From: Polychytrium aggregatum
Lineage: Eukaryota > Chytridiomycota > Chytridiomycetes > Polychytriales
Direction: 5' to 3'
Length of the DNA stretch: 64,000 nt
Assembly (NCBI RefSeq): GCF_025602895.1
Contig: NW_026516209.1
Coordinates: 434,001-498,000, forward strand
This document shows positions 1 through 64,000 of this stretch, one piece after another. The position numbers and the translations under genes were made by a program. A model generated the notes under the pieces. That model did no database searches. It had not been told where the DNA came from and saw only the letters and a program-made list of their open reading frames with translations. How positions within the stretch are numbered: position 1 is the first letter of the stretch; each line of letters opens with the position of its first letter.

Positions 1-3000
1 GAGGTCGCCGCAAATGTTGGCGATGCATTCGTCGAACAGAGAGTGTCAGTGGTCTGATCAACAGACGAGGACAGCCGGCTGCTTGCATCGACGGCGATGG
101 GGACAGCTGGACAAGCCGGCGGTCGACAGGGCCAAGGTTACCTCGTAGACAGACATGACTGCAGTCTAATCTAATGGCAGCGAGGGAATCGAATAACGGC
201 TGTGGATGCGGAAACAGACGCAAACCGAGTGGATGGCGGATGGCCGGAGGAGCTGCGATCCAAGACAAGATGCACGAGCCTGACGGTGGAATCGGCTGCG
301 GCGACAGGCCGACTTTTTTTGCACCCCACTCGATCCGGCTGGAGGGCGGATCCAGGGAGGCGCACTCGATCCAGGGGAATGCACTCGAGCCAGACAACCC
401 ACAATCAATTCGCCCTGGTCGCGCTTGGGAATGGGAACTGCGATGGGAACAACTCGGCCCACGCCCAGCACAGGGACGGGAGGCTGGCGAAGAGGTCCCC
501 ATTCCAGACGAATGCTAGAGCCAAAGGCGAGCAAGGATACCGCGGCCCCTGGGCAGTACCGCAAGCCGGCGGAAAGAGAAGCCGCTGTATGGGAAGGCAC
601 AGCCGCGGAATGCCAAGAATATGCAAGTGGGGACCATGTCGACCGAGCGACAACAGAGGATCGTGGTGGGCCAAACAGGAGCAGACGCATGCGGGCGAGA
701 GAGCATGAGAGTGGGAGCCAATGTGCAGGCTCGACAGAATGCCGTAAGGGCAGGCGCACGGAGCAGGACAGGTGGATGCTGATGAGTAGTGAGTACTGGT
801 GCATGACGAATGCCTTTCTTCCAAGCGACTTGGGCGGGGATGGGGCTCGTCTTCGTAACTACCCCCGTTGGATGTACGAGGCATATGAAACGGCTGGGGC
901 GAAGGCGAGCGGGGCCAAATTGCCCGCTGTGCATTTGGCGAGGCCAAGGGCACACTTGCTGAAGGATACGGAGGAATGGGCAGCACGGGAAAGGGCGTCG
1001 ATGCACAAAGTACATCCCGCTCGGGCAGACTACCTCTGGCAGCAGACGGAGATGCACGGCGACGAGGGGGTGCCGTCCTCGAAATCCGAGGGGGAGCACA
1101 TTTCCGAGCAACACGCAGCTGAGCCGCCATGGGGGAGAAGACGCTGCCCCAACCACAGGTTGTGTTGGGGCGGGGACCTCCCGCTGATGAGATTCGGAAT
1201 GGTTCTCGCCCCAGCGACGATGTGGCCCGCAACGAATCGTCATGGGGAAGCCGCCAAAGGAATGGACCGGCCCGCCACCGTCACCATGAGCCCCAGCCGG
1301 GGGACCTGCAACACAGGCAAAGGCCGAGCGAACCAGCGCCGTGCGGCTGCGGAGGTCCAGGCTGTGTCGCGCAGGTGGCTGCAGGCACATCGGACAATCG
1401 GGGCCCTGGGGCGGCCGCCCATGAAACCAAGAAGGCGGCCGATGCGGCGCCAAGATGCACAGAGGCGGCCACGGAGGGCTCCCGACCAATCGCAGGGCAT
1501 GTGACCGGCGGATGATGACTGTGTGTGACGGAAGACCCGCGCGTGTGTTTGTGGACAGTGGCGGCAATGAGGTGGGGGCGTGGAGCGCGCCGGCGCTGAT
1601 TGGCCCGCGGCTCATTTATCCGCGCTCAAGGGCCTCAACCTTCGGCAAATAGTGAACCACGGGCTGATACAAGAGAGCCAGGGGTGGCACCCACGATATC
1701 CCCGGCGACAAGGCCGCTCCAAATTTATCCTCGGGGTGGGTCTTGGCGCTTGTTGTGGCCACCCGCCGTCGGGCCGCTGAAAGCCGTCGTCTTGGCGTGT
1801 GCTGGCTACGGGCAGCAGACGACAAGGGCACCACGCAAATCTGGGGATGGCAGCGACGACCGCAGCGACGACAGCAACATGATCAGCAACATGATCAGCG
1901 TCAGCAGCAGCATCGGCAGCAACAACAAAGCAACGGCGGGAGCGACGCCGCCGCTGCCGCCACAGCGAGGAAAGCGGCAAGAGCAGGGCAAGAGCAGGGC
2001 AAGAGAAAAGAAACACCCCCCCCAGCACAAGGCAGGCTCCTCCCGGGCTGCACCGCATGAGTCGCTCGACAACCCCAGTCCCGTGGCGACTCGCGCGCGG
2101 CTGCATTATCGCCCGAGGCGAGCGAGGCGACCGGGGCGACCGAGGCCGTGAGGCTGGAGCCGGCGGCAAAGAAAAAGGGAAAGGCCCAAGCAGCAGCCAC
2201 ACCGGCAGGCACAGCAGCGGGCGAGCCGCCGGCCTCTAAAGGAATTCGGCGCGGACACAACGATCAGCAGCCCGTCGCACAAGATGGAGGCGGAACAGAG
2301 TTGCGTGGGCGCCTGTGCAAGAGTGGCTCCCTTATTGTCGCGCAGACGGGCCGGCGGGTGGGGGCGGACGTGCTGCGCAACGCCACCGAGCCGCAGCCCC
2401 CCAGCCCGCGGGAGCGCCTGTGGCGAGCGCGGCTCTGTGGGCGCCCACGCCCCGCACGTGTGCCGCGTGTATGACGATGGGGACTGGATCTTGTCTCACG
2501 GCGCCTGCCGCGACTGGACGGCACCGCGCCCGCCCCTTGTGCCGCCCGACAAGCAGCCCCCAACCGCGCCGACGCGCTGTCTGTGTGCGACGGCTGCGCG
2601 GTTGCGGAGGGGGCGGCGGCCTGCCACTGGTGCGCCTGGCGCGCTGCTGCGGGCGCGTTACGCGTGGCGGCCTGCTGCTGTTGTGGATGCTGCTGTTGTT
2701 GGTCAAGTGGATGCTGCTGTTTGGCCAGTGCTATTTGTGCCGTTTTAGCGCATTGCCCGCGTCGCCCGTTGTCATTATCACTCACCAACCCACACTCGCC
2801 ACACCGAACCCGCACTCGACACATCTAACATCGTCTAACATCGTCTAACATCGTCTAACATCGTCTAACATCGTCCACCACCATCAACGCCATCAACACC
2901 GCCATCACCGCCATCACCCACACCACGGGCAGCACTCGACATCATCACCCACACCATCGCCCAACATCTCCAGCAGCGCCCAGCCACCCGGTCCTTGCCT

Positions 3001-3543
3001 CGCCCATAGTGCCCTTGCGCGCTATCGCCCTCGCCTTGCTGGCCATCACAGCTCCCTTACCGTCGCCTTGCTGCCTATCTCGCCCAGGCCGTGCTCCTCC
3101 CTTGCCTGCTGTTGCTCCTTTCGTGCTGGCCTTAGTGCTGCTCCGACCAAGCCAAGAATCGCCGAGCCCGCTGCCCATGCCTGGCCCGTCGCCTGTATCT
3201 GTGTTGCCTCCACGCCGTTCTGCCCGCGCTTGTCGTCTGTTCCTGGCCCTGTTCTTTTCGGGTTTGTCATCGCTGCTGCGTTTTGGGGGCCGCGCCCGGG
3301 AGAATTAGAACGAGGACCGCTCCTCGACGAGCCCCCCGATATATCAACGGCCGCACCGCATCCATTTCCACCCCTCCCCCGCTGGCAGAAACGGCCCCTT
3401 CCCCATCTGCCGTCCGCCGTCCGCTTCTCTGGCACACCCGCACCGTTTTACCCACCCATAGGCCCCCGATCCCTGTTCTCTTCCCACCGACCCTGCTCTG
3501 TCCGCTCTCCGCCTCCCCCCTCCCTTGCCTTCCCCTCCCCAAA
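1..3543. other. GC-rich stretch without a recognisable gene
   Basis: I see no gene I can support here. Long open frames exist on both strands at once (for example 425-1504 plus and 515-1615 minus), which is what GC-rich non-coding DNA produces; none shows a recognisable domain, and their translations are rich in Arg, Ala, Pro and Gly with no conserved-looking core. The 3' part (about 2,900-3,540) is pyrimidine-rich on the plus strand and probably holds the promoter and 5' leader of the gene starting at 3544. A CAG/CAA-rich patch lies at about 1,870-1,930. Confidence 0.6.
2821..2876. repeat. Tandem 10-nt repeat
   Basis: About five copies of the decamer CATCGTCTAA lie head to tail, followed by CATCNCC-type degenerate repeats to about 2,920. 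The array is intergenic, about 0.7 kb upstream of the gene at 3544. Confidence 0.85.
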
Positions 3544-6500
3544 ATGCTTCCATACAGCCAGAAACCATCGTCGCAGGCAAGAGACCCTGCATGGCCGTCG
3601 ACACACTACCAGACCCTTCCCAACTCGTCCTCGCAGGTGCCGCGTCAGCTCGACCCGGCGTTCCTGTCGTCCGGCTACAGCTCCCAGTATCATACCAATC
3701 CGCATAGCCACACCCAACAGCAGCAGCAGCAGCAACAGCAGCACCAGCAGTCGCAACAGCCGCTGCCACAACAGCATCAGCAGCACTATCCGCCTGCCTA
3801 CCAGAATCTGTCGTCCAACTACCATGCCACCACGGCCTTCCAGCCCGCCCATGCCTCCGCCGTCTCCTCCTCCTCGAGATCGCATGTCGCTGCCCATGTC
3901 GCCGCGCCATCCGCAGGCGTCTCGGTCCACCATTCGGCCTCGTCCCTGGATATACCCCTCTCGACGACGCAATTCGTCAATTCGCTGTCGCTGTCACAAT
4001 CGTCCTTCGAGCTGCCAACATTTCCGCCGGCCCCCCAGCTCCCGAGTCCCTTCCGTGCCTCGAATCCGTCCTATTTCGCCGGCTCAAAGCCGCTCTCGAT
4101 CCAGACCACCCCGGAGCCCACCACCCTCCCGTCTCGCCTGTGGTCCCATGGCGCCGTCGTCGGCGCTCATCTGCCTACGACACTGTCGGCCTCTGGAGCG
4201 CACCAGCATGCCAGCGCCTCGCATTCCTTTGCCAGCCCCGTCGGCGGCCTCACCAGCATAGCCAGCCTCAGCCATGTAAGTCTCTGACCCTGTTCACGAC
4301 GCGGCTGCCACATCGGCACAACTCTGTACACATGACCATGTCTCTGGATGTGCTTGCCCTGGCACCCATGGCCCGGATGCTGGATCTGCATCGTCGTTGA
4401 AGCGAGCTGTGCATGACAGTCTGGTCCCCGTTGCACATCATGATGATATCCCATGCGCATCGCTCACACGATGTACTCCTCTCGCATCCCACGCGTGTCT
4501 TCCGTCCTTCGCCGCAGCGTGCTCCAAGCCATGATCAGATCACTTATTCGGCCTCGCCCCATGATGATGTCGATCAAGCCCTCGGCTTCCTGCCCAATAC
4601 CGCTGCCAACCTGAACTCTGTCTATTTCAATTCCTCCGTCGAGCATGTCAAAAAGTATACATCCCTCCAGGAGCCTGTCCGCGCCCTGGACAGCCGGCTG
4701 CGGACTCTGGTCAATACCACCCTTCCCCAGAACGTCTGCACCGGCTACCTGCCCTCGCCCGCCCCCATCGGCACCGGCTCGACCCTGCACGACCACTTTG
4801 ACTCCTCGTACAGCTCGCTCTCCTACGATGCTCTGCGCTCGCCAAACTCGAATATCCAAAGCCCGTGCGAACCCCACGGCAAAGCGCTCCCGCTCAGCCA
4901 CCTGCCAGGTAGCACCTCCTCTTTCTTCCCCGACACCGTCGGCGCCATGGACGACCCCGCTGCCATGCGCGTCAGCGACAGCGTCAAGAGCCGCCGCAAG
5001 AACGGTACCCTCGAAAAGTCCGCGAGTTGCAAAAAATGCAACAAGAACCTTGCCGTCCTGGTCCTCCATGGCTCGTGGCCGTCGCTGGAAGTGCCCCACA
5101 AGATCGATATTCTGTGTCTCCAATGCGACGACTTTGTGCCCAGCCCGAGTTTCTCGCCGTCCGAGTCGTCGCTCGTCAGTCCCACGGGGGAAACTACTCG
5201 GAAGCGCAAGCAAATCGACGAGGCACACCAGCCTGTGGACTGCGACGTCTGCAAGCGAAACGTCGGCCGTGGAGGCGTCCGATGCATCGATTCTGGATAT
5301 GAGCACCGTGATGAGTGGGTCAAGCCTTCGTTTGGTACTGAGGTACGTCGGGTATGAGGGCAGCCTCTGGTCCGCAAAGATTTGTCTGCGGTCTGGATGA
5401 ACATGTTGGCTCACAAGCCCCCCCCCGCACAGTTTGCGCATCGCACATGTTCATTGGCATGTTTATGCGGTCCTGCCGGGCTGTCACCTCGCATATTGCG
5501 TCCTGCCAGGCTCTCCCCTCGCGCATCGCTGACTCGACTCGTTGCTCCCTCGCTGCAGGTTGTTTGTGCTGCGTGCTCAGACAAATACCGCTTTTGCACG
5601 GACTGCGGCGGCGGTGGCCACTGGCGCACCGGCAAATGGCGCCCCGCTGAAATGTTCTCCAAGGGCCGCCGCACATGCTGCCTGAACCATTTGCGGATAG
5701 GCGACTCGACGGTCGAGAACCGGTTCTGGGTCACGCCGGTTGCAAGCTCAGATGCACCTGAAATCCTCGGCATGGTCAAGGAGCTCTTTGGTCAGATCGG
5801 TCTCTCCTGCCTTGGCCAGCCCCGCACCATGGAGCGCTTTGAGCCCTTCGACACCTTTGCCAAGATCCAGCACCGGATTACCTACATGTTTGAGCACGAG
5901 ATAACCCCGGTTCTCACCGTGCCCATCCCCAACGTTGTGACGTTTTCCGGCGTGGCCTTCATTCCCTCACCCAAACCGCGCAAGCACAAGCGCAATCTGA
6001 GCCGCAAGAGCTGGAATCCCGATGCAGCTGTTGCCGCCGTTAGCCAAATCGCTGGCGCCTTTTGCATCGTGCGATGGCGCCAAATGGAAGGCACCCTCCA
6101 TCTGAGCCACCGATTCGACCGCAAGCACGAAGACCCCCACGGCATGATGCTTTCGCTGCTCCATGAGATCACCATGATGACTGTCAAGGCCCAGACCGAT
6201 TCCGAGGCCCGAGGCGACCACTACCCGCCGTGCAAATACGTTTGGTTCACTCGTCGCCGCCAGACCAAACTGCCCAACGACGGCAAGCCCTCGCACTCGC
6301 TGCCCCGCGAAAAGACCTTCAACGAGCACCGGCGCGACGGCGGCGGGCGAGTCGGCTACGACGATGAGGCTCTGAACGATCCCTACATCGCCTCCTACTG
6401 CCGGCTGGGATTCAAAGAGATTTCCGAGTTTGAAAACGACCACCCCGATGTGCGCCAGTTTGTGTTTAACGATGAGTTCCGCTCGCCGGACATTGGCTCA

Positions 6501-6644
6501 CAGCTGGATCTCTATGTCATGGAAATGGCCCTGTTCCCTGCTGCCGTCAAGAATGCCTACAAGAAGGACCTGGAGAAGAAGGAAAAGGCCCGTCGACGCG
6601 AGCAAAAGGAGCGGGCCAGCCATGCAACCGCCGCCCACCCGTAG
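3544..6644 (+). CDS. Cysteine-rich putative zinc-binding protein, family unassigned
   Basis: Three exons join in frame: 3544-4275, 4518-5342 and 5559-6644, giving 880 residues. Donors are GTAAGT and GTACGT and both acceptors are CAG. The N-terminal ~400 residues are low complexity: a Gln/His tract at about residues 60-85, then Ser/Pro/Ala-rich sequence. The middle holds CxxC pairs in three groups: CKKC...CLQC, CDVCKRNVGRGGVRC, and CAAC...CTDC followed by a CC pair, the last two joined across intron 2. The C-terminal ~330 residues look globular, with well-spaced hydrophobics and a segment HRITYMFEHEITPVLTVP, and end in a charged Lys/Arg/Glu helix. The start is the first ATG in the frame after a C-rich leader. 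The cysteine spacing suggests structural zinc and the low-complexity N terminus would suit a regulatory protein, but I do not recognise the family and assign no function. Confidence 0.8.
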
Positions 6645-7393
6645 CCATGTCCCGCTGCTCGCTGTCCTTCCGTCCCCGCCGTCTATACTGTTCTCTCCCG
6701 ATCCAAGTCCTGAGACTGAGACAGCATCAGCTCTCTCCAGGGCGGCCGCGCCTATATTCTCGTTTGTCTGATGTCGCCCCCACCCCTCGGCCTCATTTCG
6801 ACCCTTCGCCCTCTTGTCGTTCTCCGTAGCGGGCCCGCCGCCGCCGTCAATGGTGTGAAGTCGCCAGTTTTGCAATTTTTGTCTATACAGTTTGCTGGGA
6901 ATACATGCAGCGCATTTTGACATGTAGCCTCGCTTCTGCTTGTGCGTGAGGAAACGGAGCCCCCGCGGTCATGCATCGCTCGGCATCGCTCGGCATCGCT
7001 CGGCATCGCTCGGCATCGCTCGGCATCGCTTGGTATCGCTTGGCCACTAACAGAGTCGGCAGCAACTGCATCGTGCAACGACTGTGTGTTATGACGAGAT
7101 GGTGCTTCAGCCGCTCTCATGATGCTCCCGATATCGGCCCAGAATGAATTTCATTCCCCGCACACACACACACACGAGTCGCCGGTCGCGCCTGCTCCAG
7201 CCCCCGCTCCCGAGATTCACGATCTTGCCTTGACGACGAACAGGATTCGCTCCAGCCCGCACCCCGAGCCCAGCTCTGCTTCACGCTCCACCATCCGACA
7301 CCGATCGATCGATCGATTGACCGGCAGCCCGGAGCCCCGATTGCGCGCAGCATCATCGTCCTCAACAGCCCCGCAGCACCCCGAACGCCCAGC
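6645..7393. other. Intergenic region between zinc protein and SF3b2 gene
   Basis: It holds the 3' end of the upstream gene, a decamer repeat array at 6973-7044, a short CA run at about 7,162-7,175 and the presumed promoter of the next gene. No supported ORF. Confidence 0.6.
6973..7044. repeat. Tandem 10-nt repeat
   Basis: About seven copies of CATCGCTCGG lie head to tail, the last two diverged (CATCGCTTGG, TATCGCTTGG). Intergenic, about 350 nt upstream of the SF3b2 start. Confidence 0.9.
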
Positions 7394-10080
7394 ATGGCCG
7401 CATCCACCGGCGTGACAACCATGAGTGACGCCCAGATCCGGCAAAAGCTTCTGGCTCTGGGACACTCTGCCGAAGGCAACCGACTCATTCTGATCGAGCG
7501 CCTCGAACAGGTCCTGGCTCTGGCGCTAGAGTCCAGCTTGGCCGAGCAAAATGCCAGCACAAAGAATGACAAGAAGAAGCGGCGGCGAAAGAAGAAGAAG
7601 GGCGCAAAGGATTCGTCCGAGACTGCCGATGCCGACTCGGCCGATGCGAATGTAAGCTGGAAACCGATCGATAGGGCTGGCGTCCACTCTGACGTATGCC
7701 TCCTTACTCTCTGTCAAATCCACAGAGTGGCATTTGCATTTGCCAGTGCATGGGGCACCATGAGGCCGCTGTTCTAATGGGTCCATGTCACTCCTCGTTG
7801 CGATCTGCTTCGCTTCCCTCGCTTCTCAGATGACCGACGATGTTGAGATCGAGTATGTGCCCGAAGCTATGCCCGAACTCAGCGACCCCTCCCTGGAGGC
7901 ATTTGCATCCGTTTTTCAAAAGTTTGCCGCTCGTGAGGGCGGCGAGCTCGATGCGCCAAAGTCATCCGCAGCACCCGCAGACGAGGACACCGAAATGAAC
8001 CTGGCCGAGGCCAAGAAGGAGAGCAAAGACGCCGACAGCGACGACGAAGATCTTGGCTCGGACTCGGAAACCAAAAAATCCAGCAAGAGACGGCTGAAGA
8101 AGGCCAGCCGTCTGAGCGTTGCGGAGCTGAAGCAGCTGGTCAAGAAGCCCGAAGTCGTCGAGGTTTGTTGATCTGGGGCCCCTGCAAACGCGGGACGGCT
8201 GTTGCATAGCGGCACGACCGGAACTAACATCGTCTTTCTCATCGTCACTGGCACGGTGCAGTGGGTCGATGTAACTGCCGCCGATCCTGTGCTGCTGGCC
8301 CATCTCAAGGCCTACCGCAATAGCGTGCCCGTTCCACAGCACTGGCAGCAGAAGCGGAAATATCTGCAGGGGAAGCGTGGTATTGAAAAGGCAGCGTTTG
8401 AGCTCCCGGGTGAGTTACGGATGTGCCTGCTCATCTGGATCCGACTGCTGGCGCATCCAACACTATGCCGAGATCCCCTGTGTCCGCTGTCGTGTTATTG
8501 CCCGTCTCCAACCTTGGCGCTCTCCTGATGGTTTCCGTGCGTCGGACTCGCTTCCTACTCAGATTTCATCAAGCAAACTGGCATCATGGAGATTCGATCG
8601 GCAGTCAAGGAAAAGGAGGACGCAGCCAAGCTCAAGAGCAAGACCCGCGAGCGCGTCCAGCCAAAGATGGGCAAGCTCGACATTGATTACCAAAAGCTGC
8701 ACGACGCCTTCTTCCGGTGGCAAACCAAGCCAAAGCTGTCACACCATGGCGACCTGTATGTGGACTTGTTGCACGGACAGAGGCAGAGGCAGAGGCAAAG
8801 TCTGAGGCAGCTTGAATTGGCTGATCCCGCTGATGTGGTATGCTGCTCCCACCCACAGGTATTATGAAGGCAAGGAGTTCGAGACCAAGCTGAAGCTGAA
8901 AAAGCCCGGTAACCTGAGCGAAGAACTGCGGACCGCTCTGAATATACCGCCACTGGCTCCCCCGCCGTGGTTGATCAACATGCAGCGCTACGGGCCGCCG
9001 CCAAGCTACCCCAACATCAAGATTCCAGGTCTCAATGCCCCGATCCCGGAGGGTGCACAGTGGGGCTACCACCCAGGCGGCTGGGGCAAACCTCCAGTCG
9101 ACGAGTTCGGTCGCCCGCTCTATGGAGACGTCTTTGGCATCATGGTCCAGGAGGCCCCTGTTGAGGTACATTTCAGTCGGTGTCTCCGACTTGCATCCGC
9201 CAGCTTTGTTGTTTGGGGCATTGCGGCTCCGATATGAACGGTCGTAGTCGAGCTCCGCAAAACATAGTTTGGCTTGCCGATGCATTAACCCGACCGCAAC
9301 GCGATACTACACTGCTGCTTCTCATTCTATAGCACACAGCGCCAGTTGTACGCAAGCTCTGGGGCGAGCTTGATTCAGAGGAGGAATATGAAGAAGAAGA
9401 GGAGCAGGAGGAAGAAGAGGAGGAAGAGAACGCGTCTGACGAAGATAACGAGCAGCTCGAGAGCGGACTCGAAACTCCGAGTGGCCTGTCGAGCGTGCCC
9501 AGTGGCATGGAGACACCCGATGTCATCGAGCTTCGCAAGAGGTATGGTTTGGGTTGCGGATCCAGTCTCGGCATGGCCATATGGAGCCTGATTTTACAGT
9601 GTTCCCGCTTTCTGGATCAACCCTGCTGACTATACCGCGCTATCTGGTTGTCGGCTCCGCAGCCGGGTGGACGAGGAGCCCAAGGAGCTCTACAAAGTCA
9701 TTCCCGAAAAACAAACGTCCATCCGCGGCTTCATGGGCAGCCAGCACATCTACGACCTCACCAGCGCGAGCGCCGTCGCCTCGAGTGCGGTTGTCGAAAC
9801 TGTGCCCACGACGGCCAAGGGCGCTGGCTTGAAGCGCAAGCACGCCAATCCGGCTGGCGTTGAAGTCGCGCTGAATCCCGAGGACTTTGAGGAGGGGCTC
9901 GATGAAGAAGTCTTGCGCAAGAGATACGAGGAGGGCGCCGAGAGAGACCGCAACGAGCGCGGCCAGGAAGACTTTTCCGACATGGTGGCCGAGCACGCCC
10001 AGAAGCAGTCTCAGAAGCGCAAGAAGATGGAGGGCTCCAAGAAGGAGACCAAAAAGTCGTACAAGGAGTTCAAGTTCTAG
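7394..10080 (+). CDS. CUS1: Splicing factor 3b subunit 2 (SAP145/Cus1)
   Basis: Component of the SF3b complex of U2 snRNP, which anchors U2 at the branch site in the nucleus. Seven exons join in frame (7394-7651, 7830-8162, 8262-8409, 8563-8755, 8859-9165, 9333-9541, 9663-10080) to give 621 residues. A SAP-like domain opens the protein (IRQKLLALGHSAEGNRLILIE, shortened: residues about 14-35), followed by a Lys-rich basic stretch and acidic linkers. The conserved core (DUF382) has EVVEWVDVTAADP across intron 2, then the PSP segment with GDLYYEGKEFE across intron 4. An acidic Glu run precedes MGSQHIYDL near the C terminus, as in animal SF3B2. Each join restores family sequence, so the exon model is firm. 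It is somewhat shorter than human SF3B2, mainly at the N terminus. The next gene downstream, Prp19, is also a spliceosome gene. Confidence 0.95.
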
Positions 10081-10425
10081 TGCGGCGCGGGAGTTTGCCG
10101 ACCAATACAGCGGTGTTTTCTGGATGTGCAGCTGTCGCCGATCGTGCGTCCTGGCCGCAGCGTGGTCTCTATTGTCATGGCGATGTGCCTCTGAGGTGTG
10201 CCTCTGCGATGTGCCTCTGCGATATAGCTCTGCGATGTGGCCAAGCACCCAATACACGCAGGGCGGGTTGTGGTTCCAATGCCGGTCACGTGTTGGACTC
10301 AAGAAAGCTGCTGTTCTCCAATCGAGATCTCGGGTTTCTGCTCCGTCTCCTCTGGCCGCGACCTCTGTTTCAGCCGCACCCGCATCGCTGCCGCCACTGG
10401 TTCTCCGACGCTGCCACCGGCCGAC
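10081..10425. other. Intergenic region between CUS1 and PRP19
   Basis: It is only 345 nt long and must hold the CUS1 terminator and PRP19 promoter. An imperfect repeat based on CTCTGCGATGTG lies at about 10,180-10,240. No supported ORF. Confidence 0.6.
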
Positions 10426-12925
10426 ATGTTTTGCTCAAGTATGGATGTGGCTTCCTCGTCTCGGCGTTGAGAGGACGGCCGTTGGATGCAGACTGGTCGT
10501 CGCTGCCGTGCTGCTGGGTCTTGTCGGCGATCTGCGCCAGCACCAAACGGCCACCCTGGGTCCGGATGCAAAAGGCCGGCAGCATCCCCTCACCTCCGAG
10601 CCAGCAGTGCCTTGGACGATGTTGCGGGAAGCAGTCAATATTATCCAATTGACACTGCGCTCTTCGCATTGGTGCGTCACCCGGACCTGGTTTCTGATCT
10701 TGCCGCTGACTCGCCTCCCTTCTCCCAAACGCTTATCCTCGCCATCTCACGGCAATCAAACCGATCGGCGCCATTTTCTTCCATGGCGCGACCACTCTCG
10801 CCTGCCCACCAGTCTCTGGAGAAGTGCCCTCCGAGCCCGTGGTCTCGAAGAAGACGGGAAATGTGTTTGAGAGGCGACTGATCATCAAGTACATCGCCGA
10901 TAACGGCAAGGATCCGATTACAGGCGACGCCTTGACCGAAGATGATCTGATCAGTCTGAAGCAGGGTGAGCCACGATCACGACATATCTACTTGAGATCA
11001 GACTTTGAATAGACATCTCTTTATCTCAATAGAGAAGCTGGCTCATTCGTACGCCTTCTCCGCAACCAACAGATTCCAAGTACGTCAAGCCGCGCCCGCC
11101 CACGCTGAACTCTGTCCCGGCGCTGCTATCGCTATTCCAGAGCGAGTGGGACTCGGTGATGCTCGAGACACATCAGCTCAAACAGCAGTATCACCAAGTC
11201 CGCCAGGAGCTCTCGAACGCTCTCTATGAAAACGATGCCGCCAAGCGAGTGATCGCCCGTCTGGCGAAGGAGCGTGACGAGGCCCGGGCTGCCTTGGCCA
11301 CCATCAAGGCCACCCTGGGCGACTCAGCGGCCGTCCAGACCTCCGAGCCCGCTCAACCGCAAGCAATGGAGATCGATCAGGATGACGGTATCAGCAAAGC
11401 GATCCAGGACAAGATGACCGAAAAATCCCAATCGTATGTCGAATGCTTGACCTTCATGACCTGCCGAGAGCGTGGCAGAAGCATGCAGCGTTGCTGTGCT
11501 CCTCTGACTGTTTGTGCGTTGTCCTTGGTTCCCGCCCAGGCTGCAGAACACACGACGCAAGCGCAAGGCTCCTGCCGATCTGGCCACGGCCGAGCAGCTC
11601 AGCAAGTACGGCCCTGTCCTGGAAGTCCCCTCCCTTGGATTGTCGACCAACCCTGGAATTCTGGCGCTGGATCTGCTCGAAGACGAGGTCGCCGGTGTAC
11701 CGCGTGAATGGATTCTTACCGGTGGCCGCGATGGACACTCGATCGTTATCGAGAAAAACAGTGGAAAGGTTGTTGCCGACATGAAGGCTCACACCAAGAA
11801 GATCAACGACGTGGCATGGCACAACCTTGGCGGCCACTCGGGTATGTTCTTCACAGCTGGTGCCGACAAGCAGGTCAAGATCTGCCAAGTTGATCTCGCG
11901 TCGACCTCAAAGACAAAGACCGCTACCCTGCACACCCTCAAAGCCCACGGCGATGAGGTGACGGGTCTCAGCCTGCAAGCCACAGGCGACTACCTCGTCT
12001 CGGTGGGCCTGGACTCGGCTTGGGCTTTCAGCGAGATTGAAACAGGACGTGTTGTTGCCAAGGTCGAATCCGAGGAGGTGACCAAGGGTGAGTGCTGCAG
12101 TTCACCGACATTGTCGCCTTGGCGTCCGGTCAAGGGAGCGATTGCGTTTGGAACGAGAGCCGCCCGCTCTGGGCTTTGACGCCGCGATGCATGCCGAGGG
12201 CGATCGCCCTTCAGGCTTCTTCTGCCAACGCGGTTGTGGCAGAACCGACGGCTCCTCGATCTATATACACTGACTGTACTCTGTTGAAAACAGGATACAG
12301 CTCTGTCAAGCTCCACCCCGATGGCTTGATTCTTGGCACAGGCACGTGCGACTCAGTTGTTCGTCTCTGGGACGTCAAATCTCGAACGAATGTTGGTGCC
12401 CTTACGGGACACGTGGGCCAGATCACCAGCTTGTCGTTCTCGGAAAACGGATACTACCTCGCGACCGCTGCAGATGGCCACAATGTCGTTAAGCTCTGGG
12501 ATCTCCGCAAGCTTGCTAGTCTGCACGATATCGAGGTTCCTGTCAGCGACGGCCACACGGGCGGAGTCCACCGCGTTCAGTTCGACTACAACCGTCAGTT
12601 CCTGGGCGTTGCCGCGGGCCACGACGCTAGGTGCGTGTCGGGCTACCACCGCTCGTTGATGCTGCCAGCGCTGTCGACAATGCTGCCGTTTGGTTTGGGC
12701 ACGTCGCAGAAGGCTCGCTTGCCTGTACCCGTCGCACGCATAGCCCCGAGCCTGACACTCTCTTTTACCTTCGTCAGGGTCTATGTCGTCAAGCAATGGG
12801 ACCAGGTTGCGCACTACTCGAACCACAGCGCTAACGTGACCGGAATCAAGTTTGGATCCAAGGCCCAGTACATCGTGACAAGCGGCCTGGATCGCAAGGT
12901 CACTGTCCTTGGCCCGGAGGCGTAA
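10426..12925 (+). CDS. PRP19: Pre-mRNA-processing factor 19 (U-box E3 ligase)
   Basis: Core of the Prp19/NineTeen complex, a ubiquitin ligase that remodels the spliceosome during activation; also linked to DNA repair in other organisms. Six exons join in frame: 10426-10438, 10813-10965, 11073-11433, 11540-12087, 12294-12630, 12778-12925; 519 residues. The first coding exon is only 13 nt (ATG TTT TGC TCA A); joined across a 374-nt intron it gives MFCSISGEVPSEPVV, the expected U-box start. The U-box covers about residues 1-60 (NVFERRLIIKYI, DPITGDALTEDDL), then the coiled-coil tetramerisation region (LETHQLKQQYHQVRQELSNA), then WD40 repeats from about residue 215 to the end (VVRLWDVKS, VVKLWDLRK). 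Length matches the family (about 500). An ATG at 10783 lies in another frame and is not the start. Confidence 0.95.
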
Positions 12926-13498
12926 TCGAGCTCTCAAGCTGCACAGGGCTGCACAGGACTGCACGCTGATGAGCTGTCGACGTGCTGTCGATGTGCTGTC
13001 GATGTGCTGTTGATGTGCTGTTGATGTGCTGTTGATGTGAAGCCACTGCTGCTCATGTAGCAACAGATTTTTTTTCAGGTGGAGGCGCCAAGGATGGCGC
13101 AACCACAAAGTGCCTTCTCATACAAGCGGTTGCGGCTGTGCGATTGATGATGCAGTCGGTCGCGCGACTGGAGATGAATTTGCACAGTCACAGATCCGTT
13201 CGTTGAGATGCTCGCTGGCATTTTTTCGGACAGATAGGCACATCGCCGCCAAACAACGATTTCGTTCATGTCAACCGATCGAGTCCATAGGTCAACGACC
13301 TCGGCTCAGCCAGTCAGAGCGTCACAGGCCAGGTCCTGATTTGGGATGGGAGGGGGTGATTCTGTCTAGTCGTTTATTGTACCTTCGGCCCAAGGGGCAA
13401 GGGGAATGCGTGCCGGCGATCGCTCCCTGGGAGATGGACTCTGAAATCGGAAGGGCTGGCGACTCTCTTCGACGGCATCGACCTCTCCGCAGCGAACC
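12926..13498. other. Convergent 3' region of PRP19 and the MPP-alpha gene
   Basis: The two flanking genes end toward each other. The stretch holds a 12-nt tandem repeat just past the PRP19 stop and nothing else I can support. Confidence 0.6.
12971..13039. repeat. Tandem 12-nt repeat
   Basis: About five to six copies of GTGCTGTYGATG lie head to tail (the variable base is C in the first copies and T in the later ones). It sits in the probable 3' UTR of PRP19. Confidence 0.85.
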
Positions 13499-15218
13499 TT
13501 ACGCCGCTTGAGACCGACCGAGCTGCCAGTCGCGTAGAGTCTCGGACGCTTTGTGGAGCGGATCATTGTCGAAGATAGGGCCCTGCACAACGACAGTGGG
13601 CTGACCCTGGCCAGTGCGGGTCCAGTGGCGAGTGTTGTCGTCGCCGAAATCGAGGGGCGACCGAATGTCCTCGCCCAGGACAACCCGGCGGGCGACTCGC
13701 TTGATGTCCGCGGCCTGGATACTGTCGATGCGGCGGCACATTTCGCTTGCATCCACGCGCTTGCCTTGCAGCACTACCTGCTTGCCGATATCCTCGAGCT
13801 CGACCATACGCATCTCCAAGTTCATCAGCAGGTTGCTCTTGAGCTGGTTCTTGGCGCGCGACAGCTCCTCGCGACCAATGTCCATGGTCATGCGGACCAT
13901 TTGATCACAGATGATGGGCAGGATCGCACGGTGGGCTTCGACAAAAGGGGGCACGGCCGCAGCGATGCCAAAGAGCCCCGTATCGGCATAGGAGTAGTTG
14001 ACGGTGTTGCAGTTCTCGACCCAGTGGTACCGGTTCAGAACTTGGGTGTAGAGCCGGGTGTACATACCCTTGCCTGGACCACCGGCGCTGAAGGAGCCGC
14101 CACCGCCCATGAGGCTGGCCAAGATGGCCAGCGGATAGACGTCGGGATCGTAGAGCGACGGCGCCTCAAAGGCGACGTACACGTTGGTGAGCACGGGGAT
14201 GTCCGGATTGGGCGGCGGAGGGTTGCTGGAGGTGTCCAAGATCTCGATGCCGCCCGAATAGACTGCGGGGCGGATAAGCGAGTTTTGCAGGGCCAAGGTT
14301 TCTGGCGATGCCGGCGACATGTCGCCAAAGTGCTGCTCTATGAGCTCGACAAGAGCCTGGTGCTCCATGCCCACACCAGCAAAGGTGATGCGCTCGGGGG
14401 TATACCAAGTCGACTTGTAGTTGCGGATGGCCTCCGGAGTAAGACTGTTGAGCTGCTCGGGCGAGCAGAAGAGAGAGTTGCCCAGGGTGTGGGTGTTGTC
14501 CTGTGCGGGGTGCTGGAAGGCCACACGATGCAGATGCTCCGGCAGGATCATCTCGGGCCGCATCTGGAGGTCCTCGAGCTCGTACATGGTGGTGATCCGC
14601 GTGTCCTCGAGCTCCTCGGGGAGGATCTTGGCATGCCGGAGGATTTGGGAGACAATGTTGACAACCTTTGGCAGGTCCGGGCGGAAAACCGAGGATTGGT
14701 ACATGATGGTGTCTCTGGAGCTGTGGGCCGAGATATTGCCGCCGAGCGCCTCGAGCTGCTGGACGAGTTGCTCAGTTGTGAAGTCGCGGGTGCTCTAGCC
14801 ATGTCGTTGCGGAGGTATAACCGGCAGGCGTCAGTCCCAAAGTGACAAATGGCGCATGCGGAGAGCCCGCACCCATGGTTGCGTTGGGAAAGGCCTGTTG
14901 GCTTACCTTGAAGGTCATGCGATCTAAGATGTGGCTGCATCCAGAATTGGCGATGGTTTCGTTCCGGGTGCCAGTGTTGATGTATGCGCCGAAGGAAACA
15001 AAGTGGCCAGGGGTTTCGACCGAGGCGACCTTGATGCCGTTCTTGAGGGTGGTGATGACTGTCGGGACGCCGGGTGGCAAGATGGGTGCGGGAGGCGAGG
15101 GTTTCTTTCTGGAGAAGAGCGACATGTGGCGCACGACCGTCGATGATCGGCCCAGGATCGCCGGAGCGGCTGCGCGGCCGTTGCGCATGATCGAAAGCAG
15201 TGCCTGGCTCTGCGACAT
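13499..15218 (-). CDS. MAS2: Mitochondrial processing peptidase, alpha subunit
   Basis: Non-catalytic, substrate-binding partner of the peptidase that removes presequences in the mitochondrial matrix. Two exons on the minus strand, 15218-14907 and 14794-13499, join in phase 0 (FK then STRDF) to give 535 residues. The first ~35 residues are basic and hydroxylated, fitting a matrix-targeting presequence. The position of the beta subunit's HxxEH zinc motif reads GCSHILDRM, so the catalytic residues are absent, as expected for alpha. The substrate-gating glycine-rich loop GGGGSFSAGGPGKGMY is intact. Length fits the family. The chosen start (MSQSQALL) precedes a plausible presequence; the frame stays open upstream through a 12-nt repeat to further ATGs at about 15,350 and 15,506, which I consider less likely starts. 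Confidence 0.95.
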
Positions 15219-15718
15219 GGTTGGGGAGATCGTGCGGATCGTACGATTCAGCGGTGTGCAGAAGCAGCTGGGGACGACGGTTTTGGGCGATCGGAAACAG
15301 AAGCGCCGCCACGCAGCGCAACTGCGAGCAGCGACAAAGCCGCAGGCCATGGCGTTCTGTGCGGCGTTCTGTGCGGCGTTCTGTGCGGCGTTCTGTGCGG
15401 CGTTCTGTGCGGCGTTCTGTGCCTGCACCCAGAGACTGCGCGCGACACCCGTGGCTGGCCGTCGAGTGGCCACGCAGGCGCCTGCGCAGTGCGCAGCCCA
15501 CTTCATATCCGCAATGAGCCCAATATGTGCGTTTCGGGACGCACTTTTTTTTGTTGCGCCGCCGTGCACGATATCTGCCGCCGCGGCCGTCTGTCCTCGT
15601 TCGCCCGGCCCGCCCCAGATCGCCCAAGCACCACACGCTTCTGCGGCCTGTCGTCTCCGTAGACTCGGCCTGCTCCATCAGCCCCACGCAACTGCGTCTG
15701 CTCGCCGTATCGCCAGCC
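15219..15718. other. Divergent promoter region upstream of MAS2
   Basis: It contains the 12-nt repeat at 15349-15422 and a T run at about 15,545. The minus frame remains open here as an upstream extension of the MAS2 frame, and I treat it as 5' leader. Confidence 0.5.
15349..15422. repeat. Tandem 12-nt repeat
   Basis: About six near-perfect copies of GCGGCGTTCTGT. Read on the minus strand in the MAS2 frame it would encode repeated Asn-Ala-Ala-Gln, but it lies upstream of the likely start codon. Confidence 0.95.
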
Positions 15719-16024
15719 ATGTCCGCTGCGGCTCTGGGTATGTACGTATCAATAACAACCCGTGTCCCCCCTGTATCGCACTCGGCTGCCCCCCCCCATT
15801 TCGCCCGCGATGGCCGCTGGCTGCACTTCGTGCCTCTCTAGCACCGTCGCTTGTCGATGAGCTGCGACTTTTCGAGCGCCTACGAGCGCCAAACAGCCAC
15901 CCATAGTCACTATCTTGCCGCACGTTTCCTGAGGAAGGCACCCTTGAAAACGGTCGCTCGGGAGGCCTCTGCGGCAGGCCTAGTTTTTACCCACATGACA
16001 CTCTACGTGTGGATAAATGGTTAG
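15719..16024 (+). CDS. Candidate small protein, doubtful
   Basis: A short frame ending at 16022-16024 reads like protein (HYLAARFLRKAPLKTVA, then a hydrophobic LVFTHMTLYVWI). Two starts are possible. One is an ATG at 15857, giving a 55-residue single-exon ORF. The other is an ATG at 15719 with exon 15719-15737, donor GTATGT, and acceptor CAG at 15896, giving 48 residues. The GTATGT directly after a short ATG exon favours the spliced form. The basic amphipathic stretch followed by a hydrophobic segment would suit a tiny mitochondrial membrane protein, but I recognise no family. It may be chance. Confidence 0.3.
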
Positions 16025-16234
16025 ATATGGAAGATCAAACAGCAGCAAGGGTGCTATTTGCCTGGTTTGCAGGGACCTTGTCCCGATTGCGCTCCAGGCA
16101 TCGACCGTCTGCAACACATCCTCCCCATGCAAAACCCAGTCCCCAGTCCCCAGCCCTCTGTGCCCAAGCAACCATCGTGTCTACTGCAGTGACTCACCAT
16201 TGGCGTCCAAACGAACTGCGTTGGTTGTGTAGAT

Positions 16235-17610
16235 ATGTCCTCTGCCGAGGTGCTTGAACTTGTACAAGCAGATGCTGCAGAATTCCCCAAGCTCGTTCGA
16301 GAGCTGACAGCCAAGGCTGCCGAGATTCGATCGCGGCTGGTTCTGCATATGAAACAGTGAGTTGCATTCTGTTTCGCTGATGAGCTTGGCTCTGTGTATG
16401 CGCTGGATGCAGCGATGAGCAATCTCGCTGACATGGCTCTCGCATCTGCTGCGGTCACGTTGCGATCTAGAATCAAAAATGGCTCCCTACCGACAAGCAA
16501 AGGCGTCTCGCTATACGAAGTCAAGCTCCACAGCCTGCTCAGCTACATCACAAACCTGTCCTACTACTTTCTCCTCAAGATCCATGGCCATCGCATCGAA
16601 GACCATCCGGTGGTGGACCAACTTGTCGAGCTTCGGATTGTGATGGAGCGGATCAAGCCTCTCGAGCAGAAGCTCAAGTACCAAATCGACAAGCTGCTGA
16701 AGGCGTCGTCATCGACGGAAGAGCCCGCTGCAGTAACCGACATTCAAAATCCACTGCAGTTCAAGCCAAATCCTCAAGATCTTGTCCAGGGCGATGGTGA
16801 TGGTAAGGCCGAGTCGTGTGACAGGCTCTACAGTGCGATCATTCTCTGTTCCGTTGGACTGACTCATTTGCCCCAATTGCTCGATTTCCAGCCGCGGACG
16901 ATGACTCGGCGGACATTGCCAAGATGATTGCCGATGCCGACAAGGTTTACAAACCCCCTCGCATTGCGCCCATGCCGTATGAAGACGGCCCGCGCAACAA
17001 GTTCGCGGTGACCGAGAAAATGAAGGAGCGAGCCTCAAAGTCGCGGCTGATGCGGGAGATCACTGCCCAGTACGATAGCCGCCCAGAAGAAATCACCTCC
17101 GAGGGAACGGGGTACGGCGCGCGTGACATGTCAAGCGAACTGGATCAACGGTGGAAAGACATTGAGGAATTTGAAGAGGCCAACTTTGTCCGCAAGAACC
17201 TGACCCGTGATGAAAAGAAACTCGAGCGGGCCCTCCGGAAGAGAGGCGCCACGTTGCGGTTCCAGGACGAGCTTGGGGTATGTTCGCCACTCGGCCCTGC
17301 GCTGCTGTTGCTCGGCTGGATATGGATCATGCTCAGCCCACTCATTCGTCTCTTACCGCTTCTCCAGAACTTTGATGACTTCCGTGACCTTCAGGGCTTG
17401 AACCAAACGGTCTCGCGCCAAGACCGCCAGGTGTTCGGGTCCGGTGCCGCCGGCAAGCGAAACAAGCATTCCGAGCAGTACGAATCCGGCAAGCGCAAGT
17501 TTGCCGATGCTGGCGAGATGATCTCTTCGCTGAGTCAGGGCCAGACACGTCGTGCGCCCGTGTCTGAGTTTGACCGTCAGCTCAAGAAAGCTAAGAAGCG
17601 GCGAGCATAG
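16235..17610 (+). CDS. LCP5: Neuroguidin/Lcp5 (Sas10/Utp3/C1D family)
   Basis: U3 snoRNA-associated protein of the small-subunit processome, acting in the nucleolus in 18S rRNA maturation. Four exons join in frame: 16235-16356, 16471-16802, 16892-17277, 17368-17610; 360 residues. The Sas10/Utp3/C1D domain covers about residues 1-110, with TSKGVSLYEVKLHSLLSY and LEQKLKYQIDKLLK, both hallmarks of the family. The C-terminal part has YKPPRIAPMPYEDG and ends in a basic stretch with KKAKKRRA, a likely nucleolar signal. The start at 16235 is an ATG followed by a helix-forming segment that joins correctly to the domain after intron 1. Length fits fungal and animal homologues (about 315-360). Confidence 0.93.
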
Positions 17611-17971
17611 CGGCACACCCGCTTCACAATATAGATTTTTGTATCCACGCTCCTCTCTGGGTCTCACGCTCCTCCGAATGCGGTGTATCTCTGGGTGCTT
17701 TCGTGATCGCGTGCGGTTGGTGGCCGCCTGACATTCACCAAGGCTGGACCGCACAGGCCGTCGTTGGATAACGAAGCTGTCCACGAGCACAGCGCTCCTG
17801 CCGCATCACCCTTAGTGGACTCGAGTCGATCAGCCGTGTTCATATTCAAATTGCCACGGAACATTCAGCTCAATGCCGGTGGGCACAGCGGCAGCGACGG
17901 GATTTCAAAGCATCGGTGGAGCTGCCCAGGGTCGCCGAAACGTGGTGCAGCGCTGCATGAGCTGCTGCCAC
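17611..17971. other. Convergent 3' region of LCP5 and RFA1
   Basis: The two genes converge here. I see nothing beyond presumed 3' ends. Confidence 0.5.
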
Positions 17972-20900
17972 TCACAAGAGCGTGCGGATGACGCCCAAGA
18001 GTCGCTTGGACTCGTTCGCATAGTCGAGGGGGACAGCGCTTTGGATTGCATAGCGGATCTTTGTCTCGCCCTGCATAAGCAGCGGGTCCGATACATTCAT
18101 TAGTGCTGCAAACGGCATTACTTGATACGCACCCACCCAGTCGAAGCCCAGCCATGCATTTATATCAGACACACGCGGGTGGCTTGGAAGCCGAACCTAC
18201 CTGATACACGTCGGACTTGGCCCGGATCTTCATGTTGAACGTTTTGAACATCGACGAGCGAATGAGGTTGGGGCGCTCTTCGACCTGAAGCCGGCAAATG
18301 GAGCATTGGAGGAAGCAGGGTCAAATATGCGCGAGAGCGACACACGAAAGTCATGGCGGGGGAAAACAAACGACCCGGATGCCCCAGGTTCAAAGCATCA
18401 AGCTGGACGAACTAATACATCCGTCCGCTTCAACAGGCTCCGCTGCAGTCAGTTTCACCAATCAGAATCGCTTACGGTGGCCTGTTGGAGTTCGTTTGCC
18501 GATCGATCCACGATGCGCACGGCCACCTCGTTGAACGCCTGCACCCACATGTTGCCGGTGTAGTCCGCCACGGTGAGGGGCAAGATATATCTGGAGCACG
18601 ATAGATTCAGAGATCACGTTGTCAGTCAGCCGCATCTTCGGACGACCGGATCTGAAGGCTGCGTCTGGTCAAACGACAAACCCACCTGTAGGTTGGCTCC
18701 GAATAGATCTCGTTGCAGGCAGAGCATCTCCAGTCTCCTCCTTCAGTAGTAAGTTTCTTGTTGCATCTTGGCTTCGTACAGGCAGGATAGCCGACATTGC
18801 CGTCGGTTTTGATGAAGGTAATTGTCGCTTGGATCGCGAAGATCACGCCCTGTGTATCCTGTGTGTATGTGTTAGCCATGGACCGCGAGATCATACGATC
18901 ATTGTCTCGGGCTGTCCGCACGCCAGAAGGCCTGCTGTGCAGGGGCGCGAATGTGTCGTGAGAGAGTACTTACGCCTTGCGAGATGGATGCCTCCGCTGC
19001 TTTGATCTCTTCGCAGGTCTGCAAGCGGCCGGAGATGATATCACTTCCCGAGCTTGAGGCTCCGGCCGTGTGATCGTAGGATTTGAAAGAAAAGCCTTGG
19101 CCCTCCAAAGCATACCAGCTTTGCAGAGCGCTTGTCTCGGATATGTTAGGATCGACCATGATCGTCGAATTGAAGGAAGCCGACAGAGTCCGGCCTGAAG
19201 CACAACGGAGCAAGGTTAATGTTCACTCTCCGTGTCACCGGCGGCATCAAGCAAAAACTTGGCTGTTTGCCGACTACACATACCGCCCCAATCGCTGACT
19301 TTGGCTGCCTTGATGAGAACAACCGAGCCATGGTTGGCAGAAAAGGCCTCGGCCTGCTGGCCCCACAATGTGCAGCGCACGGAATATCCACTGTCGTCCA
19401 CAAGTGTGATATCGCGCTTGGTGATCTGTTCAATGAAAAGGCCGAGCTCTGGTTCATGAGCTGCACAGTCCCGCCTTCTCCGGACGTCGCGATCAATAAA
19501 GAAACAACAGGGTGCGCTACACTCACATCCTTGTTGCTATTCTTCGAGGTGATGGTTGCCACTGAGCCGAGGTCTGTGACAACTCCCAAGATATCTGCAT
19601 ATGGCCTGTATCAGCAAGGGCCCAAAAACACATTGCTATTTTCAATCCCTCTGAGAGTCGGTGTCATGCCGTACCCGCTATGCCGTCCTTTTGGATACTG
19701 TTGAGCGCGCCGAGCTTGACCAAATTTAGGCGGATGATCGGAACAGCGACGCTGTCGGTGCACTGCAAGAGAATAATGACGGTTATTGGCTGTGCCTTGC
19801 CCATGACGAGCTACTCCGTGGTCCCAACTAGAGCGATGCCGTCGCCGACAAATTCCAGCCCATCTTTACCAGATCAACTATGGCGTTTGAATCCATGTAA
19901 AGCTCGTATTCGTTCTGCACGGTTGAGAACTGCTTCTTGGCAGGTCGGACCGTGCATTTGGAGACATTATAAACCTGTGGACATGGTCGATCGTATTCAG
20001 ATATCATCGTTCGCCACAGAGCACCCCATTGATCACAGCATATAACACAAGTTATCCGGCATATCCTCACTATCGCGTACACCCGGCATATCTTCGCTAT
20101 CGCATGCACTGCTACAGACAGATAGACTGTGTACCTTTCCTTCCTCAATCTTGGCATGGAACGCGACAGCTTGCTCCGAGAACGCGGTGGCTCTGATTTC
20201 GCCCTGACATCATGCCAACCCAGCATATTTTGGTCAATTGAAAGCCAAGCTCCGCCCTGCCCTGCTCTCGCCCGGCATCGATTGACTCAGAGAAACGGCG
20301 AATGTCGTCGGCCCGTATGGCGTGTTTCCTTACCGAGTCATCAACAAAAGTCACGCTGAAGAGCGTTCCTTGCTTTCCGTTCTTGCTCCAGGAACGAATA
20401 TCGCCTTTGTCAATAGCGCGAGCACGGATGGTCCATCTGCGATGACCAAGCGTGGGTCCAGAACATGCAACCATATTAGCGTCAAGCGGGCATGAAACGG
20501 CTTTGCGACCGAGGTGAACGGATGCACGTGCATGTATCTGGCCCGCTGCGGCTTGGCTCAACGTGCGGATCCGCAGATCTTGGCATTCAGCGTCGTCTGG
20601 GCGTACCTGTTTTGGTAGGGGCTCAGGCTCGAGATCGGGAAGGCAGGGTCATTGGTACGACCATGCGACACTGCATTGCTCTGGAATTTTTGGGCAGGTG
20701 GTTGTCTGGGCCGCTGAGCAAAGGTGCTGCCCGTATTGTCATAGCCCATAGGACCAGCTGCAGGAGGTGCCCGCTGCACCGGAGCCGGAGCCGGAGCCGA
20801 AGCCGAAGCCGAAGCTGCCACTGGAGCCGAGACAGGGACTGGCCTTGCGCCTTGGTTGGCCGGAGAGTCGTTCATCATAGCATCCATGGCACCGGGGTAG

Positions 20901-21579
20901 TATTGCAGCGGGATCGTTTCTCCAGGCGCCGTAAGGGCCTGGCACTCAATGATGATGATGATTCTGCAAATCAAGCATTCGGTGAGTCACTCTCATCCCC
21001 TGGCCGTGGCTGCGTCAGACGGATCCGCACGTTCTGTCACCCGACAGCATCTCATTTAGAAGTGCATACGAGTAAGATGAACAAAGGCATGCTTAATCTA
21101 CTTTTTATCGCCGATCTTGTTGCAAACCATCTTGTCGAGGCGCAAGATAGAACCCTTGGAGATCAGCTCTCTCTCGATCATGTAATTCAACTGGGTGCTC
21201 AGCATGCCTACAAAAATGTGTATCAGTAACCGCTGCCTCGCTGGCGCCCAGTTGCAGTGCCGGATCGATTGAAAAGAGATAACACTTACCAACGCCCGCC
21301 GAAGCACCATCGGTGATCGAAAGTCTGGTCATCATGATCAGTCAGATTGGGAAGGCGTAAGGCTCAGCATGTCGATACGATCACAGCACCGTTGCGCTGC
21401 GTGAGGATGCACACGCCCTTTGCTGCAATTTCATACCTGTAGCGATCGATCGACTGCGTCTGAGAGGCGGCGGCCTTCCGGATCGACAGGAGCTGGACCA
21501 CAACGCCAGCAGGCATTGGGGTTCCTGGTGCTGCGGATAGAATACTCTGGATTCCGCCTCTGGTCAACGGGGTGGTCAT
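17972..21579 (-). CDS. RFA1: Replication protein A, 70-kDa subunit
   Basis: Largest subunit of the single-stranded DNA-binding heterotrimer used in replication, repair and recombination. I trace about 15 short exons on the minus strand. They are, in order: the N-terminal OB fold from MTTPLTRGG, with SAGVGMLSTQLNYMI across an intron; a Ser/Pro/Ala-rich linker with an Ala-Pro/Ala-Ser repeat at about 20,775-20,845; DBD-A (RWTIRARAIDKGDIRSW, GEIRATAFSEQAVAFHAKI, VYNVSKCTVRPAKKQF); DBD-B (ITKRDITLVDDSGYSVRCTLW); and DBD-C with its zinc ribbon CTKPRC...CSAC (CX4C and CX2C). The protein ends at KIRYAIQSAVPLDYANESKRLLG. Intron positions were read by eye, so single joins may be off by a few bases; identity and order of domains are firm. 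Confidence 0.93.
20774..20845. repeat. Short GAGCCG-type repeat in RFA1 linker
   Basis: Hexamer-like repeats (GCCGGAGCC, GCCGAAGCC) encode alternating Ala-Pro and Ala-Ser in the flexible linker between the RFA1 N-terminal domain and DBD-A. Confidence 0.7.
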
Positions 21580-22012
21580 GGCGAAGGCAAGGTGCGTCGT
21601 CTGCACTGGCTGTGTTGGTTGTGCTGGGGTGTTTGATCGCCCTCAAGAGCCGGCGGTGTGTTGCGCTTTGCAGATCCAGGCAAAGCCGATGCAGACCAGG
21701 CCCAAAAGCCGCCCCAGCAAGATATCCTGGCATGCGGAGTCTCAAGCGAAGCACCCGTCACGTGTCCCTCAATCATGCCTTTCCAGGCAAATTGCTTGTG
21801 GCCGTGTCTCCATCACCAGCAACACGCAGCAACTGATGTCAGAGGCACTCTGGGACCCGTTTCATCCCAAGCAAGCTGTAAGAAGGACCAGCCGTGTTCA
21901 CATTCAGCCGTAAGGGGCATTGGCAGCGAATCCCAGAGCTTGGCCGCGCCTCATTTCTTTGGAAACGGCGTTCGGCCACAAGCTGTACATGCAACGGGGC
22001 CATGCTTCCCGT
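21580..22012. other. RFA1 promoter region / RhoGAP gene 3' end
   Basis: Both flanking genes are on the minus strand; this gap must hold the RFA1 promoter. No supported ORF; overlapping frames on both strands look like shadows. Confidence 0.5.
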
Positions 22013-25000
22013 TCAATCAAATATCTGTTCGTAGTTTGAGAGAACCACCTCAACGACACGGCTCTGGAGTCGCAGCTCAGAGGGATCCGGCACTGAGTCG
22101 CTGGGAGGATCGATTAGTGTGGGTCCCCACACAATCGAGAGGTTCTGGGCATTCATCTTGTTGTCAGGCTCCATGGCCTGAACGCTGTGTGAAGGATCAT
22201 AAATGAGACGAGTCCGGTTGCAACACCACATCCGGCAAGCGCCCTGGACATGCAGTCCTTACCGATGAAGGTGTCCCATCAGGACGTGCAGGGTCGCATA
22301 GTTGGCGTCCGGCAGATCGTTTATCAGCTCATGGACGGCAATCAACCTCATGCGATCGTCGTCAATCTCTGCGTGGAGCCGGAGTGAAAGCAGGGTTAAG
22401 GCTGCATTGGCTGTTCGGCGAACGTGCTAGTGCAATCACCACAGACACTGTATGCACTTACTTGCAGCCTCGATGAGAGGGCGATACATAAGTTTTGGAA
22501 ATAGGGAATCCGGGAGCTCACGGAAATAGAGCTTGAGCACGCCTGTGATGTCATGGACATCACGAGCCCATTCTTCGAGATTCACTGTCTCGGCGTCTGA
22601 GTTGGACAAAGTGAGTGAGAGAGTGAGTGAGTGTGTGTGAGCGTGTGTGAGCGTGTGTGAGCGTGTGAGAGTGAGTGCACCTCAATTCAAGCTGTGGTCT
22701 CATCCCAAACGCAATGCCTGGCGACTTTGGTCGAAAAATTGACGGCATATTTGGACTTGTGCAGTTCCCTCTGTCGTGGCTCTCGTCATTCTCGCAGTAC
22801 ACGCCCACTTGTGGACCAACTCTGAATGCAGGACCTCCTACCTCGATCAAACAGTGTTCGCAGCTTTTGAATCGAACTCGAAAGGCCCGAGACACGGTAG
22901 ATGCCTTGCATCCTCATACCAAATTTCTCAACGGCATCGATACACTTGGTCACAATGGTGGGCACCTGGGTGCCGTCTCTCTCGAGCTGAACACTAAGCT
23001 CCACTCCAAATACAGGTTTGGCATGAATGATTGACATCATGGTTGGAGACTATCGTGCCCCAAGTAAGCGGTACATTAGCGGGGCTGACTCATATCGCAG
23101 AACCCACACGGTCCTGCTTCCGCAGGCCCAAGACACTGATGATCCTACCATGGGATATGGGGTGTATGCGTGATCCTTGCGTGGAATCGGTTGCTGTCTG
23201 CCTTGCTGGAGATACTGGTTCATGTATTCCTCAAAGTCGCGTGTGTTGTCGACCCGCTCGACAATTTTGACGAGGCCAAGCGACTCTGTCGATAGAAAAC
23301 AGCCATCGTCATCGAGCTGATCGCAGTACTCAAGAGCCTCTGTGGCTCCATGGGCTTCAGCGCACCCCATTGCATCCCCTGGCATCCAATTGCATCCCCT
23401 TGCATCCTCGAGCTCTCAATCGTTTCGGAGCAATGCGAATGCACTCACGCTTGTCCAGCGGACTGACACTGGTGGCTTCTGTCATGAGGCAGTTCTCCAG
23501 GCAGTTCGCGTACTTGATCAACTGTCGTCGGAGGCTCGAGTCACATTCATCATTGGTTTCTTTGAGGAGCTAGTGCAGTGTACGGGCGTGTGAGTCGAAT
23601 ACGTTATGGCCATGTGTTTGCTTCATCGCGATTCAATCCGATCTCACCCTGATGAAGCGGGGGAGGTGTTTCTGGAAGTAAGCGGATCGGATCGCATTTG
23701 CGTGCTGCAGTTGTATCTTGTAGTTTTCATTGGCGAGGGCAGCCTTGGTTCGCGCGTCGTCCTCGATCCTCTGGAGCTGGTTCGGTCGGAGCTCGGGTTA
23801 TGCGGGGCTTTACGGGGTGCCTCCGCTCCTAGGCGGTACATACGAACATTAAAAGACAGCGCGCGCCTCGACGCATGTGGGTCCAAACCTTTTGTGGGGT
23901 CGGGGCTTGCTTCCAAAGCCCCATGGGCGTCGAAAGACTCTTGGTCAGGCCCAAGCGCTTCTGGGACGGATAGGCAAAAGCCCCCGCGCCTGCACTTGAC
24001 GCAGACTCATTCTGCTCGCGGTGGATAACTGCTCGCTCCCAGTCCTCCGACATGGTCTCGTACTTGACCTTGGATTTCTCGAGGTTGACTTCGACCTCCT
24101 GAACGGCTTTCCATTGCTTGTATCCAGACTCCTTGAGCTAGATTGGCAAAGCATCGGTTCTCAGTGAATCATATTCGGTTTGCAGCAATCCAGTGCACCG
24201 GAACTATCCGCAGCCATAATGCAGCGCTGGGATTCGGACTCGTGGGCCATGGGATATGATGCTACAGATCGTCGGTTTCGTTTCATATGCATCCAGCGCA
24301 CCTGTTTTCGGCTTCGCTCTGTATCTTTGCAGAGTGTCGAGAGGTCCTCGGCAATCTCTGCGATCTTTTGGGAAAAATCCAGGCGAATGGAAGCCATGTT
24401 TTCGTGGATACGGCAAAGATCGCCCCACGAGTCCGAATACGTTCTATCGGGGATCGATGTGGGGCCGAAGTGGCGAGATGTTAACCATCCCGTAGACAGC
24501 CGACCGAGCTGGCTCGCAGCGTCAGTCCATATCCACACAAAATGCGGGTCTCACCCTCCTTTTCCCTCGAGCTTGTGGCTCAGCGCGCCCTGGGAGAGCT
24601 TCATCAGCGCTTTGCCATACTCCTCTTCGATGGCGGCGCGCTTCTTGAGAAAGCCGATTGCTTCCTGCAGGCGAACGAGCGGAGCGTGAGAATGCCGGAT
24701 CACGGCGAATCAGCATACTATTGGCTGCCCCCAGTGGACGCAGGACATTTACCTTGGTGCTGTTCGTTCCAGCCTTGATGCGATCCATCAGCAATCCGAA
24801 TCCGTCCTGCTGAGCCGACACGATGGCATCAAACAGTCAATGCTCCGGTGACTCGCAAGCCGCAATACCAACCGCCCTCAGCAAGACGCGCTCGGCCAAC
24901 TTGTTACCGACACCTCATCGCCACCATCGAAGGCATTCACTCTCGATGGTGCGACCTGAACTCGACGGTGCAACACCAGAGTGTTGATTCACGGGTCACT

Positions 25001-25364
25001 TCCTCTCCCTGCAACAGCTCGGGCATATGGCCAGTGACTGCACACACAATCAAAGCGAATAGAACAGAACCTCATTGTCGCAGAGCAGCTGCAGCGTGGG
25101 ATCTCTCACAGTGTCCGATTCGCTGTAGGTACCGAGCCCAGAATCGTAGTGATCGATCGCAGTTTCGTAGTATTCTTGCAAGTTATAGCCAGCAGGGCCT
25201 CCCGACGCGGCGCTCGCAGAGTGCCTGTGGTTCACACCTTCGGATCCGCCGAGCGGCTGGGAATCCAGAGAGCATCCACCCGAGCCGTCGATTGTCTTGG
25301 TCATGGATCGAGAGAGCCTTTTGGAGTTTTGGCGAACTAGCGTATCTGCTGGACTGGAGAGCAT
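22013..25364 (-). CDS. F-BAR and RhoGAP domain protein (Rgd1-like)
   Basis: Predicted GTPase-activating protein for Rho-family GTPases, recruited to membranes by its F-BAR domain; in yeast the family member Rgd1 acts in cell polarity and wall integrity. Many short minus-strand exons are readable. A Ser-rich N terminus (MLSSPADTLVRQNSKRLSRS) comes first. F-BAR pieces follow: DGFGLLMDRIKAGTNSTK, RAAIEEEYGKAL, ENMASIRLDFSQKIAEIAED, MSEDWERAV and LESSLRRQLIKYANCLENCL-like sequence. The RhoGAP domain comes last, with the arginine finger in GIYRVSG at about 22,900 and the downstream NAQNLSIVWGPTLI, ending at SNYEQIFD with the stop at 22013. I chose 25364 as the first ATG in the N-terminal frame; an upstream exon is possible. 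Exon joins were not all resolved. Confidence 0.85.
22611..22678. repeat. GTGA/GTGT simple repeat in intron
   Basis: A run of GTGAGTGA, then GTGTGTGAGC repeated three times, lies in an intron of the F-BAR/RhoGAP gene. Confidence 0.85.
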
Positions 25365-26049
25365 CTTGGCATGCGTCGAGAGAAGACCTCTGGGCACGGT
25401 GAAGTCGGTGCAGCCGGGGGGTTAATCGTTGCAAGTCGCCTGGAGCAGCTTGGTGGGCGCCGGCCAGCAAGAGGGAAAAAGAGCGGCAATCTTCCCGCCA
25501 TACGGCCTGGCGGCACACCACTCGACCTGACAGCGTCGATCTGTGCTGTAGTAGTGCATTTTCTGCCAGCACTGGCAGGATGTCGTGTACTGATTGAGAA
25601 TCCGCAACATACAGTCGGTCCAGAAAGAAACGGGACAGTCACTTTCTGGCTTCAGCGGCCTGCAGCCTGCCGAACTTCCGTAGGCCCCAGTGAGCAAGCC
25701 GTGAGATTGTTTCCCGTCCTGGTTGGCAATCGAGTGGCCAGCGCGCGATTGTATTGGTAACAAAATATTTGATCAATCGTCAAAATCACGGGTGTCCGTT
25801 TTTTATTGGATTGACTGTAAATCCCTCTTGTGAGCGGGGGGGAGGACGAAAGCAGCCGGGTCTACGACGGGTTTGTCAACGATCAAGCCTTTGCAGCCTT
25901 TGCATATTTGCATATTTGCATCTTTGCATACAGTATGTCACAGCAGAGTCCCGGCCGGTGGTTCGATGATGCATCCTTGGCTTGTCAGGGTCGTCAGGGA
26001 CGGCAAAGGCGAGTCAAGGATCGCCAAGATGTTGGGGCAGCTTGCCAAC
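25365..26049. other. Intergenic region with TTTGCATA repeat
   Basis: It holds the promoter side of the F-BAR/RhoGAP gene. A short array of TTTGCATA (about 25,893-25,930) contains the octamer-like ATTTGCAT four times. No supported ORF. Confidence 0.5.
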
Positions 26050-26325
26050 TCATCGTCGTGGTGGTGCTCGGCTCATACCGAGGCCGAGACCAAGGAATCC
26101 CTGCGGCCGCAGCGAGCTTTTCTTCTTGCCCTTGCGTGGCTTCTTGAAGGGGACGCCTTTCGTCTCTCGGCCCTTGGGCCGCTTGAATGGCGACTTTGGG
26201 GGACGGCCTCTGATCCTGCGCTGCTGGGTGAGCTGGTATGCACCATAGGTCAGGGCGATGACGGCCGTAGCCGTGAGCACGATCAAATCAATAGGCCGGA
26301 GCCGTGCGAGCATGGATCTCAGCAT
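26050..26325 (-). CDS. Candidate small membrane protein, doubtful
   Basis: A 91-residue frame on the minus strand starts MLRSMLARLRPIDLIVL, has one convincing membrane segment (IDLIVLTATAVIALTYGAY) and a strongly basic tail with repeated Pro/Lys/Arg (RPPKSPFKRPKGRE, KKPRKGKKKSS). The N-terminal Arg/Leu helix plus membrane anchor would suit a mitochondrial or ER tail-facing protein. The same frame is open upstream, and other frames upstream also give hydrophobic pieces (see findings), so it may be the last exon of a longer gene. No family recognised. Confidence 0.35.
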   Translation of the reverse strand: MLRSMLARLRPIDLIVLTATAVIALTYGAYQLTQQRRIRGRPPKSPFKRPKGRETKGVPFKKPRKGKKKSSLRPQGFLGLGLGMSRAPPRR

Positions 26326-27197
26326 TTTCGAACAGAGAATATCGCCAGCCGCCTGCTGTTGTGTTTTGGTGCTCGTGGCTGATGACCTTCGGAGTGGGCG
26401 ATGTCGGTCTGAATCTGTTGCTGTTTGGCCTGGTTCAAGGATCCCTCCTCCTGTCTCGTCGTCTGTTCCCAGCAATGAGCGTCCTTTTTGGGTCCGTGCG
26501 TCTGAGGTTGACCGATTCGGCTCTTTGGAAGGCTCTGCCGGGGATCAGTGCATGCAAAATATCGAGGGCGACAGAGTTGTCCTGCGCAGCCGGTGATCAC
26601 CAGATCGGTCAAAGCGAGCAAGTCTGTGCGGCCATGAAACCTGGGCTGAGAGAGTCCATGGACAGTCCCCGGAGGTTGATCGCCGGAAAGAAGCAGAGTC
26701 GCCCGTCATCTGCTCTGAATGGACCTCGCTGTCGGCGCCCCCGGTGTAGCAATACGAGCGAAGCAGAATGCTCGCTGGCCGAGACCGTCTGGCCGATTGG
26801 CGATCACGATGCCAATGAGGACAGAGTTTCCGGCGAACATTCCAGCGGCGGGTGACCATTGTTCCGACCAAGTCGGCTGCGGCAGGGCGGGTGCAAGCAA
26901 GCCAGCTTCCGTTTTATCACAGCATGTTAAAGTCGCGACTAACCAGTCCTCTATCGCCACTGTTGCCGACGGAACCCGAGTTTCATACTGGTAATCTCGC
27001 TGGCAATCTCGCTGGCAATCTCGCTGGCAATCTTGTTGTTAGCACGGGCTTCTCCCAGCTCGTTGCTCGGAATACAACTGTCGCTAACTCTCTGCCAGTG
27101 TGTCCTCTAGTATCACCACTCTTTGTGTCCTCCATAACTTGCTCGCCCATCACCAAGCTTGCACATTGGCATCCTCCTCAGCTGCTTCCGATTGAGA
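26326..27197. other. Region between candidate small protein and coiled-coil gene
   Basis: A minus-strand frame at about 26,706-26,960 contains the hydrophobic stretch GMFAGNSVLIGIVIAN, possibly an exon of a gene ending at 26050. A 12-nt repeat sits at 26993-27037. Otherwise nothing supported. Confidence 0.4.
26993..27037. repeat. Tandem 12-nt repeat
   Basis: Nearly four copies of AATCTCGCTGGC lie head to tail, about 160 nt upstream of the coiled-coil gene start. Confidence 0.9.
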
Positions 27198-28699
27198 ATG
27201 GACACAGTCAATAACGAACATGAACCGCTGTCTCCACTCGAAGAGTTCACCTCTGTCTCATCGCTGGATACGAATCGAGCCAGCCGCGGACATCGCATCC
27301 CAAGAAACACAGAGACGATCTTGGTGGACGATGCGGCGAGACCCTCGACCCAGACAGCTCCCAAAGCGCTGTCTGTCTCATCCGACAATGCTCTGCCGCG
27401 GCCAGAGAGCGCCCATGCACAATCGGAAAGTGCACTGCTTTCCACAATTCTGCAGCTCGAGTCCTCCAACAAGCAACTCAAAAGCCAGACAGAGCAGCTC
27501 CAGGTGGGCGTATCCTGCTTGAGGTAGTTGCGCATAGCTCGAGACACTAACTCGATCGTCGATCTCAATCCCTTGGGCGCAACATGCCCATGTCGGGATG
27601 AAACTGCAACGATGACGTCAACAGAATACAATTCGTGACCAGGTAGTCGCTGCTTATCCGCGTACGGTTGTCACTTGCAGTCGATTAAGCCCTGATGGCT
27701 TCGTTCTGTCCTTCTCCCACGCATGCATTTCAACGCAGACATCGACAATCGACTCGTTGAGGAAGAAGCTGCGAGTGATGGTGGAGAACAATGAACTAAA
27801 ACAGCGGATCATACAGGTAACTCTGCGAGTGCACATAGACTTTGTGTTCATCTCTGACCGCGAACACACCGTTCCGGCTCACACTCGATTACTCCGGGAT
27901 ATGTTTGAAAACAGGAGTTTGAGAAGCGGCTGTCTGGCCAACGCCTGCTCGCAGGTGATAGCAAGAGCCTCGGCAATCTGCGCGACTATCAGGCGCTGAA
28001 GCTTCAAGAGCTATATAACAAGTCGCGGAAGCATCTGGACGTTGAGCGCAAACAGAATCTGATACTGCGGAAGAATCTGGACGAGATCCAGACGGCTGGC
28101 CTTGTCGAGTCTCTAACGACAGATATATCTGCCTTGAGGAGCGAAAACAAGGAGCTCAAGAAAGAGAATGCCACGCTTCGGGTGAGACTTGGGACATGAC
28201 GTATACGATATCTCCTCGCAAGTGCACATTGCCGCAGCGTCCGCTGGCATCTCAATGTTCTCGCATTAACGGAGCATATTGAGCTGCAGACGAACTCGAT
28301 CAACGACTGAAATCACTTCCGTTATCTTGCCTTGCTTCTCCCAGAGCATCCAGCACCACCACGAGAGGGCACTCAAGATGCTCGACGAGTCGCAGCGCAA
28401 GTCGCTGCTGAGAGACTACAGCGACGAAGTTGCCAAGCTCAAGGTGGGTGTGCATCGATCCAGCGTGGCTGTATCAAGTCGCCCTGGGTAGTGAAACGTC
28501 TCGGCTGTCTCGTGTTCGATAATATCTCGCCGAGAGTAGTGTATTCGAATGACCGCCAGTACCAACGCCATGCATTCCATCGCCCCAGGGTCATATCTCC
28601 CGCCTGGAAGAAGAGCAGCGCCTATTTTCCGGTTCACAGGCAAAGCTAGGTCTCGCCCAAAGCACGCCAAGTCGGAGCAATATCACCCCCTTGCACTAA
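27198..28699 (+). CDS. Coiled-coil protein, function unknown
   Basis: Five exons all join in phase 0: 27198-27503, 27739-27816, 27915-28181, 28345-28443 and 28589-28699; 286 residues. The first ~80 residues are Ser/Thr/Pro-rich and probably disordered. From about residue 80 to 265 the sequence is almost continuous heptad-like coiled coil (LRKKLRVMVENNELKQRI, LRSENKELKKENATLR, HISRLEEEQRLF), ending in a Ser/Thr-rich tail TPSRSNITPLH. There is no other domain. Such proteins in zoosporic fungi are often centrosomal or flagellar, but nothing here proves that. The start is the first ATG in the frame. Confidence 0.8.
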
Positions 28700-29274
28700 C
28701 AGCCTCGGTCCCGGGAATCAACGACGGCCCTCACCCAACCAGGGCGTCTCGTTCAAAGTGGATGGACTGTAATAGCATCCTGCGCGGCTGCGATGTCGCT
28801 CAATGCCGTGTGCTGAAGTAACATCGAGACACATCGCCTCATTTGGGCAAGCATGGCATAGTCGGATCATATCACACACCCGCATGGAGTGAGTGGACAC
28901 AACAGGACCAGCGAGCCGCTGCAGATGCAGTCATTGCAGAGCAAGAAGACATACCTGGGATGAGGGAGGAAGATGCAGGGCACAGAGAACGTCGACGGAG
29001 GACCCCGGCTGCAAAGATCCCCAGGGCCGGCTCGGCGGTGATGGTGCTGGCGGGCCGAGGCGGCGAGACATGGCCTGGCCGCGCACAGCTGCTATTTTTG
29101 GTCCGCGGTGCGCGGCGGTGGGGGACAAGGCCCTGCGAACCACCTCGGCCTGCTCCTGTTCCTGCTCTGGCCTATTCCTGTTCCTGCTTCTCCCATCTGC
29201 TCGCTTGATCCAGCAACAACATTCTCCCCGGCCAGAGCGCTTGTTCGTTGCCAGCCTCTGCCGTCCCTCCAGTC
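28700..29274. other. Intergenic region upstream of the LAM-family gene
   Basis: Promoter and leader of the next gene; the last ~100 nt are CT-rich. No supported ORF. Confidence 0.5.
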
Positions 29275-32200
29275 ATGCCCTCCACTGACCAGCTCTATGA
29301 TGCTTCCGACCCCGCCCGCCGCGAGGGCCTCATCGACTCGGCTGCCGCTTCGGCCGTGACCCTCTCGACCTCATCAGTGTCCGGCGACCCCGCCCGGGAC
29401 TCGTCCTCCCTCGTCTCCGTACAATCGCTGCAGAAGAGCACTGACGCCTCCTCTGTCGATAGCAACAGGCTCGGAAGCACCTCCGAGAGCTCGACCAGGC
29501 GCTTCCTCAGCCGCTCGCCCTCGACCAAGCGCGAGGCAGTCAGGGAAGCTCCGCGAGAGCCCCTTCCTGCGTCCGCCAGCTTGGTCGGGGTCAGCTACCC
29601 AGTCGCCCTGAGCGACTCGACGGTTGTGGTGGAGGAGATTGTCAAGCTTGACGAGGCCACCGGTCTGCCTCTTGCCCCTCTCAAGGAGAATATCGAATTC
29701 CATACTGCGTTCCCTGCTATCGATCTGACCTTCTCGCTTCTCAACCGTAAGTCCGTCCGGGCGCAGGGCTCTCGGTTAGCGCATATGCCAACCCGTGGGT
29801 TGGTCTGCTGGCAGTCTCTCTTGTGAGCTGTCCATCTAGATGGCCTGTCGATTCAGCCTCTGGATAGATCACCAAGACCATTCTCCAGCAGCGCTTCCCG
29901 AGCTCGTCGCTCGTCGCTGGTTGTTGGTTGGCTGTGCCATCGGTCAGCCCATCAGCTCCGGCCACTTTGGATGAAAAGCACTTCGATGATGATCTCATCC
30001 AGAACTCATACTCTGCTCTCTCTTCCGCTCTTGTACGTGGTTGGGCATCGTGTGTCCACGGCATCGATGTCGCCCAGACTATTCGTGCGCCATTCACAAG
30101 GACGTGCTGATCCAGGGCCGTCTTTGGATATCGCAGCACTGCATCAGCTTCAAGGGCTGGACCAATGTAAGCTACCCGTCCCAACCCGAGAGAGCACCAC
30201 CGTGCCCATCTCTGACAGAGACTCGCTGTGAGTGCATTTCAACGCTTCCTGACACAACATCTCGCGAATATCCAGCTCAGCGTCACCATCAATTTTGACG
30301 AAATCGTCCACATGGAGAAGAAAACAATCGCCTATGCCTTTCCAAACTCGATTCTGATCGAAACCGAATCAACCCAAGTATGATCGTGCTGAGTTAAATT
30401 GGAGGGTGGCAACTGAGGACATCAGACACGAATGAAGCTGCCTGGCCGCTGACGCCGCTTGTGATTGAAGTACTTTTTTGCTAGTTTCCTCGCCCGCGAT
30501 GAGGTTTTTGACATTCTGTCGAGACTGTGGGACGTGCATGTTCCGGTAAGCACTGTCCTTGATCCATTCTGCTCTGTTGCTCTGCTTGGCACTGAGGGTT
30601 TGTGCTTCCCATGGCCTTGGTGTCTCTGTAACGCACCCCCCCCGGGACTTACGTTGCCGCTGTCGTGGCTGCACAGACGACGAGCGCCCTCCGCAAGTAC
30701 CCCGACATGTCTGCTCTGGTCTGCGTCTGCAATGGCGTTGGCGTCTGTGAGGCCTGCTTTATCAGGAAGCGGGTCGAGCGGGAGGAGCAGGCGCAGCAGG
30801 TACAGCTGGCCAAGAAAGCCAAATCCAAGGCTGTCAAGCCAAACAGTGGCTATCTCTCGTCTCAGTGGGAAACCGGAAGTGAAGACGAAAGTGGAGCCCG
30901 AACCGGAAAGCAGTGGAAGTCCTCGCTAGGGATCAAGCGACGAAAGCCCCGGAACGGTACCACCAGCGATCTAGATCGCAGCCAATCCGAGCTCGACCGG
31001 GTCTACCTGGCGCCGCCAGCCTCCAGCAGCAGCGTGCGCATCGCAAACATCAGCAGCGAAGCAGTCTCGGCTCTCTCTGTCGAGGAGCCCGCATCGGTGC
31101 CGGTTGAGGAACCCAGCACACCACCGGCAAATCTTCCTGCCGCCCCCGTTCAATGCCCTTGCGATGCGCAAAGAGGCATCGTCGATGTCCTCGACAAGGT
31201 CTACGATATTCCTTTCGATCGCATCTTTGCCCTCCTGCTGACCTTCCCTCCCAAGGCCCAAGGAAACAGCTTCGTTTTGAATTTGCTCGAAAAGCGCAAC
31301 TTTACCGGTGGGTAGGCCTGTACAGCGGGGCGCACTTGAGGCCGCCCAGCAAATCTAATCTCTGAGCGGGATTTTGTCCAGATGTCCAAGTTTCACCCTG
31401 GGGTCCCAACGGGGCACAAGCACCGACTGAGGCCGGTCCCAACATTGGCGGCGGTAACTTTGAGCCCTCGCCTGACAGCCTGCAAGTGGGCGATAGCCAC
31501 AGACTCAACTATGTGATTCCACTGGGTCTGCCCATTGGTAAGCGTTTGTGCTAGGGCCGCGACTCTACATTCAGTGTCAAGATGGGCATAGCGAGCGATG
31601 GATTTGGCCAAATACAACGGCCAGTGCGCATTATCGCCTGTGGTCGGCAGCTTGAAGCTTCTGCAATTGGTATCATGCGACGCTTGATTGGCACTCTGAC
31701 GGGTCCTTGGACATGCTCAGGTCCCAAAACCACACAGTGCACCAACAGCTTCAAGATCCTGGCCATCCGTCCGCACCACTATGTCTGTGTCCACCAGATT
31801 ACCGAGACGCCCAACGTGCCGGCAGGCAACTGCTTCCGAAACCATCTTCGGATCTGCCTAACGTTCCAGACACCCAAACGCACCCGTCTGGTAGTGACCG
31901 GCCGCTGCGAGTTTTACAAGTCCTCGATGCTCAAAGGCACGATCGAGAAGAGTACCGCCGACGGTTGGCGCGGACATTACGCCGACCTCGATCTGATGCT
32001 TCTGGAACAAGCCACCCAGTTCCAGTCCAGCCATCACAACCAGTTGGTGCACTCGGACGGAGAGCTGGCCAGACCACATCAGTACCAGCACCAACATCAG
32101 CACCAGCACAAGCACTCGCACTCACGCCACGGAGCAGCCATTCAGGACGAAACAGGCTCGCTGCCCCAGCTCAAGCAAGCTGCATCGTCCTCGACCCTGG

Positions 32201-32469
32201 GTACGCTGCGCCGACAGCGATCGAAGGTCTTGGACGAAGAGCCCAGCTGGCTCGATCAGCTGCTTCCGGATACCCTCGATGCCCTCGGGCCTCAAGCGGT
32301 CATTTTGCTCCTGGCCTTCCTGCTGCTCTTCCTCGTGCTTCTGATCACCATCAACACGGCCGTGCTCTGGAAGGTGGCCGAGATGGTGCGCCGGTTTGAC
32401 CGGCGGGTGGGTGTGCTTGAGTCGCGGCTGCAGACCGTGCTGGAGCTCCTCAACCAAGCCCAGCCCTGA
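29275..32469 (+). CDS. GRAM-VASt-TM sterol transfer protein (LAM/Ltc/Aster family)
   Basis: Predicted ER membrane protein that moves sterol at contacts between the ER and plasma or other membranes. A Ser-rich N terminus (MPSTDQLYD) precedes the GRAM domain, whose exons read DYSCAIHKDVLIQGRLWISQ, then INFDEIVHMEKKTIAYAFPNSILIETES, then FFASFLARDEVFDILSRLW. A basic/acidic linker follows (about 30,680-31,140), then the VASt sterol-binding domain (FDRIFALLLTFPPKAQG, LNYVIPLGLPIG, TNSFKILAI, GNCFRNHLRICLTFQTP). Next come a His/Gln-rich tract at about 32,070-32,130 and one membrane helix (AVILLLAFLLLFLVLLITI), and a short coiled-coil tail. Domain order is that of yeast Lam1-6 and animal GRAMD1. I could not fix every splice site around 29,750-30,120. 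Start is the first ATG of the frame. Confidence 0.88.
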
Positions 32470-32694
32470 GCCGTGGTCGCAGGACTGAGCCGGACAAATC
32501 TGCTCGAGGCGGTGTCGCCCATGCAGTCCTCGAGCGGCCCAGCCGACCTCGGGATTCGCATATACGAACGAGTCGGCTCTGCCACCCATCTCGCATCCAC
32601 TTCCTCATTCACGCATCGAACATGGTCCTCGCTCTGCCGGTCTGGCGCGGAGGAGCGATTCATGCTGCATACGAGTTGTCTGAGTTTTGGTTGT

Positions 32695-32752
32695 TTTTCC
32701 TCTTGCTTGCTCTCTTGCTTGCTCTCTTGCTTGCTCTCTTGCTTGCTCTCGT
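32695..32752. repeat. Tandem 12-nt repeat
   Basis: Four to five copies of TTGCTTGCTCTC lie head to tail about 230 nt past the stop of the LAM-family gene. Confidence 0.95.
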
Positions 32753-33091
32753 TTGTCAAAATACAGCTTGAATAGAATGAACCAACCTCCCGCTGGATCA
32801 GTATCGACTGCCACCTCACTCAGTCCCTGCTTTCAACATGAATCCTTCACAACCATCACTCGACAGCCGCACACCATCACCGTTGCCATCACCGTTGCCA
32901 TCACTGGGACTGGACGGCACTCGCTTTTGGTCAAGATGCTGTATTTGTCTATGGGAACAAGAGGTTTGGATCCGTCGCATTTGGCGAGCCATTTCAAAGA
33001 GCTGGCGACGGTCAGCAAAGCGAAGCGGTCTATAGAATAGGCGTGATTACTCCATTTGCGCGTGAAGGTAAAACTGGGTGATGAAAGTGGT

Positions 33092-33135
33092 GGTGGGTGA
33101 TGGATGGATAGATAGATAGATGGATAGATGGTTGC
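33092..33135. repeat. GATG/GATA tetranucleotide repeat
   Basis: An imperfect tetranucleotide run GATGGATGGATAGATAGATA continues as TGGATAGATGG. It lies in the convergent intergenic region. Confidence 0.85.
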
Positions 33136-33527
33136 TGGATGAACGTGCAGTGCGTGCCAAAGAAGGGAGTGCCAAGCAACGAAGAGAGAACCAAGGAAGA
33201 GTAGGGAATCGATGGAATTGGTTGGTACGAAGCCGAGCAGGTTCCACGCATCCGGTCTTTGGGATCGCAGAGTCGGAGGACAGGCTGGGTGCGCAGGAAG
33301 ACGAGAGGGAGAAAAAAAGGCCAAAAGAGCCAGGGACGGACATGCTGTGAGCCGATCAAGGATACATACGGATCAAAGCCATGTCAAGGACCAAGAGGTG
33401 GATAGAGAGAGATAGAGGGACAAGAGAAACAACGAAAAGACCAAGTCGGTGCGAAAGAACGGAGAGAGAAAAAGGAAAGAGTCGATACTTGGGGGAGATG
33501 GGAGCAACGACTGACCGATCCTGCTCA

Positions 33528-36500
33528 TTACAGCGGGATGTTGGGATCGACGCGCTTGACAGGAGGCTGGTAGTACTGGACCGGCACAGGCATGGGCTGC
33601 GAGATGTCGATCGCCAGTCGAGGATCGGTCTTCTTCTTGGTGGTGGTGCGAGGCACGAGCGGTGAGGTTGCTCGTCCCTTCTTCTCTCCCTCGGCCGTCT
33701 TGCGGCGTCTGAGGGTGTTGGCAGAGGACAGACGGCCGAGGGTGCGGTGCACAACGCTGAATTCGCCCCAAGCAAAGTTGGTCTTGCGGACATTGTCGCG
33801 CTGGACGGGACGAGGGCGGCGCCAAAGCGTCTGGGTGCGGCTGGCTGCGGAGCCAGAGTTGTTTTCCGAGACGAGGGTGATGTCGCTCTGGGCAGAGCCA
33901 GTCTGGGAGGCATTGCTTGGCGGGTAGGCGCTGATCGATTCGAGCTCGACGACGGTGCCGGGCCAGCCCTGCCAGGTGCTGCCGCCTTCCACGAGCTCGC
34001 CACTGACAACGAGAGTGTGCTCAAGCAGAGTCGAGTCAGGCTCCATCTCGGCGCCCGAGAGCAGGCGCGATTCGGCGCGGAGGACGGATCCATTGCCAAT
34101 AACCAAGGGATTCAGCGAAAACTGGCCGCGGCTGTTGATGTGGCAGACCACACTAGCGACGTCAATAGCAACGTCGTCGCCGATCTTGACCAGGTCGGGC
34201 TCGGTCATCATCGGGTCGCCGCCGGTGGGGTAGAGACAGACGCGCTTGCCGATGCGACAGCCCAGGGACCGGAAGTAGTGCACAATGTACCAGGAGCCGC
34301 GGATGTACTCGAGCAGGTCGCCACGAAGCGAGTGCGCAGCAATCAGGATCTGCCAGCGCTGGCAGTACGACGACTTGTCCCAGTCGTATCGTCCGGGCTT
34401 GCGGCGGCCAAAGAGAGTCCACTTGACACTGACCTCAAAGGCCATGGCCAGGAAGGCAAAGATCGAGAAGGCACCGGCGCAAACAAACACGATGATGACG
34501 TGAGCGATGACTTGTGTGGTTGTATCGGCCAGGTTCCGCATGAGAAAGAAGCGGTCGGCAGAGATCATCGCGATGATGAGCGGCGTGGTCCAGTAGACAG
34601 TCCGGATTGCTTCAAACGCAATGTTGTACAGAATGCAGGCCCACATGGGGATGACGCGGAACTCGGCATCCCTGTTGTAGAAAGCCTTTCCGAAGGGCGT
34701 GGTCGTATCGGTGATGTGCTTGCGCTTGGGATCGCCGGCGTCCCAGAGAATGGGCTTGCCGCCGCGCGAGCCGATCCAGACGGATGCTGGAGGATACTCG
34801 GTATCCCGCTGCGACAGCGCGCCAGAGCCCATGACGCACCCGCGGCCGACCATGGTGCCAGGGAGGAGCACGCAGCGATCGGCGATCATCGAGCCAGCCT
34901 CGATCTTGATCTCGGTCGAGCGCACCGAGTCTGAGCAAAGCACGTGGGTGCGCGATCCAAAGACCACATCGTCCTGGACCTCGAGGAGATCAAACTCGTA
35001 GAAAAACAGCGGCGTTCCGGGCCAGTAGATGCGCTTGCCGATCTTGGCGCCGAGGGCGCGGTAGATCGTGCTGGTGGCCTCGTAGTGGCGGCCGATGAGC
35101 GCATAGACGCCACAGAGCGAGCCATCCTGGAAGAGCTTCTTCATGAGCCAGTGGCGGAAGAGGTTGAACTGGGAGTTGCTGACGCCGCCATTCTTGAAGC
35201 GGCCGACGAGGATCCACTTGACCGCGATACAGATGCCGAGGTGGAGGAAAGGGCACAGGGTATCGCGGATCACCAAAGCCCAGTAGTGGAAGCCGATACG
35301 AGCCGGGTGCGAGAAGTAGTCGATCATCTGGCCAAACAGGTCCAGGTTGACTTCGGCTGTGAAGAAGTTCTCGTAGGCAAGCAGGTAGATGATGCACATC
35401 CACGGGAACATCGAGAGCAGATTGATAATGAAGAGCAGGGGCCATCCAAAGATGATCTTGTAGATGACATTGAGATCGCGGTGGCGAGTACGGCAGAGGG
35501 TCTGGAAGTGCGGGCTGGCGTCCTGCATCTCGTACGAAGAGCTCAGGGGAGGGAACACAGTGAAGGGCGGGACGGTGTGGCCGGCCGCCACAACAGACTT
35601 GATGTTCAGAACACTGTGTTCACCTGTGGTCGACGGGAGCAGGGACATGTAAGTGACTCCGACAGGGGCAGTCGCCGACCAGCCCACGCCACGCGCCAAC
35701 CCACACCAGCCGTACGTACGGACGTAACGTGGCAACCGAGCGTGCGTAGACACTCACACTCGACAGATGCAACCAAGACCCACAGGCAACCAAACAAAAA
35801 GCTGCTTACCAATGGTGATTTTCTTGAGGACCATTCTGCCCGTCTCCATGAAGAACGGGCGGATACGCGCCGTGTCAAAGCTGGCGCCATCGCCGATATC
35901 GATGAGATCAAACTCGCCAATGTTGGTCGAGGTGTCCAAAGCAACATCCTTGCCGACCTTGGCTCCCATCAGGCGCGCATAGAGAACCAGGGTCATCGAG
36001 CTGGTGCCGAAGCAGCCGCGGCCACAGATGCGCAGCACCTGATCGACAATCCACCAGCGCAGATAGTACGAGCCCCACAGGGGGTAGCTGCGCGAATGCA
36101 AAAACAATGTCGGTAAGCACGATTGCCACTGAGCTATGAACTATGAGCTATGAACTATGGGCTATGAGCATCAGATAGAGTCCAACAGCTAAATAGGCGA
36201 TGGCGCCAGCAGAGACACTCTCAAAGTCAAGGACGTCAACCAGTGAGTGCGCTTTACCTTCCAGCCTTGTATCGGCCAATGACAATCCACTTGAAGAGGA
36301 TGCCGAGGGTGGGCATGACAATCCAGAGGACCGTGTGGGAAATGGTGATGGCAATCAACAACTGGATCACACGGACCAGCGGCGCGGTCTCGATATGGAG
36401 AGCGTCGCGACGGACCGTGTCGGTAAGGATCAGGATGTGCAGGAACGTCAGCCACAGCGCCGCCGTGTACAGCGGGCGGAAGAAGGCGATGGGCAAGATC

Positions 36501-39500
36501 TGCACGAAGAGGGCCACAAAGCACGTGGACGACTCGGATTTGACGCGGAGCTCGTCTGCCTCATTGGCTGTTTGCTTCTTGGTGGTTTTGGTACGAATGA
36601 GCGGGTCAGTCGAGTCGACGCTCATTGCAGTGGTGGCACGCTCGCTGATCAGAGCAGCAAGTGCGCGGATGGTGCGATGCTCGAACAGGGTCATCGCAGG
36701 GAGACTGATATCGTATTCTTTGCTGTGTAGAAGGAAGGAAAAGGCGGCTCGTTGTCAGTGCGACTGTCGATGGGTGCGTCGTACACGACCATGTGCTGAT
36801 GGGATAGATTGCAAGGGAGCGAGATGATTTCCAATACCAATACGGTGCCAGGGCATACAAAACAAAAGGGCGGCCTATCTGCTGCTCAGGTGCATGTCAA
36901 GCCTACCGAATGAGACCGACAACGCGCCCGGCCTTGAGGGAGCCGCCGCCGAGCTCGAAAAAGTCGGCGTCCAAGGTGTTGATCTTTTCGAGCTCCAGAA
37001 CGGTCAGGAAGATGTTGTACACTGAGCGCTCCTCCGGGGTAGCCATCTCCATATCCACGCCTTGCTTGTCGAGCTCGGCGTGGAGGGCGTCGACATCAAC
37101 GGTCTTGCCGTCGGCCATCTTCTTAAGCTTGGGCAAGTGGATGATCTGCTTGGGGACGTCATAGTCATGGATACATCCAAAGAGGTGCTCCTTGATCTCC
37201 TCGGAGGAAAGAGGGGACTTGGAGGTGTCCTGGCACACAAACATGACCAAGTCGTCACGCGAGTTGGCAATGCAAGCAACTTCGATAACGCCGTCGACCT
37301 TGAGCAGGGTCTCGACAGCGCGATCGGACGAGCAGACGACGGGATGGGCCTCGATCGGGGTCTTGATGCCAGCGGTGCGAGGGGGACAGACAGGGGCATC
37401 GTAGAGGCGCTGCTTGGGTCCCATCTTGTCGTTGATCTCGGCGATTCCGAAACGGTTTGCCAGGTTGATGCGGAGGGGCTTGTTGTTCTGGTTCTTTGGG
37501 AGCTCGTTCATGTAAACAATCAGCTGAGGCCACTTGGAGGGATGCAGGGTCTTGGACACAAAGCTGGCGCAGATGTGCAGGGTCAGGGTCAGTACAGCCC
37601 CGTTCAGTACAGCTCCGTTCCGGCGGGAGCGATGCGCGAGCAGTCGAGAATTCAGTGCTGTGCCAGAGCGAGGACACTAAGCGGCGACTTACTTTTGGAG
37701 CTGGGGGAGATCCACGCGGCACTCGGGATCGGTCGAGACAATAACCACGCCAATGGTTTCCTGGAGAACATCGTGCGGGACCGAGAAGGCGATGGTCTCG
37801 AGCACCTTTTCGTGCTTGATCACAGCGTCCTCGACCTCGACGGGCGAGATGATTTCACCGCCACGGTTGATGACTTCCTTGGAGCGGCCGGTGACGTAGA
37901 GATAGCCGTCTTCGTCGAGGTAGCCCATATCGCCGGTATTGAAGAAACCGTCGGCAGTGAAGGAGCTGGCATTGGCATTGGCATCGTTCTCATATCCCTG
38001 GAAGACGGGCGGGCCGCGGACCATGATGTGACCGATGGCTTTGGGAGGCAGCTTGTTGTGGCTGTCGTCCATGATGGCGATCTCGGGGCCAACAGAGACG
38101 CCGGAAGTGCCGGGGCGCTCAAGGGCATAGCCCTGTGGCGGGGTAGCAATGGGCATGCACTCGGTCATGCCATACGACGGCAGAACGGTAGCGCCAACAA
38201 AGAACTCGCGAAGCTCAACCGCCAGGGACGGGAGCAGTCCGCCACCGGCATTGGCGATCATACGGATGCCGACGGGATAGTCGATACCCCGCGAGCGGCC
38301 TTCCTGAAGAATTGCGTGGTGCATGGTTGGGACGGCGTAGTACCAGGTCGGCTTGCAGTCGTTCTCGGGATGCTGGATGATGTCCCAGAAGACAGAGGGA
38401 TCAAAGCCCTTGGTCAGGATGACTGAACCACCGCTGAAGACAGGAGCCAGAAGGTTGCGCAGGATACCGCCAACGTGGTACAGCGGCATCATGTTCAGGT
38501 TGACGTCGGATTCCTGATAAGGCAAGAATCGAGATGGGATGGGATGAGATGAGATGAGCTGCGAGGGCCAGGGCAGGTGGACACGGTGGGCTTCCACAAG
38601 CAAGAGGAGCCTGACAGAGACTTAGTCAGCCGCACGACGCTTACCACCAGTGCCCACGACTGAGCGACACACAGAGCGCCGATGATGAGGGTCTCGAGCG
38701 TATATGGGACGGTCTTTTTGTTGCCGCTGGTTCCGGAGGTGGCGAGGACCATGCCGTAGTCGCCCATTTGGTTGAGGGCCTGGCGGCGGTGCCAGGACAT
38801 GGACACACGGCTCGAGGCACGGAGAGCAGACTTGCGCTTGTTTGCATTTGAGGTTGCGAGAGAGCCGCCCTGCACAGACCAGGATCAGCCAGAGGCGATG
38901 AGAATAGCAGCCGCGAGGGATACACGCAAGGGAGGGGGCACAGAAGGCCGTTGTGGATGACAGAACGCCAAAGCCGCCTGGACAAGGTGAGCAGGAATAC
39001 GCTGCCGAAATACAACGAGCCGGGGGTGCGATGCATACCTGCGATGCGCCATCGGATCCATAGGCTTGGAGATCAAAGAGGCCACACGTTTTGCTGTTGG
39101 GCGTCAGGACGACGACGTTGATGCCATGCCACTCGAGCGAGTTGACAAAGCCAGTCTGTAAAGCGGTGGCAAGAGTACAACGGTCAACGGAGGTGGAAAC
39201 GCGCGCAGCCGAGAGCAGGAAGGTGGCGAGGACAGGTCCCGCGCCTTGTGCGGCCAACAGCAAACTTCCCCCCCCACCACTCCCAGGCATTAAAATCACC
39301 CGCCCGTCCTTCGCAGCTCTGTCGAGGCACACCTCGACAGGAGCGGGTCCCCGCAAAGCAGATAACCCGCACACCAGACGGAGAGGAGTCCCGAGGAAAA
39401 GGAGAGGGTGAAAGGCCAGCCAATAAAATCGCCACAAGCCAGGAGCTGATTGGAACAACGATAGCAGCGTGGGAGGCGGTGGCGATAGCAGGATTCATGG

Positions 39501-40376
39501 AACAGAGCGAACGGAGAGCGGCGGGAGGGCCCAGACACCCAACGCGGTGCAGCAGCAACTACAGCTTACGTTAACTCGGGTCTCGGGCATGATGACTGAT
39601 TTGGCACCGAGGCGGGAGAGCTCGGTGCAGATTTCGTCATCCGTCATGTGGTAGTTGATCGGGACCGAGGTGCAGTAGGCCATGACCGTGACCAGGCAAA
39701 CACCGAGCTCGGGCCCATCAGGCAGAACAATGCCAACCCGGGTATTGGGCGACCAGCCAAAGGACGAGAAGTCCACAAACTCGACAAAGCTTCGCAGGAC
39801 CGAGTGGCTCAGCGACTCGCGTTCCGAGTCGGTCGAGACAATCACAGGCTTCGGCAGGTCCAGCAGTAGGTCCAGCATGCTGCGGACGTCGTGCAAAGTG
39901 CTCTGGACCTTGATGCCGAGACAGGCATTTTCGTCCAGGAAGGGCGGCAGTTCGCGCGGATTGAAGGTGGAGATGCGCCTGCTCCTGCGCGAGCCCGGCT
40001 GGAAGACGGACTGCCGCTTGTTGCCAAAGTCTTGAGCAAAGATGGACTGCCGCTTGCTGCCGTAGTCCTGGCCGAAGATGGACTGTCGCCTGTTGCCGTA
40101 GTCCTGGCCAAACATGGATTGGCGCCGGCCGCCATTGTCGGGACCGAAGATGGACCGCCGTTTGTTGCCCGAGGGCTGGGGCTTGAGGGGAGGCGGGATA
40201 TGGCGGGTGGAGATTTGGTCCATCTCGTTTTCGAGGGACGCAGACCAGCGATCGGTGTCGGCGGGATTTTCGATGACGACATCGTTCAGGGTGATGCGGG
40301 GTTGAGATGGCCGGCTTCCGGCACGCGGCGTTGGGTTCGAGGACGCCATTCTTGGGTCTGAACGACCTCGAGACAT
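33528..40376 (-). CDS. NRPS-like membrane enzyme: adenylation, carrier, TM and tandem hexapeptide-repeat domains
   Basis: About eight minus-strand exons encode roughly 1,800 residues. (1) Basic N terminus with five tandem 12-residue units of type KRQSIFGQDYGN (residues about 71-125). (2) Adenylation domain: LATSGTSGNKKTV (phosphate loop), PLYHVGGI, SYGMTE, NTGDMGYLDEDGYLYVTGRSK, and a KKMADGKTV lysine near its end. (3) Carrier domain DADFFELGGGSLKAG, with Ser for phosphopantetheine. (4) Several membrane helices mixed with hexapeptide (left-handed beta-helix) segments, such as LMGAKVGKDVALDTSTNIG, LGAKIGKRIYWPG and LGCRIGKRVCLYP, at least three in tandem. (5) A Ser/Arg-rich tail ending DPNIPL. 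No condensation or thioesterase domain is seen. The layout resembles bacterial poly-epsilon-lysine synthetase and the related fungal NRPS-like enzymes, so an amino or acyl acid may be activated, held on the carrier and transferred or polymerised at a membrane. Substrate is not inferable. First exon 40376-39570, last 35621-33528. Confidence 0.85.
39992..40166 (-). repeat. In-frame 36-nt coding repeat (five SIFGQDYG-type units)
   Basis: Five degenerate 36-nt units in exon 1 of the NRPS-like gene each encode [KR]RQS[IMV]F followed by GQDYG or a variant. Every unit has Arg-Arg/Lys-Arg two or three residues before a Ser, like a basophilic kinase site. Confidence 0.85.
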
Positions 40377-42713
40377 CCGGGGGATGAGAGAGGTGCTTTG
40401 CGGGGCACGATCAGAGCGGGATCGGCAAGAGAGATATCCGGTACCGGCAGAGTCCGAGCGGCACTGGACGACACTCGAGAGGGAGAGGCGTGGAGGGAAA
40501 GACGAGCAGCGTTGGTGGGAAGGCGAGCCGATCGGCGATGGCAGGATTTCGACCGAGGCGGGAGACAGGCCGCGAATTTATAAAGCGGCAGTGGTTGTGT
40601 CTGGGCAGCGGCCCTTGTGGGTGGACACGGCTTGTTTGCGGGCACTGGAGTAACAATGATGGGCTGGCTGTACGCTGCGGTGAAGGGCGTGTGGCTGGGT
40701 CTGCTTGAGCCAACTGTGCAGAGTGCACGGGTTTGTGCTTGCCAGCAGGCGCCATCGCAGCCGGATACAGCTCGCCAACAGCCCGACAGCTCCACTGGTA
40801 CTCTCGAGAAGTGGCACTCCAATGCCGCAAATCACAGCCAAATGAGGCCGCCAGAAGCGAGGCTGCCAGAATAGTCGATTCCTCCACCGCTGTTGTCCCT
40901 CGGACAGGGACCTGCCTCGGGCTGTTGCTGCACCGATGTGTGCGCAGCAACAGCAACAGCGCTATTCTTGAGGCATCGTCTGCTTAACAGTGGCCTCCCT
41001 TGTCTATGGAGCCGGTGGCGAGGCCGCCAGCGAGCCAGCCGTGGCAGTGGGAGACATCCGCGGCCTTGGGGACCACAGCCGCCCAATCAGCGCTGGCCCG
41101 GGAACCTTGCACAGGGCCGCACCCACATCGCCGACAGAAACAGAGAGAAAAAAAGGTTTTTGCGCAAATGTAATGGCGAGTGCGAGCAGCGAGCGCGTCT
41201 GTGGAAGGGCGCCGGCGTCGAGAATCGCCAGTGAGCGGCTGCCACAGAGAGGGGGGGCCAGCGCCGCGGGTCCGAATCGACGGGCCGATTTGGGAGTCCG
41301 GCGAGGCCCAGACTGGCGACTGGTTCTTCTGGGTCATGCGGGCGTCAGAGTGCGTCGCAACGGCCGCAGCAGGCCGCTCTCGCAGCGGCAAACTCGCATG
41401 GCCCAGCCGGGCGGCGAGAGGGCCGTCGGCACAGGGGCTGTCTCGGCCAGCAGGGCCGGCCCTGCCTCCAAACAGAGCCACAAAGGAAAAAAACGCTGGC
41501 GAGGCCAAGGGCAGTGGTATCGCCCACAAACAAGAGGCGCACTGGCAGCAGCCGATCGAGCAGGCGAGAGCGCCAGCACGCTCTGTGGATGGACGGCGGC
41601 GCGCTGGTCCCGAGTCGGACGGTCCGGACTCTTTGGCGTCGAGGGGACGCGATCCACAGGGCAGGGGCCAAGCGTTTTTTTCCTCCACCGGCGCTGTGCC
41701 CCGCCTTGACACACAGCGGGTGATCTGCGACGGGTGTATTCCAGGCCAAGGCACCCTGGATGCCGTCCGTTGGCGACCGAGTGGTTCCTGGGTCTGGACA
41801 TTTGGCCGGGCGTGGAGCCGGTCTGTCCGTCTGTCCAGTGTGGTTGCGGGGTGGATTCGTCCAACCACCACGGGAAGCGCCATGAGGGATGGTGATCGAG
41901 GACTGCAACTCGACGACGAGTCACGGCAGTGGCGGCCGCAAAGCCACCCAGCCGAGCATGGGGAATCGACCTCCACGAGAGAGCATGCTGCAAGCACATT
42001 GTAGGCATGGTGTATTCAGGGCTTCGAAATCAGATGGGAGCTGCGACCTCAACATCATTAGGTAGTATGTACAAGTAGAAGCAATCCTGTCCTGGGGGGG
42101 GGTGCAAACAGCCTCGGCGCGAGCTGGCGAGGGCGCATTGGAGACACGGATCAGAGCCATAGGAGGTTGCCCCTCCTCTTTTCCCCTCTCTAGCCTTTCG
42201 GCGATGGCCAGTCAGGCGGAGGTCGAGTGGTCGCTGCCGTGAGAACATGGCAGCAAGAGTTGGAGAATGAAAGAAAGAAATAAAGAGAGAGAGAGAGAGG
42301 GAGAGGGAGAGAGCGAGGGAGAGAAAGAGAAAGAAAATACTGGATAGAGGGTGGGTGTGATGTTCATGACATGGCCGTGCTCATGCGATGGATGTGGATG
42401 GATGTGGTGCGATGGCACCAATTCGTGTGAGTGGTGATGGTTGAGAGACAGCAACAGCTGAGGGCCGCATGTCATCGCTGCGGCTGTAGTGCAGAGAGTG
42501 GCTGGGAAACGGACGTTGCTGCTAACGTCCCGAATCGCCTGCCGTGTCGTTGGGTGCAGCAATGCAAGTCAGGGCCGGAGGAGACTGGATCCCAATCGAT
42601 CCAGATATGACAGACACACGACGCCATTAATCGATCAAAGGGCGAGTCTGTGCATGCCCTGGGGGGTTGGGAAGCCCCCAAGGAATCAGCAAATGCCCAT
42701 GAGGGCATGCCAT
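40377..42713. other. Long intergenic region without a supported gene
   Basis: It lies between the 5' end of the NRPS-like gene and the 3' end of the proline-rich gene, both on the minus strand. Frames of more than 200 codons overlap on both strands at 40,990-42,008, but none shows a domain, and composition (Arg, Pro, Ala, Gly) is that of chance ORFs in GC-rich DNA. A purine (GA) run lies at about 42,266-42,335. Confidence 0.55.
42266..42335. repeat. GA-rich simple repeat
   Basis: Runs of GAAA and GAGAGA on the plus strand, downstream of the proline-rich gene. Confidence 0.8.
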
Positions 42714-44273
42714 TCACGGATCCGGCAGTCGGGTCTTCTTGTTGGCTACGGCGCAGGCGGTTGCCGGGTCGACGAGGTGTCGCCTCTTGACGCCAGAGTG
42801 CATCTCCACGGGGCTTGCCGATGTGGTCTCCGAGGGGCAATGGAACAGCTGCAGTGCCGACGGCGATGATAACAGCGATGGCGGCGATGGCAGCGATGGC
42901 ACGGGTCCGGTGTGAGCGATGGCACAGGCGGTAGATACAGACGCATCCGCCGTCGGTGGAGAGCCGTTAGGACTTGACGAGACCTCCGACTGCGTGATCT
43001 CGGGCGAAATCGGCGTTGGAGGGCGGTAGCCCGTCTTGTCCGCGTGCTTGCCATCGCCCTTCTCGTTGATTCGGTCGTCGCCGCTGTCGTCAACCTTGGA
43101 TGCTGCTAGGATCTCGTCGTCAGGAACAGTGCTTTCGCTTGGAACCGGGGGCTGGGCGACCGGCTCGTGCTGCATGGGCTCCGGGATGAGCGCTCCATAC
43201 GCTTGAGGCGGATACGGTTCCGGGATCGGCTGGGCAAGCGTGGGGACGCCATACGAAAGACCCAGGTCGGCTTGGGCCGGAGCAGGGACGCCTGTGGGGT
43301 GGAAATAGCCAACGGGCCCGCTGAGCACGTACGTGCCGGCCGGATACTGTGGCGAGATCGACATGGCCGGCATAAACGAGGCATCGTAGCCTGTCGACAC
43401 GACTGGCTGGAAGCCGTACGACAGATAGTACATGGCCGGCGACTGCAAAAGGGGATCGGAGGGCATGATGGCGACATCACCCATATGCCTGGGACTGTTG
43501 AAAGCGGGGTAGGCGGGGTAGCCGAGATACGGGGAAGACGGTGGGGTGCCAGCGAAAGCCACAGCGGGGTCCGAGGCGTAGTAGACACAGGATCCAGAGG
43601 CATCCATGACGGGAGGCAGCGACGGTGGAATCGGAGCGACGGTGACGGGAGGGCAGGGCTCGAGATATGCGGAATGAAGCGGGTATCCCGCCGGCGAAAG
43701 GGCATCGGGAGAGAACAGCAACGGGCTCAAGGGAGCCATGAACTGGGGCGGCGACGGCGACGGGGCTGAATAGGCTACGGACTGGGGATGGAGGCCAGAA
43801 GGGACTGCTGGGCCTTCGAAGCGATTGCTGGGCAAGGCTCCAAGCTGGGGCGAAACAGGCAGGGCAGCAGAGAGCGGGTTGATGGGGTGGACGGGAGGGC
43901 TGGCGATCGGCTGGGCAAACGGCGAGGCAACGGCATCAACAGGCAGCGGGGCAGGCGAAGGCGGAGCAGCAGCAAGCGACGACACATTGGGCTGGTAGCT
44001 GGATACGGCTGGGGAGTAGGACATGGACGTCTGTGGGAGCACGGGAGCATTGAGCAACGCCGACGTCTGTTCCCAGTGGAGCCTGAGGCAGGTATCTCGA
44101 GCCACGGCGGCGACCTTGAGGTGCTGGTACTTGCGATCGACGGGAAAGGACTTTCGACTCCGGCAGACCTGGTGGTATTCCAGTTCGGCGATCTTGTTGA
44201 TGGCCATCTGCTGGATCTTCTGGCACAGAGACCACTGGTAGCCGGACGAAATCTGTTTTGTGTTGCTCAACAT
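42714..44273 (-). CDS. Proline-rich protein of unknown function, single exon
   Basis: A 519-residue frame without introns, from ATG at 44273 to the stop at 42714. The first ~75 residues look folded and helical (SGYQWSLCQKIQQMAINKIAEL, then RKSFPVDRKYQHLKVAAVARD) and may be a short interaction domain. The remaining ~440 residues are low complexity, rich in Pro, Ser, Ala and Tyr, with no repeats long enough to name. The C terminus has a small basic patch (KRRHLVDPATACAVANKKTR). Codon choice and the conserved-looking N terminus favour a real gene over a shadow; the opposite strand also has an open frame but no coherent start. I do not recognise the family; a transcriptional regulator is possible but not shown. 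Confidence 0.65.
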   Translation of the reverse strand: MLSNTKQISSGYQWSLCQKIQQMAINKIAELEYHQVCRSRKSFPVDRKYQHLKVAAVARDTCLRLHWEQTSALLNAPVLPQTSMSYSPAVSSYQPNVSSLAAAPPSPAPLPVDAVASPFAQPIASPPVHPINPLSAALPVSPQLGALPSNRFEGPAVPSGLHPQSVAYSAPSPSPPQFMAPLSPLLFSPDALSPAGYPLHSAYLEPCPPVTVAPIPPSLPPVMDASGSCVYYASDPAVAFAGTPPSSPYLGYPAYPAFNSPRHMGDVAIMPSDPLLQSPAMYYLSYGFQPVVSTGYDASFMPAMSISPQYPAGTYVLSGPVGYFHPTGVPAPAQADLGLSYGVPTLAQPIPEPYPPQAYGALIPEPMQHEPVAQPPVPSESTVPDDEILAASKVDDSGDDRINEKGDGKHADKTGYRPPTPISPEITQSEVSSSPNGSPPTADASVSTACAIAHTGPVPSLPSPPSLLSSPSALQLFHCPSETTSASPVEMHSGVKRRHLVDPATACAVANKKTRLPDP

Positions 44274-44744
44274 GGGCGGCGTGGATTACGGGGGGGGGAA
44301 GAGAAGACAGCAAGAAGATGTGTAGAGACAGAGGGTGGGGCGATGCAAGTGAACGAGACAGGTATAGGACTACGGGGCTCTACGGTAGGGCAGGAGCGAT
44401 AAATAGCAATGGCACAGGATCTGACCAGGGGTGGCGGTCAATGCAGGGGAAGGAGGGGGGAGGGCGGAGAGAGTGGGAGAGCGTGCAGACGAATTCAACC
44501 GTGCAAGGCAGCGTGCAGACAGGCAGCGTGCGGGGAGGGAGTGCCAGCGGAAGGGGAGGAATGCCGCTGCAAGACAGTGCCGATGTCGCTGCAAGAGGGG
44601 AGGGGAAAAGGCAGCCTGCGGGGGGGGGAGACGCAAGCACAGTCCAAGGAGTTGCAGAAGGCGCTGCGACGGAGAGACCAAGGCAGGCAGTGCAGAGGAG
44701 CCCCGTTGGATGGATCGGCCCACAACAGGCCGGGAAGAGGGGGC

Positions 44745-44797
44745 TTTGGGCTTTGGGCTTTGGGCTTTGGGCTTTGGGCAGAGGGCTTTGGGCAGAG
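44745..44797. repeat. Tandem TTTGGGC heptamer repeat
   Basis: Five perfect TTTGGGC units are followed by two units interrupted by AGAGGGC. Intergenic. Confidence 0.9.
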
Positions 44798-44945
44798 GGG
44801 TGGGCGGCAGCGCCTTTTGCGCGGGGTGTATGCGCCCGGCTCGAATGCGGCGCGGCCGGTTCGAACGCATCACATGGCCTGCCGCATGTGACCGCACCGG
44901 CATGGCGCATGCGGTCATGTGACCGCGTCCTGGCCATGGCCATGG

Positions 44946-45012
44946 CGATCGACCAACCCATTGATCGACCCATTGATCGACCCATTGATCGACCCATTGA
45001 TCGACCCATCGA
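44946..45012. repeat. Tandem 12-nt repeat
   Basis: About five copies of GATCGACCCATT lie head to tail, about 250 nt upstream of the giant gene's start codon. Confidence 0.95.
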
Positions 45013-45257
45013 TCCGCCTCCACGCAACCATCGTCCATCGGCCATTGGCCAGTGGCAGCATCGCTGTGCCTGCGCGGGCTCCAGTCGTCCCGTGATTTGG
45101 CGCCGGGATTTCCGTCTGGTCGCCATGCTTCTCCCAGAGCGCGCGCCTTCACTCGCTGCCCTGACTTGTCCTCTCTCGCGCACACCCCGCCTCAAATCAC
45201 ATTCCTCCAGTTGCACTCCATCGCACGCCGTCCATCCACTGATCCGCCGGCGTCGAG

Positions 45258-48200
45258 ATGGAATCGCTCAAGCCCCACCAAATCGCGTTTACGCTCTCCG
45301 GCACCGAACGCCCCTTGGTTGGCGAGTGGATCAAGGTCGTCAAGGACTTTTTTGCGACTACCGCCGCGCAGGTTGCTGATCCGCTCGTCTTCTTCTCCCA
45401 AAACTCCTTCACCAACGCGTCGGCAAGCAACCCATGGGCTGTGCAAGTGTCCGCTCCAACAACTCCAGACAATCGCTCCGGGGGCACAACCAACTTTCTC
45501 TCGGAGCTGGAGCCTGCATCGGGACTATCTCTGGTCGAGATCCTCGAGTCGACTACTGTCCACTGCACCGTCCAGCTCATCGCCGTCCTCGGTCACCACA
45601 TCGAGGCGGTCCGCCTTGGGGCGCTGCAGCTCCTCCTCCAGCTCGCCACCATCTTTGACAAGAAGGTTGTTGACTCAAAGAAAAAGATGGATCGGATTAC
45701 GCTCTCCCTTCAAACAGACGACAAAGGTGCGTACAGCCACCCTCTCTGCCGCGGTACTTGGCTCGACAAGCTCATCGTATCCGCGGCATTCATGTTCCCG
45801 ACTACCTCCTCCACACTTGAATCTGTCCAGGGTATCATGTGCCCGTCCACGAGTTCTTCCACTACATCGGACCGGCGCTCTCCAACATGACCATTGCTCT
45901 CGTTGCGTGTCTCGAAATGTTCTACACCTGTCCGGACTGGACCGTGCGCGGCATCTGCATAACCGCCCTTGGCCGCATCGTCTACGAGAACGAAAAGATC
46001 TTTGTCGAGGAAGATCACCATATCCTTTGATAGACACTGTTTGGGTGACTGTCGAGTCGCTTATGCTTTTGCGTGCCGCATGCACATGACACTGCTGTCG
46101 CTATCCTTGACTCGGGCCCTGTCCTGCAACGGCACTGGCTCTTGCTCTCCACTAGCGGCCGTGTGGAACCTCGTGTTTGCTCTCAATCTGATCCCGCAGA
46201 TTTCAAAAATCTTTCCTGACCGCATCGTCATCATCAAGGCAAGAACTCGTGGAGGCGCTTTATCAGCGCGACAGGGTTGCATGCGGATGCCGTCGTCTGG
46301 AGCGAGCGAGCTGGGGATATGTTGCTCATGTCCACTACTGCTACGCCGCTCGATACACAGGCTCTCGGATTACTGTCGCCTCTGTACGTCAATGCCGATA
46401 CAGCTTTGGCGTATCGCATCGTCGAGGCCCTGATGAAGATCAAAACAAAGGTAGTCGTGTCGATCAAGTCCATGTCGACTCTCGCTACAGCCAAGCTTGT
46501 TGCTCTGCCCCCGTTCGCACTCTTCCGTGCCCATTCTTGGTCAGCGTCAGCACAACAATTGACTTTGCTGCGCTGTTTGCAGACGCTGATGGAGGTCGAC
46601 GCCATCAAGGTATCGCTCAAACGTGTCTTTGAAAAGCTTGGCGAACACACCCAGACCAAGGTTGAAGATGCACCAAAGTTTGGGAAATATGGTGCGTTGT
46701 CGAAGCACATCTCCGTAAATTCTGTGTACATCGTGATGCTCGCGCAACGGCCATCGCCGTGGCTTGAGACTCGCGATGGCTGACTATACACCGGCTGAGT
46801 CGCCCACAGGCTATGGCTACGGCTTCTTTGTCAACCTCTTGACCCCGCACGACGAAAACGCCTACGACATCCTCGCTTGGGCTCTGGAGACCTTCACACT
46901 GGCGTCGCTTCCCCCTCCAGGAGGCGTCACCACCGCCAAGACAAAGAAGCCACTGCTCCCCATAACAGAGTTCAAGCCTCTGACCGAGTTCATCAACAGC
47001 CTCTCACATCACTCTCGTGCGACACCGCCACTCATCCGCTATGGCGCCTGCATCTGTTTGCACAGCGCTCTCACCATGTGCCCCACTCTGCTGAACGACA
47101 ACAAGCACCTCTACATGTGGATCATCTCGGGTGCGATGGACACGGACTATCTTTCGGCCTTTCTGTATCTCTCGATGCTCGAAAAACTCATGACGGTGAT
47201 GGAGGTCGCCAATCCCGGCACCCCTCGGCCCTTGACAGCAGCCACCCAGAGCAGCGGCTCTCGACCATTGACGGCCCGCTCACCTGTGCCTGGCGGCAGC
47301 GCCGTCCAGTCCAACGTAAACATCAACATCAACGACAGCCATGTCTCTCTGCCCGTCTCGTCAATTGCAACCGCAAAGGAAACTGTCCGGCAGATGATCA
47401 TCTCGATGCGCAACTGGGACGAGCGGTTCGAAAACTACGACGAGCTCTTCCAGATCGAGTCTGTTCCAACTTCGCGCATCGGCGTTATGATCTCGGATAT
47501 CCTCGATCTCGTGGTCAAGATGTCGCCCACACCGCTGGCCCCGAAGCTTCTCCACAAGATGGTGAACTCGCTCGAGTATCTGTCCAAGCCCCTGAAGCTC
47601 AAACAGCTTGAGCTTATTCGCCTTTGGGGCAGTCGCTCGGAAGAGGTAGGGTACAGCATCCGTGCCCGTTATTCAATCCAATGCACAGACTCCTCGTTCT
47701 CGTATCTCACCGCGCACTTATGAGCTCGTCAGTAGATAGAACTGTCCGCTCTGCCTCGTATCGCTCTCTATATCACCTGCGGGATGAGTACTCCACCGGC
47801 GCCGGAACGTGCCCTGTGTCCTGTTCTCACCAAGCATCGCACATCCTTCCCCACGCAAACAGTTCGATCCATATTTGATACAAACCGTGATTCCGCTCCT
47901 GAGCGAGCCTGATGAAGATATCCAAATATCGATCCTCAAAGTGCTACAAGCCTTGATCCCCGGCTTTGACAGCGCCGCTCCATCGGAACTGGCGTTCACG
48001 TGGTCGTATCTGGTGGTTCTCATGGATCCAACCGTTCAGCCGGTAAGCCCATTGCATGATCTCTGTTGTCGTGCCAGAATGTCGGGACCTCACGGCCCAA
48101 GTTTCTGGAGAGCTCTGCACTGTACTTGCAACAGGATACCCGGTTAATGCAGTCGGACACTCTCCCACTCCCAAACACCGAGCAGTCCCTGCTTCGAGCC

Positions 48201-51200
48201 ACGCTTGCCTTGATCAAAGGGTTCCCGCTCCTGAAGCTGAACCAGGACTCCAGGGAGGAGGTACGTTATAATTTGCCAGCAACAAGTCGCCTCAATCGCA
48301 GCACCTCACAGGAATGCATTGGCATCCACGCTTTCGCGGGTCGTGTTCGATCGATCTGCGCAAAGTTCTATTCACCAACCCAACAATCCCTTGTCCGAAT
48401 CGCAGCTGCTGGACTCCATATCCAAACTCATTTTCGCCCGAGACGAATCTATTCGCGAGATTGTGTACGACCTCATCATGGACTCCAAAGAATTTTGGAT
48501 CGAAACCGGGCAAGACAATGAGATCGTGGCACTGCTCATCCTGGCTTTGGGAGACGACAGTGCCAAGTGGTAAGCGGCAGTCATCCATTTCTGGGTTGCG
48601 GACCAGCTCTGTGTACCTGCGATCTTGATGCACCAGAGACATGCGATGCTTCAGAGTACCAGTACATGCGATGCTTCGAAGCACCAGCAGAATCACGAGT
48701 GCCGAGATGCGATCTGAATGTGCACTGATTCCAGCACCGGACTTTCGGCCACGTCAACCGCAGCGCCAAGAAGGTCATTAGCTACATTCTGGCCTTTCTG
48801 TCTCCCGAATACGGGATCGTGGCCAATCTCACCAAGCTAAGTGCCGTCATCGGCGGCCCGCTTCTCGAAGTCATCAAATGCATGGACGAGCTCGCAAATC
48901 AGATCGCCAAAGACCGCGTCGAGCTCCGGGAGATTATCGACAGCATCATCAGCGACGACAACGCCGACATGATGTGGAACTTCTTCCTCTCAGAGGTCCT
49001 CGACAACGGGCTCGTCAAGCCGGACGAGTACGATTACTCGCGTAACTTTATCCAGTCGCCCTTCTGGGTGGCTCTCCTGATGACCAAGCTGGGGGTTTCA
49101 CCACCCCCGCAGTCGGTGAGTCAATCCCGGCGACTGGAGCACGCCCCCCCCCACCATTCCATTCCATCGACAATATCTTTACCGCACTGTAACTCTCTCC
49201 GCCAACATCGATGCTCAAAATGCTAACTACTCGCTGGTGTGTGCTATTTCAGGGCGGCGATCTGACTTCGCGGAACGTTGTTCCCAGCACACCTGCCGGA
49301 AAGCGACGATTCCTGAACGGCTTCCTTTCGTGTCTGCTGCCCACCTGCGGCATCTCCGATCCGCTTCTGAGATACGCCGCGTGCTTCACAGTCATCCGAT
49401 GCTGCTTCCGATCCAATGTCCTGGTTCCTGCGATGATGCGTGCCCTCCTCGAAACAGTGAGCCAGCACATGCTTCCTCACAAGCAATGGACTTTCCAAAT
49501 GTAATGCAAGGATGGGTCCTCGAGACGCAGCTGGCGGTGTGTGTAGGTGTTTGCCTTCTGGCCTCACAAGACCAACCTGCCTGACGTTGGTGCTTCATGC
49601 AGATCCGGTCTCGATATCTTGCGACTCATCATCAGGCTGAAGCTCCAAAGCCTGAGCCCAGCTGTATACCAGCAGTACATCGACCACATCTTGGACGTTG
49701 TTTACAATACCCCGAACACCATCCTCAAAATCGGTGCGCTCGAGGTCATTGAAACGATTTTGCTGGTCTTTCCAGCCCTGGTCAACACCAAGATTGCGGA
49801 TATTCGAGATATCTGTCGGTAGGTGCGACCGATCCAATCCCACAGATCCAATGCGACCGATCCAATGCAACCGATCCTATCCCACAGTTCCGATGTGACA
49901 GGCCGGGCACAGTGGAGCTGGGGCACAAGTACTTTCGTGACTCATTCAAGCGGTCGCTGGCAAAGCTCACTCTTCTCTACCCTATCTATCTGCGAATGGA
50001 TGTCTCTTGGCGGGTTTGCTGACTTTGCTTGATGGAAACAGAGTGCAGATTGTGGACAAGTCCTCTGAAGTGGCTGCATGTGCGAGCCGAATCTACCCGC
50101 TCATCTTCAAGTGTGTTTCCGCAACGATCGCAGAGGAGTCATACTTATATCTCAAGGATGAAGTTGCAGTCTTGACCAAGAGTGGGCTCGAAAAGACTGG
50201 CGACCCGCTGGTCGCAGGCCTGACCAAGGATGAAATCGACCGTAAGCCCCGATGCCACCTCGCCCCATGCGGCGCGGAATCTGCTTGCCCTGGCGCCGAT
50301 TTGCCATCGGAACCACCTTCCACCCAACACATGCACACACATGCACCTGCACTTACCTTCTATAACGAGCCTGAATCCATGTGTCTTCTTGATTCTGCAC
50401 AGGTATCACTTATCTCAGCCTGGAGGCGTGCGGCGGAATCCCCCACAACAGCCTGGCGCCTCTGATTGTTCGGGACCTAATGCCGTTCTTGAGCCACAAG
50501 AACCCTTTATGGAGACTAGCGGCCTTCAGGAGCATCCTCCAGCTGCTCCCCTTCCTGGACCACCTCGAAGCCCAAACGGCCCTGTGGATTCTCTTGCCGC
50601 TCTATGCAGACACCAACCGTCGCATCCGGGTGGCGTTCAGCCGTTATCTGAGCAAGCTGCCTTTCTATCTGGAGGGCATGTCCATAGCCCTGGCACCGCA
50701 TCCGGACGACAGTTTCTTTGTTGCTGTTTCGTAAGTTGCATATATCTCTGCCGCTCGACTGTGTGTCTGATTCGATAGCGGCTCCGCATGACAAGCTCGT
50801 GAGTCGATCACCACAGCACATAGTACATCGCGGAGATGCAACGCAGAACCATACACCACTCTCTCTACAAGGCCAACTCACACAGAACCCCTGATTGCTG
50901 CCGCGTGATATTGCAGAAACTGGGAAGACATTCTGCTCGATGGAACATTCATCTCGGTCAACTCCAAGAATATGTCGGATCTCGTCTACAGCCTGGACTC
51001 GATGAACCCAGCGGCCGAGCAAGACGAGCTGGTGAGCGATGCAGCGACAGATGCAACAGCATCATCGTCGGGCAATATCGATCAGGTGCACATCATCTGT
51101 GAAGCAGTGCTAAAGGCCTCGCCCCAATTCCTTATTGTCGCCTCCGGTCTGTCAGGCAAAGGCAGACAACGGCTTCCATATCCCAACGATATCCGCCAAG

Positions 51201-54200
51201 CTCATGAGCCGGATCAAAGCGCTTGCCACCGCGATTACGGGACAAGTCTCAACCGACAACCAAGTCATCTACTATCTCCAAGAGCTCCAGCGCAAGTCCC
51301 AGAATGTCAAGGGCGTGCCTCTCCTGGTGCTTTCCGAGTTCTGCTGCCAGCACGACTCCAAAACCAACGAAATCTCGGATATCCTGGTCGGGCATTTGTG
51401 TCAAGAGATCACCATCGACAATCGGATGATCGTCGAAGCCAGCATGCTGGGACTCAGGAATATTTCAGGCAAGATTACCGCCATCGCTTTGATGGTGCAC
51501 TCACATTGTTTACGTTGCGCACGACGTATCATACAGAATAGCACAAGGGCCAGCACATCGGTGCGGCGCGATAGCTGACTCTGTTCCGATACTACTGTCG
51601 ATCCTCGCTCCTGATCAAACAACAGAGTTCTCGCCCGCGGCCTTCAAGCTGGTCTTGGCCAAACTGGCAGCACCGCCTTTGCCCAACGAGGGAGATATCA
51701 TCGCGCTGCTGTATCTTGTTGATCTCATCGCCGAGATTTCCGCCAACAAAGCACCGGATCTCCTGAAACGATATATCCCCATCATCACGAGCCAGAGACA
51801 CACGACCAAGAAGCGTCTCTTTGCCATTTATCTCTGCGGTTCGTGCGCGAGTCGAATGCACGGATGGCCGCGGGCGGTTCCATCGTCCAGTCAGCGCGAG
51901 TGCCGGTGCAGGTTATGCAACGAAGCACAATTTGCAACTGACAATCCGCGCATTGCATCAATCCCACAGTTGAGCTTGCAATCATTGCAGGCGTCGATGA
52001 AATGGGGAAGCTTATCGATGCGATCCAGGTGTTCTTCGATTCGACCGCAAACTTTGCCATAAAGTCCAAGATTCTGGCCTCCCTCGGACGATTGATGGCG
52101 TATGTGGGCTCCAAGCATCCGTTCTTCAAAGATCTACTGGCGACAGTCAAAGAGGTGGGTAGCCTGACCTCCGTCACGACATGCCTCATTGGATCCCTGG
52201 CAACATTGGAACCAGCTCGAGACAGCACCAGGACGAGGGGGAACTGGACGACCTTGCGGCCCAAACTCAGTACATAACGAGCTCTTCTCACCATTACGAC
52301 TGCAGAACATTTGTGACAAGGATCCCGCCATCCGTATGAGATCAATCGAGATCCTCAAAATCTTCATTCCGTATCTGCAGCCAGCCGAAGCCATGTGGTT
52401 CTGCTTCCTGTATCTCGCAGATCCGAATGCAGAGGTAAGCGGGTCAGACAAGCCCTCCATCCTTGGCTGCGATCCAATGCTGCGCCGTTGTGTTGCGTAC
52501 TGAATCGAACGCGACCATCGCCGCCTCGTTTGACTCGGACCTGCTATTCGACTCCCAGGTCCGATCGAAGGGAAGAGAGATGATGATCAACGAGAACATG
52601 CTCGAATTTGCATACGGAAGCTTGAAGGGACGAAAGCGGTCCGGATCGAAGCGGGTAAGGCGCTGCATGACGTGCTCACATTATGTCTGGATCAGTGCGT
52701 GTCCAGAAGGCATTCCCTCTCGCCAATCTCTCCGCTCACCAAGCAAATGGTGTGCTACGGTCTGCAGAACGAGATCCTCCAGCTATGCAAGTTGCCTTCG
52801 ATCCAGCGACTTGGCGTCACAATCAACACAAACGTGACTGAAGCTGTGAGTATCGGAAAGGAGCGGCATCATACACATTGTGATATATGCCAAAGTGCTG
52901 CATTGCACAACTTGGCTTCAATGGGTACTTTCCACCCCCACCCAGTCTAACCCTGTTGCTGTTGCGGCTTGGTGAATCCTGGCACCCGGACGATAGCAAC
53001 CATCGACCGAGATTGTTCTGGTGGACGACCCTTTCAACATCAAATACTACAGCTCGGATCGACGCAAAAAGTTCACCGAGCAGTATAGACTCTCCGAAAA
53101 GAACTACGAGTTCGCAACCGAGCCACTTACAAAGTCGGTTATGGATGCGCTTCTGGAGCGCGCAGAAGCACTCAAGGCTCCGTCGCCCGAAGTTCTGGCA
53201 AAGTCGCAGTGGGTAAGTGTCCACCGATTAGCTGATGATAATATCTGACTCTAGTTCGTTGGCGGTTGAGTGAGCGAGTTCACAGCCTCGCCCAGAGTCA
53301 TGCGCAGACACAAAGACTTCGACTCATTGAGCGCTGGGTGTCTGACGATGATGCATTTATGCGTGACCACTTACCGTCTCTCCTTTCCTTCACGGCTGGA
53401 TCAACACCAAAGCTCCTTGACATCGACACCATTACGATCCTGCACGAATGCATGAAGGCTTTTCCGCAAGTCGCCAACGACCACCTCGACTCGTACATGA
53501 TCACAGTCGAAAGGCGTGAGTACATGAGCGACAGGCTCGATCGATGGATGAGCCGACCCCACTCTCGCTCTCCGGCCACCATCGAACGCCCTATGTGGTT
53601 GATGATGTGTCGTGCAGTCGTAGAGACACACTAGCAGCACTAACTTTGATGGCGACAGTGATTTCCCCCCGCGCACGAGGAACCCCTGCCGATGCCGCGT
53701 CAAACATCCAAATCGATTCGCTGGTGCCGGCGACGCCTGCGACGGGCACCTCGACGCTGAGCAGCACTCCGATGACCGCCATGAACTCGGTCAATATCTC
53801 CGACTCGGATATTGAAGCCGAGATCCACCGGATCGATTTGATGTCCAACCTGCTGTTTGCCTACGATGGTGTCGATTCCATGCGCATGCAGCAGTACCTC
53901 GAGCGACTGGTCAAGCTGATCGAGGCCTGCAATGAAAAGTCAAACAGCCTGCGCGAGGCGCTATATAGCGACATGGAAAGCACATTCTACTTCTTCAGCG
54001 AATATGTAGACGTGCCGATTGTATCTCAGGACCAGTAAGTAATCCGAACAGGCACTGGCATGGCCACCTGAACATGATCCTGGATGGGGAGCATGCAGGC
54101 ACGAAAGGTGGCAAGCAGGTGACCCAAGCCATGCGCGCCGCTTCTTTGCTGGCCCGCAGATACGAAACACTCGAGAACCTTCGATCCCAGAGTTTGGAAG

Positions 54201-55758
54201 CCACTCTCGAGATTGTCAAGTCGGGAAACACCGAGAAGCTGATGCAGCTGGAAGACAAGAAGAAGGACCTGAACACCATGGTCGAGAAGAAGGTCAGTGA
54301 TCGGCCGGCGCATCTTGGGAAGCACCCTTCGCCATAGTTGCGTTGGATGAATACGATGCAGATCCTAACCGACTCTGGATGCAGAGCGAGAGACTCCGGC
54401 GTCTGACGATCGTCGGACTACACTGCACATCTGGACTGGGTCTCTTTTATGCGATCACACAAAGTAAGAGTCTCGCCGGATCGCTTCCAGAGCGAATGGC
54501 CGCTCGATAGACTGGCGATCGGCGGCTCCAGCCCGAACGGTCTATCGAAGCTCACTCGCCGATCGGGGCCGTTGTTCTGGGTCGGATGGCTGTTTCTAAA
54601 TGCATTAATTGCATGCGCGCGGAACCTTGCCCCCGACATTGTGCCTGCCAGCGTCGAGCGAAGACGCCCTCGTCAAGGTCATCACCTTCCTTGCAGGCAT
54701 GCTCGACAACGAGCACAGGTATGCTCCAAGGATCGGGAGCCAGGACGTTCGTATAGCACATGCATTCAAACCGCTCAGAGCACCGCCACCGGTCTAACTT
54801 GCGCCATTCTGGCACAACCCAGGGGCATCCGAATCACCACCGTGGAGGCCATACTCATGATCATCAACCTGCAACTCGAGGCCGACTCCGAAAAAACGGG
54901 GCTGATCACCATGATTCACGCCCTCGTTAAATCGTTGGTTAAGCGACTCAAGGAGGAGCAATACAGCCTCTACAGACGGGTAAGGAGTCATCGGAGGGGC
55001 GTATGTGTGTCGAGTCGCCCAGGCTCAAATGGCGAGAAGGCTGTCCGTGGGCACCGATGGGCGTGCGGGCCGATTGCAAAAGGGTCTGACGCACTTTCCT
55101 CCGCAACAGAAAGCGGATATCATCAATCTGGTGTCGCAGCTGCTTGTTTTTGTTTCAGATCGGTTGCTGCGAATCGAGATATTGCAGCTGTTCGTCAACT
55201 TCTGGAAGGACCCGGACTCAGAAGTCAGGATTGCGTCAATCAACATGGTCAAGGTGAGCAGCCCCGATGGCATTTGCGAGCCATCCCCTGGCCAGAATGG
55301 TTTGTGAGATGGAGCGACGCCACTGGCACAAGCATGCCAATCGGTATGCCAACATAACTCATGCGACGATCTGTTGCACTTGTCCAGTTCCTCGGCGAGT
55401 CTGGCATGGCCGAAATCGGCGAAGCCTTTGTATCAGCCGAAATTCAAGGTATACCGAGATGTTCCCTGCTTTCCTACGATAATATGGGTTGTATCCGGCA
55501 CCGACGAGCATCGTCCCTCTGTGCTCGAGTTTGATTGATTGCCTGACACCCGGCCACCTCCCCGCAGATACAACCCCGCAGACACCACCCGACATCATGA
55601 AAGAGATTGCAGGGCTGCTGGCCAATCCCGAGTACGACGAAAAGAACGCCTTGCAGGACCTGCTCAAGTGGCGGTTCCAGAATGCCACCATCCGGCGCCG
55701 TCCAACGACAACCGTCGGTACTGCCTCGACGCGAAATCTCAAATCTGGCCCGCGCTGA
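45258..55758 (+). CDS. Giant alpha-helical (HEAT/ARM-like) repeat protein, family unassigned
   Basis: Some 30 plus-strand exons with GT-AG introns give a protein of roughly 2,300 residues, from MESLKPHQIAFTLSG to TASTRNLKSGPR. Most exons consist of paired amphipathic helices with Leu/Ile/Val spacing typical of HEAT or ARM repeats, for example AVRLGALQLLLQLATIF, IQISILKVLQALIPGF, VISYILAFLSPEYGIV, WRLAAFRSILQLLPFL, AIRMRSIEILKIFIPYL and SEVRIASINMVK. Low-complexity linkers occur at about 47,200-47,340 and 53,660-53,790. No catalytic domain or membrane helix is evident. Most joins are good; around 46,239 no GT donor fits (a GC donor does). The region could in principle be two genes, but I see no stop plus new start that would divide it. 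Such proteins act as scaffolds; I cannot name this one. Confidence 0.75.
49815..49900. repeat. GATCCAATSC-type repeat in intron
   Basis: Degenerate copies of CGATCCAATGC / AGATCCAATGC fill much of one intron of the giant helical-repeat gene. Confidence 0.7.
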
Positions 55759-56199
55759 GAGCTGGGCACACAACTTGCCACCATGATACGCCGCGGTGCT
55801 CATTGTGCCGGTGGTGCTGCTGTGTTCTTCCTTGAACGGATTCATCACGGCCACAATGAAACCAGGAGCGTCGCCATGCCCTTTCCAGAATTCGCGGCCC
55901 TCGGGCCGAGGAGCAGCAATGCAATGTGTCGCTTTTGCATGATGAGCTATATTAGTGGAATCGAGAGCCGAGCGACGGCAGAGGTGTGTGCAGCGGAGAG
56001 GGGCAAAGTAAGGAGAGACGGGATCGACCTGGATCGCAGAGCAGCACCCAGACAATCAGGCTGCCTGGGCGAGTGCATCTGTGCTTGATGGGCGACTCAC
56101 AGAGTCACAGAGACATGGAGCCGGGCGGTGAGAGATCGTGGGAAGAGACCGTCTCGGTGTCGAGAAAGCAGCGCGCGGACCAAGGCTGGGCCGAATCGC
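55759..56199. other. Convergent intergenic region
   Basis: 3' ends of the giant gene (+) and the L11m gene (-) meet here. No supported ORF. Confidence 0.55.
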
Positions 56200-56646
56200 T
56201 CACAGCACAACCTTGATGCCCATGCCCTTGGCCTGTCCGATCACACATGCGCAGACCTGGCGCAGGTCCGAGTCCTGGAAGCCCGGGTCGCTCTTCTTGA
56301 TGAGCGCAATCTCATAGATGTGCTTCAGTGATACCGAGCCGACTTCCTCCTCGCCCGGCCGGGAGGCAGCCTTCTCGACACCGGCGGCCTTCTTGAGCAG
56401 CCACGACGTGGGCGGGGCCTTGGAGACAAAGGTGAAGGTGCGATCGGGCTTGATCGTGATGAGCGTCGGGATCGGGATACCCTGGACGAGATTCTTTGTT
56501 CGGTCGTTGAACTGCTTGCAAAAGTCGACGGATTTGACACCGCGCTGACCAAGGGCCGGGCCGACTGGAGGTGCCGGTGCGGCCTTGCCGGCCGGGATCA
56601 TGATTTTGAGGAACGATGTGACGGCCTTGGCTCCGGCTTTGGACAT
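56200..56646 (-). CDS. MRPL19: Mitochondrial ribosomal protein uL11m
   Basis: Large-subunit protein of the L11 family, forming the base of the GTPase-associated stalk with rRNA. A single exon encodes 148 residues, the usual bacterial/mitochondrial length. The N-terminal domain has KIMIPAGKAAPAPPVGPALGQRGV with the proline pair typical of L11, then FNDRTK and IPTLITIKPDRTF. The C-terminal rRNA-binding domain has VGSVSLKHIYEIALIK and ends VCACVIGQAKGMGIKVV. The sequence is clearly of the bacterial-like type rather than cytosolic uL11, hence mitochondrial. The start MSKAGAKAV lies right where the family begins; the frame remains open upstream but without conserved sequence. A cleavable presequence is not evident. 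Confidence 0.93.
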   Translation of the reverse strand: MSKAGAKAVTSFLKIMIPAGKAAPAPPVGPALGQRGVKSVDFCKQFNDRTKNLVQGIPIPTLITIKPDRTFTFVSKAPPTSWLLKKAAGVEKAASRPGEEEVGSVSLKHIYEIALIKKSDPGFQDSDLRQVCACVIGQAKGMGIKVVL

Positions 56647-57283
56647 GGCGGCGATGGTGGACTCGGGGGTACGATGTGCGGCGAGGCGACGGGGCGGTGA
56701 GCGCAGACGGCGGATGGACGGGTCACCAGAAACAGAGCTTGCGCAGACACGTTCGCAGCACAGGACCGATCTGCAAGAGGAACCAGGAGCAGATTGCTTG
56801 GTCAAGCGCACAGGCGGATCTGGAAAAAAAGACGCAAACGGATCTCGCGCCAGATCGAGCCATCGAGGGTGGATCGAGCCAATCAAGGGCGGCACGTGGA
56901 TGGCTGCCCTGGCCAGCCACGTCGCGGCTGTCGAGGTCGGCGTCACTTGATTGCCCCCGCCGCTCGATCGTCATCCTGCTCTTGGCCATCGGAAAGCACA
57001 CAGGCAAGTAGTGGAGCGATGCGGCGACGCCAAGCGCACGGCGGATGGCAGACCGAGCACGGGGGCGGCCACATATGCAGGTGCCGGGCCGGGACGGCCA
57101 ACGCTGGGCTGTGGCAATCACACTGGAGGGGACGGGCAACAGACCCGCATCCGCCGCCGCTGACGAAAGCACCAGGCCCTATCAGCCATCTAACATCATC
57201 CCTGTTGCTGCACGGTCGAGCAGGCATCGCATCCCTCTCCCCGCACTCATCTTTTCATACCCGCTCGCCCACAAAGCCTCAGC
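56647..57283. other. Divergent promoter region of MRPL19 and VMA9
   Basis: The two genes start away from each other. No supported ORF; the long open frames here are GC-driven. Confidence 0.55.
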
Positions 57284-58061
57284 ATGAAAGGAGACTGGGT
57301 CCCGATTTTCGTGTCGTTTCTCGTCGTCCTTGGTGTCGGTGTCGGCGGATTCTTTGCCATCCGAAAGTCCAACGACCAAATGTAACTATTGCCAGAGTGG
57401 CTGGATGTGGGCTCGGCAACGCATCGGCAGTGCGGCGGTGTCTGTTTCGTGCTATCTCGATATCGGTGATGTGTGCCGATGGCCAAGGCAGCTACTGGGA
57501 CGGGCCGCAACTATTTGGAAGGACTGAGGCAACAGGAACGGGCTATCGGATTGTGCATGGACAATCGCTTCATCCACGCGTCGGTGGTGACGATGGACGA
57601 AAGCGAGAGACATGCGATGGTCTGGATGCTATCGATGCAGATCGGCACCCTTGTGTCCGTCTTTCAGCCGCGAAGCCTAACGATCGCCCGATGTGCGGTC
57701 TCTATCGCCCTCTTCCCACCGATGCGACCAGTCTCTACCGAACAAGTCTGATCCTGACGCTGGTGTGCTGCTGGACCATGTAAGTGGCCCTCCCGCTCAT
57801 ATTGCATAGCACCTTGCCCGTCCCTATTGCATAGCACCTTGCCCGTCCGTATTGCATCACGTCCTCCGGCGATACGCTGCTTCTGCGCCTCTTTCTCCCG
57901 AGCGCGAGAGAAGCTGGTTCCACTTCCACTGACTTGGATGCGGCTTGCGGCGTATGGACTCTGCCAGGTGGGCCTTGACGTTCCTGGCCCAGTCGAACCC
58001 GCTCATCCAGCCCGAGCGCAACGGATGGATCCGCGCCGGATCGGGAGAATCCAGCTCGTGA
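57284..58061 (+). CDS. VMA9: V-type proton ATPase subunit e
   Basis: Tiny membrane subunit of the V0 sector of the vacuolar proton pump, needed for its assembly. Three exons, all with phase-2 junctions: 57284-57381, 57732-57779 and 57968-58061; 79 residues (yeast Vma9 has 73). Exon 1 gives MKGDWVPIFVSFLVVLGVGV, the first helix. Exon 2 gives YRTSLILTLVCCW, matching the second helix start. Exon 3 completes MWALTFLAQSNPLIQPER, which matches the family signature (MWAITFL-Q-HPL-AP in yeast). Each join restores the expected residues, and donors are GTAACT and GTAAGT with CAG acceptors. Exon 2 is only 48 nt and none of the exons is an obvious ORF alone, so the gene is easily missed. It is divergent from MRPL19 and convergent with BUD32. 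Confidence 0.88.
57803..57858. repeat. ATTGCATAGCACCTTGCCCGTCC repeat in VMA9 intron 2
   Basis: Two and a half copies of a roughly 28-nt unit containing ATTGCATAGCACCTTG lie in VMA9 intron 2. Confidence 0.8.
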
Positions 58062-58426
58062 TGGAGAAGAGCTGTCTCAAAACCCATGCCAGAAGCATCG
58101 GCACTATCAAGGCAGCACTGAACCAGAGCCACAAACCCCACTTGCTCATGCGCTGGAAAGAGAGCCAAATGGTGTCTGCTGGACTGGCGCCGTGCTGCCC
58201 CGCCAAGGTTGCGGCCACATCAATCGCTGTTCGGGGTGAACGGGCAGGGGCGCCTATGGTGCTTGCTTGCTTGATTAGCAACCCTGGATGCGACCAATAA
58301 AGTAAATTGTCTATTGAACCGGGTGGTTGTCACTGGGTAAATGTTGCTGGGTAGTTGTTGCTGGGTAGTTGTCACTGGGTTGCGGAAACGGCAGCCGTGG
58401 TGAGTGAGGCAAGCATCGAAAGGTCT
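58062..58426. other. Convergent 3' region of VMA9 and BUD32
   Basis: It holds an AATAAA at 58296-58301, a plausible poly(A) signal for VMA9, and a GTTGCTGGGTA-type repeat at about 58,326-58,381. A minus-strand frame here with a Trp-rich hydrophobic stretch is probably a shadow. Confidence 0.5.
58296..58301 (+). terminator. Possible VMA9 polyadenylation signal
   Basis: An AATAAA hexamer 235 nt after the VMA9 stop codon, in a rare AT-rich patch. Position fits; function is inferred. Confidence 0.35.
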
Positions 58427-59928
<1,502 letters not shown>

Positions 59929-61034
59929 CTTTGCACGGCGGGGGAGAGCGAGGGAGCGATGTCGTCGAGACCGGAACATCCGGACCGGCGTCGGCGAGCA
60001 GCCAGGACCATGGAGCTCGATCCAGGTGGGCCCACGTGGATGCTGCGCCACACCATCGTTGTCACGGATGTCTGGGTCTCGATCGGCGCTGGCAGCACCA
60101 ACGGGATACGACACTGCTCAAGTTTGCGAAAGCGATGATGGCTGGACGACTTGCCAGACACTGGCGCGAGCGCAACATCGAGGGACATCGGGCAGATGGA
60201 TGCTGGACGCGGCTCTGAGCAGGCAAGGTCGGCATCGGCAGATGGCGATGTTCCTGCTTTGGTTCGCGGGCGACAGCCCTGGGTCGATGCGACCCAACAG
60301 CACCCGGTCCAACAGCCCACTCGTTCAACCACCCAACAGACGGGACCCGGTTGACCAGGCCCGAGTCGGCCGCTGCTGGCGAGCGGTTGGCCGAGCGGCC
60401 ATCCTCATGAAAGTGACGGCCGCTGGCACCCCACCGACACGTTGTGTCGTCCGAGATGCTTGGGCGGGGACTGGGGAGGGTGGCGGCTCGGCAGAGACGG
60501 GCGGCATTCGGCGGACGACCAAGGCCAGGCAAACGGAGCTGATGGGAGCGACAGAGAGCGGGAGGGGGAGATGGCGGCCGCAGATATAGGGGGATCAGCC
60601 CGCGGCCATGGGCAAAGACACCCACAAGACGGAGAGACAGGGCCAACAAGATGGCGGCTGCTTGGAGCGCATTTGGCGAGCGCGCCATGACGTTGGACGG
60701 GCGGGTCTTGGGACCGCAGCCTCGCCAAGCGACCAAGGACGGACATCCGCACAGCGCTCGCGACGGCGGAGAGCGTGGGGCCGTGGGCAGCCAGATGGGC
60801 GGCGCTGGACAGCAGCGACCAGGCCTTTGTCGGGGAGAGGAAGCAAAGCGCGAGCCATGGAGGAGAAAGGACCGATGCTCCGAGAGAGGAGGGGGAGCAG
60901 ACCAACGGACATGGACACGATGGAGAGAACGGCGGGGCGGCCGAAGAGAGGGTGCGAGGACAGCGATCCCCAGGGCCAGCGGATCCCACGGGCACCGGGC
61001 GGAGAGCAGGGTGTGATTGGGGGGCAGCGGGATG

Positions 61035-61205
61035 GATGGGATGTGAATGTAAATGATATGGATGTAAATGATATGGATGTATATGATATGGATGGTATGG
61101 ATGTATATGATATGGATGGTATGGATGTATATGATATGGATGAACGACATGGATCAACGACATGGATGATACGAGTGAGATGATACGAGTGAGATGATGC
61201 GAGTG
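61035..61205. repeat. GATATGGATGTA and GATACGAGTGA repeats
   Basis: Degenerate 12-18-nt units of GATATGGATGTAWAT (to about 61,145) are followed by three units of GATACGAGTGA (about 61,165-61,208). Confidence 0.9.
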
Positions 61206-61356
61206 AGATGGACGACAAAGCCGCTTTGGAAACGGCAATCCATCGATGTTGCGTGGACCAGCAGGCCGCCCACTCTGCATATAGTCGCTCCGAGACTGTG
61301 CAATGACAGTAACGACTCGGCCGACGAGATAAATCTGGATCGACCCAGAGAGCGGA

Positions 61357-61464
61357 TTCTATATGTTAAACTGACTCTATATGTTAAACTGACTTTATAT
61401 GTTAAACTGACACCACGAGTTAAACTGACACCACGAGTTAAACTGACACCACGAGTTAAACTGA
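61357..61464. repeat. Tandem 18-nt repeat
   Basis: Six units of 18 nt share TTAAACTGAC; the first three read TATATGTTAAACTGAC and the last three CACGAGTTAAACTGAC, so the array is two blocks of three related units. Confidence 0.9.
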
Positions 61465-62504
61465 GGCGATAACTCTCGCCGTGCATGATGTGATCCATCT
61501 GCGCCGTGCTCTTGTCCTCGACAAGCAGTGTCTTATTGTCCTCGGCACGCTGTAACGACTGCCGCTGCGGTGCGCAAACATGGCCCGCTTGCTTGTTGTC
61601 GTCCTTTGGCCCGCGACGCTCGCACTGGCGCTCGGTCGCGCTTGTCGTGCACTTGCATCCCTCTCTGTCCTCGCCGGCACGGGCTCGCCTGCATTTTGCT
61701 GCTCTCGCTCGCGCGGCGGTGTTATCGTCGCTGCAGTCGCTGCTGCTGGTAACACTGCTGCTAATACTGCCGTTAATGTTAATGCCACTACTATTAACAC
61801 TGCTGCTAACACCTGTGCTCATCTAATACCCACGGCGCTCCACAACCACCACGCCGCTGCTCTCGCCCCCCCCCTCGCACCCCTTCCGCGCACGCCCGCT
61901 CGCTTGCCCCCAGACACCCGCCGCCCGCCCGCCCCGCTCGGTCCGACGGGCCCAGTGGCCTTTGTGCGGCCGCGAGTCTTGTGGCCTTTCGCCTCGGCTT
62001 TCCCCCCCCCCGTTGCCTCTTTGCCCACTTGGCGGACACAGCTTTTCCCTTTGGTCCACAAACAGGAACATCCGTCGCAATAAAATGCATTGCAATCAGC
62101 TCCCTCGCCGCCGCATATGGACACCCCCCCATAAGATGTCCCTCGCTCCTCCTCGCCCCCTCCCTCGGCTGCCCTTCCTCCCCTCTTCTTCCTTCCTCTC
62201 CCTCCCATCGCATCAGGCCTTTGCTGCCTATTATCCAGGGTCCCCGCTCCCGACCATCTCTCGGAGCCTCTCAACCAGCGCCGTGCTCTGCTCTGCCCTG
62301 CTCGGCCGTCCCCTCGACTCGCCAGCCGTGCCGCCGCATCGACCCTCCCCTCGCATCGGTCGTCTGCAACCGCCGGTCTTCGCCATTACTGCCTCCAAAT
62401 CGCCGTCGCGCTGTTTCCATCGAGTCTCCAGCCCGCTTCCTCCAGCGTCCAGTTCTTGCAGTGTCCTTTGGCTCTTCGGTTTTGCGCTGACCGCCACTGC
62501 ATCG

Positions 62505-62560
62505 CATCACCACCACTACCACCACTACCACTACCACTACCACCACTACCAGACCACCGC
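62505..62560. repeat. CCACTA/CCACCACTA repeat
   Basis: A run of ACCACCACT and ACCACT units about 60 nt upstream of the cyclin-like gene's ATG. Confidence 0.8.
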
Positions 62561-62614
62561 TCCCGACTCCTAACGCCGCGGCCCAGCCTCTGATCCTCCC
62601 CTCCCCTATCCACC

Positions 62615-64000
62615 ATGCACAAACGCCCGATCACCTTTGCCCAGGATCCTCGCCCGCTGAAGAGGAGAGCCCATGATCGCGACGATATCGGCCCTCTCCA
62701 TCCGCATCCCGTCGTGCAGAACAACGGAACGGCCTGGCTTCCCTTTGGGTTCTCGTTGTCAGCGTCGGTGTCTGCTGCCTCCAGGTGTCCTGTGCCGCTC
62801 TATCCGTCCAGCACCGTCGCCCAGGTCTTTCCTGCCTCGGGCTCGGGCCGACACCCCTTCCAAGGCTCGGCAGTCTTCCCCAGCCATCCCCGGGTCTATT
62901 GCCACGATCTGCCCCGCTCTCCCATGTCGGCCCTGAGCCCCGAATATGCTCTCTATCCGCCGCCTTCGGCAGTGCCGTCGCAGCGTCGTCCGTTCTTCTG
63001 CCCGTCGTGTCCGTCGTGTCCATCGTGTCCGTCGACTGGATCCTGGGCTGACCCGCACCCCGTCGCTGCTTGCACCCCAACCTACGCTCCCGCCGTCTAC
63101 GAATTCTCAACCCCCATCTCCCCGCTGTACTCCCAGCCCCGGCCCTGGCAGTCGACGGCTGTGCCCCCATCCTCGTCCTCGTCTTCTCGGCTTCTGGCAT
63201 ATCCGTCTCTGCAGCCCGCCTGCAGCCCACGCCGTCTTCGCTCCCGCCCGCACTCGCCAGCGCCATGTCTTCGGCCAACCTTCAGTCCCCCGCAGAGCCA
63301 GCACCTCGACTCCTATCGAAAAGTCGAGCCTTTCCCGGCCGCTCGGCCGCCCCGGCCCTCCTGGCCGGCTCCCCAAAGCTACTACTGGACGACAACCCAC
63401 GCCAGCCCGTGCGAGCCTGCCACCAAGCCCTCGCACTCCACCGCCTTCGCGACCTCCTATCGAGACACCGCCGATCTGCTTGCCAGCGACGTCTCTCCAA
63501 GCAAGAATCCTCTCCCGAGCCCAAGGACGCCCTCGTACGAGCCGCTTGTCGTGGCTTTGCCGGCCAGCAACGCCCTCGCATGGACCCCGATACCCACAAA
63601 GCGCCTGACCAAGTTATGCGAGTCCGAGCGCGATTACCTGCCCGATCCCTGCTATTTAGCCAACTGCCAGAAAGGCAAGATGCAGGCCTCGATGCGATCA
63701 GGTAATGACAAGCCACTGCCCGGGAGGCACTGCATCGTTGACCGAGACCGAGACACGACTGTTGCTGTTGCTATTGCTATATCTGTCACCTCGGCATCCA
63801 CTGCTTCATCCACTCATCGCATTCATCGCACTCATCGCCCCAACCTCGGTACTGCTCCCATGACCACAACACACACGTCAACTCGCCTCGTCTCTCGCCG
63901 TCGATCGCGATGGATTGCTGCGTCCAGCCATGGTCTCCTACATGGACGTGCTCAGCGGCCACCTGAGCTACTCGCGCGATAGCTTCTCCAAGAGCGTCAA
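62615..64000 (+). CDS. Cyclin-like protein, 5' part (runs off the window)
   Basis: Exon 1 is 62615-63701; a GTAATG donor and CAG acceptor join it to exon 2 at 63928, which continues past the window end. The first ~330 residues are Pro/Ser-rich and unstructured, with a CPSC repeat (three CPS units at about 63,000-63,035). Across the join the sequence reads ERDYLPDPCYLANCQKGKM, then MRSAMVSYMDVLSGHLSYSR. This resembles the start of a cyclin N-terminal box (PDP-Y near the front, M-R-x-x-V-x-(Y/W)-M/L followed by a helix), as in fungal G1 cyclins. The diagnostic rest of the box is outside the window, so the assignment is tentative. Start is the first ATG after a C-rich leader. Confidence 0.55.

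Follow-up and report, generated by a model that had tools for sequence, protein, structure and literature searches.

In the genome of the chytrid Polychytrium aggregatum a gene is found whose product joins an adenylation (A) domain and a carrier (T) domain to a putative membrane module. The same layout, A-T followed by six helices and the domains C1-C3, is known from the Pls/PosA family with epsilon-poly-L-lysine synthetase, delta-poly-L-ornithine synthetase (PosA) and the fungal Epls. According to the available text of PMC10522769, the products of this family are polymers of lysine, beta-lysine, ornithine, diaminobutyric or diaminopropionic acid, and one homologue is weakly active on arginine. 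The first-pass annotation of the window, by which we mean the whole stretch of 64,000 nucleotides analysed here, had offered, as a reasonable guess, a membrane-bound polymerase or transferase making an amino-acid or acyl polymer. Which acid such an enzyme activates, and what the membrane module does with it, is the question addressed here.

Gene structure and domain order

The gene lies on the minus strand from 40376 to 33528, and these positions, given already by the first-pass annotation, are the limits of the coding gene. In the gene model built by hand, eight exons encode 1,821 aa in one open frame, and all seven introns (129-414 nt) have GT-AG borders. An intact second copy on another contig (L053) differs at 4 of 5,466 nt and has no premature stop. 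The assembly comprises 64.7 Mb in 418 contigs; this gene and its paralogs are each found on a pair of contigs, which looks as though two haplotypes were represented.

Exon 1 (39570-40376) encodes an N-terminal tail and the start of the A domain, which continues through exon 2 (39039-39155), exon 3 (38645-38869, with TSGTSG at 38740-38723) and exon 4 (37693-38513), the latter carrying the core with MPLYHVGGI (38489-38463) and YGMTECMP (38174-38151). In exon 5 (36907-37563) the A domain ends with the A10 lysine, Lys685 (37481-37479), followed by a second AMP-binding_C-like subdomain (37340-37056) and most of the carrier including Ser865 (36941-36939). The end of the carrier and the first membrane helix pair (approximately 36538-36272) are located in exon 6 (36258-36722), the first part of C1, the first beta-helix, in exon 7 (35810-36087), and the remainder of C1, TM3-4, C2, TM5-6, C3 and a tail in exon 8 (33528-35623). 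C3 occupies approximately 33924-34406, with Glu1598 at 34202-34200 and His1618 at 34142-34140. The N-terminal tail contains four [RK]RQS[MIV]F repeats (40127-40002), 12 residues apart and not seen in the aligned paralogs, which by consensus we take to resemble basic-residue kinase sites.

Pfam analysis assigned AMP-binding to residues 205-557 (138.9 bits), AMP-binding_C to 609-685 (46.2 bits), PP-binding to 838-901 (51.2 bits) and Hexapep to 1362-1392 (27.3 bits, cut-off 27). The adenylation and carrier motifs named earlier are all found (TSGTSG at residue 352, SYGMTE at 496, TGDMG at 576, GRSK at 592, FFELGGGSL at 858), and the reported lack of condensation and thioesterase domains was borne out, these and reductase domains being absent among the five Pfam families at E <= 1. 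New is the second AMP-binding_C-like subdomain (residues ~732-826, 25.2 bits, cut-off 24.5), so that the order is A domain, second A-type C-subdomain, carrier and finally six membrane helices together with three stretches of left-handed beta-helix (LbH). The last part agrees, by prediction, with the membrane helices and at least three LbH segments expected before. In the predicted structure of a bacterial homologue the module has six long helices and three beta-helix stretches; exon 8 begins within the first beta-helix and does not encode the first helix pair, and its model contains the four other helices and two full beta-helix domains. The beta-helices of the window protein thus rest mainly on structure prediction, and its location in the membrane is suggested by hydropathy and the predicted models.

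This homologue, from Novosphingobium percolationis (L059:4463-9058), has its parts in the same order within a single uninterrupted ORF of 1,531 aa, which argues strongly that the A domain, the carrier and the membrane module form one protein also in the fungus, as the first-pass annotation had assumed. It differs from the window protein by the lack of introns and of long N- and C-terminal tails. Pfam finds one AMP-binding_C stretch in it, and the second subdomain is seen by alignment only. Four more loci of this kind, hereafter called present type, were detected in the P. aggregatum genome, on two contigs each, with 47-60% identity in the last exon. Since the layout is kept in these four loci and in a bacterial ORF, it is not a product of chance.

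Around the window gene, a search of 20 of the 62 ORFs (at least 220 aa, stop to stop) for a gene cluster identified just two products, an M16 peptidase and a protein with a VASt domain, which is a weak test because introns break ORFs. The VASt (lipid-transfer) domain, with 67 bits, is encoded on the downstream side of the gene at 31555-32469 on the plus strand.

Kinship of the adenylation domain

The best matches of the A domain among solved structures are three oxalyl-CoA synthetases, a group including plant AAE3 and yeast Pcs60, followed by malonyl-CoA and succinylbenzoate ligases. In contrast to oxalyl-CoA synthetases, the A domain is fused here to a carrier and a membrane module. The motifs HVHG, SCS and YAMTEA[ST]H, which presumably line the oxalyl-CoA synthetase pocket, are found in all three alignments with the solved enzymes and differ in six of six present-type rows, which makes oxalate itself a doubtful substrate. 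Nevertheless, the relationship to oxalate-activating enzymes makes it probable that the enzyme acts on some acid outside the usual amino acids.

At the place of FDxSxE in amino-acid enzymes, the window protein has MPLYHVGGI. A comparison of 81 ORFs, the longest of each fetched locus (80 from genomes, one from a viral collection), revealed the amino-acid motif in 76, PLFHVGG in one, that of N. percolationis, and neither motif in four uninformative cases (L060, L085 and L104 cut by a contig edge; in L097 the selected ORF does not contain the match). Missing as well are the Asp and Glu of polylysine and polyornithine synthetases (PosA 217 and 221), which PMC10522769, in the part available, describes as conserved in the A domains of cationic homopolymer synthetases. 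The amino-acid adenylation family TIGR01733 (cut-off 317.4 bits) was not among the best 25 of 112 families for the window protein, a list that ends at an E of 3.3e-38, nor among the 21 families of the Novosphingobium protein at E <= 1e-40. Judged from its sequence, the A domain is of the acyl-CoA-ligase type and not of the amino-acid type. With its closeness to oxalyl-CoA synthetases and the loss of the Asp/Glu pair, an amino-acid polymer is no longer the likeliest product; the other part of the original guess, an acyl polymer or a transferase, stands.

The second C-subdomain was considered as a remnant of an amino-acid A domain that had been lost. This was favoured by a first profile comparison, with poor acyl-type control sets (4, 5 and 1 sequences), and was dropped after a larger test with 19 acyl-type and 79 Pls-type subdomains (14 per model, 20 draws), in which 100 of 100 and 400 of 400 held-out controls were assigned correctly. 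There the mean scores favoured the acyl type in five of six rows, narrowly for the window protein, and the Pls type in the Novosphingobium protein; in the profile-profile comparison the acyl type reached 75.6 versus 51-57.

Related combinations of A domain and carrier differ in what follows. In its A domain, the AMP-binding protein of Gemmobacter aquarius (L172:6809-9430) shares 37% identity with the Novosphingobium protein; a carrier follows, the C-terminal part is a thioesterase domain (28.3 bits, cut-off 26.4), and no beta-helix module was found in it. Fungal adenylate-forming reductases (A-T-R) carry a terminal reductase domain that Pfam does not find in the window protein. At E <= 0.01 the carrier domain is matched 138 times in the P. 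aggregatum genome, a count that rests on 150 scored candidates out of 151, covers two haplotypes and includes the present-type loci. In one locus that was read (L020:415-2199, contig C408), the carrier is followed, by eye, by a reductase-like TGATGFLGS motif; on these grounds, A-T-R type enzymes may have expanded greatly in this genome. At least five pairs are found on opposite strands at a distance of 4.0-4.1 kb. Strong carrier and amino-acid A-domain matches at C417:154203-168628 and C57:145976-147461 are perhaps peptide synthetase genes.

The membrane module and the C3 domain

The link to Pls proposed by the first-pass annotation is well founded: the C-terminal module is homologous to TIGR02353 (Pls/PosA) and, over most of its length, to PosA and other Pls-type proteins. 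TIGR02353 matches the window protein with an E of 1.7e-65 and 221.7 bits, missing the curated cut-off of 423.1 bits; the Novosphingobium protein reaches 188.5 bits, three ordinary members 725.2, 547.8 and 772.6 bits. In a plasmid collection 58 records match by tblastn; in 22 of them a single place covers at least 80% of the query, with 22-25% identity, and 19 of the 40 rows listed are annotated as Pls/PosA. Genes for response regulators and histidine-kinase-like proteins occur within a few kb of the Pls-type genes of three of the five annotated plasmid Pls loci (L054, L057, L058) and of the Novosphingobium gene.

Within C3, Glu1598 and His1618 (Glu474 and His494 of the last exon) are invariant in an alignment with the Novosphingobium protein and 19 others. 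In 79 of 80 other ORFs this His is followed by HLFEDR or a sequence close to it, an empirical criterion taken from the fetched members, the one miss (L097) being an ORF that lies outside the match. All six present-type proteins have HINSRG, HINSKG or HLNTRG instead. A tree of C3 separates them from 42 ordinary sequences with a split support of 100/100 and long branches, that of the Novosphingobium protein being the longest; it was built from 160 of 205 columns with 40 of 79 ordinary sequences chosen at random plus two from the own genome, and one row (L041) is a single exon. The retained His and Glu in a changed neighbourhood suggest the same type of reaction on another substrate.

About four ordinary Pls-type loci, each on two contigs (C356/C367, C335/C369, C90/C226, C35/C382), are present in the same genome. 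Over C3 they score 139-188 bits with TIGR02353, compared with 83 or less, and QTHLFEDR was recognised by eye in the two that were read. TIGR01733 matches of 178-184 bits lie within a few kb of these genes on seven of eight contigs (all but C367) and are lacking on all ten present-type contigs, an absence that is weak as 12 of 64 candidates were scored. The ordinary genes are candidates for the synthesis of polylysine-like polymers in this organism.

These results bear on the reading of the window protein as an ordinary, polylysine-like cationic homopolymer synthetase whose A domain has merely diverged. The homology of the module to PosA and other Pls-type proteins would fit, and an epsilon-polylysine synthetase, Epls, is reported from the fungus Epichloe in the accessible part of PMC7179176. 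However, the family of the A domain with its missing Asp/Glu, the TIGR01733 result, a TIGR02353 score of about half the cut-off, the altered C3 motif and the split of the long-branched C3 tree all speak against it, as do the separate ordinary loci, so that we regard this reading as very improbable. By the features tested, the window protein appears to be Pls-type in its C-terminal module and not a cationic homopolymer synthetase.

C2 and C3 are predicted to adopt the fold of LbH acyltransferases, and share it with maltose, galactoside and serine acetyltransferases. These O/N-acyltransferases are soluble, CoA-dependent trimers of separate chains, whereas the window protein would unite three such domains and an adjacent carrier in a single membrane-bound chain. 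Profile searches against solved LbH acyltransferases gave weak matches with no clear His column, and the structural comparison gave aligned ranges only. Could the beta-helix module be a mere membrane anchor or pseudo-enzyme, the acyl group moving to CoA or a free amine, or the protein acting as a non-catalytic regulator? The acyl-CoA-ligase kinship is compatible with this, and C1 and C2 contain no His that is invariant between ordinary and present-type proteins. C3, however, is conserved across five loci of the genome and a bacterium, and the window protein shares 50% of its residues in the A core and 35% in the C-module with its bacterial homologue, which makes it quite unlikely.

Distribution, proposed function and implications

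In the scan of GTDB species genomes, the Novosphingobium protein matched with an E of 8e-103, the next best with 1e-28, and it was the only close relative among the 80 of 559 relatives compared; further ones may exist beyond these. At an E limit of 1e-30, one of 396 genomes drawn from its order and one of 398 drawn from its phylum gave a strong match, in both cases the same Novosphingobium genome. Close copies were absent from the 395 and 397 others in these samples, and 18 other genomes of the phylum draw matched weakly (best E 3.4e-22 to 7.9e-16). The architecture may be widely distributed in fungi. A phosphopantetheinyl transferase gene adjoins the bacterial gene; its other neighbours include, according to Pfam, a histidine kinase, a ferritin-like protein, a TonB-dependent receptor and a cation efflux protein, and an 880-aa ORF directly upstream has no Pfam match. 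A viral origin was rejected: the sole relative on a viral contig in a pattern scan is of the ordinary type by its FDMSFE motif, and the best viral structure match of the model is a phage acetyltransferase (E 9.7e-4).

We consider it fairly probable that the window protein is a membrane-bound, carrier-dependent acyltransferase of the Pls/PosA superfamily, in which an A domain of the acyl-CoA-ligase type replaces the amino-acid one. The A-domain motifs with the A10 residue Lys685, Ser865 and the His/Glu pair of C3 are present, and carboxylate activation, carrier loading and transfer in the membrane module would be expected from them. The A domain would adenylate a carboxylic acid that needs no alpha-amino group, perhaps a small dicarboxylic one if its kinship is a guide, and load it onto the phosphopantetheine of the adjacent carrier at Ser865. 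The C-terminal module, with its three predicted beta-helix domains and six helices, would then hand the acyl group over to a membrane-side acceptor, either an amine or a hydroxyl, using the one conserved candidate active site formed by His1618 and Glu1598; the transfer may perhaps be repeated. Activity, direction of transfer, substrate class, acceptor and polymerisation we infer.

A specific form of repeated transfer would be template-free polymerisation of a non-amino-acid monomer, either a hydroxy acid or an acid plus an acceptor, to give a polyester or a polymer of mixed kind. Known homopolymer synthetases have this module, as described in the available text of PMC10522769, Pfam finds no thioesterase domain, and the A domain should accept acids lacking an alpha-amino group. 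Nothing, however, points to iteration or to a bifunctional monomer, and the segment after the conserved His, near-constant in ordinary members, is changed; we therefore judge such a polymerase unlikely.

A broader suggestion is tentative and less likely than not. The Pls-type module might not be tied to diamino acids and, in this fungus and in a rare bacterium, could take a carboxylate from an oxalyl-CoA-synthetase-like domain into a non-amino-acid polymer or an acylated membrane product. Compared with Pls/PosA, the window protein shares the invariant His and Glu of C3, and is set apart by the A domain, the extra AMP-binding_C-like subdomain before the carrier and the replaced HLFEDR. We found no description of a fusion of the Pls-type module with such an A domain in the open-licence literature, and the available portions of PMC8070225, PMC7466969 and PMC9893682 do not mention the architecture.

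If this holds true, use of the Pls-type module for something other than diamino acids would be a chemistry undescribed for the family in the literature found. The available text of PMC10522769 gives no known structure of this membrane module for its time, and the present clade is a natural comparison for it. The domain swap is clean and occurs in one eukaryote and one bacterium, and the bacterial single-ORF homologue is easier to express than the intron-bearing gene. With its different A domain and its altered segment at the candidate active site, such a clade would allow the requirements of the membrane module to be told apart from the contribution of the A domain.
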